Shown here piece after piece: positions 1-64,000 of a stretch of 64,000 nt of DNA. Each line of letters begins with the position of its first letter. Within the stretch, counting starts at the first letter, position 1. The notes beneath the pieces are model-generated. The model was not told the DNA's origin and did not search any database. It saw nothing but the letters and a program-made list of their open reading frames with translations. This DNA comes from Dehalococcoidia bacterium (GTDB taxonomy: Bacteria > Chloroflexota > Dehalococcoidia > Lucifugimonadales > Lucifugimonadaceae), in NCBI GenBank assembly GCA_002728715.1, contig PBVQ01000029.1:1-64000 (forward strand), in the 5' to 3' direction. The translations under genes and the position numbers were made by a program.

Positions 1-148
1 AATTATGAAAAATGTTTGTGTAAAACTCCCTAAATATTAGAACGAATACACTTGCGAAAAGTATCTAAATAGGTGCAAAATTAACAAGTGTTTAAAAATA
101 TAATAAACTATATAATAAAATCAAGAAGTAATTTAAAAGAAAATAATA

Positions 149-373
149 ATGCCTCCATTACCCAAAAAAAAACATACTCGAGCAAGAAAAGGTAACAGAA
201 ACGCGCACAATGCTGTGAGTTTGCCATCTATCGCCTCAAATTGCCCAAGATGTCCAACCACTCACGTACAGCCTCATAGAGCCTGCACACAATGTGGTTA
301 CTATAATGGTAGAATACTACCTGGAAACTGGCCGGTTCAATTAGATGAAGAAGTAACTACGCAAACTACATAA
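149..373 (+). CDS. rpmF: 50S ribosomal protein L32
   Basis: Small basic large-subunit ribosomal protein of 74 aa. It begins MPPLPKKKHTRARKG, the typical lysine/arginine-rich L32 N-terminus, followed by two cysteine pairs (CPRC and CTQC) that form the zinc ribbon of the C+ form of the protein. The C-terminal tail is slightly longer than usual. The ATG follows an AT-rich leader with only a weak purine stretch as ribosome binding site. The first 148 bases hold no supportable gene; TATAAT hexamers at 99-104 and 111-116 could serve as -10 boxes, but I see no well-spaced -35. It is followed 13 bases later by fabD, the common rpmF-fab arrangement. Confidence 0.95.
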   Translation: MPPLPKKKHTRARKGNRNAHNAVSLPSIASNCPRCPTTHVQPHRACTQCGYYNGRILPGNWPVQLDEEVTTQTT

Positions 374-386
374 GAGTAATAATCCA

Positions 387-1322
387 ATGAATGAAAAAAA
401 TAATAAAATAGCATTTGTATTTCCTGGTCAAGGTTCTCAATCCGTTGGTATGGGTAAAGATCTATTCTTGAATTCTATAGCTGCGCGAGAAGTTTTCGAG
501 GAAGTTGACCAAACCTTAAATAAAAAACTATCAGATATTATTTTTAATGGCCCTCAGGATGAATTAACAAAAACCGAGAATACTCAACCTGCAATCCTTG
601 CTACCTCTATTGCCACATGGAGAGCCATGGAGGAGGCATCTGGTGTTATACAAATACCTCAAGTAACTGCTGGGCATAGTTTAGGAGAATATGCATCATT
701 AGCTGTTTCCGGTGTACTAAATATTAATGATACCTTTAGGCTCGTATTTGAACGTGCCAGACTAATGGAAATGGCGTGTGAACAAGTACCAGGTGGTATG
801 GCTGCACTAATTGGATTAGATGAAATTACCGCTGAAGAGATATGTACCGAATCTGGAGTAGAATTATCTACAATAAATACATCAGAGCAAATTATTATCG
901 CAGGAGAGAAACAGAATCTTAATCATGCAATTGACATAGCATCATCTCGTGGTGCTAAAAAAGCTATACTGCTACAAGTTGGAGGCGCTTTTCATTCAAA
1001 ATTAATGGGCCCTGCCCAAGAAGGACTTAATAAAATTATTGATTCCCTTGAGTTTAATAATCCACTTATACCCCTAATTGGCAATGTTACAGCAGAACCA
1101 CTAGTTACCGCGGACGAGGTAAAATCTGAATTAAAAATGCAACTCACCTCATGCGTTCAATGGAATAATTCAATTAAGCATATGATAGATGATGGTATTA
1201 ATTCTTTTATTGAAATAGGAAATGGAAAAATTCTCTCTGGTATGATAAAGAGAATTAATAGAGAAGCAAAAATAACAAATGTATCTGATTTTGACTCTGT
1301 TTTGGAATATGTAGCATCCTAG
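387..1322 (+). CDS. fabD: malonyl-CoA:ACP transacylase
   Basis: Transfers malonyl from CoA to acyl carrier protein, supplying the extender unit for type II fatty acid synthesis in the cytoplasm. The 311 aa length is normal for the family. Visible motifs are the N-terminal FPGQGSQ, the nucleophile elbow GHSLGEY with catalytic Ser98, the substrate-binding FERARLM arginine (R123), and GAFHS with catalytic His203. The gene lies between rpmF and nusB with short gaps, and acpP, encoding its acceptor protein, is 600 bases downstream, so all four are probably one transcription unit. No ketoacyl synthase or reductase gene is present in the window. Confidence 0.97.
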   Translation: MNEKNNKIAFVFPGQGSQSVGMGKDLFLNSIAAREVFEEVDQTLNKKLSDIIFNGPQDELTKTENTQPAILATSIATWRAMEEASGVIQIPQVTAGHSLGEYASLAVSGVLNINDTFRLVFERARLMEMACEQVPGGMAALIGLDEITAEEICTESGVELSTINTSEQIIIAGEKQNLNHAIDIASSRGAKKAILLQVGGAFHSKLMGPAQEGLNKIIDSLEFNNPLIPLIGNVTAEPLVTADEVKSELKMQLTSCVQWNNSIKHMIDDGINSFIEIGNGKILSGMIKRINREAKITNVSDFDSVLEYVAS

Positions 1323-1324
1323 CA

Positions 1325-1828
1325 ATGGATAAAAATAACAATCTAATTGATTTTATACCTAACAAACTAATAAAAACTTATTCATTACAGAATGATGGCG
1401 TTGAGGTTATACCATCTATTGAAAAAAAATATAAATTAAAACACAATAAGACTAAATCAAGAGCGATTGTCATACAATCATTGTATGAATCAGATGTATC
1501 AGGAAAAAATCCATTGGATATATTAAAGAGAAATTATCAAGGGAAAAAATTAGATAAAGAACATACTGATTTTATGGAATTATTAGTAAAAACTTTCATT
1601 GATAAAAAACATATGATAAACGATAGAATAAATTCAAAATTGTTGAATAAAAATTCAGTATTATTCCCAATTGATAAATGCATAATTCAACTTGCAATTG
1701 TTGAAAGCATATCAACTAAAAGCTTAAATAAAAAAATTATTATTAATGAAGCCGTCGAATTAGCTAAATATTTTGGTGAAGATTCGTCTTCAAAATTCGT
1801 TAACGGTATATTATCATCTCTGATATGA
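1325..1828 (+). CDS. nusB: transcription antitermination factor NusB
   Basis: NusB binds boxA RNA with S10 and supports antitermination at rRNA operons. The C-terminal two thirds carry recognisable signatures: R-A-x-x-I-Q-S-L-Y-E-S-D near residue 46 and the closing INEAVELAKYFGEDSSSKFVNGIL. The protein is 167 aa, about 30 residues longer than a typical NusB, because of a lysine/asparagine-rich N-terminal extension of about 43 residues. The start is kept because it is the only ATG close to the fabD stop (2 bases downstream) and no later ATG precedes the domain. The extension may be a lineage feature. Confidence 0.9.
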   Translation: MDKNNNLIDFIPNKLIKTYSLQNDGVEVIPSIEKKYKLKHNKTKSRAIVIQSLYESDVSGKNPLDILKRNYQGKKLDKEHTDFMELLVKTFIDKKHMINDRINSKLLNKNSVLFPIDKCIIQLAIVESISTKSLNKKIIINEAVELAKYFGEDSSSKFVNGILSSLI

Positions 1829-1912
1829 TATATATAATAATGTTTTAAGAATCAAAACAACTAACAATTTATAGCGGGACTATTTCCCATGATTTGAGAG
1901 GTTAATTTTAAT

Positions 1913-2167
1913 ATGGCTAGCGTACTAGATAAAGTAAGAGAAATTGCAGCGGACAAACTAAGTGTAAATATTGATGATATTTCAGGAGAATCATCATTTA
2001 CTGAAGACTTAGACGCCGATTCTCTTGATATAGTTGAGTTAATAATGGCTATCGAAGAAGAGTTTGGAAGCGACGACAATCCCTTAGAGATATCTGATGA
2101 AGATGCCGAAAAAATCCTAACTGTTAATGACGCAGTAAAATACCTAAGTGATAACGGTATATCTTAA
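1913..2167 (+). CDS. acpP: acyl carrier protein
   Basis: Acidic 84-aa carrier protein that holds growing acyl chains on a 4'-phosphopantetheine arm. The attachment motif DADSLD is intact, with the modified serine at residue 37, in the canonical four-helix ACP context ([22 protein letters not shown]). The ATG is preceded by GAGAGG at about 11 bases. It is the last gene of the rpmF-fabD-nusB-acpP group and is followed directly by a strong intrinsic terminator. The opposite-strand ORF here is a shadow. Confidence 0.97.
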
Positions 2168-2180
2168 AATATCAAACAAA

Positions 2181-2216
2181 AAATACCCTCATTTAATAAC
2201 TTGCTGAGGGTATTTT
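2181..2216 (+). terminator. intrinsic terminator after acpP
   Basis: Perfect 10-bp inverted repeat AAATACCCTC / GAGGGTATTT with a 15-base loop (11 bp counting the inner A-T pair), beginning 14 bases after the acpP stop and ending in a T-rich run. It separates the rpmF-acpP unit from rnjA. Confidence 0.8.
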
Positions 2217-2249
2217 CTTAACTAAATTTTTGAAAGATAAAAATAATTA

Positions 2250-3923
2250 TTGAAAAGTAAAAATTCTCCATATGTGAAAATCATACCTATTGGAGGACTT
2301 GGTGAAGTTGGAAAAAATATGACTATCATCGAATCTGACAAAGACATAGTAATAATAGATGCAGGTATTGGTTTCATTAAGAAAAATGAAATTCCTGGAA
2401 TAGAAATTGTTATTCCAGACATAACTTGTTTAGAAGAAAAAAAGCAAAAGATCAAAGGTATAATTGTTACCCATGGTCACGAAGATCATATAGGTGCAAT
2501 CCCGTTTATACTTGATAGTTTTAATATTCCAGTATATGCCCCAGGAATGGCATGTGAATTGATTAGAAAAAAACTTTATCGAAGTAGTAATAAAATTTCT
2601 CCAAAGATTTTTCCTACAAAAGAGAATAATAAATATAAATTAGGCGATATAGTTTTTGAATTATTCCCTGTATGCCATTCAATACCCGATTCTTACGGTT
2701 TGTTGATTAATACTCCTTGTGGAAATATTGTTCATTCAGGAGATTTCAAGTTTGATAAAAATCCAACAATAGGTAATGAATATAAAAACAATATAAATCA
2801 TCTGAAAAAAATACTTAAAAATGAAGTCATGATTCTAATGTCAGATTCTACTAACGCAGAAGAGGATGGATATTCCATTTCAGAAGAAGAGGTAAAAAAA
2901 TCTATAAGTTCTATTATCAAGTCACATAATAATAGAATTATTGTTTCGACATTTGCATCTCAAATCTCAAGAAATAAAATTATTTCAGATGCATGTATAA
3001 AATATAATAAAAAATTATGTATTGTTGGTAAAAGTATGATTGAAAATACAAAAATAGCCAAAAATCTTGGACATATTAGCTCTTATGAAAAATTAATGAT
3101 AAGACCAGATCAGATAAATAATATAAATCAAAATAATCTTGTAATTTTAACTACTGGTAGCCAAGGAGAAAGGCAATCAGGATTAGTAAGAATTGCTAAC
3201 AATGATCATAAAAATATACAAATTAGAGATGGAGATACCGTCATTATTTCAGCCAGTACGATACCGGGAAACGAAGTTCAAGTAAATGATACAATAAACA
3301 AATTGCTCAAACTGGGTGCGGAAGTTATAACCGATAAGAATCATACAATTCATGCATCTGGTCATGCATATAAAAACGAACTTAAGGAATTCATTAAGAC
3401 TGTTAATCCAAAATTTTTTGTACCTATTCATGGTGAGATTAAAATGCAAATAGCCCATGGTAAAATTGCAGAAAGCGAAAATATCAATCAAGAGAATATA
3501 TTTATATTAGAAAACGGTGAAGTTTTATTGTTAAAAGATGAAAAGTTAGATACAAATGGTAAAGTTCCTGCAGAAAATATTCTTATCGATGGAAAAAACT
3601 TAATTTATGAAGATGATGAAATCATTAAAGAAAGAAATCAAATTTATAAAAATGGATTAATTCTAGTTACGATTTTATTGGATTCAAAATATGCGGTCAA
3701 CAAAATAGTTGATCTAATATCATATGGTGTTATTATAGATGACTCATATGAAAATATTAAATTTATCAAAGATTCTCTAGAAAAAAATATTAATAGTGGT
3801 TTAAAAAAACAACCGAAAAATAAAAACATCAAAAATTTTATAAAAGAATATTCTTCAAACTTTTTGAAACAAAAACTTGATGCAAAATCAAAAATTATTG
3901 TCCGATTGGTGAATAATGACTAA
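2250..3923 (+). CDS. rnjA: ribonuclease J
   Basis: Metallo-beta-lactamase-fold ribonuclease with 5'-3' exonuclease and endonuclease activity in mRNA decay and rRNA maturation. The 557 aa length matches the family. The N-terminus (VKIIPIGGLGEVGKNM) is typical, the zinc-binding motif HGHEDH is at residues 75-80, and further ligand motifs (CHSIPDS, HSGDFKFD) and the beta-CASP region follow; the C-terminal domain is present. The TTG start is chosen from alignment to the family N-terminus; the ribosome binding site is weak. Its 3' end overlaps ftsK by 8 bases. RNase Y is also encoded in this window, so both main RNases of the Gram-positive-type decay machinery coexist. Confidence 0.95.
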   Translation: MKSKNSPYVKIIPIGGLGEVGKNMTIIESDKDIVIIDAGIGFIKKNEIPGIEIVIPDITCLEEKKQKIKGIIVTHGHEDHIGAIPFILDSFNIPVYAPGMACELIRKKLYRSSNKISPKIFPTKENNKYKLGDIVFELFPVCHSIPDSYGLLINTPCGNIVHSGDFKFDKNPTIGNEYKNNINHLKKILKNEVMILMSDSTNAEEDGYSISEEEVKKSISSIIKSHNNRIIVSTFASQISRNKIISDACIKYNKKLCIVGKSMIENTKIAKNLGHISSYEKLMIRPDQINNINQNNLVILTTGSQGERQSGLVRIANNDHKNIQIRDGDTVIISASTIPGNEVQVNDTINKLLKLGAEVITDKNHTIHASGHAYKNELKEFIKTVNPKFFVPIHGEIKMQIAHGKIAESENINQENIFILENGEVLLLKDEKLDTNGKVPAENILIDGKNLIYEDDEIIKERNQIYKNGLILVTILLDSKYAVNKIVDLISYGVIIDDSYENIKFIKDSLEKNINSGLKKQPKNKNIKNFIKEYSSNFLKQKLDAKSKIIVRLVNND

Positions 3924-6078
3924 TTCAAAATATACTTTTTTAGCTAAATTATTAATATTTTCAACTATAAGTTTTGCCTTAACATACTTATATATCTTTA
4001 GAAACATAGAAGAAATGAAGGAATTTTTTGGCTGGTCATTTGTTCCGTCCATTCTAGCTACCTTTCCAATAATAATAAATATTTTTTTTAGAAAATTTAT
4101 TCGTTTTTGGAAGTACCAAATTAGTTTTATATTATTATGCGCGAGTTTATCTGGTACTTTAGGTATTTTCTATGCTCCAATTGGTTCATTTTCAGGTGAA
4201 TCTATAGGAGGAGAATTAGGTATATTTGTATCTAGGTCATACATGAACTGGAACAGATTTGATGTTTCATTATTAGATTATCTGATTTCTTGGATGAGAG
4301 TAATATTATTTATATTATTAGCAATATCCTTAATAAAACCAAAGTTGATAAAAATCACTACCTATTATATCTATAATTTCTCTAGCAAATTCATAGTTAA
4401 GTTTTTATTACTTGTAACAAAATTATCTAAATATACAGGAATTAATATTATTAACTCAATTATAAAAAAAAATAATATACCAAATGACACTGAAGAAGAA
4501 ATAGAAATAAACGAAAAAGATATGAATAATAAAAAAGAGTTATCTAAAAGTGAACCAATGATAGCATCAAATAAATCTAAGGATCAAGAGATTCCTAAAA
4601 ATAATTTCATTTCAAATAACTCCGAAACAGATAGTACAAAACCTGAAGAATTACTAACTTCTCATAACTATGAATGGATTATTCCAAGCCTAGATAACCT
4701 CAAGATACCTTTACCCGGAGGCATATCTGAAGCAGAAGTTCAATTAACAAGTAAAAAAATAGAATCCTCGTTGAAGCAGTTTGGCATTGAAGTTACTGTT
4801 GACCAAGTAAAAAAAGGACCCACTGTAACTATGTATGGTCTAAGTCCAGGATGGAAAGGAAAAACAGATGACAAAATTGGTCAAAGAGTTAGAGTTGACA
4901 CAATATTAAATCGAGAAAAAGATATAGCACTATCATTAGCTTCTCCAAACCTAAGATTTGAAGCTCCTGTGCCTGGAGAATCCGTAGTAGGTATTGAAGT
5001 ACCTAATAAGTCTCCTAATGAAGTAACATTGAGATCAATAATGGATACAAATGAATGGAAAGAATTTGCAAAAGACAACCCCTTACCTGTCCCATTAGGT
5101 CTCGGTTCAGGTGGAGAACCCGTAATGACTGATTTGTCAAAAATGCCTCATACTTTAGTTGCAGGATCTACAGGATCTGGTAAAAGTGTTTGTATGAATA
5201 GCATTATTACAGGATTAATAATGACAAAAACTCCTGATGAACTAAGAATAGTCATGATAGATCCTAAAAGAGTAGAACTAACACCATACGAGGGAATACC
5301 ACATCTTTATACGCCAGTTGTAGTAGAATCAGACCAAGCAGTGATTGTCTTAAAATCATTAGTTAAAGAAATGATGGAAAGGTTTAAAATTTTAGAAAAC
5401 TTCGGTGTAAAAAACATATTAACTTTTAATAAAAAATCAGATTATAAAATGCCTTATCTAGTTATATTAGTAGATGAACTTGCAGACCTAATGCTTAGCG
5501 CATCAGGTGAAGTAGAAAGACTATTAGTAAGACTTGCACAATTAGGGCGAGCTACTGGTGTACATTTAGTTTTAGCCACACAAAGGCCATCAGTAGATGT
5601 AGTTACAGGGCTAATTAAAGCTAATTTTCCAAGCAGAATATCATTTGCTGTGATGTCACAGATTGATTCAAGAACAATTTTAGATAGTGTTGGAGCAGAT
5701 AAATTATTAGGTAAGGGTGATATGTTATTTAAGCCTATAGATAAGCCTAAACCATCTAGAGTTCAAGGTGCTTTTGTTTCAGACATAGAAGTTGATTCAG
5801 TAGTTAATTTATGGAAGAAAAACACTTATCCAAATATGAAATTCTTAGAATTAAGTAATGAAGAAGAGAACGGAATTAATAATATAGAAATATCTGATAA
5901 TGATTCATTATTTAATAATGCCTTAGAACTTAGTAAATCTCAAAAAACTTTATCAGTATCTTTTCTTCAAAGAAGACTTAGAATTGGATATCCTAGAGCA
6001 GCAAGATTAATGGATGAGTTAGAAGAAGCTGGAGTTGTAGGTCCAGGTGAACCAGGTAAAGCTCGTCCAGTAATTTAA
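3916..6078 (+). CDS. ftsK: DNA translocase FtsK/SpoIIIE
   Basis: Hexameric motor that pumps chromosomal DNA through the division septum. About 180 N-terminal residues hold roughly four hydrophobic membrane segments, followed by a short Asn/Lys/Glu-rich linker, then the motor: Walker A GSTGSGKS at residues 417-424, Walker B LVILVDELAD around 516-523, and the RA(T)GVHLVLATQRPSVDVVTG segment. The last 70 residues are the gamma winged helix (SFLQRRLRIGYPRAARLMDELEEAGVVG) that reads polar KOPS-type sequences. At 720 aa it is slightly short because of the small linker. The ATG overlaps the end of rnjA, implying translational coupling. Confidence 0.96.
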   Translation: MTNSKYTFLAKLLIFSTISFALTYLYIFRNIEEMKEFFGWSFVPSILATFPIIINIFFRKFIRFWKYQISFILLCASLSGTLGIFYAPIGSFSGESIGGELGIFVSRSYMNWNRFDVSLLDYLISWMRVILFILLAISLIKPKLIKITTYYIYNFSSKFIVKFLLLVTKLSKYTGINIINSIIKKNNIPNDTEEEIEINEKDMNNKKELSKSEPMIASNKSKDQEIPKNNFISNNSETDSTKPEELLTSHNYEWIIPSLDNLKIPLPGGISEAEVQLTSKKIESSLKQFGIEVTVDQVKKGPTVTMYGLSPGWKGKTDDKIGQRVRVDTILNREKDIALSLASPNLRFEAPVPGESVVGIEVPNKSPNEVTLRSIMDTNEWKEFAKDNPLPVPLGLGSGGEPVMTDLSKMPHTLVAGSTGSGKSVCMNSIITGLIMTKTPDELRIVMIDPKRVELTPYEGIPHLYTPVVVESDQAVIVLKSLVKEMMERFKILENFGVKNILTFNKKSDYKMPYLVILVDELADLMLSASGEVERLLVRLAQLGRATGVHLVLATQRPSVDVVTGLIKANFPSRISFAVMSQIDSRTILDSVGADKLLGKGDMLFKPIDKPKPSRVQGAFVSDIEVDSVVNLWKKNTYPNMKFLELSNEEENGINNIEISDNDSLFNNALELSKSQKTLSVSFLQRRLRIGYPRAARLMDELEEAGVVGPGEPGKARPVI

Positions 6079-6134
6079 TCTTAACTTAATGTATATATAC
6101 TTATAGACTACAGATTACATTAAGGAATTGATTT

Positions 6135-7916
6135 ATGAATAACGTAACTGATCTCTTTCCAGAAAAAGAACCAAAAAAAGAAAAGCAAATCCCTCTCGAA
6201 GAGTTGTTAGAATCTTGCATGCATTGTGACTTTGAATTAAAAAGCTCAAAAATTTACCAAAGATATAGAATATGTCCTAACTGCAATTATCACTTTTCAA
6301 TATCAGCTAGACGAAGATTAGCTACTTTGATTGACAAAAATAGTTTCCATGAAACAAGTAAATGGATTCAATCACTAGACCCTATAGAGTTTTCGCCAAG
6401 AGTTTCATATCGAGTTAGACTTGTACAAGATAGAATTCGCACAGGACTTAATGAAGCTATTATAACTGGGACTTGCAAAATAGATGATAAAGATGTTGTG
6501 ATGATTGTAATTGATTCAAGTTTTTTAGGAGGATCGATGGGAGTTGTAGTAGGAGAAAAAGTAACATTAGCTCTAGAATTGGCAAAAAGAAAAAAAATAC
6601 CTTGTATTTGTACTGTAAGTTCAAGTGGTACTAGATTGCAAGAAGGTATTTTTTCATTATTGCAGATGGCAAAAACATCTTTCGCTGTACGCTCACTAAA
6701 GGATGCAAATATTCCTTTTATAACAATCCTAAGCAACCCAACAACAGGACAAATTTTTAGTAGTTTTGCATCTTTATCTGACATAATTATCTCAGAGCCT
6801 AATGCCCAAATTGGTTTTTCATCTCTAGGAGAAATAACTGAATTTGATAAAAATAAAAAAGACCTTCCACATACATCAGAAACTTTTATTCAGTTTGGGC
6901 AAATTGATAAAATATTAAATCGGGACAAAATTAAAACAAACTTAAGTCTATTACTTGATTTGCTTTATCCAAATCATAAAGTTAATTCCATTAAAATTGG
7001 CAAAGAATATTTAAAAAAGAATTTACCTTATAAAAATCCAGAAGAAATTATAAAATTATCCAGAAACAAAAATAGACCAAAAGCAAGATATTATTTAGAA
7101 AATATTTTTACAAATTTTTTTGAAATACATGGAGATAGAATTTCCTATGATGACACTTCAATAATAACTGGTATAGGAAAAATTTCTGGTCAAAGTGTAA
7201 TGATTATTGCGCAACAAAAATCTGAAAAAAATATTAAGCGTAAAAGTTCATCAGGGTCTCAATCTGGAGAAATTACTCCATCGGGATTTAGAAAAGCAAC
7301 CAGAGCAATTAACTTGGCAGAATTATTCAAGATACCTTTGGTAAGTTTTGTTGATACTCCAGGACCTGCTTTAGGAATGGAAATGGAAAAATTAGGTTTA
7401 TCTAATTCAGTGTCAAATATGATAGACCAAATTGGGAAAGTAAATACTCCTTCTATTTCTCTAATTATTGGTGAAGGAGGATCTGAAGCCGCATTAGCAT
7501 TTTCGATAACAGATAAAGTTTTGATGCTTGAAAATGCTATATATACACCAATTATTCCTGAAAAAGGTGCAAAAACAGAAATGAAAGATCAGAATAAGAT
7601 TTCTGAAATAGCTGAATCACTCAAATTAACCGCCTCAGATTGTTTAAACTCAGGTATTATTGATAAAGTTATACCTGAACCTAAGGGTGCAGCGCATCAA
7701 AACCCTACAGAGACTGCAAAGCTAATAAAGAAAATCTTAAGTAATGAACTTTTTGAAATAAATAAAATTCACATCAACACCTTAAAAAATAGAAGAAGGA
7801 AAAAATATAGAAACATAGGAGAATTCGGCAGTAAATTCTTAAAGACTGTAAAACATGAATCTAAAATTTTTCAAGCAGGAATCAAAGCAAGCATAAAATC
7901 TCTAAGAGAAAATTAA
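6135..7916 (+). CDS. accDA: acetyl-CoA carboxylase carboxyltransferase, AccD-AccA fusion
   Basis: One 593-aa polypeptide joins the beta (AccD-like, about 1-290) and alpha (AccA-like, about 310-560) carboxyltransferase subunits, which together move CO2 from biotin carboxyl carrier protein to acetyl-CoA. The N-terminal zinc ribbon is intact (C28, C31, C47, C50), as are GGSMGVVVGEK and the AccA segment GRPKARYYLENIF...HGDR. Key glycine motifs differ from the E. coli pattern: SGGAR of AccD reads SSGTR (residues 163-167), DTPGAYPG of AccA reads DTPGPALG (407-414), and GEGGSGGAL reads GEGGSEAAL. A basic tail of about 40 residues follows. TAAGGA 8 bases upstream supports the ATG. No accB or accC lies in the window. 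It may have altered kinetics or substrate, or use a lineage-specific oxyanion arrangement. Confidence 0.88.
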   Translation: MNNVTDLFPEKEPKKEKQIPLEELLESCMHCDFELKSSKIYQRYRICPNCNYHFSISARRRLATLIDKNSFHETSKWIQSLDPIEFSPRVSYRVRLVQDRIRTGLNEAIITGTCKIDDKDVVMIVIDSSFLGGSMGVVVGEKVTLALELAKRKKIPCICTVSSSGTRLQEGIFSLLQMAKTSFAVRSLKDANIPFITILSNPTTGQIFSSFASLSDIIISEPNAQIGFSSLGEITEFDKNKKDLPHTSETFIQFGQIDKILNRDKIKTNLSLLLDLLYPNHKVNSIKIGKEYLKKNLPYKNPEEIIKLSRNKNRPKARYYLENIFTNFFEIHGDRISYDDTSIITGIGKISGQSVMIIAQQKSEKNIKRKSSSGSQSGEITPSGFRKATRAINLAELFKIPLVSFVDTPGPALGMEMEKLGLSNSVSNMIDQIGKVNTPSISLIIGEGGSEAALAFSITDKVLMLENAIYTPIIPEKGAKTEMKDQNKISEIAESLKLTASDCLNSGIIDKVIPEPKGAAHQNPTETAKLIKKILSNELFEINKIHINTLKNRRRKKYRNIGEFGSKFLKTVKHESKIFQAGIKASIKSLREN

Positions 7917-8918
7917 GTTTTCCGGCTGAATACCATTTAATGTTTTATTAGCGTTTTCAAAAGCAAACATTATTCTTCTATCTACACTTTCCCTTGATGA
8001 TCCCGCAAGATGAGGAGTTACAACACAATTATCCAACTTCAGTAAATCAGAATTTTTACTAATTGGTTCAATTTCTGTAACATCAAGAGCTGCACCTAAA
8101 ATTTCATCAGTCTTAAGAGCATTAATTAGCGCCTGTTCATCGTGTACAGGACCTCTACATGTATTTATAAATATAGAATCTTTTTTCATTAATCCAAATT
8201 CTTTAGCACTGAACATACTTTTTGTTTCATCTGATAAAGGGACGTGAACAGAAACAATATCAGAAATTTTTAACAATTCTTCAAAGGATAATTTTTTTAT
8301 ATTTAATTCGTCTTCAAAATTGGAAAATTCCTTTATATCATTATAGAAAATATTAACATCAAAACCTTTCAATAATTTAGCTACTTTTGACCCTATGTTA
8401 CCTAAACCAACTATACCTATATTCTTTCCTGTGATTTCACGAACATTTCCATAAGGGCCTGTAATTGCTTTTTTCATCCATTCGCCTGATTTTACTCCTT
8501 CAACAGCCTGAGACAATCTTTTATATAAGGTCATAATAAGTGCTATTGTATGCTCTGCAACTGAATTTGAAATTGCAGGCGAATTACCGCAAATATTTAT
8601 ATTTAAATCATTAATTGCATCAATATCCCATCCGTCAAAGCCGGCACTTAGTAATTGTATATGACGTAGATTTGGTAATTTTTTTAACATTTCTATACTT
8701 AGTAATTCACCATTGCAAATTATTACCTCTGCATCAATCATCTTTTCAAGATTTTTTTCAAAACCATCCCTTATTTTTGCAGAATTGGAGTAGTCCTCTT
8801 CTCCGGAAAATAAAAATTCACACCTCAGATCATCCAAGCATAACTCCTTTGCTCTATCACTTCTACTAAGAGTTCTACCTTTATCATTTTTACTGTAGAA
8901 TACTAATTTTTCACCCAT
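7902..8918 (-). CDS. D-isomer-specific 2-hydroxyacid dehydrogenase
   Basis: NAD(P)-dependent reductase of 2-keto acids to D-2-hydroxyacids (or the reverse), 338 aa. It shows the Rossmann dinucleotide motif GLGNIGSKVAKLLKGF, the conserved NTCRGPVHDEQAL with catalytic Arg, and TPHLAGSS with the catalytic His. A charged residue follows the Rossmann strand (FYNDIKE), which suggests NAD(H). Substrate cannot be read from sequence; phosphoglycerate, glyoxylate/hydroxypyruvate or other keto acids are possible. AGAGG 8 bases upstream supports the ATG. Its 3' end overlaps accDA by 15 bases in convergent orientation, and it is divergent from thiG. Confidence 0.9.
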   Translation of the reverse strand: MGEKLVFYSKNDKGRTLSRSDRAKELCLDDLRCEFLFSGEEDYSNSAKIRDGFEKNLEKMIDAEVIICNGELLSIEMLKKLPNLRHIQLLSAGFDGWDIDAINDLNINICGNSPAISNSVAEHTIALIMTLYKRLSQAVEGVKSGEWMKKAITGPYGNVREITGKNIGIVGLGNIGSKVAKLLKGFDVNIFYNDIKEFSNFEDELNIKKLSFEELLKISDIVSVHVPLSDETKSMFSAKEFGLMKKDSIFINTCRGPVHDEQALINALKTDEILGAALDVTEIEPISKNSDLLKLDNCVVTPHLAGSSRESVDRRIMFAFENANKTLNGIQPENLIFS

Positions 8919-9078
8919 AATTGAAACCTCTATACTTTTTTTGATAATAAACCTTAAATAATTTATTATATAATTATTATAACTTTGAATAACTAAACTT
9001 GCTTAGAAAAATTTTTATCAACAACTAACAACAAAAAACTCCCGATAAAGTTAGGATATTATTTAGAAAAAATAAATT

Positions 9079-9849
9079 ATGAATGATCAATTAATTATTG
9101 CAGGGAAAAAATTTAATTCTCGACTTATGACTGGTACAGGAAAGCATAAGTCTAAAGAAGATCTACTAAAATCTATAGAAAGTTCTGAAACTGAAATCAT
9201 AACAGTAGCCATTGGTCGCATTGACTTGAACGACCCACAGAAAAAAAATTTGCTAGATCATATAAACTGGAATGATTATCAAATTTTACCCAATACTGCT
9301 GGCTCTAAAACATTCGAAGAGGCTGTGTATATAGCAAAACTTGCTAGAGAAGTCACTGGATCAAATTGGATAAAGATTGAAGTTATACCTGATTCAAAAT
9401 ATCTTCTACCTGATCCAATTGGAACATTAAAAGCAGCTGAAATATTAATTAAAGAAGGATTTATCTGCCTCCCATATATTGGGGCTGATCCAGTTTTGGC
9501 AAAAAGATTAGAAAACATTGGTTGTGCCACCGTTATGCCATTAGGATCTCCTATTGGATCAGGTAGAGGTGTTTTAGCACTAGAAGAAATCCAAATAATT
9601 ATTGAACAATCGAAAATTCCTGTGGTAGTCGATGCGGGCTTAGGTGTGCCATCAGATGCTTCAAAAGTCATGGAAAACGGAGCTGATGCAGTCCTAGTAA
9701 ATACAGCTATATCAAAATCCAATGATCCTGGATTAATGGGAGAAGCATTTAAATTGGGAGTAAAAGCAGGAAGAAAATCTTTTCTTGCAGGAAGAATACC
9801 CAAAACCTTAATTGCAAATCCAAGTAGCCCTCAAGAAGGAATAAAATAA
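9079..9849 (+). CDS. thiG: thiazole synthase
   Basis: Builds the thiazole phosphate moiety of thiamine from deoxyxylulose phosphate, dehydroglycine and ThiS-thiocarboxylate. The 256-aa TIM barrel shows the RLMTGTGKH start, the Schiff-base lysine in WIKIEVI (K99), and phosphate-binding segments MPLGSPIGSGRG and VDAGLGVPSDA. It is the first gene of a thiG-thiE-thiS group that lacks thiF, thiH, thiO and thiC. No TPP riboswitch consensus is visible in the 160-base upstream region shared with the divergent dehydrogenase. Confidence 0.97.
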   Translation: MNDQLIIAGKKFNSRLMTGTGKHKSKEDLLKSIESSETEIITVAIGRIDLNDPQKKNLLDHINWNDYQILPNTAGSKTFEEAVYIAKLAREVTGSNWIKIEVIPDSKYLLPDPIGTLKAAEILIKEGFICLPYIGADPVLAKRLENIGCATVMPLGSPIGSGRGVLALEEIQIIIEQSKIPVVVDAGLGVPSDASKVMENGADAVLVNTAISKSNDPGLMGEAFKLGVKAGRKSFLAGRIPKTLIANPSSPQEGIK

Positions 9850-9852
9850 TAA

Positions 9853-10482
9853 TTGAAGCAACTTAGTTTTCCTATAGTGTCCTTAATTACTAATACATCA
9901 GTTTATCAAACCAAAGAAAAAATGTTAGATAATATAATATATGCCACTAAAGTCGGCATTAATATGATTCAAATTAGAGAAAAAAATCTCTTAAATGAAG
10001 ATAAAAAAAAACTTATTGAAAAAATTCAATCTAAAACAGATAATAAACCAATAATCATTATTAATGATGGATACGAATTATGTAAAGTTTTTCATATGGA
10101 TGGGATCCACCTTCCTGAAAAAAAAATCCACCAAATAAAAAATTTAAAATCAATATTGAATGATGATCAAATAATTGGCTGTTCTATTCATTCTCTAAAA
10201 TCTGCTATTTTAGCTGAAAAACTTGGTGCTAATTATTTACAGTTTGGAAGTACGTTTAAAACAAAATCCCATCCTGGACAAAATCCTTTAGGTTTAAAAG
10301 AACTTAAGAAAATTACTGCTAATATAAATTTACCAGTAATTGCAGTGGGGGGTATAAATGAAAAAAATTGTTTATTACCATTCCAAAATGGGGCATCTGG
10401 AATAGCCTCCATAAGATCTTTTTCTGAAAAAGCAACATCAAAAAAAATTATTGAAAAATTAAATAATGGAGAAATAATATGA
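9853..10482 (+). CDS. thiE: thiamine-phosphate synthase
   Basis: Joins hydroxymethylpyrimidine pyrophosphate and thiazole phosphate to thiamine phosphate. 209 aa, TIM barrel, with QIREK, IINDGYELCKVFHMDGIHL, and FGSTFKTKSHPG (phosphate and pyrophosphate binding) and the closing AVGGINEKN. The start is TTG, 3 bases after the thiG stop, with AAGGAA about 11 bases upstream inside the end of thiG. The stop overlaps the thiS start as ATGA, so the genes are translationally coupled. Confidence 0.95.
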   Translation: MKQLSFPIVSLITNTSVYQTKEKMLDNIIYATKVGINMIQIREKNLLNEDKKKLIEKIQSKTDNKPIIIINDGYELCKVFHMDGIHLPEKKIHQIKNLKSILNDDQIIGCSIHSLKSAILAEKLGANYLQFGSTFKTKSHPGQNPLGLKELKKITANINLPVIAVGGINEKNCLLPFQNGASGIASIRSFSEKATSKKIIEKLNNGEII

Positions 10483-10682
10483 TAGAAATATTAATTAATG
10501 GTGAAAAAAATAATTTTGAAAATTCTATTTCTATTTCGGAATTAATTGTTATGAAAAACCTGGAAAATTTATCAGTCGCTGTAGCCTTAAACTCGGAGAT
10601 CGTAAATAAAAAAGATTTTAAAGTAACTTTCATAAAAAACGGAGATAAACTAGATATAGTAAAACCTGTCGGTGGTGGATAA
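10479..10682 (+). CDS. thiS: sulfur carrier protein ThiS
   Basis: Ubiquitin-fold sulfur carrier of 67 aa whose C-terminal Gly-Gly is adenylated and thiocarboxylated to feed ThiG. The sequence ends VKPVGGG, the diagnostic tail. It overlaps thiE by 4 bases. No ThiF lies beside it; the MoeB/ThiF-family enzyme at about 48.3-49.1 kb is a candidate activating enzyme (inference). Confidence 0.93.
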   Translation: MIEILINGEKNNFENSISISELIVMKNLENLSVAVALNSEIVNKKDFKVTFIKNGDKLDIVKPVGGG

Positions 10683-11936
10683 TTGAATATAACAAAAATT
10701 CTATCATTATATCCTAAATATTTTTACGATAATTTATACGAACTTTTTTCTATAAATGATTACAAATACCTCGTAGTTGCCAATATAACAATGTTTGCTG
10801 GATATCAGATAAGGGTTATGGCTCTAGCTTGGATAGTTTTAGATCTTACACAATCTGAAACTTCCATGGGTTTAATAAATTCAATAAGTGGCATTGGAGT
10901 AATAGGTATGTCTCTTTTTGGAGGAGCTTTCTCAGATAGATTTGAAAGATGGAAACTTTTATGGATGACTAAATTATCAGTTGCCATTATTTCAATAATT
11001 ACTGGAATACTATTATCAATGAATATTATTAACGAAAATACAGTCTGGATACTAATACCCTTGTCGCTAATAATTGGAATAATATTTGGCATTCATAATC
11101 CTTCTAGCCAGACATTTGTTGTAGATGTTGTTGGTAAAGAAAAATTAGTCCAAGCTGTAAGTTTTAACACCTCTGCAAGTACAATAGCCCAGATAGTAGC
11201 TCCAAGTTTAGGGGGACTATTGATATGGCTTGGATATGACATAAGTTTTTATTTTATTTCATCGTTATACATATTGGGAGCACTTATGATAATTTCTGTT
11301 AAGACTAGAAGCAAGAAAAAAAATCATAAAATAAAAAATGAAAATATATTTATAGAAATAAAAACAGGTATAATTTACTCACTTAATAATCCTATCATTC
11401 GCCCTTTATTAATAATTTCAATTACAGCAATTTTTGGAGGTATGTATCAACCAGTAATCCCAGTAAAAATAAAAAATGATCTTGGGTTAGAAGAATTACA
11501 TTATGGATATACTCTAGCTGCTAGCGGGGTTGGAGCTCTCTTTGGTTCAATTATTTTATTTACTTTAGGCTCAAGAGTAAGAAATTTATATGTTTTGATA
11601 ATCTCTTTTATAGGTTTTGATATAGGTGTAATAATTTTTGGATTTGCTCCTAATTTCCTAATTTCTATTTTATCAAGTTTTATGATGGGCACTGGTTTTG
11701 CATGTTGGATGGTTACAGTGCCAGTAATGCTCCAGCAGTATGCAAGCGATGAAATGAGAGGACGTGTTGTTAGTCTGTATTACATGACAATTTTAACTTA
11801 TCAACTAGGCTGGTTTTTTGGAGGGTATATTTTAGAAAAAACTAGTATTGAATTTTCCGTGTTATTTTCATCTTTATCAAGTATATTGATTGCCATAATT
11901 ACAATTATTTCCTCAAAGGAACTAAGAAAGTTATAA
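10683..11936 (+). CDS. MFS transporter in the thi operon
   Basis: Polytopic protein of 417 aa with about 12 hydrophobic segments and the MFS loop motif GGAFSDRFERWK after TM2, resembling the EntS/TetA-like efflux branch (DHA3-type). The TTG start follows the thiS stop with no spacing, so it is almost certainly co-transcribed with thiG-thiE-thiS. Substrate is unknown; a link to thiamine or its precursors is only inferred from position. Homologues of this branch are usually annotated as drug or siderophore exporters. Confidence 0.85.
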   Translation: MNITKILSLYPKYFYDNLYELFSINDYKYLVVANITMFAGYQIRVMALAWIVLDLTQSETSMGLINSISGIGVIGMSLFGGAFSDRFERWKLLWMTKLSVAIISIITGILLSMNIINENTVWILIPLSLIIGIIFGIHNPSSQTFVVDVVGKEKLVQAVSFNTSASTIAQIVAPSLGGLLIWLGYDISFYFISSLYILGALMIISVKTRSKKKNHKIKNENIFIEIKTGIIYSLNNPIIRPLLIISITAIFGGMYQPVIPVKIKNDLGLEELHYGYTLAASGVGALFGSIILFTLGSRVRNLYVLIISFIGFDIGVIIFGFAPNFLISILSSFMMGTGFACWMVTVPVMLQQYASDEMRGRVVSLYYMTILTYQLGWFFGGYILEKTSIEFSVLFSSLSSILIAIITIISSKELRKL

Positions 11937-11960
11937 ATTTTCATAGATAAATTAAGAAAC

Positions 11961-11990
11961 ATAACTTGTGTTATTTAAATTTTTAAATAA
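11961..11990. promoter_or_regulatory. dyad symmetry upstream of the dehydratase-aldolase pair
   Basis: Two overlapping dyads: ATAAC-TTGT-GTTAT (11961-11974) and the AT-only TTATTTAAA-TT-TTTAAATAA (11971-11990). They lie 25 bases after the MFS stop and 41 bases before the dehydratase start. They could be an operator or a weak transcript end. AT-rich background makes chance dyads fairly likely. Confidence 0.25.
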
Positions 11991-12030
11991 TAATCGATAA
12001 TATATTTACAGAAATCTAAGGAAATTAAGT

Positions 12031-13188
12031 ATGCCAAAAATAACTAATGTGGAATTTTTAGAATTTTCAGCTAATCATCATAACGCATCTAGAAACTGGT
12101 TAGTAATTAAATTAAATACTGATAATCCGAAATTATTTGGACTTGGGGATGCCTCAGCTATGGAAGATGAAGATGAGGTTAAGTCAATTATTAGTTCATG
12201 GACAGAAAAGTACCTTTCAGGAAAAGATCCATTGGAATCTGAGGTTCTTTGGACAAACCTTTACCATGACCCACATGCTAGAGGCGGAAGACTAGCTACA
12301 ACTTCTCTTTCAGGAATAGATATTGCTCTTTGGGATCTAAAAGGAAAAATCCTTAAGCAACCAGTATGGAGACTACTTGGAGGATCTTTTAGAGAAAAAA
12401 TTAGAGTTTACGCAAATGGCTGGTATACAAACCCTGGTGCCCCTGAACTAAATGCAGAAGAAGCAAAAAAAGTTGTAGATATGGGATACACTGCATTAAA
12501 GTTTGATCCCTTTGGCCAAAATAATTACTACAAAATTTCTCTCAAAGAACTAGACATTGCGGAGAAAAGAGTAGAGTCTGTTAGAAAATCAGTTGGAGAT
12601 AACATCGATATATTAATTGAAGCACATGCAAAATTTAACGTTATGAATGCAATTAAAATTGGAAAAAAATTAGAAAAATATAATCCATTATGGTATGAAG
12701 AGCCAGTTTCTGAGGAAAGAATTTCTGAACTTCTAGAAGTCAGGAGAAAAGTAAATATTCCTATTGCAACAGGAGAAAGATTATATACAAAATTTCCTTT
12801 TTCAGAAATTGTAGATAAGCATGCTGCAGATATTCTTCAACCAGACATTGCAAATGCTGGAGGAATAACAGAATTAAAGAAAATTTCTGCAATTTCAGAA
12901 GCAAAACACATTACTATGGCTCCACATAATGTATGCTCACCTGTTGGGGCTATTGCAGAGATGCATTTGGACAAATCTATTGTGAATTTTGAGATACAAG
13001 AATACCATGCAGAATTTTATACTGAACATTATTTCAGCGTATTTCATGGTTTTCCTAGGCAATCAGGTGGTTATGTCGAATTATCGGATAAACCTGGGCT
13101 AGGTCTTGAAATTAACTATGAAGAAATTAATAAACATCCACCATTGAAAAAAACACATGCAAGAGGTGGAACAATCAAAGGAATATAA
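12031..13188 (+). CDS. enolase-superfamily sugar-acid dehydratase (mandelate racemase/DgoD-like)
   Basis: 385-aa two-domain protein of the mandelate racemase/muconate lactonizing enzyme family. The barrel shows ALKFDP, the metal-ligand segments LIEAHAKFN (E197), WYEEPV (E223/E224) and ATGERLYTKF (E249), DILQPDIANAGGITELKKI, and catalytic MAPHN (H299). This set matches acid-sugar dehydratases, which remove water from aldonates to give 2-keto-3-deoxy acids. The exact sugar cannot be read from sequence. AAGGAAAT upstream supports the ATG. It is 7 bases from a HpcH/HpaI aldolase, which would cleave the product. A second, divergent paralogue is at 54.9-56.0 kb. Confidence 0.9.
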   Translation: MPKITNVEFLEFSANHHNASRNWLVIKLNTDNPKLFGLGDASAMEDEDEVKSIISSWTEKYLSGKDPLESEVLWTNLYHDPHARGGRLATTSLSGIDIALWDLKGKILKQPVWRLLGGSFREKIRVYANGWYTNPGAPELNAEEAKKVVDMGYTALKFDPFGQNNYYKISLKELDIAEKRVESVRKSVGDNIDILIEAHAKFNVMNAIKIGKKLEKYNPLWYEEPVSEERISELLEVRRKVNIPIATGERLYTKFPFSEIVDKHAADILQPDIANAGGITELKKISAISEAKHITMAPHNVCSPVGAIAEMHLDKSIVNFEIQEYHAEFYTEHYFSVFHGFPRQSGGYVELSDKPGLGLEINYEEINKHPPLKKTHARGGTIKGI

Positions 13189-13195
13189 AGTTTAA

Positions 13196-13924
13196 ATGAT
13201 TGAAAATTCAATATTAAAAATTAATAAAACTGGAAATAAAGCTAATGTTTTTGAACTTACCTTTCCATCCTTACAGCTAGTTGAATTAGCTATACATATA
13301 GGATTTGACGCAATCCACCTTGATGGAGAGCATGGCACTTTTAGTGAGACTGATGTTGACAATATTTGTAGAATTGCAAATGGATTTGGTAAATCTGTAA
13401 CAGCTAGAGTCCCAGATAATTCGCCATATCAGATCAACCTTTACCTTGATAGGGGAATTCAAGGAATTATAGGACCACATATCAACTCAAAAGATGACGC
13501 TCAAAAGCTTGTAGACGCTTGTTTGTTTCCTGGATCTGGTGAAAGATCATGGGGAGGAGGAAGAGGAACTGAGTATAATGATGATGTAAAAATTAAAGAA
13601 ATATACCAAGGCAAACTAAATTTTTCAACATGGTCCAATCAAAACATGTTAGTTATTGCACAAATTGAATCTAAAGATGCATCAGAAAATATTGATGATA
13701 TTCTTTCTGTAAAAGGCTTATCTGGAATTACTGGGGGGCCTAATGATTTTGCTGCATCCTTGGGCTTCCCTGGCGAACCTGATAACAAAATAAGAATTGA
13801 ACATACTAAAAAAGTTGAAGAAAAAACTAGAAAAACTGGTAAAGTAGTTTATGATGACATTTGCAATAAATTATCTATTATGGATCTAATGCTCAAAAAT
13901 GCTAGGGATTTTATAATAAAATAA
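13196..13924 (+). CDS. HpcH/HpaI-type 2-keto-3-deoxy sugar-acid aldolase
   Basis: Class II metal-dependent pyruvate aldolase, 242 aa. Catalytic and metal residues of the HpaI family are present: DGEH (H46), RVP (R71), QIES (E158) and GGPNDFAASLG (D184). The family splits 2-keto-3-deoxy acids or 4-hydroxy-2-oxo acids into pyruvate plus an aldehyde. Coupled to the upstream dehydratase it would complete a non-phosphorylative sugar-acid route (inference). The C-terminus ends ARDFIIK, about 15-20 residues earlier than typical HpaI, lacking the usual final V-G-x-D segment. Confidence 0.87.
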   Translation: MIENSILKINKTGNKANVFELTFPSLQLVELAIHIGFDAIHLDGEHGTFSETDVDNICRIANGFGKSVTARVPDNSPYQINLYLDRGIQGIIGPHINSKDDAQKLVDACLFPGSGERSWGGGRGTEYNDDVKIKEIYQGKLNFSTWSNQNMLVIAQIESKDASENIDDILSVKGLSGITGGPNDFAASLGFPGEPDNKIRIEHTKKVEEKTRKTGKVVYDDICNKLSIMDLMLKNARDFIIK

Positions 13925-13940
13925 ATTCGAGAAATAACTT

Positions 13941-14405
13941 ATGGAAAAAAATATAGATGAAATAAAAATTTCTAGTTCTACAAATCTTCAATTAACTTCT
14001 AGCCACCTTTATATAAAAACTAAAAAAATACCTTATGCATCAATTTTTCTTGATGACATCATTAATATAGAAACCTCAAAGTTAGATAAAATTTTCTCTT
14101 CTGGATTCTGGGCAATTATAGGATTAATTTCATCAATAATATTGTGGCAAATATTACCTGAATCTAATATATTAAATTTTATCCTAATAATTTTAATATT
14201 TTTTTCTATTTTTTTTGTTTTTGATTTTTTCGTAAAACCAGAAGGTATGTTGCTAAAAATTACTAGTTCAAATAGTATTTATGAGATAAAAATGGAAATT
14301 GATAAAAAGAAAATTCTCAACTTCATAAATCAACTGGAAAATAATAGAAAAAACACTATTTATTCTAGATTGAATAATAATTTCAGAAATTATCCATCCT
14401 CATAA
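13941..14405 (+). CDS. small membrane protein of unknown function
   Basis: 154-aa protein not assigned to a family. It has about 45 N-terminal polar residues with a beta-rich look, a pair of adjacent transmembrane helices (about 55-75 and 80-98), then a polar beta-rich stretch (GMLLKITSSNSIYEIKMEI). The arrangement resembles bacterial PH-like membrane proteins, but that is a shape argument only. It follows the aldolase by 16 bases and overlaps the 3' end of convergent tsaD by 6 bases. Confidence 0.65.
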   Translation: MEKNIDEIKISSSTNLQLTSSHLYIKTKKIPYASIFLDDIINIETSKLDKIFSSGFWAIIGLISSIILWQILPESNILNFILIILIFFSIFFVFDFFVKPEGMLLKITSSNSIYEIKMEIDKKKILNFINQLENNRKNTIYSRLNNNFRNYPSS

Positions 14406-15425
14406 CTCACCCACTCGAAGATTAGGCTTTACATCAAAATCTTGTGAAAAATTACGTAAATTATAGTTTATAAGACCAGCCATAGCTATCATCGCACCAT
14501 TATCAGTACATAACTTAAATTCCGGAATAGCTACAGGGAGTGGTGAATGTTCTAAAAATTGATTCCTTAATGGCAAGTTAGCTGCTACTCCTCCAGCGAG
14601 TACTATGCCGGAAGATTTTTCTCTCAAAGCAACATTAATTGTTTTGGTATATAATACATCTACCACAGATTCTTGAAATGAATTAGCCAGAATTGGAATA
14701 TATGAGGAAAAATTTTTGTCATTTTGATATTTTTTAACCTTGTTGAACACCGCTGTTTTTAATCCACTAAAAGAAAAATTATCTGAGCCCTTCATCCATG
14801 CTCTAGGCAAACTATCTATTTCATTAGTTTTTTCAGCAACTTTTTGGATTTCTGGACCACCAGGATAACGTAGTCCTAAAATTCTTGCTACTTTATCAAA
14901 TGCTTCCCCAGCAGCATCATCTTTTGTTTCTCCTATCAAATTTATTTCGCCGTATTTTTTCAATATAGCTAAATCAGTATGGCCACCAGAAACAATAAGG
15001 CATGTTATGTTTTGCTCCCCCACTGAATATTGAAAATCTAGTAACTTATTTTGGTCTGTTTTTGCCCAAGCAGCATAAATATGTCCATCCATATGGTTAA
15101 CAGGAAAAACTGGAATACCAAGACTTGCTGACAAACCTTTAGCAAAGTTTACTCCTACAAGTAGCGAGCCTGCTAGCCCCGGACCATTAGTAACTGATAT
15201 TAATTTAATATCTGACCAATCTATTGAAGCTTCACTTAATGCTGCAAGACAAACTTTTTGAATATGACTTATATGTTGGCGAGATGCAACTTCAGGAACA
15301 ATACCTCCATAAAAAGAATGAATATCAACCTGTGAAGAAATGATATTTGATAAAACATTTCCTTCCCGATCAACTATTCCTACTGAAGTTTCATCGCAAC
15401 TTGATTCTATTCCTAAAACAAACAT
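14400..15425 (-). CDS. tsaD: tRNA N6-adenosine threonylcarbamoyltransferase
   Basis: Transfers threonylcarbamoyl to A37 of ANN-decoding tRNAs with TsaB and TsaE. 341 aa, ASKHA fold: N-terminal GIESSCDETSV, metal ligands H111 and H115 in NHMDGH (with the upstream RQHISHIQ motif also conserved), GPGLAGSLLVG, VSGGHTDL, and the C-terminal LCTDNGAMIA aspartate. No tsaB or tsaE occurs in the window. Divergently arranged from the small Cys-pair gene, sharing a 119-base intergenic region. Confidence 0.97.
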   Translation of the reverse strand: MFVLGIESSCDETSVGIVDREGNVLSNIISSQVDIHSFYGGIVPEVASRQHISHIQKVCLAALSEASIDWSDIKLISVTNGPGLAGSLLVGVNFAKGLSASLGIPVFPVNHMDGHIYAAWAKTDQNKLLDFQYSVGEQNITCLIVSGGHTDLAILKKYGEINLIGETKDDAAGEAFDKVARILGLRYPGGPEIQKVAEKTNEIDSLPRAWMKGSDNFSFSGLKTAVFNKVKKYQNDKNFSSYIPILANSFQESVVDVLYTKTINVALREKSSGIVLAGGVAANLPLRNQFLEHSPLPVAIPEFKLCTDNGAMIAMAGLINYNLRNFSQDFDVKPNLRVGEL

Positions 15426-15510
15426 ATGTATTATTTATTGTATTTTTTATATATTTATTTTATATCTAAAAGAAATTAATATTGTAAAATAATAGTAATA
15501 AAAAATTATA

Positions 15511-15531
15511 TAAACTTAATTTTTAAGTTTA
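15511..15531. promoter_or_regulatory. 21-bp perfect palindrome before the small Cys-pair gene
   Basis: TAAACTTAA-TTT-TTAAGTTTA, nine paired bases each side, ending where the AGGAG ribosome binding site begins (15531-15535). Just upstream, TTGTAA (15483-15488) and TATATA (15507-15512) sit 18 bases apart and could be a promoter, placing the palindrome over its start site. It could be a repressor site or a leader hairpin that masks the ribosome binding site. Confidence 0.4.
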
Positions 15532-15544
15532 GGAGTGTGGAAGA

Positions 15545-15754
15545 ATGAGTAATTTTGCATTACCTCCTTGCCCAACACCTTGCGAAAATGGCGTATTAGT
15601 GCCATTATCTGATTTTGGTGGTCATGGAGCATCAGTGTTATATAAGGCATGGGTATGTACTGACCCTGACTGTGGCTATAACATAAAGATTCGTAATGGA
15701 GAAATTCATCTTAATGAAGAAATTCATCAAGGAAGAATTTCTCGAGACAGATAA
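15545..15754 (+). CDS. small protein with two cysteine pairs upstream of ctaA
   Basis: 69-aa protein not recognised as a named family. Cys9/Cys13 (CPTPC) and Cys38/Cys43 (CTDPDC) are spaced like a minimal zinc ribbon, with a glycine-rich turn (DFGGHGAS) between; the tail is polar. AGGAG 9 bases upstream of the ATG is one of the better ribosome binding sites in the window, which supports it being real. It ends 26 bases before the heme A synthase gene, so a role in metal handling or heme-copper oxidase assembly is possible but unproven. Confidence 0.75.
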   Translation: MSNFALPPCPTPCENGVLVPLSDFGGHGASVLYKAWVCTDPDCGYNIKIRNGEIHLNEEIHQGRISRDR

Positions 15755-15780
15755 TTATTAGTAAAAAAATAAGAACCTAA

Positions 15781-16752
15781 ATGAATTCTACAAAAAATGA
15801 AAATTTAGATATATTTCGTGATAAAGTTCTTATTTTTTTCTTAATTCTCTCCATAATTACCGTTATCTCTCAAATTACACTTGGTGGAATTGTAAGAGTT
15901 ACAGGCTCAGGCGATGGTTGCCCTGATTGGCCAAAATGTTATGACAGCTGGATCCCACCTTTTGAGTATCATGCATTAATTGAATATGCTCACAGGACAC
16001 TAGGAGCATCACTTGGGATATTTATATTTATATCAACTTCAATAGTCTGGATAAAATATCGAAGAAATTCTTCAGTAATAAGACTAGTCACCCTTAGTTC
16101 TGTATTGGTATTCATTGTAGGAATGATTGGAGGAGTGGTTGTTCTTAGTGAATTATCTCCAAGCATAAGAACATTACACCTAACACTAGCTCAAATGGTT
16201 ACAGCTTTAGTAATTTTATCTTATATATATTCCACTTATACTTTTAACCTTCCTATAAATAAATCATCTAAATGGTTATGGAGCAAAATTGATAAAGAGC
16301 ATAAAAGTATACTTAATTTTACCGTATTTGCTGCTATTTTTACATTAGTTGCGTTACTATCAGGTTCATATGCTGTATGGAAAGAAGCTGGAACTGTTTG
16401 TAGTTCATGGCCATTATGTGGTGGAAGTATAATCCCTCAATCTTACCTTGCTTGGATACATATGTTTCATAGATTTATATCTATTGTTTCTGTGTTTGTA
16501 GTATTTTTCGCTTGTTATAAAGTATTAAAAACTGAGAAAATCTCAAAGCATTTAAGATTTGCATCAATCTCAGGAATAGGATTAATTTTTGCTCAAATAA
16601 TTATGGGTGCAGCAAACCCATTAACAACTTTTGAACAGTGGGCTAGGGCTGGACATCTTAGTTTAGCAACTTTAATATGGGTAAATATGGTTTTTATGAT
16701 TGGCTTTTTTCTAAAACCAACAAAAGCAAGTGAAATTAATAATATAAAATAG
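15781..16752 (+). CDS. ctaA: heme A synthase (CtaA/COX15)
   Basis: Oxidises the C8 methyl of heme O to heme A for cytochrome aa3-type oxidase. 323 aa with about eight transmembrane helices in two repeats. Diagnostic segments are GGIVRVTGSGDGCPDWPKC, EYAHRTLG, LHLTLAQ, CSSWPLCGG, HMFHRF and GHLSLA, giving the paired His ligands. Cysteine pairs are present in both extracytoplasmic loops. It lies 5 bases before ctaB. The oxidase structural genes are not in this window, but the pair argues for aerobic respiration. Confidence 0.94.
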   Translation: MNSTKNENLDIFRDKVLIFFLILSIITVISQITLGGIVRVTGSGDGCPDWPKCYDSWIPPFEYHALIEYAHRTLGASLGIFIFISTSIVWIKYRRNSSVIRLVTLSSVLVFIVGMIGGVVVLSELSPSIRTLHLTLAQMVTALVILSYIYSTYTFNLPINKSSKWLWSKIDKEHKSILNFTVFAAIFTLVALLSGSYAVWKEAGTVCSSWPLCGGSIIPQSYLAWIHMFHRFISIVSVFVVFFACYKVLKTEKISKHLRFASISGIGLIFAQIIMGAANPLTTFEQWARAGHLSLATLIWVNMVFMIGFFLKPTKASEINNIK

Positions 16753-16757
16753 ATTTA

Positions 16758-17651
16758 ATGACTGAAAAACTAGAAAAAAAAAATAATCTAGTAATTGACC
16801 TAATTTATCTAACGAAACCCAAAGTTATGTCTTTACTACTTATGGCTGCTTTGGCTGGAGTATTTATTGGATCAGAAAGTTTCCCTTCTTTCAAAGTTAT
16901 TATTGGAGTTTTTTTGGGTGGTATGTTTGCTTCTGGTGGATCAGGGGCAATTAATATGGGTATTGAGAAGAATATAGATATTAATATGAAACGTACAAAA
17001 AACAGGCCTGTAGCAGAAGGCAGAATATCACCAATAGTTTCAGTAATTTTTGGAATTATTTTGAACTTAATTGCATTTATAATTTTGTTCTATACAACAA
17101 ATTTATTAGCTGCAATATTAGCTATAACCGGAACATTGCTATACGTAATTTTATACACAATTATTCTTAAACCCAATACTGATCAAAACATTGTTATTGG
17201 GGGTGCTTCAGGATCTATTCCTCCCGTTGTTGGATATGTGGCTGCTGGTAACAGTATAGACATAGTTGCAATATATCTCTTTATGATAATATTTTTATGG
17301 ACTCCTCCACATTTTTGGGCGCTAGCTATAATGATAAAAGATGATTATGAAAGAGCAAAAATACCAATGTTACCAAATATTAAAGGAGAAAAAAACACAG
17401 CAATACAAATGATGGTTTATACATTTATACTTACTATATTCGTAATCTCTTTTTCTTTTTTATCTGATAGGGTCAATGAAATTTATCTTTTTGGATCATC
17501 AATACTTTGTACATTATTTATATACTATTGCATCAAACTTATAAAAAATACTAGTAAAGAATCTGCCCTTAAAACTTATAAGTATTCTTTATTATTCTTG
17601 ACCTTGGTATGGGTACTTATGATAGTTAGTTCTACAGAAAAAAACATCTAG
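16758..17651 (+). CDS. ctaB: protoheme IX farnesyltransferase (heme O synthase)
   Basis: Attaches a farnesyl chain to heme B. 297 aa, UbiA fold with about nine membrane helices. Visible signatures: KRTKNRPVAEGRI, GGASGSIPPVVGYVAAGNS, and FLWTPPHFWALAIMIKDDYERAKIPMLP. The first polyprenyl-diphosphate motif, usually N-x-x-x-D-x-D-I-D, reads NMGIEKNID (N66, E70, D74), so one Asp is Glu and another Asn. The second Asp-containing motif (KDDYERAKIPML) is intact. The stop overlaps or abuts the start of the next gene. Confidence 0.93.
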   Translation: MTEKLEKKNNLVIDLIYLTKPKVMSLLLMAALAGVFIGSESFPSFKVIIGVFLGGMFASGGSGAINMGIEKNIDINMKRTKNRPVAEGRISPIVSVIFGIILNLIAFIILFYTTNLLAAILAITGTLLYVILYTIILKPNTDQNIVIGGASGSIPPVVGYVAAGNSIDIVAIYLFMIIFLWTPPHFWALAIMIKDDYERAKIPMLPNIKGEKNTAIQMMVYTFILTIFVISFSFLSDRVNEIYLFGSSILCTLFIYYCIKLIKNTSKESALKTYKYSLLFLTLVWVLMIVSSTEKNI

Positions 17652-17653
17652 TG

Positions 17654-18577
17654 ATGAATAAAATAATTAATACCTCGAAATTTATAGGGTTTTTAGCAGG
17701 AGCATATCTTGGTGTATCAGGTATTCTACTAAAAAGTCTAATTAAAAATGATATTATAATTTCTCAAAATACACCTAAGGATATCAACTTAGATTATAAA
17801 GAAATTTCATTTTCAAACGGTTATGATGGTTCAAAAATTAATGCTTGGGTTATACCCTATTCAAGAAAATTATCTGAAAGACCCTGGGTAATAATAATAC
17901 CAGATAAGCGTACAAATATGATTGATCCAATCAAAGGCACACTAGGCATAATAAAAGGCCTAAATAAGCAAAAGTATAATATTCTAATTTATGACATAAA
18001 TAGTGATAAATCATATTTTCAAGACTATAAAATTATAGGAGAATTCGAACAAATGCAAACGATTGCAGCAATTAACTTCTTAAAAAATGAGTTAGGTATC
18101 AAAGAAAATAAAATTGCATTATTGGGTTTTGGTTTTGGTGGTTCTTTAGCAATAATAATAGGATCAAAATTTCAAAATATTGGAGCTATAATTTCTGATA
18201 GTGCTTTTGCGGATTTAGAGATACTTTGGAAAAATTCATTAAAAGGTATTATGAAACCTTTTAATTATTTTATTCCAGGTGCAAAATTTTTAGCCAATAT
18301 TTTTTTACAAAATAATATTAATGATATTTCGCCATTTGCATATTTGTCTCAATCTGAAATACCTATTTTGATTATTCATGGTTTAGATGATAAGATCGTA
18401 CCACCTGAACATGGAAGAATGCTTGCAAGAGCTTCAGGATATGATTTTGTAGAAAACAAATCAAAAAAACAAAAAATTATACTAAAAGAAAATATTGGTC
18501 ACCTTGATTATTTTTTATCAAACCCAAAACAATATATAGAAAATATTAGTATTTTTTTGGAAGAAAATCTAACTTAG
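17654..18577 (+). CDS. membrane-anchored alpha/beta-hydrolase-fold protein lacking nucleophile
   Basis: 307 aa from the ATG; the ORF track starts at the GTG directly before it, and both are possible. An N-terminal hydrophobic segment (about residues 9-28) looks like a signal anchor, placing the domain outside the membrane. The fold resembles YqkD/BAAT-like peptidase-type hydrolases: late acid in IIHGLDDKIVPPEHG and histidine in NIGHLDYF are retained. The nucleophile elbow, normally G-x-S-x-G-G, reads GFGFGG, with Gly near residue 160 in place of Ser. The motif was checked at the DNA level (ggt ttt ggt ttt ggt ggt). It is probably a non-catalytic or altered protein. Confidence 0.8.
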   Translation: MNKIINTSKFIGFLAGAYLGVSGILLKSLIKNDIIISQNTPKDINLDYKEISFSNGYDGSKINAWVIPYSRKLSERPWVIIIPDKRTNMIDPIKGTLGIIKGLNKQKYNILIYDINSDKSYFQDYKIIGEFEQMQTIAAINFLKNELGIKENKIALLGFGFGGSLAIIIGSKFQNIGAIISDSAFADLEILWKNSLKGIMKPFNYFIPGAKFLANIFLQNNINDISPFAYLSQSEIPILIIHGLDDKIVPPEHGRMLARASGYDFVENKSKKQKIILKENIGHLDYFLSNPKQYIENISIFLEENLT

Positions 18578-18925
18578 AGAATCTTTCGCTAACGAAACAA
18601 TCTCTCTGAATGCATCAGGTTCATTTAGCGCTAAGTCTGATAAAGTCTTTCTATCAATACCAATCCCAGCTAAAGTCATTCCATAAATTAGTTTACTATA
18701 GCTTATATCATTCATTTTTGCAGCAGCATTTATTCTTATTATTTGTAATGATCTATTAGTTCTTTTTTTTAATTTTCTATGTGAAGTTGAATAAGATAAT
18801 GCATGGGTCAACGATTCTCTAGCGACTCTGTATCTTCTACTGAGCGATGATCTATAACCTTTAGTAGCCTTCAATACAGCTTTATGTCTTCTTCGTGTGG
18901 TTGTACCACCCTTAACTCTTGCCAA
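18569..18925 (-). CDS. rplT: 50S ribosomal protein L20
   Basis: 118-aa basic protein that binds 23S rRNA early in large-subunit assembly. The N-terminus MARVKGGTTTRRRHKAVLKATKGYRSSLSRRYRVARE and the C-terminal globular part (RTNRSLQIIRINAAAKMNDISYSKLIYGM) are typical. The start is TTG, preceded by AGGGGG at 5 bases, a binding site that overlaps the rpmI stop codon. Its 3' end overlaps the hydrolase-like gene by 9 bases, convergently. L20 represses its own operon in E. coli and B. subtilis; I see no clear L20 site here. Confidence 0.96.
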   Translation of the reverse strand: MARVKGGTTTRRRHKAVLKATKGYRSSLSRRYRVARESLTHALSYSTSHRKLKKRTNRSLQIIRINAAAKMNDISYSKLIYGMTLAGIGIDRKTLSDLALNEPDAFREIVSLAKDSLS

Positions 18926-18934
18926 GATAACCCC

Positions 18935-19138
18935 CTATTTAATAGCGCTAATAGCTTGTTTAATCGTCTTGGAAATTGTATTGGAATCTAAACCTACTTT
19001 TGAGCCAAACAAACGTTTTACTCTAGCAGCCTTTCGCCTTCTAAAATGACTTTTTGGACCTTTTGAACGTACTACTTTTCCACTTCCAGTGATATGAAAG
19101 CGTTTTTTTGCACCCTTATGTGTTTTCATTTTTGGCAT
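18935..19138 (-). CDS. rpmI: 50S ribosomal protein L35
   Basis: 67-aa basic protein: MPKMKTHKGAKKRFHITGSGKVVRSKGPKSHFRRRKAARVKRLFG, a clear L35. It sits between infC and rplT in the universal infC-rpmI-rplT order. A 95-base spacer separates it from infC, in which I see only a short AT-rich hairpin (TTTAG/CTAAA). Confidence 0.96.
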   Translation of the reverse strand: MPKMKTHKGAKKRFHITGSGKVVRSKGPKSHFRRRKAARVKRLFGSKVGLDSNTISKTIKQAISAIK

Positions 19139-19233
19139 ATTTTTACACTCATTTAAAATTTTTCCCAGATATCTATTATCTCGAATTATGGAAGAAATGT
19201 CACGTTAAATTCACATGTTTATTTTTAGTTTTT

Positions 19234-19800
19234 CTAAACTGTTACGTTAATTTGTTTATTTTTAGTACTATTATTTTTACCTAGGTCAGGAACAAGCATA
19301 ACACTAAGCACTCTTCCATCCATAGTGGGCGGTTTTTCTAATTTGGCTATTTCAGAAGCACTTTCAGCTACCCTTCTAAGAACTTTCATTGCAATTTCGG
19401 GATGGGCTCTCTGCCTTCCCTTAAATCTGACAAAAACTCTTACTTTTGCGCCATCTAAAATAAAACTATTAACCTTTTTGATTTTTGTTAATATATCGTT
19501 CTCAGACATCACTGGACTTAGCCTAACCTCTTTTTGCTTACTAAGGTTCCTTGTAGCTTTTCTTGACTCTTTTTCTTTTTTATTTTGAATGAACTTAAAT
19601 TTTCCGTAATCTAAAATCCTACATACTGGAGGTTTTTGATTTGGAGCTACTTCAACTAAGTCTAATCCTAGGTCATCAGCTAGAATCAAAGCATCCCTTA
19701 TTTCCATAACTGTTGATTCAGAATTGTCTGATGACTCGCCACGAATCACCCTAACTTCCTTAGACCTTATTTGCTCATTCACATTAAAATCTTTTGAGAT
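19234..19800 (-). CDS. infC: translation initiation factor IF-3, ATC start
   Basis: IF-3 keeps ribosomal subunits apart and proofreads start-codon choice. The ORF track begins at a GTG (19782, 182 aa), but the frame continues six codons upstream to ATC and reads I-S-K-D-F-N-V-NEQIRSKEVRVI, which matches the B. subtilis-type IF-3 N-terminus (ISKDF..NEQIRAREVRLI). AGGGGG lies 5 bases before the ATC, whereas it is over 20 bases from the GTG. This gives 188 aa. Motifs DLVEVAPNQKPPVCRILDYGKFKF and VRVFVRFKGRQRAHPEIAMKVL are typical. A near-cognate AUU/AUC start is the known basis of IF-3 autoregulation in other bacteria. Confidence 0.9.
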   Translation of the reverse strand: MSKDFNVNEQIRSKEVRVIRGESSDNSESTVMEIRDALILADDLGLDLVEVAPNQKPPVCRILDYGKFKFIQNKKEKESRKATRNLSKQKEVRLSPVMSENDILTKIKKVNSFILDGAKVRVFVRFKGRQRAHPEIAMKVLRRVAESASEIAKLEKPPTMDGRVLSVMLVPDLGKNNSTKNKQINVTV

Positions 19801-19805
19801 GTTTT

Positions 19806-19811
19806 CCCCCT
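19806..19811 (-). promoter_or_regulatory. Shine-Dalgarno AGGGGG that sets the infC start
   Basis: On the minus strand TAGGGGGAAAAC precedes ATC. The G-run is 5 bases from ATC at 19800 and 23 bases from the GTG chosen in the ORF track, so it decides the start. The in-frame TAG at its beginning also closes the frame further upstream. Confidence 0.7.
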
Positions 19812-19953
19812 AAATTGCTATCTTTTGTTCTCTATATTATTTCAATAAATAGAAAATATTATCCATATTATGTTAGGATTAATATATTAGCATGTAAAGA
19901 CCATTTTTTTGAAATTATCAAATTTTAAAAACTTAAGTTAGGAAAGTAAATTT

Positions 19954-21879
19954 TTGAAAAATAATTTTATAGGTAAAAATTTTATATATATAGTGATGGG
20001 ATTAATTCTTATTACTGCATTAATGTTTACTTTTAATAGACCCCTTGAGAACTCTAGGGAAATCGGTTTGAACGAAGTCGTAGAACTGGCCAAAAGTTCT
20101 ACTCCCAACTCTAAATTATTAATTGAAATAGATGGAGAAATAATTAACGTTACTCAAGGTGAGAATAAGTATAAAACTAGAAAAGAACAAGGCTCAAGTA
20201 TAACTGAATTACTTAGTAATGCAGGTATAAACAACAATAACTATACCGTAGTCGTCAAAGGTTCAAGTGGTATCTCTAACCTATTTAATATCATCATTAG
20301 TTTTTTACCATTAATAATTTTCGGAGGAATACTATTATTTATGCTTAGACAAGTTCAAGGTAATAGTAATCAGCAAATGGGATTCGGAAGAAGCAGGGCA
20401 AAACTTTTCATAGGATCCAAAGCAAATGTTACATTTTTTGATGTTGCAGGTGTATCAGAAGCAAAAGAAGAGCTTGAAGAAGTTGTGGAATTTCTTAAGT
20501 TTCCTGAAAGATTTCAGGCTCTTGGAGCAAAAATTCCAAGTGGTGTTTTATTAGTTGGTCCCCCAGGGACAGGAAAAACTCTTTTAGCTAGAGCCGTCGC
20601 AGGTGAAGCAGGAGTTCCTTTTTTTTCTATTTCCGGCTCTGAATTTGTTGAGATGTTTGTTGGTGTAGGAGCTTCAAGAGTAAGAGATTTGTTCGATCAA
20701 GCTAAAAGAAGTTCACCTTGCATAGTTTTTGTTGATGAAATTGATGCTGTTGGAAGACACAGAGGAGCAGGTCTAGGTGGCGGACATGATGAAAGAGAGC
20801 AAACACTAAATCAAATTTTGGTTGAAATGGATGGATTTGATTCTTCAACAAATATTATTATTATTGCCGCAACAAATAGACCTGATATTCTTGATCCTGC
20901 CTTGCTTAGACCAGGTAGGTTTGACAGAAGAGTTGTCCTAGATAATCCAGATATAAAAGGAAGAACTGCAATTCTAGATGTACATGCCAAAGGTAAACCA
21001 TTTAAGGACGGTGTAGAGTTAGAAGAAGTGGCTAGACAAACTCCAGGATTTTCAGGAGCTGATCTTGCTAATTTAATTAATGAATCAGCATTATTAGCTG
21101 CAAGAAACAATCAAAAATTTATTTCAATTGAAAACTTAACAGAATCAATTGATCGAGTATCAATGGGTCCTGCAAGAAAAAGTAAGGTAATTAGTGATAA
21201 AGATAGAAAAATTACTGCTTATCATGAGTCAGGGCATGCAGTTGTTGCTCATTTTATGCCTGAAGGTGCACCGATAGGAAAAATTACAATAATTCCAAGA
21301 GGACAAGCGGGGGGATTCACTAGGTGGCAACAAGAAGATAAAACCTATGCCACTCAGGAACAGCTAGAATCACAAATCGCGGCAGCAATGGGAGGTAGGG
21401 TTGCAGAGGTATTAAAAATTGGTGATGTTACTACAGGTGCTTCAAATGATTTTGAACAAGCTACGAATATAGCTAGAGAAATGGTTATGAGATTAGGAAT
21501 GTCTGATAAATTGTCAAATCGATCTTTTGGTAAAAGGCAAGGTGGTGCTGTATTCTTAGGAAAAGAAATGTCCGAGGAGCGTGATTATTCTCTCAAAACA
21601 GAAGAAATCATAGACAGTGAGATAAATCGAATTCTTAAGGAAGCTGAAAAAAATGCTAAAGATATTTTGACAAAATACGATAAAGAATTAGAGAATATTT
21701 CTAATTTTCTATTACAACATGAAACAATTGAATCTGAGCAATTTTTGGCAATACTTGAAGGTAAAGATCCTTTTCAAAAAAAAGAAACGAAAAAAGAATC
21801 TCAAAACAACTCTGACAACGAACAGAAAAATATAACTAACCAAGAAGATCTGCCAGACGCAGAACCTCAAACAATGTAA
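19954..21879 (+). CDS. ftsH: ATP-dependent zinc metalloprotease FtsH
   Basis: Membrane AAA+ protease that degrades misfolded membrane and short-lived cytosolic proteins. 641 aa: TM1 (about 9-27), a short periplasmic domain, TM2 (about 109-131), AAA domain with Walker A GPPGTGKT (202-209), Walker [15 protein letters not shown] region [20 protein letters not shown], then peptidase motif HESGH (424-428) and the distal ligand in [10 protein letters not shown]. The C-terminal tail is Gln/Asn/Glu-rich. TTG start with TTAGGAAAG upstream. Divergent from infC. Confidence 0.97.
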
Positions 21880-21883
21880 AAAA

Positions 21884-22747
21884 ATGTATTCGAGTATAAA
21901 ATGGGATTTTTTAGATACTATACTCGCAATTGTTTTATCGACTTTACTAGTAATTTTAGGTTCTATTTTTATTGAAACACTTATTGAATTAAAATTTCCT
22001 GAAAAGGTAAAAGTAAACAATAATGTTTATTTTTCATTTCTAATATTATCTATAATAATTTTTATTATAAAAAAATTTAGTTTACCTTATAAAAATTTAG
22101 TTACATGGCTTTTTATGTGGGTAATTCTTTTAATAATATTTATAAATTTAAGTGTAAAAAAAAATAATAATATTTACTTCTATGATTTTTCTCTAGAAAT
22201 TATTTGTAGTTCTTTATTAACTATATTATTTTTACTACCAGCTATTAATTTATCAATAATAAAATACAAAACGAATTTTAATAGTTTAGGTTTTCAAAAA
22301 GCAAAAATAAAATATTTTTCAATGGGTATATATTACTGGATTACTTGCTTAATAATTGTTGGTTTATGGGGATGGTTGTTAGAGATATTAAAACTCGATT
22401 TCCTACTACCTCCAAATACTGCAAAAGAAGTATTAATTCTAGCATTTGAAAATATTTTTATAACTATAATTTTAGTGAGTATCATAGTACCAATATGTGA
22501 AGAAGTATTCTTTCGGGGGTTCTTGATTAAAGGTTTAGAAAGAAAATTTAATTTAAAAATTTGTTTATTAATTTCATCTGGTATTTTTTCAATCTTTCAT
22601 ATACATATTGGTTCCTTATTTCCAACTTTTATCTTAGGAATTTGTTTGGGGTTGTTATATATTAAATCAAAATCCATATATCCATCAATTTTTATTCACA
22701 GTGTTCATAATTTTTTTGCCGTAATTATTAACAAATTTTACTTATAA
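21884..22747 (+). CDS. CPBP family intramembrane metalloprotease
   Basis: 287-aa polytopic protein with about eight hydrophobic segments. The C-terminal half carries the CAAX protease/bacteriocin-processing (ABI) signatures: CEEVFFRGFLIKGL (E206, E207, R211), FSIFHIHIG and SVHNFFAV, giving the Glu and His residues of the active site. Substrate unknown. It starts 4 bases after ftsH and is probably co-transcribed with it, so two membrane proteases share a unit. Confidence 0.87.
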   Translation: MYSSIKWDFLDTILAIVLSTLLVILGSIFIETLIELKFPEKVKVNNNVYFSFLILSIIIFIIKKFSLPYKNLVTWLFMWVILLIIFINLSVKKNNNIYFYDFSLEIICSSLLTILFLLPAINLSIIKYKTNFNSLGFQKAKIKYFSMGIYYWITCLIIVGLWGWLLEILKLDFLLPPNTAKEVLILAFENIFITIILVSIIVPICEEVFFRGFLIKGLERKFNLKICLLISSGIFSIFHIHIGSLFPTFILGICLGLLYIKSKSIYPSIFIHSVHNFFAVIINKFYL

Positions 22748-22783
22748 TATGCGTATCAGATATTTAACATATAAAATAACATT

Positions 22784-24259
22784 ATGAGTAAAAAAATTAC
22801 ACATACTGACATAATAATAGTTGGTGCAGGAATTGCAGGAATTGCATCAGCTTTTTACTTGAAAACCAAAAGACCGAAATCTAGTTTTTTTATACTTGAA
22901 GCTTTAGATAGTTTTGGCGGGACATGGTACACACATAAATATCCAGGAGTTAGGTCAGATAGTGACTTATTTACCTTTGGCTATAGTTTTAAATCATGGA
23001 ATAACGCACCCATAGCAACTGCATCAGAAATACTAAAGTATATTGGAGAAACAATTTCAGAAAATAATTTACAAAATAACATAAAATATAATCATAAAAT
23101 CATAAAAGCAGATTGGTCCAATTCAGAAAAAAAATGGATTTTATCCGTAGAACACTCAATAACAAAGCAAATTTTACATTTCTCGTGCGATTTTTTACAA
23201 ATGTGCCAAGGTTATTATAAACAAAACCAAGGTTATATTCCTAAATGGAAAAACATAGAAAATTTCAATGGGAAATTCATACATACAGAAGAATGGCCAA
23301 ACAAATTAAATTATTCTGATAAAAAAATTATCGTTATTGGCTCTGGAGCAACAGCAGCAACAACAATACCAGTTCTAGCAAAAAAAGCTAAGCATGTAAC
23401 AATGCTTCAAAGAACTCCTACATTCTATAGAACATCGACAATTGGTACCGAGGAAATTGCAAATACCTTAAGAAAAATTACTGATGATACTGACTGGATT
23501 CATAAAATAGTTAGAGAGCAAATATTAATTAATCAAGAAATATTTATTAAAAGGTGTGTTGAAGAACCTGAAAAAGTTAAGTACGAATTGCTTCAAGAAA
23601 TAAGAGATATACTAGGAGAAAACTTTGATATAGAAAAACATTTTTCACCAAGTTATAGGCCCTGGCAACAAAGAATTGCATTAACTCCTGATGCAGAGTT
23701 GTTTAAGTCTATAGCTAACAAAGATGTTTCTGTTGTTACAGATCAAATAGATAGTTTTAATGAAAATGGAATTTTGCTAAAGTCTGGCGAACAACTAAAC
23801 GCAGATATTATAATTGCAGCAACGGGTTTTAATCTGAGTATCTTAGGCGATATAAAATTTTCTATAGACAAAAAACTGATAAATTTAAAAGATACAATAA
23901 CATATAGAGGAATGATGTTCACATCAATCCCAAATCTAATTTGGACTTTTGGTTATTTCAGGCAAGCATGGACGCTAAGAGCAGAAATGATTGCGAATTT
24001 TATGATAAAGCTACTAGATCACATGGATTATATTGATGTAAAAAAAATTACAGTTAGATTAAGAAAAAAAGACCAAACCATGAAAATTCTTCCATGGATT
24101 GGTGAAGAAGAATTTAATCCTGGTTATTTATCAAGAGCATTAGATAAAATGCCAAAAAGCGGTAGCAATATAGAATGGGTACATAATCAAAATTATTGGT
24201 ACGAAAAAGATATAATTCCTAATATAGATCTAAATAGTGAAGAATTTATTTATGAATAA
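22784..24259 (+). CDS. flavin-containing monooxygenase, Baeyer-Villiger type
   Basis: 491-aa FAD/NADPH enzyme. The FAD Rossmann motif is GAGIAGI (14-20), followed by GGTWYTHKYPGVRSDSD, typical of FMO/BVMO enzymes. The BVMO fingerprint F-x-G-x-x-x-H-x-x-x-W-P is present (F161-P172, FNGKFIHTEEWP), then the NADPH motif GSGATAATT. Such enzymes insert oxygen into ketones or oxidise N/S heteroatoms; the substrate is not deducible. Expansions of flavin monooxygenases are reported for SAR202 Chloroflexota, consistent with the inferred host. Transcription orientation matches trpA, 17 bases downstream. Confidence 0.88.
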   Translation: MSKKITHTDIIIVGAGIAGIASAFYLKTKRPKSSFFILEALDSFGGTWYTHKYPGVRSDSDLFTFGYSFKSWNNAPIATASEILKYIGETISENNLQNNIKYNHKIIKADWSNSEKKWILSVEHSITKQILHFSCDFLQMCQGYYKQNQGYIPKWKNIENFNGKFIHTEEWPNKLNYSDKKIIVIGSGATAATTIPVLAKKAKHVTMLQRTPTFYRTSTIGTEEIANTLRKITDDTDWIHKIVREQILINQEIFIKRCVEEPEKVKYELLQEIRDILGENFDIEKHFSPSYRPWQQRIALTPDAELFKSIANKDVSVVTDQIDSFNENGILLKSGEQLNADIIIAATGFNLSILGDIKFSIDKKLINLKDTITYRGMMFTSIPNLIWTFGYFRQAWTLRAEMIANFMIKLLDHMDYIDVKKITVRLRKKDQTMKILPWIGEEEFNPGYLSRALDKMPKSGSNIEWVHNQNYWYEKDIIPNIDLNSEEFIYE

Positions 24260-24276
24260 TAGAGAGAGATTATCAT

Positions 24277-25071
24277 ATGAAAAAAAATAATAGAATTAAT
24301 ACAATTTTTGAGAATAATAAAAATAAGAATAAAATAACAAATATAGTTTATATAACAACTGGTTTTCCAGAAAAAAATAGTACTGAAAAAATTGTTGATT
24401 CAGCTATAAAATCAGGTGTAGACATAATTGAATTAGGTATACCTTTTAGTGATCCATTAGGAGACGGGCCAATAATACAAGAAGCCGGACAAATTGCACT
24501 AGAATCTGGTATGAATACCTCAAAATGCCTTGAAATTGCAAAAAATATTAGATTATCTCATAGTGAAATACCCATAATCTTTATGGGTTATTACAATAGT
24601 TTACTATCTTACGGAGTTGAAAATTTCTGTTCAGAAGTACAATCGATTGGAGTTGACGGCCTAATCATTGCTGATTTACCACCCACCGAATCAGAAGAAA
24701 TGCTTAAAATAACTAAAAAATATAATATATCACTAATCCCTTTACTTGCTATAACATCATCTGAAGATAGTATAAGAAAAGCCTGTAAAAATGCTGATGG
24801 ATTTATTTATTGTATATCTTCTCTAGGAGTTACGGGTGTTAGAAATACTATATCTAGTAGAATTAACAGCCTTGTTTCAAAGGTAAGAAAATATACGGAT
24901 ATACCAGTAGCGGTAGGATTTGGAATATCTAATCGTGAACAGATAAAAGATATTGCGGAGTTTTCAGATGGAATAATTATAGGTAGTGCTGTAATAAAGT
25001 CTATAATGAATGGTGAGAGACAAAATGCTTCACAAAATGTAGAAAAATTTTTATCAGATGTAATAAAATAA
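24277..25071 (+). CDS. trpA: tryptophan synthase alpha chain
   Basis: Cleaves indole-3-glycerol phosphate to indole and glyceraldehyde 3-phosphate. 264-aa TIM barrel with catalytic Glu52 and Asp63 in ELGIPFSDPLGDGP, then IIADLPPTES, YCISSLGVTGVR and VAVGFGISN for phosphate binding. GAGAGAG precedes the ATG. It is unusual in lacking an adjacent trpB, with which it forms the alpha2-beta2 complex; the upstream neighbour is the monooxygenase and downstream are aroH and DAHP synthase. Confidence 0.95.
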   Translation: MKKNNRINTIFENNKNKNKITNIVYITTGFPEKNSTEKIVDSAIKSGVDIIELGIPFSDPLGDGPIIQEAGQIALESGMNTSKCLEIAKNIRLSHSEIPIIFMGYYNSLLSYGVENFCSEVQSIGVDGLIIADLPPTESEEMLKITKKYNISLIPLLAITSSEDSIRKACKNADGFIYCISSLGVTGVRNTISSRINSLVSKVRKYTDIPVAVGFGISNREQIKDIAEFSDGIIIGSAVIKSIMNGERQNASQNVEKFLSDVIK

Positions 25072-25092
25072 ATTATTAGGAAAAAATTAAAT

Positions 25093-25473
25093 ATGGCAAA
25101 TTTCATCAGAGGAGTAAAAGGGGCTACTACTGCTACTTCAAACTCACAAGAAGACATTTTAGAAGCAACCGAAGAACTAATGTTAGAACTTATAAAGTGT
25201 AATAACATTCAAGAAAAAGATGTAGCTTCAGTTCAATTTACTACTACAAAAGATCTCAATGCTGAATTTCCTGCAGTAGCGGCTAGAGAAAGAATTGAAT
25301 GGCATAATGTTCCTCTGATGTGCTCTCATGAGTTCGATAAACCTGGAGCATTAGAAAAATGTATAAGGATTCTTATATTATGGAACACAAAAAAACTACA
25401 GAAAGATATTGTTCATATTTACACTAAAAAAGCAAAAGTTCTCAGGCCCGATATATCAAATAAAAATAAATGA
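25093..25473 (+). CDS. aroH: chorismate mutase, AroH class
   Basis: Monofunctional chorismate mutase converting chorismate to prephenate for Phe/Tyr. 126 aa with RGVKGATTA at the N-terminus, FTTTKDLNAEFPAVAARERIEWHNVPLMC.HE, C77 and E80, and R92 in the CIRIL helix, matching the trimeric B. subtilis AroH type. It lies between trpA and DAHP synthase, forming an aromatic amino acid cluster. Confidence 0.95.
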   Translation: MANFIRGVKGATTATSNSQEDILEATEELMLELIKCNNIQEKDVASVQFTTTKDLNAEFPAVAARERIEWHNVPLMCSHEFDKPGALEKCIRILILWNTKKLQKDIVHIYTKKAKVLRPDISNKNK

Positions 25474-25562
25474 CAAATAAATCACAATAAAATTTAAATT
25501 TTTGTAAGATAAATAATTTATACTATTCAAGAAAGTAAAAATTGAAACCATAAGAAAAAAAT

Positions 25563-26600
25563 ATGTCAACATCAAATCTCAGAGTAAAAATGCAACAAAA
25601 TTTACTACCTCCCAAACAATATCTTAATAACCAGCCGATTACAGATGAAATTGCTTCTGTTGTTTCGAATAGCAGGAAAAGTATTGAAAATATACTAGAT
25701 AGAAAAGATGAAAGAATACTCGTTGTAGTTGGTCCTTGCTCAATACATGATGAAGTTGCATGTTTAGAATACGCTAAAAGATTAAAAAAATTATCAGATG
25801 ATGTCAATAATACCCTGCTTTTAGTGATGAGAGTATATTTTGAAAAACCTAGAACTACAGTTGGTTGGAAGGGATTAATTAATGATCCTAATCTCGACGG
25901 AACTTATGATATTGAAAATGGTTTAAAAAGGGCTAGAAATTTTTTCCTTGAGGTTAATAAATTAGGCCTCGGTTGTGGAACAGAATTCCTAGATCCAATT
26001 TCTCCTCAATATTATGCAGATTTAGTTTCATGGGGGGCTATTGGTGCAAGAACAACTGAAAGCCAAACACATAGACAAATGGCTAGCGGGCTATCCATGC
26101 CTATTGGTTTCAAAAATAGCACAGCCGGAGATTGTCAGATAGCAGCAGATGCTATTGTTTCTTGTGGATCAGAACATTCATTTTTAGGGATTGACGATGG
26201 TGGAAAAGCATCAATTATTCATACCACAGGAAATAAGTATGGTCATATTATTCTTAGAGGAGGCAAGGTCCCAAACTACGAAGAAAGTCATGTTAAAGAA
26301 GCAAAAGAATTACTTACTAATAACTCATTACCGGAAAATATAATAGTAGACTGCTCTCATGGAAACAGTAACAAGGATCATAAAAGACAGCCAATAGTTT
26401 TTGAAAGTGTCATAAATCAAAGAATTAATGGTAATAAAAATATTGTAGGCATTATGCTTGAAAGCCATATTAATGAGGGTAATCAAAAACTTAATAATCC
26501 TGCAGATTTAGAATATGGAGTATCTATAACAGACGCATGCATCGACTGGAATACTACAGAAAAAATTTTACTAGAGGCAAATAAAAAGCTAAGTAAATGA
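25563..26600 (+). CDS. aroG: 3-deoxy-7-phosphoheptulonate synthase, type I
   Basis: First step of the shikimate pathway: PEP plus erythrose 4-phosphate gives DAHP. 345 aa, close to the E. coli AroF/G/H length. Motifs: VVGPCSIHD (56-63), RVYFEKPRTTVGWKGLINDPNLDGTYDI, GTEFLDPISPQYYADLVSWGAIGARTTESQTHR, and a late HGNSNKDHKRQ. The allosteric specificity among Phe, Tyr and Trp cannot be assigned; the symbol follows general usage. It is separated from aroH by 89 bases and followed 3 bases later by ribF. Confidence 0.94.
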   Translation: MSTSNLRVKMQQNLLPPKQYLNNQPITDEIASVVSNSRKSIENILDRKDERILVVVGPCSIHDEVACLEYAKRLKKLSDDVNNTLLLVMRVYFEKPRTTVGWKGLINDPNLDGTYDIENGLKRARNFFLEVNKLGLGCGTEFLDPISPQYYADLVSWGAIGARTTESQTHRQMASGLSMPIGFKNSTAGDCQIAADAIVSCGSEHSFLGIDDGGKASIIHTTGNKYGHIILRGGKVPNYEESHVKEAKELLTNNSLPENIIVDCSHGNSNKDHKRQPIVFESVINQRINGNKNIVGIMLESHINEGNQKLNNPADLEYGVSITDACIDWNTTEKILLEANKKLSK

Positions 26601-26603
26601 AAC

Positions 26604-27518
26604 ATGAAATTAAGAAATTTAACTAACTTAATTAGACCAACCATAGCAACAATAGGAACTTTTGATGGAGTTCATAAAGGCCATAAAGCACTGATAAATC
26701 ATTTGATTGATTTAGCTAGACAATTTGATCAAACACCAGTAGTAATTGTTTTTGAAGAAACACCAAAAAATTTTTTCCTATCAAAAAAGATTAGAAGTTT
26801 ATGTACAGTTAGCGAGAGAGAAAAATTATTAAATTCATTAGGAATAGAGAATATCATCTCATTAAGATTTGATAAGAATATTCAAAAACTTTCATCTGAT
26901 GAATTTATGTCCGAATTAGTTGAAAAAATTGGAATTAAAACTTTTGTATTAGGTTCTGACTCAAAAATTGGATATGACCAGTCAGGATATGAAGAACTGA
27001 AAAACAACTATCCAAATATAAAATTCATAAAATTTCTTCCAAAAAAAAATAAGGGTAAAATTATATCTAGTACATTAGTTAAGGAAGCAATTGAAAAAGG
27101 AAATTGCGAAGAAACAAAAAAATTATTAGGTAGATTTTATAATATAAAAGGAAAAGTAACAAAAGGTAATAATTTAGGAGAAAAACTTGGATTTCCAACG
27201 GCAAACTTGATTCCTTCATCAAAATTAGTTATTCCTAAGGATGGGATTTATGCTTCTATTGTTGAGTATAACGATAAAAAATATTATGCTGCAACAAGTA
27301 TTGGTAAAAGGCCTACTTTTGAAAAAAATGGTCAAAAAATTATTGAAACCTTTATATTGGAATTTAATAAAAATATATATCATAAAAAAATAAACGTTCA
27401 CTTAGTTTCCAAAATAAGAGATGAACAAAAATTTAATTCTCAAAAAGAACTAATTGAAAAAATGAATGAAGATATCAAAAATATAAAATTAATATTAGAT
27501 AAAAAAAACTTATTATGA
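26604..27518 (+). CDS. ribF: bifunctional riboflavin kinase/FMN adenylyltransferase
   Basis: Makes FMN and FAD from riboflavin. 304 aa: N-terminal nucleotidyltransferase domain with GTFDGVHKGH (18-27) and ISSTLVKEA, then C-terminal kinase domain with GRFYNIKGKVTKGNNLGEKLGFPTANL and the later AATSIGKRPTF and ETFILEF. Overlaps the tyrS start by 4 bases (ATGA). FAD produced would serve the flavin enzymes, though this link is generic. Confidence 0.95.
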   Translation: MKLRNLTNLIRPTIATIGTFDGVHKGHKALINHLIDLARQFDQTPVVIVFEETPKNFFLSKKIRSLCTVSEREKLLNSLGIENIISLRFDKNIQKLSSDEFMSELVEKIGIKTFVLGSDSKIGYDQSGYEELKNNYPNIKFIKFLPKKNKGKIISSTLVKEAIEKGNCEETKKLLGRFYNIKGKVTKGNNLGEKLGFPTANLIPSSKLVIPKDGIYASIVEYNDKKYYAATSIGKRPTFEKNGQKIIETFILEFNKNIYHKKINVHLVSKIRDEQKFNSQKELIEKMNEDIKNIKLILDKKNLL

Positions 27519-28831
27519 GCAATAAAACAATTTTTAATAACGTAGTTGAAGACATGGAATGGAGAGGTCTATTATTTGACCACACTCCAGAAGCTACTCA
27601 TAATCTAATAACTGAAAAAATTACTTGTTACAATGGTTTTGATCCTACAGCGAGCAGTCTTCATATAGGAAATCTAGTCGCAATTATGGGTCTGGCTAGA
27701 TTACAAAAATATGGTCATACACCTATTATTTTAGTTGGTGGTGGAACAGGCATGATTGGTGATCCATCCGGAAAAAGTGAAGAAAGAATTCTACTAAGTA
27801 AAGAAAAAATTGATGAGAATGTTGATGCTATATATAAGCAAGTGTCACCATTTTTAGATTTTAGCTCAAAAATTAAAAACCCTGCAAAAATTGTTAATAA
27901 CTCGGATTGGTTAAGAAAAATTGATCTTTTGAGTTTTTTAAGAGATATAGGAAAGCATTTTACCGTCAATACAATGTTAAGTAGAGAGTCTGTAAAGAAT
28001 AGACTTGATAGAGATACTGGAATTTCTTTTACAGAGTTTAGCTATCAACTCTTACAAGCATATGATTTTCTAAAATTATATGATGATTATGGCTGCAACT
28101 TTCAATCAGGAGGCAGTGATCAATGGGGTAATATTCTTGGAGGTATTGACCTTATCAGAAGAGTTCATTCAAGAAAAAAATCTAAAAATGACCTAGCACA
28201 TGGTATTATATTTCCTTTAGTTACAACATCTTCAGGAGAAAAATTTGGTAAATCTATAGGTGGTGCCCCTACATTAGACCCTAAAGCAACATCTCCTTAT
28301 AAACTATTTCAATTTTTCTTAAATGTTAGTGATGAAGATGTAATTAATTACTTAAAGATTTTTACTTTCATAACTCCTGAGAATTTATTAAAAATACAAG
28401 AATCTGTTTCGTTAGAACCACAAAAAAGAGTTGGTCAAAAAACCTTAGCCGAAGAAGTTACAAAGTATATCCACGGCACCAATGGACTACAAAAAGCTAA
28501 AAAAATTACAGAAGCATTTTTCTCAAATAATCTTAATACTCTATCATTAGAAGAGTTGGAAGACCTACTAGACAAATCTGAAATTTTTGAGATAAATTAT
28601 GAAGATCTACATAAAAAAAATTTTACCGATATTTGTATAAATAATAACTTCAGAATTTTTTCATCAAAAAATGAACTAAGGAGACTTTGCGAGCAAGGTG
28701 GTATATATATAAATGATAAAAAATTCACTAATTATGAGAATAAGATTAATCCAAATGAACTTATGCAAAATAAATATTTATTAATCAGGAAAGGAAAAAA
28801 GAATTATTTTTTGTTTAAGATAAAAAATTAA
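27515..28831 (+). CDS. tyrS: tyrosyl-tRNA synthetase
   Basis: Class I synthetase charging tRNA-Tyr. 438 aa with the HIGN motif (50-53) in GFDPTASSLHIGNL, the QGGSDQWGN tyrosine/ATP pocket, and KFGKS (243-247). The C-terminal part is the S4-like RNA-binding domain (LRRLCEQGGIYINDKKFTN). Its start overlaps ribF. Confidence 0.96.
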   Translation: MSNKTIFNNVVEDMEWRGLLFDHTPEATHNLITEKITCYNGFDPTASSLHIGNLVAIMGLARLQKYGHTPIILVGGGTGMIGDPSGKSEERILLSKEKIDENVDAIYKQVSPFLDFSSKIKNPAKIVNNSDWLRKIDLLSFLRDIGKHFTVNTMLSRESVKNRLDRDTGISFTEFSYQLLQAYDFLKLYDDYGCNFQSGGSDQWGNILGGIDLIRRVHSRKKSKNDLAHGIIFPLVTTSSGEKFGKSIGGAPTLDPKATSPYKLFQFFLNVSDEDVINYLKIFTFITPENLLKIQESVSLEPQKRVGQKTLAEEVTKYIHGTNGLQKAKKITEAFFSNNLNTLSLEELEDLLDKSEIFEINYEDLHKKNFTDICINNNFRIFSSKNELRRLCEQGGIYINDKKFTNYENKINPNELMQNKYLLIRKGKKNYFLFKIKN

Positions 28832-28836
28832 ATGTT

Positions 28837-30030
28837 ATGATTTTTGAAAATATAAAAAGTGCACCAAAAGATCCAATACTTGGATTAACTTCTGAATTTA
28901 ATAATGATAATAATAAAAGGAAAGTTAATTTATCAGTTGGAGTATATCAAGATAATAATGGAGTAACTACAACTTTTGAATCTGTTTTAACTGCGGAAAA
29001 AATTTTGCTAGATAAAAACTATTCAAAGTCATATAAACCGATTGATGGAGATCAAGAATTTTTATCTGAATCTATAAAATTAGTTTTGGGAGATTCAATA
29101 TATAACAGTAACTTGTCGTTTGGATTAAACACTCCTGGGGGAACAGGAGCACTAAAATTAGTTTCAGAGTTTTTGATTAAATTTTCTCCAGAATCTTCAG
29201 TCTGGTTTAGTAATCCAACTTGGGCAAATCATAAACCTATTTTTGAATCGTCAGGATTTTCAACTAAAGAATATAAATACCTAAATTTTGAAAAAAATAA
29301 TGTAGATTTTTCAAGTATGATTTCATCAATAAATAATATGCCAAATGGAGATATTATTGTTTTACATGGATGTTGTCATAATCCAACAGGAGCAGACTTA
29401 AACTCTGATGAATGGACTGAATTATCTAAAATTATAAATAAAAAAAATATAATTACAATATGCGATTTTGCATATCAGGGATTAGGCTCTGGTATACACG
29501 AAGATGCCGAGGGTGTTAGAATTCTTTCTAAAAATTTAGATGATTTGTTTATATGCTCAAGCTATTCTAAAAATTTTGGTTTATATAGTGAACGAGTAGG
29601 GTGTCTTATTTATACAAGTAGTAAAAATAGAAATATAGATAATCTACTTAGCCAACTTAAGAAAACAGCAAGAACAATATACTCTAACCCTCCTGCTCAT
29701 GGATCGGATATAGTTAGAGAAATATTGCAAGATAGTAATCTAAGAATAATGTGGGAATCGGAGCTTAAGGTACTTAGAGAAAGAATTCAGAATATGCGCA
29801 TATCACTAAATTCAAGCTTAAGAGAACTTAATTGTAGTAAAGATTTTTCATATATTGTTGAGCAAAATGGTATGTTTAGCTTTACAGGCTTAAGTGAAAA
29901 AGATGTTGAAAAATTAAAAAGTGATTACTCTATATATATAGTTAATTCAGGTAGAGTTAATATTGCTGGTATAACAACGAAAAATGTTCAGTACATAGCA
30001 GAAAGTATTAACAAAGTTATAGGTTACTAA
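28837..30030 (+). CDS. aromatic/aspartate aminotransferase (class I, AspC/TyrB type)
   Basis: 397-aa PLP-dependent aminotransferase of fold type I. The PLP lysine is K245 in SSYSKNFGLYSERVG, a signature of the AspC/TyrB branch; other family segments are NLSVGVYQDNNG, NPTWANHKPIFESSG and LHGCCHNPTGADL. With aroH, DAHP synthase and trpA upstream, it may perform the last transamination in Phe/Tyr synthesis as well as aspartate formation (inference). The stop overlaps convergent DUF1015 by 4 bases. Confidence 0.92.
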   Translation: MIFENIKSAPKDPILGLTSEFNNDNNKRKVNLSVGVYQDNNGVTTTFESVLTAEKILLDKNYSKSYKPIDGDQEFLSESIKLVLGDSIYNSNLSFGLNTPGGTGALKLVSEFLIKFSPESSVWFSNPTWANHKPIFESSGFSTKEYKYLNFEKNNVDFSSMISSINNMPNGDIIVLHGCCHNPTGADLNSDEWTELSKIINKKNIITICDFAYQGLGSGIHEDAEGVRILSKNLDDLFICSSYSKNFGLYSERVGCLIYTSSKNRNIDNLLSQLKKTARTIYSNPPAHGSDIVREILQDSNLRIMWESELKVLRERIQNMRISLNSSLRELNCSKDFSYIVEQNGMFSFTGLSEKDVEKLKSDYSIYIVNSGRVNIAGITTKNVQYIAESINKVIGY

Positions 30031-31310
30031 ATCTCAAGATTTTGCAGCACCGAACCTGCAGGAGGCTTTGGAAAAAAGTTTGTAGCTTTCGCAGGCAACC
30101 TCCATCCATTAGAAACAATTTCTGAAAATTCTGATAATGGTAACGGCCTCATAAAGAACACCATATCTATACTATCTTTTTCTATATAATCACTAATCAT
30201 TTTTGAATCACTTATAGGTAATACAACTTTCAATTCTCTATCTGCGTTAAAGGATTTTGAAAAAATTAATTCATGAAGTTTATAGTATTCTGAATTCTCA
30301 AGTACGTTACCATCAAGTGTAATTTGCTTATCTTTTGCAATACCTAATGATCTTGTTTTTGAATTGTAGAAACCAAAAACAATTTCTTTGTTTTTTCTAA
30401 CATCTAAAGTTTTTATAAAATTATCCACAAAAATTTTATCTATTTTACTAGGCATTTCGTAATTTGTAACAGTAAAATGCTGTTGAATCCTAGTATGAAT
30501 ATCATTATATTCTTTTTTGGTTAGGTTACTTAAGACTCTATGATATCCTCTAGTTATAAGTCCTGGTTCGTCATATGACACCAACATCATCATTCTATAA
30601 TCAAAAGATTTATTTGATTTTTTATTTATAGAATTATTTTTATTCCTATAAATTAATGAAGCCTCATACCTATGGTGTCCATCTGCAATAAAAACTTGTG
30701 ATTTAGACATTTTTTTTTGGATTATTGATATAGTTCCTGGATCTGTAATTTTCCAAATACTCAATTTTGGCATATCTGGAGGTGAAAAAACACTCGTTGG
30801 ATTCCCTCCAGAAATTGTTCTTATCAATTTTCCTATGCTAAGAAATTTATCATCCTTGTATATTACTAATAAAGGGCTAAAGTTTGATCTTGACTCAGAC
30901 ATGAGTTGAGCTCTATCCTCTACCCATTCTAATCTTGTTTTTTCATGTGGCAAAATTATTTTTTTACCATACTCTTCTATTTTTACATTTGTAATAAAGC
31001 CTCTTCTGACTTGTTTGACTCCTCTATAATCAAATTCTTCCTTTGTAACATATATTGCAGGCTTATCATCATACTTAAGTATGCCATTATTTATCCAATC
31101 ACTAAGTGTATTTGCTGCATTTTTATAATGATTGATATCTTGGTTTCTTCTAGCTAATTCTAATCTTACAATATTGAAATCTGATCTTTCATGTAAGCTT
31201 TTTTGTAGATCAGGAGTTATAGCATCAAAAGGAGGACAAATGTTTAAACTATTGTCTCCAGCAAATTTTGGATCGTATCTAAGTCCTTTAAAAGGTTGAA
31301 TGTCTACCAT
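30027..31310 (-). CDS. DUF1015 family protein
   Basis: 427-aa protein with clear DUF1015 signatures: PFKGLRYDP at the N-terminus, NICPPFDAIT, NIVRLELAR, LPHEKTR, FIADGHHRYEASL, and a C-terminal LPISDSKMISDYI...MRPLPL...LPAKATNFFPKPPAGSVL. Members are about 400-430 aa and occur in many bacteria; the biochemical function is not established, so none is assigned. No neighbour link is obvious; ligA is divergent across 119 bases. Confidence 0.9.
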   Translation of the reverse strand: MVDIQPFKGLRYDPKFAGDNSLNICPPFDAITPDLQKSLHERSDFNIVRLELARRNQDINHYKNAANTLSDWINNGILKYDDKPAIYVTKEEFDYRGVKQVRRGFITNVKIEEYGKKIILPHEKTRLEWVEDRAQLMSESRSNFSPLLVIYKDDKFLSIGKLIRTISGGNPTSVFSPPDMPKLSIWKITDPGTISIIQKKMSKSQVFIADGHHRYEASLIYRNKNNSINKKSNKSFDYRMMMLVSYDEPGLITRGYHRVLSNLTKKEYNDIHTRIQQHFTVTNYEMPSKIDKIFVDNFIKTLDVRKNKEIVFGFYNSKTRSLGIAKDKQITLDGNVLENSEYYKLHELIFSKSFNADRELKVVLPISDSKMISDYIEKDSIDMVFFMRPLPLSEFSEIVSNGWRLPAKATNFFPKPPAGSVLQNLEI

Positions 31311-31396
31311 AATGATAAAATATAAATAAATTAATTTTTAATCTATAATATCTATGATAATTGATGTATAAAATAAAACCATTATTTTTTTAGTAA

Positions 31397-34035
<2,639 letters not shown>

Positions 34036-34037
34036 TT

Positions 34038-35291
34038 TTATATTTTTTCCCAACCAGTATATTTAACTAATTCTTCTGGAATTATAATTGATCCATCTTT
34101 CTGCAAACCATTTTCTAATACAGCAATCCATATTCTAGGTAAAGCTAAACCTGATCCATTAAGTGTATGTGGAAAAACAGTCGAACTGTTCTGGGAGGTC
34201 TTGTATCTTGTATTGTTTCTTCTTGTTTGAAAATCTAAACAGTTAGAAACAGAACTTACTTCTAGCCACTCTCCTGTTCCTTTTGACCAAACTTCAATAT
34301 CGTATGTTTTTGCTGACTGAAAACCAATATCACCAGTAGACAACTTCAAAACTCTATATACCAGACCTAATCTTTTACACAAATCTACAACTTCTTCTAG
34401 CATTTCCTCATGTGCAACAATCGAATCTTTAGGTTCTACAAATCTAAATATTTCAACTTTTTCAAATTGATGAACTCTCTTTATTCCTCTAACATCTCTT
34501 CCTGCAGCTGTATGCTCTTTTCTAAAACTTGGAGTTTTTGCAACATATTTTATTGGTAATTTTCCAGGTTTAATAATTTGACCTTGATGCATCCCATTTA
34601 ATGCCACTTCTGCAGTTGGAATAAGCCATAAATCAGTCTCTGAATCCATGTATAAATTTTCCTTAAATTTAGGTAAATTCCCTGAACCAATCATAGTTTC
34701 TTCCTTAACTAAAAACGGAGGATCTATCTCCTCATAATCATTTTCATTAGTATGTACATCTAGCATCCAATCGCCTAGTGCTCTATGTAATTTAGCGCCT
34801 TTTCCTCTTAATACATAGAACCTACTTCCAGAAATTCTTGCACTAGATTCAATATCCAATAGATTTAAGTTTTTACCTATATCCCAATGAGGATTATTGT
34901 GAGTTATTTGTTCTTTTTCAGATGTATAAATTATCTCATTAGCACTATCATCTAAACCTATAGGAACATCATTTAATGGAATATTAGGAATTGTGAGTAA
35001 AATCTTTTCAAGATCTAAATTAATTTTTGAAAGTTCTGATTCATAAGATTTAATCTCTTCACCTAAAACGCGCATATCATTAATCTCTTGTTGGTTGGGA
35101 GGTCGCTTTGAGTCACCTATATCTTTACTGACTACATTTTTTTTATTACGAAGATTATCTACTAAAGTAATTATCTCTTTTCTTCTAGTTTCAAGAGATA
35201 TTATTTCATCTAATGGGGGTTTTTCTCCTCTATCTTGTAATGACTTTTCAACAGATTCTTTTTGGCTTAATATTTTTTCTATAGAAATCAT
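34038..35291 (-). CDS. serS: seryl-tRNA synthetase
   Basis: Class II synthetase charging tRNA-Ser, whose UGA isoacceptor is encoded at 41.7 kb. 417 aa: N-terminal coiled-coil arm (about 20-110) that reads the long variable arm, then the catalytic domain with LPKFKENLY, LIPTAEVALNGMHQGQII, SFRKEHTAAGRDVRGIKRVHQFEKVEIF (motif 2), LSTGDIGFQSAKTYDIEVW and the motif 3 LNGSGLALPRIWIAVLE. Located 16 bases after lysS on the same strand. Confidence 0.96.
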   Translation of the reverse strand: MISIEKILSQKESVEKSLQDRGEKPPLDEIISLETRRKEIITLVDNLRNKKNVVSKDIGDSKRPPNQQEINDMRVLGEEIKSYESELSKINLDLEKILLTIPNIPLNDVPIGLDDSANEIIYTSEKEQITHNNPHWDIGKNLNLLDIESSARISGSRFYVLRGKGAKLHRALGDWMLDVHTNENDYEEIDPPFLVKEETMIGSGNLPKFKENLYMDSETDLWLIPTAEVALNGMHQGQIIKPGKLPIKYVAKTPSFRKEHTAAGRDVRGIKRVHQFEKVEIFRFVEPKDSIVAHEEMLEEVVDLCKRLGLVYRVLKLSTGDIGFQSAKTYDIEVWSKGTGEWLEVSSVSNCLDFQTRRNNTRYKTSQNSSTVFPHTLNGSGLALPRIWIAVLENGLQKDGSIIIPEELVKYTGWEKI

Positions 35292-35307
35292 AATTTACTC
35301 TTAATTA

Positions 35308-36828
35308 TTATTGCTTTCTCATAGCAGGGAAAAGCAAGATCTCTCTTATAGAAGACTCTCCAGATAAAAGCATTGTTAATCTGTCAACACCCAATCCAAG
35401 ACCGCCAGTTGGTGGCATCCCATGCTCAATAGCAACTAAAAAATCTTCGTCCAAGCGATCAGCTTCAAGGTCACCTTGTATGGCTCTCATTTTTTCTTGA
35501 TCTTCAAATCTTTTTCTTTGATCAATTGGATCGTTTAATTCGCTAAATGCATTAGCTAATTCAGAACCCATAACAAAAGCCTCAAACCTTTCAACTACAT
35601 TCTCAGAACCAGGTTTTTTCTTTGCTAAAGGAGACATTTCAATAGGATAATCTACGAGAAAATGAGGTTGGATTAAGTCAGGCTCTATAGCCGAAGATAT
35701 AACCTTATCAAGTAATCTTCCCCATGTAGCATTTTCATCTACATGAATCTTTAATTCTTTCATTTTTTGAGCTAATGAATTCCTGTCATTAATTTCGAGA
35801 TAATCAATACCTACCTTATCAATTAGAGTTTTACGCAAATCAACTCTTTTCCAAGGAGGAGTAAGATCTATATCGGGAATATTTTCATTTTCTGATTTTA
35901 TTATCATAGAACCATTAATTTTTTTTGCAATAAAACTTACCATGTTTTCAACCAAATTCATGACATCGTTATAATCCGAATATGCTTCATAGGATTCTAT
36001 AGTTGTAAATTCTGGATTGTGGTTATGATCTATACCTTCATTCCTAAATAGTCTTCCAATTTCAAAAACTTTTTCTATTCCACCTACAATTAGTTTCTTA
36101 AGGTATAGTTCTGTAGCTATTCTAAGATATAATTTTTCACTTAATTGATTATGATAAGTTTCAAATGGTGTTGCTTGAGCGCCAGCAGCAATAGGAACAA
36201 GTATAGGTGTTTCAACCTCTATGAATCCATTTTCATGCATAAACTCACGCATATATCTAACAACATTAGATCTTAATATTGCGTTTTTCATAGCTCGAGG
36301 ATTAGAAATCAAATCTAAGTATTTTTGCCTAAATCTCACCTCATGATCACTCAAACCTCCCCACTTATCTGGTAGTGGCCTTAGAGATTTTGTCAATATA
36401 GATAATTCTTGACAATCAATACTAATTTGACCTCTTCTTGTCTTAAATACAACTCCATTTACTCCTATAATGTCTCCAATATCAACATAATCCAATAGAG
36501 AATAATTTTCTTTCATTTGATCTTTTTTAGAAAAAATTTGTATAACTCCATCTATATCTTTTATGTCTATAAAACAAACACTACCCATATCTCGCTTTGA
36601 CATCACCCTTCCAGAAATAGAAATTTTAGACTCAAGTAATTTACTATCTTTACCTTCTTTTACCATTTTTGTATACAAATTAATAGCTTGTTTTGTGGTA
36701 TGAGTTCTACAAAATCTAGGTGGGTAAGGATCCACACCTAATGATTTCAAAGAATCAATTTTTTTGATCCTATCATCAATTAATTTTTGTTCACCAAATA
36801 GATTTTTTTCATTATTAGAAGATGACAT
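35308..36828 (-). CDS. lysS: lysyl-tRNA synthetase, class II
   Basis: 506 aa. N-terminal OB-fold anticodon-binding domain (ISGRVMSKRDMGSVCFIDIKDIDG), then class II catalytic core: RFRQKYLDLISNPRAM, FIEVETPIL, RIATELYLKKLIVGGIEKVFEIGRLFRNEGIDHNHNPEFTTIESYEAY (motif 2) and GLGLGVDRLTMLLSGE (motif 3). AGGA 8 bases upstream supports the ATG. The 254 bases to rsmD are the longest intergenic stretch; no T-box consensus is visible. Confidence 0.96.
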   Translation of the reverse strand: MSSSNNEKNLFGEQKLIDDRIKKIDSLKSLGVDPYPPRFCRTHTTKQAINLYTKMVKEGKDSKLLESKISISGRVMSKRDMGSVCFIDIKDIDGVIQIFSKKDQMKENYSLLDYVDIGDIIGVNGVVFKTRRGQISIDCQELSILTKSLRPLPDKWGGLSDHEVRFRQKYLDLISNPRAMKNAILRSNVVRYMREFMHENGFIEVETPILVPIAAGAQATPFETYHNQLSEKLYLRIATELYLKKLIVGGIEKVFEIGRLFRNEGIDHNHNPEFTTIESYEAYSDYNDVMNLVENMVSFIAKKINGSMIIKSENENIPDIDLTPPWKRVDLRKTLIDKVGIDYLEINDRNSLAQKMKELKIHVDENATWGRLLDKVISSAIEPDLIQPHFLVDYPIEMSPLAKKKPGSENVVERFEAFVMGSELANAFSELNDPIDQRKRFEDQEKMRAIQGDLEADRLDEDFLVAIEHGMPPTGGLGLGVDRLTMLLSGESSIREILLFPAMRKQ

Positions 36829-37082
36829 AATTTTTCCTAGATAAAATACTCATTAAATAATAACAATTTAAATTTTTTATTACATGAATAAATATATACA
36901 AATATTTATATGATTAGTAGTTTTTTAATTTTTTTATTTTTTTTTCAAATACAAAATCTTAATTTTTATGAAAAAAACACGAAAACCGGTAACAAACAGA
37001 TATGTTAAGTTTTCTCCAATTTAATCAATAATTTTTATATAGTATAAATTTACATATCAATCAATCTAATAAATTTAAATAA

Positions 37083-37625
37083 ATGAAATATAGTTTTAAT
37101 CAGTTACAATCTCCGTTTCGACCAACCACCTCAAAGGTTATTTCGGCGATATTTTCTATGCTTGGACCTAACGGACCAAAAGATATGATTATTTTAGATG
37201 CCTATGCAGGTGAAGGCTCCGTAGGGGTAGAAGCAGTAAAAAGAGGAGCAAAAAAAAGTATTTTCATTGAGCAAAACAATAAAAGATGTAATGAAATTAG
37301 AAAAAAACTAGAAAAATTAAACTTATCTATGAATAGCCAAATAATTCGAGGAACTACTTTGAAGTCAATAAAAAAAATTCCTGAAAAAGTTAATATGATT
37401 TTTGCGGACCCTCCATATAAATTAAATGAGTTTGAAGATTTTTTTAATGAAATTAATACAAATAAAATATTGAGAGAAAATGCAATAATTTTTATTGAAC
37501 ATTCTAAAAAAAACATTCTACCCGAAAATTTTGAAAACTCTCATTTCGCACTTCATAAACTGAAATTATATGGTGATACAGCTATATCAATTTATAAACA
37601 AAACTTGAATGGAGCAATTGATTGA
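37083..37625 (+). CDS. rsmD: RsmD family 16S rRNA (guanine-N2) methyltransferase, short N-terminus
   Basis: SAM-dependent methyltransferase homologous to RsmD (m2G966). 180 aa. Present: RPTTSKVISAIFSML, the SAM motif LDAYAGEGSVGVEAVKRGAKKSIFIEQ, and catalytic FADPPYKL. The usual opening segment (about 15 residues, M-R-V-I-x-G-K-x-K-G-R-x-L) is missing: the ATG lies only 12 codons before RPT, and the codon before it is an in-frame TAA. That is either a lineage form or a small N-terminal loss. It overlaps coaD by 4 bases, the conserved rsmD-coaD pair. Confidence 0.88.
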   Translation: MKYSFNQLQSPFRPTTSKVISAIFSMLGPNGPKDMIILDAYAGEGSVGVEAVKRGAKKSIFIEQNNKRCNEIRKKLEKLNLSMNSQIIRGTTLKSIKKIPEKVNMIFADPPYKLNEFEDFFNEINTNKILRENAIIFIEHSKKNILPENFENSHFALHKLKLYGDTAISIYKQNLNGAID

Positions 37626-38098
37626 GGAAAGCATTATATCCAGGTACATTTGACCCAATAACAAATGGTCATTTAGATATTATTGAGCGAGCTTCTAAAA
37701 TTGTAGACCACTTAATTGTTGGCGTTGTGGAAAAATCCACTAAAAAAACTCTATTTAACATAGATGAACGTAGTAATTATGTTATCCAAACCACGAAAAA
37801 ATTAAATAACGTAAGCGTGATAAGATACTCAGGACTAACAGTGGATACAGCAAAAAATAATAACGCAGATATCATCATAAGAGGGTTGAGAATCACAAGT
37901 GATTATGAATATGAATCAGAGATGGCATTAGTTAATATGACACTTGATAAAAATATTGAAACCCTTTGTTTATTTAGTTCTTTAAATTATCAAATATTAA
38001 GCTCGTCAAGAGTAAAAGAAATTGGAGCTTTAGGAGGAGATATATCTAAAATGATACCCAAAATAATAATTAAACCTTTATTAGAAAAAATAAATTAG
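37622..38098 (+). CDS. coaD: pantetheine-phosphate adenylyltransferase
   Basis: Penultimate step of coenzyme A synthesis. 158 aa with ALYPGTFDPITNGHLDI (Thr9, His17 of the T/HxGH family), RGLRITSDYEYE and SSSRVKEIGALGGD. The TTG start overlaps the rsmD stop (TTGA) and has GGAG 7 bases upstream. Coaenzyme A links to the fatty-acid genes elsewhere in the window only generally. Confidence 0.96.
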   Translation: MRKALYPGTFDPITNGHLDIIERASKIVDHLIVGVVEKSTKKTLFNIDERSNYVIQTTKKLNNVSVIRYSGLTVDTAKNNNADIIIRGLRITSDYEYESEMALVNMTLDKNIETLCLFSSLNYQILSSSRVKEIGALGGDISKMIPKIIIKPLLEKIN

Positions 38099-38110
38099 AA
38101 TGGAGTTTTT

Positions 38111-38704
38111 ATGAATATTCTAGAAAAAATTGATGAATTAAAAAATTTAGTACAAGGAAATAAAATTCCTGCCACAGGAAGATCAATGATAAATGTAGAA
38201 AATTTCACCGAACAAATTGATGAAATTAAATCACTTATCCCTTCTGAGGTTAGTGAATCTGAAGGAATAATAAGGCAAAAAGAAGCAATTATTAAACAAG
38301 CAGAAGATGAGGCAAAAAGAATTAGGGGATACGCTGACGAAGAAGCTGTTAAAATTAATGATAATGCTACAAATAAAGCTGAATCCTTAATTCAAAATGC
38401 AAAAGAAGAAGCTTATAAAATGATTACTAATACTGAAATTGTAATCGCTTCAAAAAATGCTGCACAGGAAATTGAAGATAAAGCTAACAAAGAGGCAGAA
38501 TCAATAATAGAGCAAGGAAAAAATGAAGCAAATAGTATTATAAATGATGCTGAAAAAATGTCAGACGATAGAAGGAAGGGTGCAGATAATTATGCGAGAG
38601 AAATATTATTTAGTCTCGAAGAAAAAATTGCTGATACTCTTGGTCAAGTAAGAGGCGGTATAGATATACTTGATGTAAGAAAAGAAACAAGCGTAGCAGA
38701 CTAA
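38111..38704 (+). CDS. coiled-coil protein next to coaD (DivIVA/ATP synthase b-like)
   Basis: 197 aa, mostly one long charged helix (about 55-175) rich in Glu, Lys and Ala with repeated QAEDEAKRI / NAKEEAYKMI / QGKNEANSII units, typical of a coiled coil. No membrane segment. Similar proteins beside coaD in Gram-positive-type genomes are often annotated as cell division initiation or DivIVA-like, but I cannot assign a function from sequence. GGAG upstream of the ATG supports the start. Confidence 0.75.
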   Translation: MNILEKIDELKNLVQGNKIPATGRSMINVENFTEQIDEIKSLIPSEVSESEGIIRQKEAIIKQAEDEAKRIRGYADEEAVKINDNATNKAESLIQNAKEEAYKMITNTEIVIASKNAAQEIEDKANKEAESIIEQGKNEANSIINDAEKMSDDRRKGADNYAREILFSLEEKIADTLGQVRGGIDILDVRKETSVAD

Positions 38705-38773
38705 TTTATATAGATTTATTCCTAAGTCTCAATTTATAATTATCGATAATACTAGAAAGTATTTTGTAGTTTT

Positions 38774-41545
38774 ATGGATGATGGAAATAATAAAGACAAA
38801 CTTTTTCTTATTGTAGACGGCCATGCAATAATTTTTAGAGCTTGGTTTGCAACTAAACAAAGTTTGATTACTAGTTATGGAAAAAACACCACTGGTGCCA
38901 ACGGTTTTTTTAGAATGCTAATCAAGGTAATTAAGGAACAAAAACCTACAAATATAGCTGTTACATTTGATACAAAAGCTACTACTTTCAGAAAAGAAAA
39001 ATTCCCCGACTATAAGGCTCATAGACAAGAAGTTGACCCAGAACTTCACGAACAAATTCCCATTGTAAAAGAAATATTAAATTCAATGAAAGTACCTGTC
39101 TTTGAATTTGATGGATATGAGGCAGATGACCTAATTGGAACATTATCAAAACTTTCTTCAGAAAAAGGTTATAGCAACTTGATTCTTACTGGAGATGCAG
39201 ATCAATTACAATTAGTTGATGAACATACAAATGTCTTAATGTACACAGGATTTGGTGAATCAAAAGTTTATAATCCAATAGAAGTAAAAAAAAGATACGA
39301 TGGTTTAGGGCCAGAATATATTGCAGAAATTAAGGCTTTAGAAGGAGATCCTTCAGATAATATTCCAGGTGTTCCTGGTATAGGAAAAAAATCATCAAGA
39401 ATTATTCTTAATAGCTTGGGACATTTTAATGATCTTTTTACCAAAATTAAGGATATTGAAAAAATTTCAAATTTAAGAAGCGCAAAAAGAATTATGAACA
39501 TTTTAGAAGATAACCAACAAGTAGCCATGCAAGCCTTAGAACTTACAACAATAATAAGAGATGTACCTATTAAGTTTGATATTGAAGAAACAAAACTTGA
39601 AAAATCTATAAGCGAAATTACAAAAAACTGTTTACAAAAATATGAATTAAGTTATGTGTCAAATAGACTAAAAGAGTTATTTAATATTAACGAATCCGAT
39701 CTTTCCAAAAATAATATTTTTAACTATGAAAATAAAAAATATATCACTATTACCGAAAAAAATGAGCTAATTAATATGATTGAAAAAATCAATAAAAAAA
39801 AATATTTTGCTTTTGATACAGAAACATCAGGATTGAATCCTTTATCGTCAAATTTAGTAGGCATTTCAATATCATGTGAAGAAAATAGTGGATGGTATAT
39901 TCCGATTGGACATAATGAAGGTAAACAACTTCAACTTGATGATATAAATTCAGAATTAAGTTCAATTTTTGATAATGAAAAAATAAAAAAATATGCACAT
40001 AATGCGAATTTTGACATTATGGTTCTTAACAACAACAAAATTACCGTAAAAAACTTATCACTAGACACAATGATAGCTGCTGCACTATGTGGGTATAAAA
40101 CTCTAGGATTAAAACAATTATCATTTGAAATATTCAAGGAGATAATGCAAGACATCAAGGAATTAATAGGTGTTGGTCAAAATCAAATTACCATGGCAGA
40201 AGTATCAATTATTGATGCGAGTAATTATGCTATTTCAGATGCAGATTATACATTACGGTTAGCAATTTTTCTTGAAAACGAAATAAAAAAACATAATGCT
40301 GAAAATGTTAATGAAAATATTGAACTACCATTAATACCTGTAATTGTAGAAATGCAAAAAAATGGTTTTAAGATAGATGTCGAATCGTTACAAAAAATGT
40401 CAAAAGATTTGGAAAAAGAAATTGAAATACTTACAAATAATTTAAAAACAATTATCGGTAAAAATGAAATTAATTTATCTTCAAATCAACAGTTGGCTAA
40501 ATTACTTATTGAAGATTTAGGTGCTCCAAAAACAAGAAAAACTAAGACTGGTTGGTCCATGGATGCGAGTTCATTAGAAAAGTTACTATACACAAAAAAC
40601 CTTGATGAAAAAATTTATAAAATTGTCGAAGGTGTTCTAAGGCTAAGAGTAATATCTAAAATTAAATCTACATATGTTGATTCAATACCACAATTACTTA
40701 ATATAAATACAAATAGGGTTCATACATATTTCAACCAAGTAGGTTCATCTACAGGTCGCTTATCAAGTAGTGACCCAAATGTACAAAATATTCCTGTTAG
40801 AACGGAATTAGGGAAAAAAGTAAGAAGTTCTTTCGTAGCAGACAAATCAAATGGATGGCAACTTTTGTCTGCTGATTATTCACAAATCGAGCTTAGAGTA
40901 CTAGCTCATCTTTCAAGAGAGCCCAACCTAGTTCAAGCTTTTAAGAATAATGAGGACATACACTCAGCAACAGCCAAACTAATGTATAGTACAGATGAAA
41001 TAACAACAGAACAACGTAGAGTGGCCAAAATTTTAAATTTTGGCGTAATCTATGGTTTGGGTCCATTAGGAGTAGCTAGGCAAACTGATCTTTCAAGAGA
41101 ACAAGGTCAAATGTTCATTGATATTTACTTTGGTAAATATCCTGGTATAAAAGAATTCATAGAAAATATAAAAATTGGTTGTAAGAATGATGGATTTGTT
41201 GAAACAATCACGGGTAGAAGAAGATACCTTCCAGATATAAATTCAAATAATCCAAGAATTAGGTCATCAGCAGAAAGAGTGGCAGTAAACATGCCTATAC
41301 AAGGAACTGCTGCAGATATTATAAAAATAGCAATGATCAATATTCATAATGAAATTATAAAAAGTAAACTAAGTTCCAAAATGCTCATTCAAGTTCATGA
41401 TGAACTTGTTTTTGAGGTTGCTCCTGGAGAACTTATGGAACTTCAAGCATTAGTTTCTTATCATATGTCTAATGCTGTAAATTTAGAGGTTCCATTAGAA
41501 ATAGAAACAAAGACTGGATATACTTGGGGTGAAATGGATAAATAA
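38774..41545 (+). CDS. polA: DNA polymerase I
   Basis: Replication/repair polymerase, 923 aa, with all three domains. 5'-3' exonuclease (1-290): FLIVDGHAIIFRAWFA, FRKEKFPDYKAHR, EADDLIGTL, GDADQLQL. 3'-5' exonuclease (about 330-500): FDTETSG with D348 and E350, AHNANFD, and YAISDADYTLRL, so proofreading residues look intact, unlike many Gram-positive and Thermus enzymes. Polymerase: LLSADYSQIELRVLAHLS, RRVAKILNFGVIYGLG (Phe at the sugar-selectivity position) and QVHDELVFE. Confidence 0.97.
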   Translation: MDDGNNKDKLFLIVDGHAIIFRAWFATKQSLITSYGKNTTGANGFFRMLIKVIKEQKPTNIAVTFDTKATTFRKEKFPDYKAHRQEVDPELHEQIPIVKEILNSMKVPVFEFDGYEADDLIGTLSKLSSEKGYSNLILTGDADQLQLVDEHTNVLMYTGFGESKVYNPIEVKKRYDGLGPEYIAEIKALEGDPSDNIPGVPGIGKKSSRIILNSLGHFNDLFTKIKDIEKISNLRSAKRIMNILEDNQQVAMQALELTTIIRDVPIKFDIEETKLEKSISEITKNCLQKYELSYVSNRLKELFNINESDLSKNNIFNYENKKYITITEKNELINMIEKINKKKYFAFDTETSGLNPLSSNLVGISISCEENSGWYIPIGHNEGKQLQLDDINSELSSIFDNEKIKKYAHNANFDIMVLNNNKITVKNLSLDTMIAAALCGYKTLGLKQLSFEIFKEIMQDIKELIGVGQNQITMAEVSIIDASNYAISDADYTLRLAIFLENEIKKHNAENVNENIELPLIPVIVEMQKNGFKIDVESLQKMSKDLEKEIEILTNNLKTIIGKNEINLSSNQQLAKLLIEDLGAPKTRKTKTGWSMDASSLEKLLYTKNLDEKIYKIVEGVLRLRVISKIKSTYVDSIPQLLNINTNRVHTYFNQVGSSTGRLSSSDPNVQNIPVRTELGKKVRSSFVADKSNGWQLLSADYSQIELRVLAHLSREPNLVQAFKNNEDIHSATAKLMYSTDEITTEQRRVAKILNFGVIYGLGPLGVARQTDLSREQGQMFIDIYFGKYPGIKEFIENIKIGCKNDGFVETITGRRRYLPDINSNNPRIRSSAERVAVNMPIQGTAADIIKIAMINIHNEIIKSKLSSKMLIQVHDELVFEVAPGELMELQALVSYHMSNAVNLEVPLEIETKTGYTWGEMDK

Positions 41546-41660
41546 CAACTTATTTTTATTAACTTGACTTTACATAATTAATAAAATTATGATTTTCACT
41601 CAATATAACAAATTTTTTTATTACGGAAATTTAGAAATATAAATAAAATATATAATCTTA

Positions 41661-41750
41661 GGAGGGGTGGCAGAGTGGTTGAATGCGCTTGTCTTGAAAA
41701 CAAGTATGCCTGTAAAGGCATCGCAGGTTCGAATCCTGTCCCCTCCGCCA
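41661..41750 (+). tRNA. tRNA-Ser (UGA)
   Basis: Type II tRNA. Acceptor GGAGGGG (41661-41667) pairs with CCCCTCC (41740-41746), followed by G73 and an encoded CCA (41748-41750). Anticodon stem CTTGT/ACAAG (41688-41692, 41700-41704) holds loop CTTGAAA with anticodon TGA at 41695-41697. The long variable arm TATGCCTGTAAAGGCATC forms a hairpin (GCC/GGC) as in serine tRNAs, and the T loop GGTTCGAATC is canonical. It ends 26 bases before sucC. Confidence 0.97.
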
Positions 41751-41776
41751 TTGTTAAAATTATTAAGGTAAGAACT

Positions 41777-42949
41777 TTGAATATCCATGAATATCAAGCA
41801 AAAGAACTTTTTGAAAAATATAATATAAACACACCAACTGGTTATGTTATAGATAGCGCTCAAGAAGTTGAGAGTATAATTAACAAACTTAATGGGAAAG
41901 CAGTTATTAAAGCCCAAGTTCATGCTGGAGGGAGAGGGAAAGTAGGAGGAGTGAAATTAGTAAATTCATCCGATGAAGGTAAAACTATTGCAAAAAATTT
42001 ATTAGGGAGTAATCTTGTAACTCATCAAACAAATAAATCTGGAGTTCCAATAGAAAAATTACTAATAGCTGAAACATTGGATATAAAAAAAGAACTTTAT
42101 ATTTCTATATTAATTGATGGAGACTTAGCTGCACCTGTATTTATTGCAAGTACAGAAGGAGGAATGGATATTGAAGAAGTTGCAGAAACTCAACCTGAAA
42201 AAATATTTAGAGTTAAATGTGATCCATTAATTGGATTAACACCATATCTAGCAAGAGATCTATCATATAAATTGAATATCCCTGAGAATTCAATAAAACA
42301 AAGTACTAATTTATTTATTAATTTATATAAATTATTCATAGAAAATGATTGCAGCTTGGTTGAAATAAACCCATTAATAATTACTAATAACGAAGAAATT
42401 ATTGCTTTAGATGCGAAAATTAATATTGAAGACGACTCTTTATTTCGTCATAAAGATTTAGAGAAATTTTACGACCCAAACCAGTTAGACCCACTGGAAG
42501 AACGAGCTATAAGTGCAAATCTAGCATACGTGAAATTAGATGGAGGAGAAGTGGGGTGTATGGTAAATGGAGCTGGTTTAGCCATGGCTACAATGGACAT
42601 AACAAAAAAAGCTGGGGCTAACCCTGCAAACTTTTTAGATATCGGTGGTTCAGCAGATCAAAATGGAATTGAAGAAGCATTTAAGATAATTACTGATGAC
42701 AGCGAAGTAAAAATTATTTTAGTGAATCTTTTTGCAGGAATAGCTAGATCTGACGTAGTCGCTAAAGGTATTATTAATGCTGCTAAAGAGACAAAATCTA
42801 ACCTGCCAATTGTTGTTACAATGAGGGGGACAAATGCCGATGAAGGTTTAGAACTGCTACAAAATTCAAATCTCAATATTACCACAGCAACTGACCTATT
42901 TGAAGCTGCCAAAATCTTAACAAAAATACTACCAAATTTAGGAGATTAA
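41777..42949 (+). CDS. sucC: succinyl-CoA synthetase beta subunit
   Basis: ATP-grasp subunit of the TCA-cycle enzyme. The ORF track starts inside the tRNA gene; the protein begins at TTG 41777 (MNIHEYQAKELFEKYNINTPTG), with AAGG 8 bases upstream, giving 390 aa, the family length. Motifs: KAQVHAGGRGKVGGVK, LIAETLDIKKELYISILID, LVEINPLIIT, LDAKINIEDDSLFRH, GCMVNGAGLAMATMD and NLFAGIARSD. It is 3 bases from sucD. The short spacing after tRNA-Ser suggests one primary transcript. Confidence 0.95.
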   Translation: MNIHEYQAKELFEKYNINTPTGYVIDSAQEVESIINKLNGKAVIKAQVHAGGRGKVGGVKLVNSSDEGKTIAKNLLGSNLVTHQTNKSGVPIEKLLIAETLDIKKELYISILIDGDLAAPVFIASTEGGMDIEEVAETQPEKIFRVKCDPLIGLTPYLARDLSYKLNIPENSIKQSTNLFINLYKLFIENDCSLVEINPLIITNNEEIIALDAKINIEDDSLFRHKDLEKFYDPNQLDPLEERAISANLAYVKLDGGEVGCMVNGAGLAMATMDITKKAGANPANFLDIGGSADQNGIEEAFKIITDDSEVKIILVNLFAGIARSDVVAKGIINAAKETKSNLPIVVTMRGTNADEGLELLQNSNLNITTATDLFEAAKILTKILPNLGD

Positions 42950-42952
42950 GTT

Positions 42953-43825
42953 ATGTCAATTTTAGTCAATGAAAACACCAAATTATTAATACAAGGCCTA
43001 GGAAGAGATGGTAGTTTTCAAGCTTCAAAAACTCTAGAATATGGGACAAATGTAGTTGCCGCTGTGCATCCTGGAAGAGAAGGGACCAAATTTGAAAATA
43101 AAGTTCCTTATTTTTCATCTGTAGAAAAAGCAGTCCAAAAAACAGCAGCTAATACAGGTGTAATATTCGTCCCTGCTCCATTTGCCATGGATGCAATAAT
43201 AGAACAAGTTGATGCAGGTATAGACTTAATAGTATGCATAACTGAAGGTGTTCCTGTTTTAGATATGATAAAAATTATGTCATATATAGAGAACAAGCCG
43301 GTAAGATTAATCGGCTCTAATTGTCCGGGCCTACTTACTCCTTCTACGAAAACTAAAGTAGGAATAATTCCTGGTAACATAGTAAAGCCAGGTAATATAG
43401 GAGTAGTTTCAAGATCTGGAACGTTAACTTACGAAGCGATTGCTCAACTCGTTCAAAATGGATTTGGACAATCTACTTGTGTTGGTATAGGTGGAGATCC
43501 TGTTCATGGCACGACTTTTACAGATGTTCTTCAGATGTTTGAATCAGATGATGAAACAGAAGCAATAGTACTTATCGGAGAGATAGGTGGTACTAGAGAG
43601 CAACTTGCTGCTAAATATATAAAAAACCATGTTACAAAACCAGTTGTATCCTATATAGCTGGACAAACAGCTCCTCCAGGAAAGAGAATGGGGCATGCTG
43701 GAGCGATTATTACAGGAAAAGCAGCTTTAGCCTCTGAAAAAAATAAGGCATTAACTAACGCTGGCGTTCATGTTGTTGAATCTCCTTCAGACATAGGCTT
43801 GCGAATGAAAGAAGTTATGAGATAA
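42953..43825 (+). CDS. sucD: succinyl-CoA synthetase alpha subunit
   Basis: Partner of SucC; carries the phosphorylated histidine. 290 aa with [11 protein letters not shown] (CoA-binding Rossmann), [15 protein letters not shown]-type segment, [38 protein letters not shown] and MGHAGAII with the active-site His248. AGGAG 7 bases before the ATG, overlapping the end of sucC. Confidence 0.96.
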
Positions 43826-43832
43826 TTTTTGT

Positions 43833-44663
43833 ATGCAAATTATCAAAAAATTTGTACATACAGGCGATGTAGCAATCGACATAAAACAGTATCTACCAGA
43901 TAAAGAATATATTAATTTAGTTTTTATTCATGGATATAGTTCGAGTAAAAATACATGGGATAGAGTCACTAATGAATTATCAAATTGTTATAATATCACA
44001 ACCCTCGATCTAAGAGGCATGGGAAGATCAGGTAGATTTTCAGATAAATTTACTAATGATGTTTGGATTAATGATTTAATAATAGTTTTAGAAAAATTAT
44101 TTGAACAAAAAATAATACTTATTGGACATTCATTGGGTGGCTGGATTGCAACTAATATTGCTTCTAAAAGACCAGATTTGGTAAATAAGTTAGTATTAGT
44201 TGATCCATATACTTCTGCACCTAATGATGTGAGAAAAAAAGTTAGAAGAATCCCTTCAGCAGATATAGAATTTCGAGCAAAACGTAGTAAAAAAATAAAA
44301 AGTGCTAGGACTCCAAAAGACTTAATCATAGAAATAAAAAAAATATATCCAAACGCATCAAAGCGTAGTATAGAAATTTTGAGTAGAATGTGGTTTGATT
44401 TAGATCATATTCTTGAAAAAAATAGAATTAGAGAAAATATAAATATAGATAAATTTATTCAGATATATAAAAAGATAAGTTGTAATATATTATTCATTTT
44501 AGGATCACCGCTCTTGGGAGGTATTGTGACAAAAGAAGAAAAAAAATACATAAAAAATTTAATACCAGATTCTAAATTCCTTGAACTAAAAAACTCAGGA
44601 CACACTCCTCACATTGAAGATCATATAAAATTTATTGATAAAATCAAAAAAGAAATTAAGTAA
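43833..44663 (+). CDS. alpha/beta hydrolase
   Basis: 276-aa alpha/beta-hydrolase-fold protein: FIHGYSSSKNTWD (oxyanion region), LDLRGMGRSG, nucleophile elbow IGHSLGGW with Ser100, and NSGHTPHIED with the late histidine. No signal peptide, so probably cytoplasmic esterase, thioesterase or C-C hydrolase; substrate unknown. It starts 7 bases after sucD. Unlike the protein at 17.7 kb, its catalytic residues are intact. Confidence 0.87.
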   Translation: MQIIKKFVHTGDVAIDIKQYLPDKEYINLVFIHGYSSSKNTWDRVTNELSNCYNITTLDLRGMGRSGRFSDKFTNDVWINDLIIVLEKLFEQKIILIGHSLGGWIATNIASKRPDLVNKLVLVDPYTSAPNDVRKKVRRIPSADIEFRAKRSKKIKSARTPKDLIIEIKKIYPNASKRSIEILSRMWFDLDHILEKNRIRENINIDKFIQIYKKISCNILFILGSPLLGGIVTKEEKKYIKNLIPDSKFLELKNSGHTPHIEDHIKFIDKIKKEIK

Positions 44664-44667
44664 TTTT

Positions 44668-45135
44668 TTACTTTACAAAGATATTAATTAAATTTAGAAC
44701 AATACAACCAAAAATCCCTGCAGCAATATCATCCATCATTATTCCTAACCCTCCTGGAATTCTTTCAAATTTTTTTATCCCAAAAGGCTTAAAGATATCA
44801 AGATATCTAAAAACTAAAAACCCTACTATAAACCAAGCAAAACTATTAGGCAAAAAAAGTAAAGTAATCCACATTCCTACCCACTCATCAATCACAACTT
44901 TACTTGGATCTTTATCATTCTCAGTAGCAGTAAAATCAGATGACCAAGTCCCTACAATAATAAATACAATAATAACTAGTAATAAATATATGTCATTTAA
45001 AAATATATTACTAAGAAAAAAAAATATTATAACTGAAACAAAAGATGCAACAGTCGCCGGCCCTTTTAATGGCCATAATCCAGTATAAAAACCTGTTGCA
45101 AATAAAAAGGCAAATTTTTCAATTACTCCAGCCAA
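44668..45135 (-). CDS. pgpA: phosphatidylglycerophosphatase A
   Basis: Dephosphorylates phosphatidylglycerol phosphate. 155 aa, about four membrane helices, with ATGFYTGLWPLKGPATVAS, DPSKVVIDEWVGMWIT, FRYLDIFKPFGI and GGLGIMMDDIAAGI, the conserved acidic residues of the family. TTG start overlapping the 3' end of hyi by 13 bases. It closes the minus-strand run beginning at rrf2. Confidence 0.92.
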   Translation of the reverse strand: MAGVIEKFAFLFATGFYTGLWPLKGPATVASFVSVIIFFFLSNIFLNDIYLLLVIIVFIIVGTWSSDFTATENDKDPSKVVIDEWVGMWITLLFLPNSFAWFIVGFLVFRYLDIFKPFGIKKFERIPGGLGIMMDDIAAGIFGCIVLNLINIFVK

Positions 45136-45899
45136 TGTTTAGCCCAATCTAAACTGCTTTTTGTATTTGATGAGGGTTTATATTCACATCCTACCCATCC
45201 TTCATAGCCAATTTCATCTAGAAAATTTAATAGGAAATTATAATTTATTTCACCTGTACCGGGTTCATTTCGTCCAGGATTATCAGCCAATTGAATATGC
45301 TTTATATAGGCTAAGTTATGTTTTACATTATGGGCTAAATTACCTTCCATAATTTGCATGTGATAAAAATCATATTGTAAAGCTAAATTTTTATGATTTA
45401 TATGATTTATTAAATCAACAGCTTGATTTGTTCTATGAATAAAATACCCCGGCTGATCCTTAGTATTTATAGGTTCTATGAGGGCATAAATTTTTTCTTT
45501 TGATAACTCTTCAGCTGCAAAAAACAAATTATCCTTAAGAGTTTCATATGCTTCTTTTGAATCTATATCTCCCAATACGCCTATTCCAACATTCACTCCT
45601 ATGCATCCAAGTTCTTGAGCATAATTCTTTGATTGAATAAGTCTTTGTTTATAAATTTCAGTTTTATCAGATCTTAATATTACGTTTGATATTCCTGTAT
45701 CATTATCGATTATATTTGTGTTAATAATTATTTGTTTTAAGTTATTAGTGTTCAATTTTTGTTTAATTTCTTGGATCTTAAAATCGTAAGGACTTTGAAT
45801 TTCTACTCCTTTAAAACCAAGCTTAGCAGCCTCATCATATCTATCCAAAACATCGTACTCATTAAACATCCATTGTAAATTTGCTTCTAATTTAGGCAA
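45123..45899 (-). CDS. hyi: hydroxypyruvate isomerase family protein
   Basis: 258-aa xylose-isomerase-like TIM barrel. ALIEPINTKDQPGYFIHRT, LQYDFYHMQIMEGNL, HIQLADNPGRNEPGTGEINY and GYEGWVGCEYKPSS are highly characteristic of Hyi, which interconverts hydroxypyruvate and tartronate semialdehyde in glyoxylate metabolism. The metal-binding Glu, Asp, His and Glu are present. TTG start with AAGGA 8 bases upstream, immediately after the amidase stop. No glyoxylate carboligase or tartronate semialdehyde reductase gene is adjacent. Confidence 0.9.
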   Translation of the reverse strand: MPKLEANLQWMFNEYDVLDRYDEAAKLGFKGVEIQSPYDFKIQEIKQKLNTNNLKQIIINTNIIDNDTGISNVILRSDKTEIYKQRLIQSKNYAQELGCIGVNVGIGVLGDIDSKEAYETLKDNLFFAAEELSKEKIYALIEPINTKDQPGYFIHRTNQAVDLINHINHKNLALQYDFYHMQIMEGNLAHNVKHNLAYIKHIQLADNPGRNEPGTGEINYNFLLNFLDEIGYEGWVGCEYKPSSNTKSSLDWAKHWLE

Positions 45900-47318
45900 C
45901 TAATCGTCCTTTTTAATTAAAAAATCTGGTTTAACTTTATAAAACTCTGTTAGGTTTTCATATGCTTGGGCTAGTTCTAACACTGAAAAATCTTTTCTTG
46001 GCTTTCCAATAATCTGTATACCTATAGGAAGCCCTGAGCTAGTAAACCCTGATGGTATAGAAATAGAAGGCAATCCAGTTACAGATATGGTATAGCAGGG
46101 CCACATCCAATCTAGATAAGTATTGAGTTTCACACCATTTACTTTGTCTGGATACTCTTTTTCTACGGAAAATGGAGGAACAGAAGTTACAGGCATAATT
46201 AGATAATCGTATTTTTCAAAAAATAAAATTATGCTTTTCCATAATTTAGTTTTCAGATATTCTGCTTTTGCCATATCATAGGAGGATAAATTTTTACCTT
46301 GATTATAATTCCATATAATAGTATCTTTAACTTTGTCAGCATTTTTTTCTATATGTTTTTTATGCTTTAGAGTATAACTAAAAGCTCTGTATGCTTGAAA
46401 AATCTGATCCGAATCTGATAAATCAGGTTCATCATCAATAATTTCGCATCCAATTTTTTCAAAAATAGTTTTTTGATTCATAAAATTATCATAAATTTCT
46501 GATTCAATTGGCCTATTATTAAGATCTTTTGCCCATGCAATTTTTGTACCATTAAAATTTCTATGTAAGGAATTTTCCAGACTAATAGTTGAATCATCAA
46601 AAGAACTAGGAGAAAATTTTTCATATCCTGAAATAGCAACTAATTGTATTAAAATATCTTCGACTTGCCTTCCCATAGGTCCGCCTGTTGACAAAGTAGA
46701 CCAGCCTAATTCATCGTAAGCTGGAACCCTTCCTAATGATGGCCTAAAACCAACAATATTCGACCAAGCTGCTGGATTTCTTAATGAGCCTCCAAGATCA
46801 GATCCAGTAGCAATAGGAACCATTCCACATGCTAAAGCTACCGCTGACCCACCTGAACTTCCACCACATGTTTTATCTAATGAGTATGGATTTTTAGTAG
46901 AACCAAACACTTCATTAAAAGTTTGAGAACCCGCACCAAACTCAGGAGTATTAGATTTACCAATGATAATGGCACCGGATTCTTTTATATTTTTTACAAT
47001 TAGTGAATCTTTAGTTGGTATATTTTCAGAATATATTCTGGATCCAAAAGTAGTCTTTATACCTGATGTTTCTTCTAGATCTTTCACGGCAACTGGCAAG
47101 CCAGCTAAAATACCACTTTGTTTTTCAGGTTTATTATCAAATTCTTTTGCATTCTCTAGTGCCAAATCGTAGGATAATGTAACCATAGCATTTACATAAG
47201 GATTGTATTTCTCAATTTGATCTATGTGAACCTTAACAAGCTCTTCACAAGAAATTTGTTTTGATGATAATAATTTTTTTTGATTTTTCACAGATAAAAA
47301 ATTAATCTCGTGAGTCAT
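45900..47318 (-). CDS. amidase signature family hydrolase
   Basis: 472 aa. The Ser-cisSer-Lys triad is visible: K79 in VAVKDLEETSG, GGSSGGSAVALACGMVPIATGSD (cis-Ser154/155) and nucleophile S178 in LGGSLRNPAAW. Not GatA: the tRNA-amidotransferase-specific context is lacking and gatB/gatC are absent. More like amidases acting on small amides or ureido acids; substrate unknown. It starts with TAAATG directly on the cysK stop and abuts hyi, so the three genes form a tight unit. Confidence 0.9.
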   Translation of the reverse strand: MTHEINFLSVKNQKKLLSSKQISCEELVKVHIDQIEKYNPYVNAMVTLSYDLALENAKEFDNKPEKQSGILAGLPVAVKDLEETSGIKTTFGSRIYSENIPTKDSLIVKNIKESGAIIIGKSNTPEFGAGSQTFNEVFGSTKNPYSLDKTCGGSSGGSAVALACGMVPIATGSDLGGSLRNPAAWSNIVGFRPSLGRVPAYDELGWSTLSTGGPMGRQVEDILIQLVAISGYEKFSPSSFDDSTISLENSLHRNFNGTKIAWAKDLNNRPIESEIYDNFMNQKTIFEKIGCEIIDDEPDLSDSDQIFQAYRAFSYTLKHKKHIEKNADKVKDTIIWNYNQGKNLSSYDMAKAEYLKTKLWKSIILFFEKYDYLIMPVTSVPPFSVEKEYPDKVNGVKLNTYLDWMWPCYTISVTGLPSISIPSGFTSSGLPIGIQIIGKPRKDFSVLELAQAYENLTEFYKVKPDFLIKKDD

Positions 47319-48278
47319 TTACCACCATGTCTTTCCTTCTATTTCTTTTTGATCGTACTTAAAATTTTCAGAATATATTCCTGTTGATAAATATTTCCAT
47401 CCACCATCACAAAAAATTGTTACAATCTTCCCAGATTTACCTTCTTTTGACATTTTTTCTGCTATTTTTCTAGCAGTAGCAAAAGTAGCCCCTGAAGATA
47501 CTCCAACAAAAATACCCATATCAACGAGTAGTTTTCTTGTCCAATAAAAAGCCTCTTCGCCTTCAATTAATACTCTACCATCAAGTTTTTCTAAATCAAT
47601 TATAGGCGGGATAAAACCATGTTCAATCGCTCTTAGACCTTGAACTTTTTCATCAGGATGAGGAGCAGTAGCAATAATTTGAATGTTTGAATTATATTCC
47701 TTAAGAAACTTACCGGCACCCATAAGAGTTCCACCTGTTCCTAAACCAGCAATAAATACATCTGTATCTGGTAAATCCTTAATTATCTCCGGGCCTGTAG
47801 TTTCATAATGAGCCTTTGGGTTGGCTTCATTACCATATTGATAAGGCATATAGTAATTTGGATTATCGTTACTTATTTGTTTTGCTAAATTTATGGACTC
47901 ATTCGTTCCTTTACCAGCGTCAGAAAATATAACCTCCGCTCCAAAAGCCTTTAGTATATCGATTCTTTCAGGTGGAACATCTGCTGGCATAACTACTTTT
48001 ATTTTATAGCCTCTAGTACTACCAAGCATCGCTAGACCAATCCCAGTATTTCCTGAAGTAGGTTCAAGAATAGTACTACCTTGAGAAATCTTTCCTTCTT
48101 TTTCAGCATTTAGAATAAGAGATTTTGCTACTCTGTCTTTAACTGATCCAGTGGGATTAGAAGATTCAAGTTTACCAAATATCTGAATTTTAGGATCAGG
48201 ACTTAACTGACTAACATCAATTAATGGAGTGTTACCTATCGAAGTAATTATGTTTGAACTAATTTTATTTAATGCCAT
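47319..48278 (-). CDS. cysK: cysteine synthase (O-acetylserine sulfhydrylase family)
   Basis: PLP fold type II enzyme making cysteine from activated serine and sulfide. 319 aa with PLP Lys47 in NPTGSVKDRVA, EPTSGNTGIGLAM, GLGTGGTLMGAGKFLKE and GVSSGATFATA. The PDVPPERIDILKAFGAEV segment and C-terminal length allow CysK, CysM or cystathionine beta-synthase-like use. Placed between moeB and the amidase; moeB is 13 bases upstream. Confidence 0.92.
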   Translation of the reverse strand: MALNKISSNIITSIGNTPLIDVSQLSPDPKIQIFGKLESSNPTGSVKDRVAKSLILNAEKEGKISQGSTILEPTSGNTGIGLAMLGSTRGYKIKVVMPADVPPERIDILKAFGAEVIFSDAGKGTNESINLAKQISNDNPNYYMPYQYGNEANPKAHYETTGPEIIKDLPDTDVFIAGLGTGGTLMGAGKFLKEYNSNIQIIATAPHPDEKVQGLRAIEHGFIPPIIDLEKLDGRVLIEGEEAFYWTRKLLVDMGIFVGVSSGATFATARKIAEKMSKEGKSGKIVTIFCDGGWKYLSTGIYSENFKYDQKEIEGKTWW

Positions 48279-48291
48279 TAAAATTCTTTTT

Positions 48292-49113
48292 CTAATTTAC
48301 AATCCCACAGAAAATCTCGTAATCGATTAATTCTTTGACATCAGGATTATCACCACACAATTTACAGTTTTTATCCTTCTTTATATTTATTTCCCTAAAC
48401 TCCATACTTAATGCATCAATCAAAATCATTCTACTAGATAGAACATTTCCAACACCCATAATAATTTTCACAGCCTCTATTGCTTGAATTGAACCTACTA
48501 ATCCAGGTAAAGCACCAATTACCCCCGCCTCGGCACAGTTGGGAACTTGACCTGGCGGTGGAGGGTCTGGAAACATACACCTGTAACAACTTTTTCCAGG
48601 AATATAAGTGGTTGCCTGACCATCAAAGACAAGAATTGCTCCATCTACAAGAGGTTTTTTAGCGAAAAAACTTGCATCATTAACTAAATATCTTGTGGCA
48701 AAATTATCAGCACCGTTTATAACAACGTCATAATCTGGGATGATTTTCATAGCATTTTCTGATGTTATCGGTTCTTCATGTAAAATTACATTAATATCTG
48801 GATTATGAGACATTAGGGTTTCTTTAGCTGAAACAACTTTAGGACGACCTACATCACTATCTGAATGCAAAATCTGCCTTTGAAGATTTGTTACATCTAC
48901 TACATCAAAGTCAACAATTCCGATAGTTCCTACTCCTGCTAGTGCAAGATATAATGCAACAGGTGATCCTAATCCACCAGCACCAATGATTAATACTTTA
49001 GAATTAAGTAGTTTTCTTTGTCCTATGCTTCCTACCCCATTCATGATTAAGTGTCTACTATATCTCTTTACTTGAGAAGGTGTTAAAGGGGGTAAATTTT
49101 CTAGATTGTCCAT
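48292..49113 (-). CDS. moeB: MoeB/ThiF family sulfur-carrier adenylyltransferase
   Basis: E1-like enzyme that adenylates the C-terminal Gly-Gly of ubiquitin-fold sulfur carriers (ThiS, MoaD or CysO). 273 aa from the ATG; the ORF track adds four codons from a TTG, but GGGA sits about 8 bases before the ATG. ATP-binding GAGGLGSP (44-51), R and D residues in LQRQILHSDSDVGRPK, CYRC (C176, C179), NCAEAG (C193) and a second CKLC pair for zinc. No rhodanese domain. Candidate activator for ThiS of the thi operon. Confidence 0.9.
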   Translation of the reverse strand: MDNLENLPPLTPSQVKRYSRHLIMNGVGSIGQRKLLNSKVLIIGAGGLGSPVALYLALAGVGTIGIVDFDVVDVTNLQRQILHSDSDVGRPKVVSAKETLMSHNPDINVILHEEPITSENAMKIIPDYDVVINGADNFATRYLVNDASFFAKKPLVDGAILVFDGQATTYIPGKSCYRCMFPDPPPPGQVPNCAEAGVIGALPGLVGSIQAIEAVKIIMGVGNVLSSRMILIDALSMEFREINIKKDKNCKLCGDNPDVKELIDYEIFCGIVN

Positions 49114-49130
49114 TACTTTTCCCAAAAAAA

Positions 49131-49562
49131 CTAGAACGTTAATTTTACTGATTTTTTATTATATTTCACTGATAATTCATATATTGAAACAGAACTTAGA
49201 TGTTTCAATAAAATTTGTTCTACTTCGGTCCATAAATCTTTTTGTGAACAATCATGAGACAAAATACAACTTTCAGGTAAATCTACACAATCAAAAGGTG
49301 CAAGGGAGTACTCAACAGCATCTATTACATCCTTAACGGAAACTGATTTAGGATCCTTAATAAGTTTATGACCACCATTTGGTCCTCTTTTTGATTCAAT
49401 AATTTTTGCTTTATGGAGGTCTGCACATATTCTAAGTAAAAAAGGAGCAGGAATATGTTGAGATGAGGAAATATCTTGAGTAGGAATAAACTCATCTTTA
49501 TTGGATTGTGCCAAATGAACTAGAGTTCTTACACCGTAATCAATTTTTATAGGAATAATCAT
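49131..49562 (-). CDS. Rrf2 family transcriptional regulator
   Basis: 143-aa winged-helix regulator. The N-terminal DNA-binding part (DYGVRTLVHLAQ...PTQDISSSQHIPAPFLLRI...GGHKL) is standard Rrf2. Three cysteines, C92, C99 and C105 (C-x6-C-x5-C), occupy the Fe-S cluster position of IscR/NsrR-type members, so it may sense iron-sulfur status, NO or sulfur. First gene of the moeB-cysK run, 17 bases upstream of moeB, which suggests control of cysteine and sulfur-transfer genes (inference). Confidence 0.9.
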   Translation of the reverse strand: MIIPIKIDYGVRTLVHLAQSNKDEFIPTQDISSSQHIPAPFLLRICADLHKAKIIESKRGPNGGHKLIKDPKSVSVKDVIDAVEYSLAPFDCVDLPESCILSHDCSQKDLWTEVEQILLKHLSSVSIYELSVKYNKKSVKLTF

Positions 49563-49569
49563 ATTATCT

Positions 49570-49598
49570 ATTATACAATTTTATTTTTTTATTGGAAA
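49570..49598 (-). promoter_or_regulatory. putative promoter of the rrf2-moeB-cysK run
   Basis: On the minus strand TTTCCA (49598-49593) and a perfect TATAAT (49575-49570) are 17 bases apart. The -10 ends 7 bases before the rrf2 ATG, so transcription would start at about the A of the ATG, giving a leaderless mRNA. AT-rich context lowers the weight of the match. Confidence 0.35.
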
Positions 49599-49691
49599 TT
49601 ATAGTATTTTCTCAATTTACTACAAATATAAACTTTAATAAAGTGTGGTAGAATTACTTTATGCTATTTATAATTCTAATTGGAGAATAGA

Positions 49692-50372
49692 TTGGCCAAG
49701 AATATCATCCTTAACGTAGAAAAAAGAAACACTTTTGGAAAAAAAAATCGTTCACTAAGGCGAAACGGAATCACACCCGTACATGTATACGGGTTAAAAT
49801 CTGATTCCCTTTCGCTACAAGCTAATGAAAGAGATCTAATATCTGTACTGAAAAGTGCAGGTAGAACTACACCTGTAAGTATCAAAACAAAAGATGGCGA
49901 AGAAACTATTACAATTGTGAGAGAAGTCGATAGACATGCTGTATCAGGAAATATACAACATGTTGATTTTTTGAGAGTTGATATAAATGAAGAAGTTGAA
50001 TCACCCGTTCCGGTAATTTTGATTAATCAAGATAAAGCACCAGGAACAGCAGGTGGAGCTGGAGTAGTAACTCAAGGAACTTTTGAAATTACCGTAAGAG
50101 CAAAACCTTTTGATATGCCAAGTGAATTGGAAGCAGATTGTTCAGTCTTAGTTGATTTAGATGCTGCAATTTTATCTAGTGACATAATACTAGGCGATGG
50201 CGTTTCATTATCAAGTTCCAGTGATGATAGAATTGCATGGATTCAACCTCCAAGAGTTGTCGTTGATGAACCTACAGTTTCTGAGGAAGGTACTACTGAA
50301 GAAGGGGATGAATCTGCAGAAGATTCTACTGAATCTGACGAGCAGCAAGCAAGCACTTCTGAAGAATCATAG
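49692..50372 (+). CDS. rplY: 50S ribosomal protein L25/general stress protein Ctc
   Basis: 5S rRNA-binding protein of the CTC type: N-terminal L25 domain (NVEKRNTFGKKNRSLRRNGITPVHVYG), then the TL5 C-terminal domain (RVDINEEVESPVPVILINQ) and a long acidic Ser/Glu-rich tail. The track start 12 bases upstream is rejected: GGAG at 49682-49685 is 6 bases before TTG 49692 (MAKNIILNVEKR). 226 aa. Confidence 0.94.
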   Translation: MAKNIILNVEKRNTFGKKNRSLRRNGITPVHVYGLKSDSLSLQANERDLISVLKSAGRTTPVSIKTKDGEETITIVREVDRHAVSGNIQHVDFLRVDINEEVESPVPVILINQDKAPGTAGGAGVVTQGTFEITVRAKPFDMPSELEADCSVLVDLDAAILSSDIILGDGVSLSSSSDDRIAWIQPPRVVVDEPTVSEEGTTEEGDESAEDSTESDEQQASTSEES

Positions 50373-50435
50373 TCAAAAAATAATTTAGAATTCTAGCTGT
50401 AAAAAAATACTTACTAATTACCCTTGGAGGGTAAA

Positions 50436-51965
50436 ATGGATGTTCTTTTAGTCGCTATTTTAGTTGGATTATCAGCTATTTTTATAGGATTTTTCTCGGG
50501 CTTTAAATTTCATAATTTGTACTCATCTCGATCAATAAAAGCAACAAAAGAAGCTGTAGATCAACAATTACAAAGAGCAAATTCTCGTAGCAAAGAAATA
50601 CTTCTTGAAGCTAAAGAAGAAGCTCTCAAAATAAGATCCGAAACTGAAAGAAATATTAATACTCAAAAATTAGAAATTCAGGCTATTAGTAATAAAATTG
50701 ACACAAATAAAGAAGTAATTGAACAAAAACAAAAAGCATTGATTGATGAAGAAAAAATTTTGTCACAGAAGAAAAATCAATTACAGTCTGATCTAAAGTC
50801 TTTGGAAGAAAATAAGAAAGGAATTTCGCTTGAGCTTGAAAAAATAAGTGGTTTATCGATATCAAGTGCCAAAAAAAAATTGATGCAAACAGCAGAAGAA
50901 GAAATTCAATTTGAAGTATCAAAAAAATATAGAGACGCAGATCTAATTGCACAAGATGAATATGAACAAAAAGCTAAAATGATACTTTCAGAAACAATGC
51001 AGAGATATGCAAGCGAAGTGGTTTCAGAAGTATCTGTGACTAGAATAAACCTCCCTAATGAGGAAATGAAAGGTAGACTAATTGGTAGAGAAGGAAGAAA
51101 TATCAAATCAATTGAATCAGCTACTGGGGTTGACGTAATAATAGATGATATACCTGAAACAATTACAATTTCTTGTTTTGATCCTATAAGAAGAGAAATC
51201 GCAAAATTAACTATTGAAAATTTAATTAAAGATGGAAGAATAAATCCTTCTAGAATTGAAGAAACTATGGCTAGAGTGAAGAGAGATCTAGATACAAATA
51301 TAAAAAAAATAGGCCAAAAGGCTACATTTGATATTAATGTAAAAGGATTACATCCAGAATTAATTTATCATATGGGAATGCTAGACTATAGATTTAGTTA
51401 CGGCGAGAATGTGCTTAATCATTCCAAAGAAGTCGGTTCGATAGCAGGAATGCTGGCAAGTCAAATTGGTGCTAGTGTAGAAATAGCAAAAACTGCAGGA
51501 TTTTTACATGATATTGGTAAATCTCTTACACATGAAATAGATGGTCCTCATGCGCTAATTGGCGCTGATTTAGCAAAAAAATTTGGTCAAAATGATAAAG
51601 TAATAACCGCTATTAAGGAGCATCACGACACTGAAATGACGACTATAGAATCGTTTTTAGTTGCAGCAGCAGACGCAATAAGCGCAGCAAGACCAGGAGC
51701 TCGAAATGACTCAATAGAAAATTACATCGAAAGGCTTGAGGCACTAGAAAATATCGCTTTACAATTTCATGAAGTAAGTAATGTTTATGCAATTCAGGCT
51801 GGTAGAGAAGTAAGAATTTTAGTAAATCCAGAAAAAGTAAATGACATTCAAGCTTCAGAACTTGCAAGAAAAATAGTTAAGAAAATTGAGGATGAATTAC
51901 AATATCCTGGTCAAATCAAAATTGTAGTAATAAGAGAATCAAGAATAGAAGAAATGGCAAAATAA
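50436..51965 (+). CDS. rny: ribonuclease Y
   Basis: Membrane-anchored endoribonuclease initiating mRNA decay. The ATG 12 bases inside the track ORF is preferred because GGAGG is 5 bases upstream; 509 aa. Order: N-terminal membrane segment (about 3-24), long coiled coil (30-190), KH domain (GRLIGREGRNIKSIESATGVDVIIDD), HD domain (VLNHSKEVG...FLHDIGKSLTHE...IKEHHD) and the C-terminal helical part. Followed 2 bases later by ymdB, a conserved neighbour. Confidence 0.97.
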   Translation: MDVLLVAILVGLSAIFIGFFSGFKFHNLYSSRSIKATKEAVDQQLQRANSRSKEILLEAKEEALKIRSETERNINTQKLEIQAISNKIDTNKEVIEQKQKALIDEEKILSQKKNQLQSDLKSLEENKKGISLELEKISGLSISSAKKKLMQTAEEEIQFEVSKKYRDADLIAQDEYEQKAKMILSETMQRYASEVVSEVSVTRINLPNEEMKGRLIGREGRNIKSIESATGVDVIIDDIPETITISCFDPIRREIAKLTIENLIKDGRINPSRIEETMARVKRDLDTNIKKIGQKATFDINVKGLHPELIYHMGMLDYRFSYGENVLNHSKEVGSIAGMLASQIGASVEIAKTAGFLHDIGKSLTHEIDGPHALIGADLAKKFGQNDKVITAIKEHHDTEMTTIESFLVAAADAISAARPGARNDSIENYIERLEALENIALQFHEVSNVYAIQAGREVRILVNPEKVNDIQASELARKIVKKIEDELQYPGQIKIVVIRESRIEEMAK

Positions 51966-51967
51966 TA

Positions 51968-52747
51968 ATGAAAATATTAATGATCGGAGACGTAGTTGGA
52001 AGAGGTGGTAGAAATACCATAAAAAATATTTTACCTGATTTAATTAATGAATATCAAATAGACTTTGTAACCTTGCAAGGCGAAAATATGGCATCAGGTT
52101 TTGGTCTTACATTAGAAACTGTTATGGAGATGTTGGAGACCGGGGTTGATGTAATAACATCAGGGAATCATGTATGGGATAAAAACGATTTTATACACCA
52201 TCTTGATAATCCAAAAATACCGGTAATTAGACCGATGAATTATCCAATGAATACTCCAGGTAGAGGATATTTGTATGATTCAAGTCCAGTTGGGGTCGTA
52301 AATCTAATTGGTAGAGTTTGGGTGGGAGAATTTGATTCTCCTTTTTCAGTAATAGATGAAGTATTGAGCAATATATACATTGATAAAAAACCAATTATTG
52401 TTGATTTTCATGCTGAAGCTACATCTGAAAAAGCTGCATTAGGTTGGTATTTGGATGGGAGAGTTACAGCTGTTGTTGGCACCCATACACATGTACCAAC
52501 AGCCGATTGTAAAATTCTACCAAATGGAACTGCATTTGTATCGGACCTTGGTATGGTGGGAGCTGAAAACTCAATTTTAGGCGCTGAAATTGAAGGATCA
52601 TTAAACCGCTTTCTGACTAGTCGTAAAAATCGAATGAAACCAGAAACAAAAGGTGTTATGAATTTTAATTCTGTGTTAATCACTACTAATGATACTAATA
52701 ATAGAGCTATTAGCATCGAAAGAATTGATAGAAAAATTGAAATCTAA
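51968..52747 (+). CDS. ymdB: YmdB family metallophosphoesterase (2',3'-cyclic phosphodiesterase)
   Basis: 259 aa. MKILMIGDVVGRGGRN, LQGENMASGFGLT, ITSGNHVWDKND, VDFHAEATSEKAALGWYLDGRVTAVVGTHTHVPTAD: the calcineurin-like metal-binding set of the TIGR00282/YmdB family. Sits 2 bases after rny as in many Gram-positive-type genomes, where YmdB influences RNase Y-linked regulation. Confidence 0.94.
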   Translation: MKILMIGDVVGRGGRNTIKNILPDLINEYQIDFVTLQGENMASGFGLTLETVMEMLETGVDVITSGNHVWDKNDFIHHLDNPKIPVIRPMNYPMNTPGRGYLYDSSPVGVVNLIGRVWVGEFDSPFSVIDEVLSNIYIDKKPIIVDFHAEATSEKAALGWYLDGRVTAVVGTHTHVPTADCKILPNGTAFVSDLGMVGAENSILGAEIEGSLNRFLTSRKNRMKPETKGVMNFNSVLITTNDTNNRAISIERIDRKIEI

Positions 52748-52762
52748 GATAATTGAATTTAA

Positions 52763-53680
52763 ATGAATTATCAAAATTATGATAGTAGATATAGTATTCA
52801 TAAAATAACTACTAACTATTCCTGGCCAATACAAATTGACTTGCATTTACACACAACAAAATCGGATGGCAATCTAACTCCATCTCAGTTAATCAAACTA
52901 ATAGATAAAACAAATTTAAAAATAATTTCAATAACTGACCATGACAATATCAATGGCTTAGAAGAAGCTAGAAAAGAAGTAGACTTAAGAGAAAACCTAA
53001 CTTTAATCAACGGAATAGAATTAAGCACAACAAATAATAAAGATGAAATACATATTCTAGGTTATTTTATAGATGTTCATTCAAAAAAACTTATAGATAA
53101 AATTAAAGAACTGAAGATGCAAAGAATAGAATCATCAAAGAAAATTATCAGTTTCTTGAGGAAAAAAAATATATTTTTATCATGGGAAGAAATTTATTCT
53201 AAAACAAGTGGGATAATTGGAAGGCCACATTTAGCCAGAGCTATGATTAAGCAAAATTATGTTAAATCTATTAATGAAGCGTTTGAAAAATACCTAAATG
53301 ATGAAACTATTAAAAATATCATCAAATATAAGATTAATACATTTGATGCTATAAGATTAATACTGGATGCTGGTGGTTTGCCTGTAATAGCTCATCCAAA
53401 AAGTATAAATAGCTTGAATAATCAAATTGATAAATTAGTTGATATAGGATTATCAGGGATTGAAGTCTATGCAGAAAAATATGGAGAAATGACACAAAAC
53501 TATTACCTAAAAATATGCGAAAAATACAACTTAATCCCTACTGGTGGAACCGACTACCATGCAAATAATCAGAAATATGAAATGATGCCAGGTATGAATG
53601 GACCTCCATACTCGACTTATGAAATGTTAATTGAAAAAGCCAAAAGTATACATGGCAAAAATATAGGTCAAAAAATTTAA
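52763..53680 (+). CDS. PHP domain phosphoesterase
   Basis: 305 aa. PHP metal-binding motifs: DLHLHTTKSDG (H28, H30), ITDHDN, GIELST, GRPHLA, VIAHP and GGTDYHAN. Similar to YciV/RnaAM-type 5'-nucleases or 3',5'-nucleoside bisphosphate phosphatases; the exact substrate is not deducible. Fifteen bases after ymdB and 4 bases before plsY, same strand. Confidence 0.9.
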   Translation: MNYQNYDSRYSIHKITTNYSWPIQIDLHLHTTKSDGNLTPSQLIKLIDKTNLKIISITDHDNINGLEEARKEVDLRENLTLINGIELSTTNNKDEIHILGYFIDVHSKKLIDKIKELKMQRIESSKKIISFLRKKNIFLSWEEIYSKTSGIIGRPHLARAMIKQNYVKSINEAFEKYLNDETIKNIIKYKINTFDAIRLILDAGGLPVIAHPKSINSLNNQIDKLVDIGLSGIEVYAEKYGEMTQNYYLKICEKYNLIPTGGTDYHANNQKYEMMPGMNGPPYSTYEMLIEKAKSIHGKNIGQKI

Positions 53681-53684
53681 TATT

Positions 53685-54359
53685 ATGGATATGAACTCAA
53701 TAATAATAATAATTTTTTCATTTTTGATTGGATCAATTCCTTCTGCATATCTTGTTGGTAAAAAACTAAAAAATATTGACCTAACTCAAAAAGGCTCTAG
53801 GAATACAGGTGTTTCAAATTTGACGCAAAATACAACGTTATATACAAGCTTACCTGTTATTTTTTTTGATCTGATTATAAAAGGTTTTTTACCTATATTT
53901 TTATGCTCTGATTTAATTTTTTCGCTAGATATAATTACGAAAATTTTATGTGGAATGGTAAGTTTAATTGGACATAATTGGTCAATTTTTTTAAATTTTA
54001 AAGGTGGAAGAGGAATCGCTACTCTTGTTGGAATAATTCTTGCACTAGATTATAATTTATTTGTGATTTTTACGGGCATAATTGCTATAGGATATCTATT
54101 TTCTCCAATAAAAGATTCTGCGTTTTGGTGGATAATATCAACAATTTGCACACCTTTATACACATTTATTTTGGGCCTTACAATTGAACTAACTCTTTTT
54201 ACATTTATGCTTTCTTTTGTAATAATTCTTAAAAGACTACTTTCAAATAAAGAAGAGACAAAAGCTAAAATTAGTATAAATTTAATTCTACTTAGATTAT
54301 TTTTTGATAGAGATATTTATGATAGAAAAAAATGGATAAATCGGAATATTGATAAATAA
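53685..54359 (+). CDS. plsY: glycerol-3-phosphate acyltransferase PlsY family
   Basis: 224-aa membrane protein with about five hydrophobic segments. GSIPSAYLVGK, LIGHNWSIFLNFKGGRGIAT and the late positions fit PlsY, which acylates glycerol 3-phosphate with acyl-phosphate. The first substrate motif, normally GSGNxGATN, reads GSRNTGVSN, and the C-terminus is extended (LLRLFFDRDIYDRKKW). Probably PlsY, but specificity may differ. Abuts the next gene with no gap. Confidence 0.85.
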   Translation: MDMNSIIIIIFSFLIGSIPSAYLVGKKLKNIDLTQKGSRNTGVSNLTQNTTLYTSLPVIFFDLIIKGFLPIFLCSDLIFSLDIITKILCGMVSLIGHNWSIFLNFKGGRGIATLVGIILALDYNLFVIFTGIIAIGYLFSPIKDSAFWWIISTICTPLYTFILGLTIELTLFTFMLSFVIILKRLLSNKEETKAKISINLILLRLFFDRDIYDRKKWINRNIDK

Positions 54360-54887
54360 ATGACCTACTGCAATAAACATAATGATATGATGACAAATCT
54401 AAAATGCTCTAGATGTGATAATTACATATGTACTCGATGCATGAATCAAACACCTGTAGGGATAAAATGTAAAGATTGTGCATCAATTGGAAAGCCACAA
54501 ATTCTAATATTATCTAAAACCGCTACATTTTTTATATTAATAAATTCAATTATCATATCCATAATATTAGGATTATTCTTAAGTTTATTTTTGTGGCTAA
54601 TTTGGAATTTTCTACCAACATCAAACTTTCAAATTGGCAATGTATTTTTTGCAGTTGTAATAGCTATATTAGGTTTACAAGTAGGTGAAATTATAAGAAA
54701 AATTAGTAAAAATAAAATAAATCCTAAAATAAGAATAATTGCTGCTTTTAGCATGTTTTTAATCTGGTTTTCTTCAATAATTTTTTCAAATTTCTTAAGT
54801 TTGCCATTAGGGATTTATTTCAATATCATTAATCTTGTTGGACTTGGAATAGGTTCATACATAGCAATGAATAAAAATAGAAACTGA
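54360..54887 (+). CDS. B-box-type zinc finger membrane protein
   Basis: 175 aa. N-terminal B-box-like finger with C4, H7, C16, C19, C24, C27, C37 and C40 (CxxH, CxxC, CxxC, CxxC), then about four transmembrane helices. Similar fingers precede rhomboid proteases, but no rhomboid catalytic GxSG or His motif is seen here. Function unknown; likely a small membrane-embedded assembly or interaction protein. Confidence 0.78.
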   Translation: MTYCNKHNDMMTNLKCSRCDNYICTRCMNQTPVGIKCKDCASIGKPQILILSKTATFFILINSIIISIILGLFLSLFLWLIWNFLPTSNFQIGNVFFAVVIAILGLQVGEIIRKISKNKINPKIRIIAAFSMFLIWFSSIIFSNFLSLPLGIYFNIINLVGLGIGSYIAMNKNRN

Positions 54888-54897
54888 GCAGGTAAAT

Positions 54898-56034
54898 ATG
54901 GTGTCAAAAACAAAAATTGAAAAAATAGAGCCTATTTTATGGGATAGATGGCTACTCATAAAAATATACTGTGAAGATGGAACAATTGGTATAGGTGAAG
55001 GTGGAGTACACGGATGGCAAAGACCAACAAAAACCATGATTGAAGTAATGTCAGAATACCTATTAGGGAAAAATCCTCACCTTATCGAGCACCACTATCA
55101 ATGGCTATATAGGTCTTCTCATTTTATGGGTTCAATAGTTCAGGGAGCTCTTTCAGCAATTGATATAGCATTATGGGATATCAAAGGAAAAAGATTAAGT
55201 GTACCTATATACGAGCTTATGGGCGGTAAAACTAGAGATAAAGTAAGATGTTATATGCATGTTGGAGGATCAACTAAAGATGAATTAGTTGAAAGTGCGC
55301 TTCAAGCATCAAAAGATGGTTTTACTGCTGTTAGATTTACGCCATATAATCCGACGAATTTTCACATGCACAAATCATATAGTGAGTGGGCTGATGATGC
55401 AGTACAAAGAGTTGGAGCGGTACGGGAAGCTTTAGGAAATGATGTTGATATATGTGTTGAAATTCATAGACAAATGAACCCTGCTGAGAGTATTTCTTTA
55501 GGAAAAAGATTGGAGCAGTTTAATCCTTTTTTCTACGAGGACCCTATGTTACCAGACAGCCCTGCGATAATGGGAGATATTGCAAAACAGTGCAACATAC
55601 CCATTGCTACAGGAGAAAGATTTACAACAATATTTGAATATCAACAATTACTTGAAGCAAAAGCTGCGGCATACATTAGACCAGACTTATGTTTATGTGG
55701 TGGTTTATCTGGATCCAAAAAAGTTTCAGCTATGGCTGAAGCTTATCATGTAAAAGTCATTCCTCATAACCCTTTATCACCTGTGAGTACAGCTACTTGT
55801 ATACAGCTTGATGCTTGCATACCAAATTTTGGATTACAGGAATACACAGGCGAATCAGAACCACCAAAAAGTGAACTACTTAAATCACCCCTCGAGTTAA
55901 AAAATGGTTACTTAACCGTTCCTGATGGAGTTGGACTAGGAATTGAAATAAATGAGAAATCTCTTAATATGCCAGAAAACCCTAAGGTATTAGATACTCC
56001 AATTGGATTTGATGGCAGTGTTCAAGACAGATAA
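54898..56034 (+). CDS. enolase-superfamily dehydratase, galactonate dehydratase (DgoD)-like
   Basis: 378 aa. RWLLIKIYCEDGTIGIGEGG start, FTAVRFTP, DICVEIHRQMNP, FFYEDPM, ATGERFTTIFEY, YIRPDLCLCGGLSGSKKVSAMAEAYHVKVIPHNPLSPVS: metal ligands (D/E at strands 3-5) and the catalytic IPHN histidine are present. This is closer to DgoD/GalD-type enzymes than the paralogue at 12 kb; sugar not deducible. Nearby MFS and sulfatase suggest use of sulfated or oxidised sugars (inference). Confidence 0.9.
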   Translation: MVSKTKIEKIEPILWDRWLLIKIYCEDGTIGIGEGGVHGWQRPTKTMIEVMSEYLLGKNPHLIEHHYQWLYRSSHFMGSIVQGALSAIDIALWDIKGKRLSVPIYELMGGKTRDKVRCYMHVGGSTKDELVESALQASKDGFTAVRFTPYNPTNFHMHKSYSEWADDAVQRVGAVREALGNDVDICVEIHRQMNPAESISLGKRLEQFNPFFYEDPMLPDSPAIMGDIAKQCNIPIATGERFTTIFEYQQLLEAKAAAYIRPDLCLCGGLSGSKKVSAMAEAYHVKVIPHNPLSPVSTATCIQLDACIPNFGLQEYTGESEPPKSELLKSPLELKNGYLTVPDGVGLGIEINEKSLNMPENPKVLDTPIGFDGSVQDR

Positions 56035-56037
56035 ATT

Positions 56038-56424
56038 TTACCTACCATAATCGTCTTCAACTCTTACAATATCATCCTCTCCAAGATAGTCGCCAGTCTG
56101 AACCTCAATTATTTCTAGTGGCTCTACAGATGATATATTTTCTATTCTATGGTGACAATTTCTCTCAACAAAAGCGGACTCACCCCTGCCTAAAATCAAT
56201 TCACTTTTGTCAATAATAACTTTTGCTGTGCCTCTAGCTATAACCCATGTTTCATCTCTATGTCTATGCCATTGAAGAGATAATCTAGAATTGATGTTTA
56301 CTGTTAATCTCTTAACTTGAAATCCATGACCGGAACTTAATATTTCATAAGCACCCCAAGGTCTTTTCTCTTTTTTATTTTTAGGCTTAGTATTTTCTAA
56401 ATTTATATTTATTTTATCTGTCAT
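56038..56424 (-). CDS. cupin, mannose-6-phosphate isomerase type II-like
   Basis: 128-aa single-domain cupin equal to the C-terminal isomerase domain of bifunctional ManC/AlgA: RPWGAYEILSSGHGFQVKRLTVNINSRLSLQWHRHRDETW (H53, H55, E58), ARGTAKVII and FVERNCHHRIEN. Standalone forms are common; it could isomerise mannose 6-phosphate or be a sugar-binding cupin. Ends 3 bases from the convergent dehydratase gene. Confidence 0.85.
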   Translation of the reverse strand: MTDKININLENTKPKNKKEKRPWGAYEILSSGHGFQVKRLTVNINSRLSLQWHRHRDETWVIARGTAKVIIDKSELILGRGESAFVERNCHHRIENISSVEPLEIIEVQTGDYLGEDDIVRVEDDYGR

Positions 56425-56444
56425 GTGAATAATAATACTGTGGA

Positions 56445-56473
56445 TGTTAATAAAATATTGTACTTGTTAATAA
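56445..56473. promoter_or_regulatory. direct repeats TGTTAATAA, 20 bp apart
   Basis: Two identical copies of TGTTAATAA (56445-56453 and 56465-56473), exactly 20 bases start to start (two helical turns), in the 99-base region between divergent cupin and MFS genes. Candidate regulator site; chance in AT-rich DNA is possible. Confidence 0.25.
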
Positions 56474-56523
56474 TAAATAAGTATAAGATATAAAGAGTTT
56501 AAAAAGGATAAAAGTAAAAATAT

Positions 56524-57756
56524 TTGAAAATAAAAAATACAAACATATATTATGGTTGGATAATCGTAATTGTTATGGCGATATCAACGGCAGCAACAAT
56601 GGGAATGGGTTCGCTAAATTTTGGATTATTTATAAATCCTATGGGCAGTGAACTAAATATTGGTAGATCAACTTTTGGCTTAGCTCAAACGGCAAGACAG
56701 TTCTCAAGTTCATTTACGGCTCCTATAATTGGAAAATTATTAGATAAACATGGGTCAAGAATTTTATTACCTTTTGCTGCATTAATAGTTGGGGTTTGCC
56801 TAATTGGTCTTTCATTTGTTCAATATGCCTGGCAAATCATTTTATTATTCATAATTATGGGTTTTGTTGGTTTAGCCGGGCCAGGAAATTTAGTAACCAC
56901 AATACCGGTGAATAAATGGTTTGTAAAAAAAAGGGCAAAAGCTATTGCATTTTCATCCATTGGAATTCCTATAGGTTCTTTAATATTTCTACCCGCCACT
57001 CAATTATTTATTGATTCTTTTGGATGGAGAAATGCTTGGATATTATTATCCATTATTTCAATGATATTGATAATACCTATATCAATATTGTTCTTACGAA
57101 GGCTTCCAGAAGATATAGGACTTTTACCAGATGGCGAAAAAAAACATTTACAAAAAGATGATAATAATATTGAAATTTCATGGAAAGTTAATGAATCAAT
57201 AAAGACCATTGAATTTTGGAAATTACTAATAATGTTTAGTTTTATTAATCTTGCATTAGGTACAATTGCAATCCACAGAATTCCTGATTTTATAGATAGA
57301 GGAATAGATGCTAAATTAGTTGCTTTCGCCACAGCATTAGATGCTGTGGCTGCAGGTATTAGTATATTCATAATAGGCAATATACAAAAAAAAATACCAA
57401 ATAAAATTTTAACCTCTGTAGGTTTTATACTGATTACTATAGCTAGTGTAATAACAATTTATGCTCAATCATTTTTTCCGGTTCTTATTTCAATGATTAT
57501 ATTTGGATTTGGTATTGGAGGAATGTTATTCTTAAATAACTTTATATGGGCTGATTTTTTTGGAAGAAAATACTTAGGTTCAATCAGAGGGATAGTCATG
57601 CCAGTAACATTAATCATTGGAGGTACAGGAGCACCAATAGCCGGATATTTTTATGACTATTATGGTACATATGATAATATCTGGTGGTGTGGTATCATAC
57701 TAATGTCTATATGTGTAATAATATCAATCACATTAAAAAAACCTAAGAAAAAATAA
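56524..57756 (+). CDS. MFS transporter, OFA/MCT-like
   Basis: 410 aa with about 12 membrane helices. NIYYGWIIVIVMAIS at the N-terminus and the NLVTTIPVNKWFVKKRAKAIAFSSIGIPIGS segment are typical of the oxalate:formate/monocarboxylate branch, which usually carries carboxylates. TTG start; AAGGA lies 15 bases upstream, somewhat far. The sulfatase begins 4 bases after its stop, so the pair is an operon. Confidence 0.85.
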   Translation: MKIKNTNIYYGWIIVIVMAISTAATMGMGSLNFGLFINPMGSELNIGRSTFGLAQTARQFSSSFTAPIIGKLLDKHGSRILLPFAALIVGVCLIGLSFVQYAWQIILLFIIMGFVGLAGPGNLVTTIPVNKWFVKKRAKAIAFSSIGIPIGSLIFLPATQLFIDSFGWRNAWILLSIISMILIIPISILFLRRLPEDIGLLPDGEKKHLQKDDNNIEISWKVNESIKTIEFWKLLIMFSFINLALGTIAIHRIPDFIDRGIDAKLVAFATALDAVAAGISIFIIGNIQKKIPNKILTSVGFILITIASVITIYAQSFFPVLISMIIFGFGIGGMLFLNNFIWADFFGRKYLGSIRGIVMPVTLIIGGTGAPIAGYFYDYYGTYDNIWWCGIILMSICVIISITLKKPKKK

Positions 57757-57760
57757 TACT

Positions 57761-59233
57761 ATGAAAAAAAATAAACCGAATATTCTTTTTATATTAACCG
57801 ACCAACAGAGACGTGATTCAATGAAAGCATATGGAAATAACTGGATTAATACTCCTAATTTAGATAGCCTTTCAGAAAAAAGTTTTGTTTTTGAAAATAC
57901 TTACGTTACACAACCTGTTTGTACTCCTGCAAGAGCATCAATAATGACGGGGCTTTATCCACAAAAAACTGGCTTGCACAGAAACAATATCCCGCTAGAC
58001 AAAAATATAGATACTATTGGAGATCTAATTAATGAGGATTATTATAATGCCCACATGGGAAAGTGGCATCTTGGTGATGATATGATAGCTCAACGTGGCT
58101 TTGACAAATGGATAGGGGTAGAAGATTTTCAAAGGATAAGGTCAACAAAAAAAGAATATAGGTATGTTGAGTCACCATATAATAATTGGTTAAAAAGTTT
58201 TGGTATAAATCCTCCAGAAATTGAAAAAACATATGAAGCATGGGTAGGAAAAGCTAACTTAACAGAAGAACAAACCCAGGCAGGATTTTTGGGACATGAA
58301 TCTTCAAAGTTCATTACTGAATTTCCAAAGTCTGCATATAAGGAAAAACCATGGATGCTTTTTGTTAATTTTTTTGAGCCTCATCCCCCATATACGGGGC
58401 CATTCAATGGACTTTATGATCCTGATAAAATAGAAGTAGGGCCTTCCTTCAGAAAAAGACCTGATAATGGGTCATTAATTAATAAACTAAGATCAGATTT
58501 CTATATGTCTGGTGGGGTAAATCCTCTTGGAGCAGAAGGTGGCGATATACATGACACAACTACTGAAGAAGGTTTTAGGAAATTACGAGCTCAATATTTT
58601 GCAAATGTAACACTAGTGGATAATCAGATAGGAAAAATTTTAAAAGCATTAGATGAATCAGGAGAATCTGATAACACAATAATAATTTTTACAAGTGAGC
58701 ATGGGGAGATGGGAGGAGATCATGGAATGCTAGAGAAAAGATCATTATATGAAGAGTCTTCAAACGTACCATTATTAATTCATGTTCCAGAGCTAAATAA
58801 TAATAAAAAAACTAATATCAAAGGTTCTATAAGTCAAGTTGATCTTGTACCTACTATTTTAGATCTCACTAGTTCAGAAATTCCAAAAACTCTCCATGGA
58901 AATTCTCTAGTTCCAGTCCTCAAAGGTGATGCTAATCTAAAAAATAATGATGTATTTATCCAATGGAATGGAATGAATGATAGAAATCTTGGAAGTCCTG
59001 AAATCAACCGAATGATAGCAGTACCATGGAGAGGTGTAATAACTGGAAATAGATGGAAATTAAATTTATCTCCAGGTGATCAATGTGAATTATACGACCT
59101 TAATACTGATCCTTATGAGATGAATAATTTATTTAATTTTTCTGATCAGAAAGATCGTATAAGAGACATGGCTGCAAGAATTAGAGTTTGGCAAGATTTT
59201 ACCGAAGATGACATGGTTTTGCCAACAGTGTAA
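57761..59233 (+). CDS. type I (formylglycine) sulfatase
   Basis: 490-aa arylsulfatase-family enzyme hydrolysing sulfate esters. NILFILTDQQRRDS metal ligands, the C-x-P-x-R modification motif PVCTPARASIMTG with Cys54, MGKWHLGD, FEPHPPY and FTSEHGEMGGDHGM. Cys54 must be converted to formylglycine by a maturase not seen in the window. No signal peptide: the protein begins directly at the catalytic strand, suggesting cytoplasmic desulfation of imported small sulfate esters. Ends before a strong terminator. Confidence 0.93.
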   Translation: MKKNKPNILFILTDQQRRDSMKAYGNNWINTPNLDSLSEKSFVFENTYVTQPVCTPARASIMTGLYPQKTGLHRNNIPLDKNIDTIGDLINEDYYNAHMGKWHLGDDMIAQRGFDKWIGVEDFQRIRSTKKEYRYVESPYNNWLKSFGINPPEIEKTYEAWVGKANLTEEQTQAGFLGHESSKFITEFPKSAYKEKPWMLFVNFFEPHPPYTGPFNGLYDPDKIEVGPSFRKRPDNGSLINKLRSDFYMSGGVNPLGAEGGDIHDTTTEEGFRKLRAQYFANVTLVDNQIGKILKALDESGESDNTIIIFTSEHGEMGGDHGMLEKRSLYEESSNVPLLIHVPELNNNKKTNIKGSISQVDLVPTILDLTSSEIPKTLHGNSLVPVLKGDANLKNNDVFIQWNGMNDRNLGSPEINRMIAVPWRGVITGNRWKLNLSPGDQCELYDLNTDPYEMNNLFNFSDQKDRIRDMAARIRVWQDFTEDDMVLPTV

Positions 59234-59248
59234 AAAATCACAATTAAA

Positions 59249-59281
59249 GTAAAAACCTCCGAAAAACATTCGGAGGTTTTT
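59249..59281. terminator. bidirectional intrinsic terminator
   Basis: AAAAACCTCCG (59251-59261) pairs perfectly with CGGAGGTTTTT (59271-59281) around a 9-base loop, flanked by A and T runs on both sides. It sits between the convergent sulfatase and iron-binding lipoprotein genes and can stop transcription from either. Confidence 0.85.
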
Positions 59282-59316
59282 GTAGATTAGAAACTGTAAG
59301 TGAAAGGATTTTTATA

Positions 59317-60321
59317 TTATTGCAATGCCCCTACTTCAGTAAGTAAAGCAACCGTTCCTTCTATGTCTTTCAATTCAGCAATATCTATATCAAACTTCTT
59401 AATATCTGCTAAAGGAGTAAGCATTCTATTAGGCTTAGCTCCATCATTGAGTGGATATTCATAAGTTTGAGAAGCAAAGAATTGCTGTCCAACTGGACTT
59501 AATAAGAATTTTAGAAACTTTTCAGCATTATCTTTATTGTCTGATTGTTCTAAAACTCCTGCACCTGCAACTAGGACTATTGAACCAGGATCATCAGCTG
59601 TTGTGTGGTAATTTCTAGCTCCAAACCCCTCACCATTTTCAGCTATAAATCGATGCAAGTAGTAGTGGTTTACAAAACCAACTTCTATTTCTCCTTTACC
59701 AGCAGCTTCTACTGTAGGAGTATTTTTTGCATAGAATTTTGGCTCATTTGCCATAATTTCTTCTAGCCAAGATTTAGTTTTTTCATCACCCCAAGTTAGC
59801 CTCATACCAGTTACCATTGCGTGAAAAGAACTATTTGTTGGAGGAAACCCAATTTTTCCTTTCCATTTTGGATCTGTGAAACCTTCAAGAGAAGCAGGTA
59901 AATCTGATGGTGAAACAGCATCTGTGTTATATACAACTACTCTTGCTCTACCAGATGTTCCTACCCATTTATTTTGAGGATCTCTAGCCCATTCAGGTAC
60001 TAAAGAAGTAACATCGTTAGACAAAGTTGTAAGCATAGCGTCTACTGAACCAAGTCCACCAGGATCTTGAGCAAAGAAAACATCTGCAGGAGTCTTGTCA
60101 CCTTCCTCTAATAAAGTGGAAGCCATAGCTGTTGTCTTACCATAATTAACCTCTACTTCAATTCCGCTCATATCAGAGAACTGATCAATAAGTGGTTGAA
60201 CAAGTGACTCACCTCTTCCAGAGTAGATAACTAGCGGTTTATCAGGAGCTTCTTCCGTAGTGCATGCAAATATCATTACACTTACCAAAGTTAGCATCAT
60301 AAGTAAAATATTTTTTTTCAA
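59317..60321 (-). CDS. ferric iron-type ABC substrate-binding lipoprotein
   Basis: Extracellular solute-binding protein of the FbpA/FutA family. The TTG nine codons into the track ORF is preferred: AGAGG lies 6 bases upstream, and it gives a standard lipoprotein signal peptide MKKNILLMMLTLVSVMIFAC with Cys20; 334 aa. Mature part: LVIYSGRGESLVQPLIDQF, VNYGKTTAMASTLLEEG, PADVFFAQDPGGLG, and GFVNHYYLHRF with the paired tyrosines used by Fe(III)-binding members. No permease or ATPase gene is adjacent, so it is an orphan in this window. Confidence 0.9.
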   Translation of the reverse strand: MKKNILLMMLTLVSVMIFACTTEEAPDKPLVIYSGRGESLVQPLIDQFSDMSGIEVEVNYGKTTAMASTLLEEGDKTPADVFFAQDPGGLGSVDAMLTTLSNDVTSLVPEWARDPQNKWVGTSGRARVVVYNTDAVSPSDLPASLEGFTDPKWKGKIGFPPTNSSFHAMVTGMRLTWGDEKTKSWLEEIMANEPKFYAKNTPTVEAAGKGEIEVGFVNHYYLHRFIAENGEGFGARNYHTTADDPGSIVLVAGAGVLEQSDNKDNAEKFLKFLLSPVGQQFFASQTYEYPLNDGAKPNRMLTPLADIKKFDIDIAELKDIEGTVALLTEVGALQ

Positions 60322-60350
60322 TTTAAACCTCTTATATATTTTTTTCAAGA

Positions 60351-60425
60351 ATAGTATACTAAATTAGTATACAATTATCTAAACTAACAAAATTTATATA
60401 TTGTGTCAATGTAATTGTATACTAA
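60351..60425. promoter_or_regulatory. operator-like GTATAC repeats
   Basis: A 14-bp perfect inverted repeat, TTAGTATACAATTA (60364-60377) and TAATTGTATACTAA (60412-60425), separated by 34 bases, plus the 10-bp palindrome TAGTATACTA (60352-60361). All three share GTATAC and fit a half-site pattern TTAGTATACTAA. They flank the putative promoter of the iron-binding lipoprotein. This does not match the classical Fur box; the regulator is unknown. Confidence 0.55.
60381..60409 (-). promoter_or_regulatory. putative promoter of the iron-binding lipoprotein gene
   Basis: Minus strand TTGACA, a perfect -35 (60409-60404), then 17 bases to TAGTTT (60386-60381), a poor -10. The predicted start near 60374 falls within the inner GTATAC repeat, consistent with repression by occlusion. 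Confidence 0.4.
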
Positions 60426-60499
60426 AATGATAAGGAATTATTTTTTAATACTAATTATATATATAATAAACAAATATTAAAATATTTTTTAACAGTTTT

Positions 60500-61255
60500 A
60501 TGAAAATTATTGCACATAGAGGCGCTTCGGCATTAAGACCTGAGAATACAATAGCAAGTTTTGACCTAGCTATTGAAAGTGGTTTCAAGTTGATCGAATT
60601 GGACGTTCACCTTACAAGTGATAATATCCCGGTAATTATGCATGATGAGACTGTAGATCGAACAACTAATGGTACAGGTAATATTAACTCACTTAGCCTT
60701 AAAGATATAAAAAAATTAAATGCTGGTTATAATTTTGATAGTCAAATTAAATATCTAGAGAATATACCTACTCTTTCAGAAATAATTAGTAGGTATAAAA
60801 ATTCTTCTCATATTTTTATTGAAATTAAATCAAGGGATAAAAAAATAATCCCAATAATTAAGGATTTATTAGTCAAGAATAAGTTATACAATGACAAAAT
60901 ATTCGAAACTTTGTATCTTGGAATACCAGGAGTATCAATTATTTCTTTTGATATAAATCAACTTATTCTATCTAAAAGTATTTCTCCACATATAAATCAT
61001 GGCTATCTTGTCAAAATTGCAAGCGAGAATGATATAGAAATCTGCAAAAAATATGGGTTTCTAGGAATTTTTCCCTATATTAATAATATAAGTAAAAAAT
61101 TTGTTGATCATGCTCGATCTAACAAACTATTTATTGGAGCATGGGGAGTAATGAGTGAGGATGAAGTCATTCTTGCTAAACAATTAGGTTTATCTGGAAT
61201 AACGGTTGATAATCCTAGCGAGGTAAATAATCAACTAAAGAGACTTGAAAAATAA
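60500..61255 (+). CDS. glpQ: glycerophosphodiester phosphodiesterase
   Basis: Hydrolyses glycerophosphodiesters to glycerol 3-phosphate and an alcohol. 251 aa, GDPD TIM barrel: IAHRGASALRPENT (H6, R7, E15), ELDVHLTSDNIPVIMHDETVDRTTNGTG (E33, D35, H48), FIEIKS and GAWGVMSEDE. No signal peptide, so probably the cytoplasmic UgpQ-like form. Its 3' end overlaps the convergent transporter by 21 bases. Confidence 0.92.
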   Translation: MKIIAHRGASALRPENTIASFDLAIESGFKLIELDVHLTSDNIPVIMHDETVDRTTNGTGNINSLSLKDIKKLNAGYNFDSQIKYLENIPTLSEIISRYKNSSHIFIEIKSRDKKIIPIIKDLLVKNKLYNDKIFETLYLGIPGVSIISFDINQLILSKSISPHINHGYLVKIASENDIEICKKYGFLGIFPYINNISKKFVDHARSNKLFIGAWGVMSEDEVILAKQLGLSGITVDNPSEVNNQLKRLEK

Positions 61256-62950
61256 ATCTTCATCGTTTTTTGCTGCCCTCATACCTTCTTCAACATTCAC
61301 AAACCTAAGTGAAAGCATACCAACTACAATTAATAAACAAACAGCCATTATTGCGACTCTAGCATCCATAGCTGCAGAAACAGCAACGAAAATCATAGGA
61401 CCAATAACCGATGATGCTTTACCTGCAAATCCAAAAAATGAAAAGAACTCAGCTGTTCTGTGCTTAGGGGTTATTTTAGAAAACAAACTTCTAGCAAGTG
61501 CTTGACTTCCACCCATAACTAACCCAACTGCTGTTCCTAATAAGAGCCATTGATATTCAACAGAAAGCCCTAAAGGATACCAAATATTTTGTCTCATAAA
61601 TTTAGGCCACCAATCAACACTTCCTTCACCTAGAGAACTTGGATGTTTAGGTCCAATAGACTGAATATTATTTAACTGCCCACCCGAAACAATAATTGAA
61701 TATTCAGAAGCTTTATTTTCTGATACAAATTCAACTAAATTGTTAGCTTGTTCATAGGTTAATTTTTCATTTTTTTCAATTGAAGCTGAATAAATTTGAT
61801 TTCTTAACAATAGTTCATTCCAATCGTTAGATTTTTTGTCACTGTCAAATTCAGGAACAGATTCTACATTATAAACACCAGAAAAATATGTAATACTATA
61901 GTCAAATTCAGAGGCTTTTTCAGGTTTCAAAGGAGTAATAGATATGGCAAATATAACTATTACAGTCCAAATTACCAAAGATAAAAATAGAGCATTTTTA
62001 GTATTAATCATCCTACTCAATTTGTTAAATAGCAATGATCCAGCTGCTGCAGTAAATTGAACTAGAAGTATAGTAATAACAGCAAACATTAATGGAAGAC
62101 CCAAAGTATCTGCAGCATATGCTCCTGCTATTGCTAATATAGTTTGAATACCATCATTAAATAATAAATAACTACCAAGATACATTGTCATTGACTTAAA
62201 TTTCTTGATATTTTTGGCAGTTTTAGATAACTCTTGAATAGATAGATTGAAGACTTGTGAAATTTTTAGATTAATCATAGGTTTTTCAATTTTTGGCTCT
62301 GGGATTACCCTTAGAGTCCATATAGACCAGCCAAACCACCACAAGCCAATAGAGGCAATTGACAATCTTGTAATCAAGTCTTCGCTAGATGTATCCTGAA
62401 AAAGGAATATAAGAATAGCATGTATCAGTAATAATAATCCTCCTCCAATATAACCATAAGCAAAACCTATGCCACTCACATCATCTTGAAGTTCATTAGG
62501 CGCTATGTTGGGCAAAAAAGCATTGTATATAACAATAGCTCCAGCAAAACCAATATTACCCATAAAAAAAGATCCCATGACCCAAGCCCAATTAAAATCA
62601 GTATAGACTCCAAAAAAAACTAAAATTGTAAAAAATGACCCTAATAAAGTATATATAAGTAATAATGTCTTTTTTATTGGTATTCTATCTGCAACAACAC
62701 CAAGCACAGGACTTGCAAAGGCGACAATAGCAGTGGAAATAGCTATACCAAAACTCCATGTGGATGTTGGAGTAAAATTCATACCTAAAAAGGTTGCTTC
62801 ATCACCAAAAGCATCTTGAAATACAGCTACAAAATATATTGGAAAAATAGCTGCTACACCACTCGTTGCAAAAGCCGAATTCGCCCAGTCATACATACAC
62901 CATGCCCTAATTATTTTTTGCTTCCTTTTTGATAAATTAGAAATTTTCAT
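61235..62950 (-). CDS. MFS transporter, UMF1/Atg22-like
   Basis: 571 aa. Opens KIIRAWCMYDWANSAFATSGVAAIFPIYFVAVF, the signature of the UMF1 family, with about 12 helices; FNDGIQTILAIAGAYAADTLGLP is also family typical. A polar insertion of about 125 residues (340-465, KPEKASEFDYS to WYPLGLSVEYQ) separates two membrane segments and would form a large soluble loop. Substrate unknown. It starts 14 bases after the next upstream gene. Confidence 0.88.
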   Translation of the reverse strand: MKISNLSKRKQKIIRAWCMYDWANSAFATSGVAAIFPIYFVAVFQDAFGDEATFLGMNFTPTSTWSFGIAISTAIVAFASPVLGVVADRIPIKKTLLLIYTLLGSFFTILVFFGVYTDFNWAWVMGSFFMGNIGFAGAIVIYNAFLPNIAPNELQDDVSGIGFAYGYIGGGLLLLIHAILIFLFQDTSSEDLITRLSIASIGLWWFGWSIWTLRVIPEPKIEKPMINLKISQVFNLSIQELSKTAKNIKKFKSMTMYLGSYLLFNDGIQTILAIAGAYAADTLGLPLMFAVITILLVQFTAAAGSLLFNKLSRMINTKNALFLSLVIWTVIVIFAISITPLKPEKASEFDYSITYFSGVYNVESVPEFDSDKKSNDWNELLLRNQIYSASIEKNEKLTYEQANNLVEFVSENKASEYSIIVSGGQLNNIQSIGPKHPSSLGEGSVDWWPKFMRQNIWYPLGLSVEYQWLLLGTAVGLVMGGSQALARSLFSKITPKHRTAEFFSFFGFAGKASSVIGPMIFVAVSAAMDARVAIMAVCLLIVVGMLSLRFVNVEEGMRAAKNDEDLFFKSL

Positions 62951-62964
62951 ATGCCATCACCATA

Positions 62965-64000
62965 CTATATTGTTATAGACTGACTAACTATCCATAGACT
63001 CAATATAGTATAACCAATCATTAAAATAAGAAATGGATATTGACTATAATTTGCATCTTTTTCGTTTTTTGATAATCTTACAGCGTAAACATGAGATGTA
63101 AATACTGAGCCAATATGACCAAGTATTATTAGGCCTACTGAAATAGAATGAGCTAATTCTAGGTTGAAATCTCTATTTACCTTAAAGTCACTTGTACCAA
63201 ATAAATTCCATCCATAACCGAATGGATCAGAAATTAGCGCAATAGTTTCTTGCCCAGTAACTATAAAATACCATAAGTAATGTGAGAGATGATAAGCAAC
63301 TGCTATGGGCAATAAAGTTATAACGAATATTGAAGCAATTTCACTCGTAGTAATTTTTAATTTTCCAAATAATTTAATTAATTTACAAAAAGAAAAAAAT
63401 ATAATCACGAAAGACAAAAATAAAAGAATTAGGGATATGAATTGAACAAAGTATCTAAGATAATCATTGCTGGAAAACTCATAAATTACTTCAATCCAAA
63501 TATCGGTCATTGAAATACCATCAAAAGTCACCGTCGATAGCACTAAAATTATAAAAATTACTAAGGGAAAGCTTATTTTGTTACTAATTAAAAGTCCTGA
63601 TGAAGGATATCTTATGAAATATTTATATTTGGATAAATCTTTTTTATCAAATAAATCACTATGACCTTGTTTTTTTATTTTATTACTTTTTTCAATAAAT
63701 GATAACTTTGAAAAAAGTTCAAATACAATGGTAAAAATATCTGATTTTTGAAGCCAAGTATTACTACCATATATATACATACCTAGCCAAATAAAAATTG
63801 AGTAGAAAATTACAAAAAATGATATGTTTCTTGGTTTATCGGATCCTTCAAAAATCAATTCAAAAATAGCAAATATTAAAAATAACATTACAGCCGGCCA
63901 GTAATCAAAATATTTTGGATAAGTATAATTTCGCCTATCTCTAAAACCTAGCAATTTTTCAAAAAATTCGAACAATACTTTTAGAGGATTAATGTAAAAC
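62965..64000 (-). CDS. polytopic membrane protein, 5' end outside window
   Basis: The track begins at a TTG (63975), but the frame stays open to the window edge and reads FYINPLKV before LFEFFEKLLGFRDRR, so the gene very likely continues beyond 64000. About seven to eight membrane helices are seen in the visible 345 residues. The C-terminal part (DPFGYGWNLFGTSDFKVN, GHIGSVFTSHVYAVRL, SQYPFLILMIGYTILSLW) resembles a membrane family often annotated fenitrothion hydrolase-like or hypothetical in Actinobacteria and Chloroflexota. Function not assigned. Confidence 0.75.
   Translation of the reverse strand, partial: FYINPLKVLFEFFEKLLGFRDRRNYTYPKYFDYWPAVMLFLIFAIFELIFEGSDKPRNISFFVIFYSIFIWLGMYIYGSNTWLQKSDIFTIVFELFSKLSFIEKSNKIKKQGHSDLFDKKDLSKYKYFIRYPSSGLLISNKISFPLVIFIILVLSTVTFDGISMTDIWIEVIYEFSSNDYLRYFVQFISLILLFLSFVIIFFSFCKLIKLFGKLKITTSEIASIFVITLLPIAVAYHLSHYLWYFIVTGQETIALISDPFGYGWNLFGTSDFKVNRDFNLELAHSISVGLIILGHIGSVFTSHVYAVRLSKNEKDANYSQYPFLILMIGYTILSLWIVSQSITI

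Follow-up and report, generated by a model that had tools for sequence, protein, structure and literature searches.

Sulfatases of the formylglycine (FGly) type that act together with a small-solute transporter in catabolism are known, for example the choline sulfatase of marine Roseobacter (PMC4744692). In Roseobacter and Sinorhizobium this sulfatase, BetC, is encoded in a catabolic cluster with betT/betAB, and the system gains carbon from a small organosulfate (PMC4744692). The gene pair that we describe here is similar: an FGly-type sulfatase, with a fold like that of BetC, is encoded next to a putative small-solute transporter, and we propose a gain of carbon for it as well. It differs from the BetC system in that an MFS transporter takes the place of BetT and choline-pathway genes are absent nearby. 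The sulfatase reaches 207.6 bits against the choline sulfatase model (TIGR03417, cut-off 433), an identity that we rejected.

Other relatives are informative too. The sulfatase has the same metal site, Asp-Gln-Cys-(acid)-His, as the Mn-dependent arylsulfatase EfAS of Enterococcus faecium and the SpAS1/SpAS2/PMH group (PMC12421950) and matches them at the remaining catalytic positions, but it is only 20-25% identical to them and has Glu313 in place of Asp311. It is also one of the sulfatase paralogs (COG3119) recorded in SAR202 groups I and II, the clade to which its host belongs. The portions of the two SAR202 papers considered here report numbers of genes and propose that the targets are sulfated polysaccharides, fucoidan among them; operon structure, cell location and a Glu metal ligand do not appear in these portions (PMC6946804, PMC10444878). 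For the transporter, the closest relatives in both sequence and fold are SfMCT (L-lactate), MCT1/2 and OxlT (oxalate:formate). The arrangement resembles known systems and is ordinary in kind. The Glu metal ligand is the gene pair's one unusual trait.

On balance, we lean towards a reading in which the MFS transporter and the cytosolic sulfatase import a small organosulfate and desulfate it inside the cell, feeding sugar-acid pathways. The two genes would form one transcription unit. The transporter would bring in a small, negatively charged organosulfate; the likeliest candidates are sulfated sugars, sugar lactones and sugar acids derived from algal organic matter. The formylglycine-generating enzyme (FGE) of the genome would activate the sulfatase in the cytosol by turning Cys54 into formylglycine, and the sulfatase would then strip the sulfate there. 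The desulfated sugar or acid would enter the non-phosphorylative routes for sugar acids that characterise SAR202 group I, for example through an enolase-superfamily dehydratase encoded close by (Table 1).

The window, the stretch of 64,000 nucleotides that we analysed, belongs to a Chloroflexota MAG of SAR202 group I (1,348,634 bases, 33 contigs, 83.8% complete), where it sits on contig C26. The host genome is streamlined and marine. Its placement in SAR202 group I follows from the relatives of the sulfatase: the best named ones come from marine Chloroflexi MAGs (98, 90 and 87% identity), and the enzyme of Candidatus Lucifugimonas marina is 74% identical. Both open reading frames, the gap between them and the closing hairpin were verified where the preliminary description had placed them (Table 1).

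Table 1. Positions of the gene pair and its neighbouring features in the window.
Feature	Position	Strand	Details
Enolase-superfamily acid-sugar dehydratase-like gene	54898..56034	+	NCBIfam galactonate dehydratase 313.6 bits, cut-off 311
PMI-type cupin, stand-alone (PF01050)	56038..56424	-	Divergent neighbour of the sulfatase unit
MFS transporter	56524..57756	+	TTG start, 410 aa; Pfam MFS_1 3e-37
Gap, MFS stop to sulfatase ATG	57757..57760	+	4 bases
FGly-type (S1) cytoplasmic sulfatase	57761..59233	+	ATG start, 490 aa; Pfam Sulfatase 1.3e-50, SGSH_C tail
Hairpin, bidirectional, terminator-like	59251..59281		13 pairs, -18.3 kcal/mol; between the convergent sulfatase and solute-binding-protein genes

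The sulfatase carries the first S1 signature (C/S-x-P/A-x-R) as C54-T-P-A-R58, which is conserved across its relatives and bears out the C-x-P-x-R motif reported earlier. The second signature (G-K-x-H) is present as the invariant G100-K101-W102-H103. Every catalytic position is filled: D14, Q15, C54, R58, K101, H103, H208, E313, H314 and K326. When the residues are matched by motif to the EfAS positions given in PMC12421950, D14, Q15, C54, R58, K101, H103, H208, H314 and K326 correspond to EfAS D20, Q21, C61, R65, K110, H112, H220, H312 and K324. The sole difference is E313, where EfAS has D311. D311 is a metal ligand of EfAS, and the exchange D311N abolishes activity (PMC12421950).

How unusual is Glu at this position? 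At this residue of the Ca-binding-2 consensus of S1 sulfatases, 99% of 4058 sequences carry Asp; 19 carry Glu, the commonest documented substitute (PMC5066984). The window sulfatase departs from this consensus, at a position that is near-universal and not defining. Among its own relatives Glu prevails: position 313 (T-S-E313-H-G) is Glu in 23 and Asp in 4 of 27 aligned sequences (alignment A1). On the tree, four changes are required to explain this distribution, and well supported branches impose at least two of these. Hence Glu and Asp have interchanged. The sequences with Glu313 come mainly from SAR202.

The AlphaFold model of the sulfatase (pTM 0.92) has the S1 fold. Foldseek places S1 sulfatases and PMHs at the top (20-25% identity, E-values as low as 2e-31), and the similarity extends over the whole length of the protein (the match to SpAS1 covers profile positions 1-478, 3e-60). 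The closest named solved relatives belong to S1_11, S1_46, S1_30 and choline sulfatase. At 20-25% identity, they are too distant for the substrate to be read off. Against the NCBIfam model Mn_arylsulf the enzyme scores 121 bits, where 850 are needed.

The closest solved structures include PMHs and the SpAS1/SpAS2 group, and the enzyme shares an Asp-Gln-x-His metal site with PMH and EfAS rather than having Asp-Asp-Asp-Asn. Both points agree with an enzyme of the PMH branch of the superfamily whose main activity is the promiscuous hydrolysis of phosphonate or phosphate (di)esters. We regard such an activity as quite improbable: K101 and H103 of the GKWH motif are typical of sulfatases (compare K110 and H112 of EfAS), and the match to the PehA/phosphonate monoester hydrolase model (NF045661) stops at 201.7 bits, far below the cut-off of 900, which does not support this identity.

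The sulfatase lacks a signal peptide, as had been described. Its N-terminus, MKKNKPNILFILTDQQ, has no hydrophobic stretch in the first 30 residues, where the peak 19-residue hydropathy is -0.44. The same N-terminus is found in relatives. The stop-to-stop frame has 498 codons compared to 490 in the gene, leaving just 8 open codons upstream of the start. Hence no signal peptide can be added, and a secreted enzyme after correction of the start is ruled out.

None of the nine sulfatases in the genome has a signal peptide; each begins directly at the catalytic domain. Cytosolic desulfation would thus be a genome-wide trait and not particular to this operon. The preliminary description had set the enzyme apart from the secreted sulfatases of polysaccharide degraders. 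This is true of the window enzyme, but it is no distinguishing mark within the genome.

We found a single-copy FGE gene elsewhere in the genome (C2:9587-10429; Pfam PF03781, 2.7e-71, 239 bits), the maturation system of S1 sulfatases. It encodes a C-x4-C catalytic pair, and we take the motif around this pair to be the FGE active-site motif. An anaerobic sulfatase maturase was sought in the host genome and not found. With a bona fide FGE present, the possibility that the genome holds no maturase is ruled out. An absent maturase and a recoverable secretion signal were the two findings that had been named as speaking against intracellular desulfation; neither came true. Desulfation inside the cell by an FGly-type enzyme is thus supported. 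In contig C2 of this assembly, an in-frame TAA breaks the sulfatase gene closest to the FGE gene (L121, 5519-6937). The maturation system differs among genera with orthologous sulfatases. FGE occurs in the host genus and two more genera of the family (G000, G058, G124, G144, G028, G099). In the Lucifugimonas genomes (G086, G114; loci L130, L131), by contrast, the sulfatase maturase is of the anaerobic type (516-524 bits), and a clear FGE is lacking.

The transporter had been called OFA-like. This holds for its fold and its closest solved relatives, but not for the curated families: the protein scores 92.1 bits against the oxalate/formate antiport family (TIGR00890, cut-off 374.85) and 124 bits against the SfMCT-type lactate transporters (NF049980, cut-off 320). 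SfMCT has a substrate-binding Arg, R280, in TM8. Neither the window transporter nor its orthologs have Arg at the aligned position, which counts against the import that we propose; a His-Arg pair in TM7 (H251-R252) and an Asp in TM8 (D273) are invariant in the ortholog alignment instead. In a comparison with GlpT as a probe for organophosphate-type antiport, a correspondence of the TM7 Arg would depend on a weak profile alignment (84% probability). Judged by sequence, the substrate of the transporter is not readable from its family.

Are the two genes a functional unit? Both evolve under strong purifying selection (dN/dS ~0.07-0.11 compared to the sister species), and hence both are real genes. 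The spacing between them is equally short in loci L011, L012 and L081. The hairpin behind the sulfatase includes A- and T-tracts within its stem and can therefore serve both strands. It is present in the sister loci L011 and L013 and absent from L012, which also lacks the convergent solute-binding-protein gene (59317-60348 in the window). Thus the hairpin may belong to the solute-binding-protein gene as much as to the operon. Homologs of this gene are also found near MFS orthologs and other sulfatases in loci L112 and L113.

We surveyed 147 genomes of the order, with thresholds of E <= 1e-90 for the sulfatase and E <= 1e-60 for the MFS relative. The sulfatase occurs in 49 genomes and the MFS relative in 83. 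Among the neighbourhoods read, the two genes lie side by side in the host genus only, and the sister loci L012 and L013 concur. On these neighbourhoods, we rejected an adjacency conserved across SAR202. Since the pairing is restricted to one genus, conserved adjacency is weak evidence.

Such a restricted pairing fits two genes that are mere neighbours as a result of genome streamlining, with a transporter that takes up an unsulfated metabolite while sulfate esters enter by other transporters. The same can be said of the Lucifugimonas genome, where the sulfatase ortholog (74%) is present and no MFS relative was found at E <= 1e-60, and of other genera, which have the transporter (~54%) without the sulfatase or carry the two on separate contigs. 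MFS orthologs are mostly distant from sulfatases, and the host genome has ~25 MFS genes. Yet the close spacing is kept in sister loci under purifying selection. Furthermore, a sulfatase and a strong MFS ortholog co-occur in 19 genomes where 10 are expected (Fisher p = 2e-4, uncorrected for kinship). A second, independent MFS-sulfatase pair exists as well. Mere neighbourhood is therefore, in our view, rather unlikely. Uptake by the adjoining transporter, as the preliminary description had it, stays plausible, tempered by the genus-specific pairing and by the Lucifugimonas sulfatase without a close MFS ortholog.

The second pair lies on contig C25 of the host genome (locus L122, 1865-10112), together with two enolase-superfamily genes, a cupin, an SMP-30/gluconolactonase and two epimerase-type genes. 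Its MFS and sulfatase genes overlap by 4 bases. The C25 transporter gives no significant match to the window transporter, and the two sulfatases are 26% identical. Like the window pair, it is restricted to the host genus. Two MFS-sulfatase pairs among nine sulfatases have a probability of ~0.01 under random gene order (~1350 genes assumed). The C25 locus is likely a sulfated-sugar pathway.

The direction of transport deserves separate consideration. No PAPS reductase scores above the cut-off in the host genome (83.8% complete) or in the sister genome G058 (95% complete). This negative result, of limited weight for one protein family in incomplete genomes, speaks for desulfation for carbon rather than for sulfur. 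It also means that sulfate set free in the cytosol must leave the cell, and the transporter of the C25 pair fits DHA2 efflux models best. Both observations would suit a window transporter that exports the desulfated product or sulfate and does not import the substrate. However, the window transporter resembles the MCT/OFA carriers, which work in uptake and exchange, and is not of the DHA type, which makes an exporter very unlikely. A further reading, which we consider improbable, joins a SAR202-rich subfamily of Glu-ligand sulfatases with altered metal or substrate preference to an MCT/OFA-derived sulfate-ester:sulfate antiporter in the host genus. If this were true, ester import and disposal of the freed sulfate would be a single step.

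For the reading that we prefer, import followed by intracellular desulfation, the neighbouring genes bear on the substrate. The cupin adjoins the sulfatase in three genera and is its divergent neighbour in genus g7 too. In Lucifugimonas, the sulfatase clusters with the cupin, an ortholog of the dehydratase (82%), a Gfo/Idh-type dehydrogenase and a GMC-type oxidoreductase. The cupin and/or dehydratase orthologs remain with the sulfatase in other genera. From gene context, these neighbours make a sulfated sugar or a sulfated sugar acid the more probable substrate. The earlier proposal of a small sulfated organic acid or sugar is thereby narrowed; a generic organic acid is less favoured. As a partner of the sulfatase, the cupin is more conserved than the transporter.

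Nearness of enolase-superfamily genes as such carries no statistical weight. They lie near three of the nine sulfatases, but the genome has ~40 of them (P = 0.28 genome-wide), and we dropped this argument. In SAR202 family f6 (loci L091, L095 and L117), tandem sulfatase copies follow permease and solute-binding genes that, by eye, resemble a peptide-type ABC transporter, with an aldolase-like gene, likewise identified by eye, nearby.

Physiology points to pathways that could receive the desulfated product. According to the portions of PMC10444878 considered here, cultured SAR202 group I bacteria have 18 sulfatase and 42 MFS genes and use fucose, rhamnose and their acids and lactones. Non-phosphorylative oxidation and dehydration have been shown physiologically in cultured SAR202 for these compounds in unsulfated form (PMC10444878). 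In the host genome, the dehydratase encoded beside the cupin may link the sulfatase to such a pathway.

SAR202 sulfatases have hitherto been read as tools against sulfated polysaccharides. Nine intracellular sulfatases, two of them coupled to MFS carriers, point to the uptake of small dissolved organosulfates instead, and the Glu metal ligand provides a marker of one sulfatase subfamily. The gene pair may represent a concrete, testable route for an abundant, mostly uncultured marine lineage to use a part of the dissolved organic sulfur and carbon.
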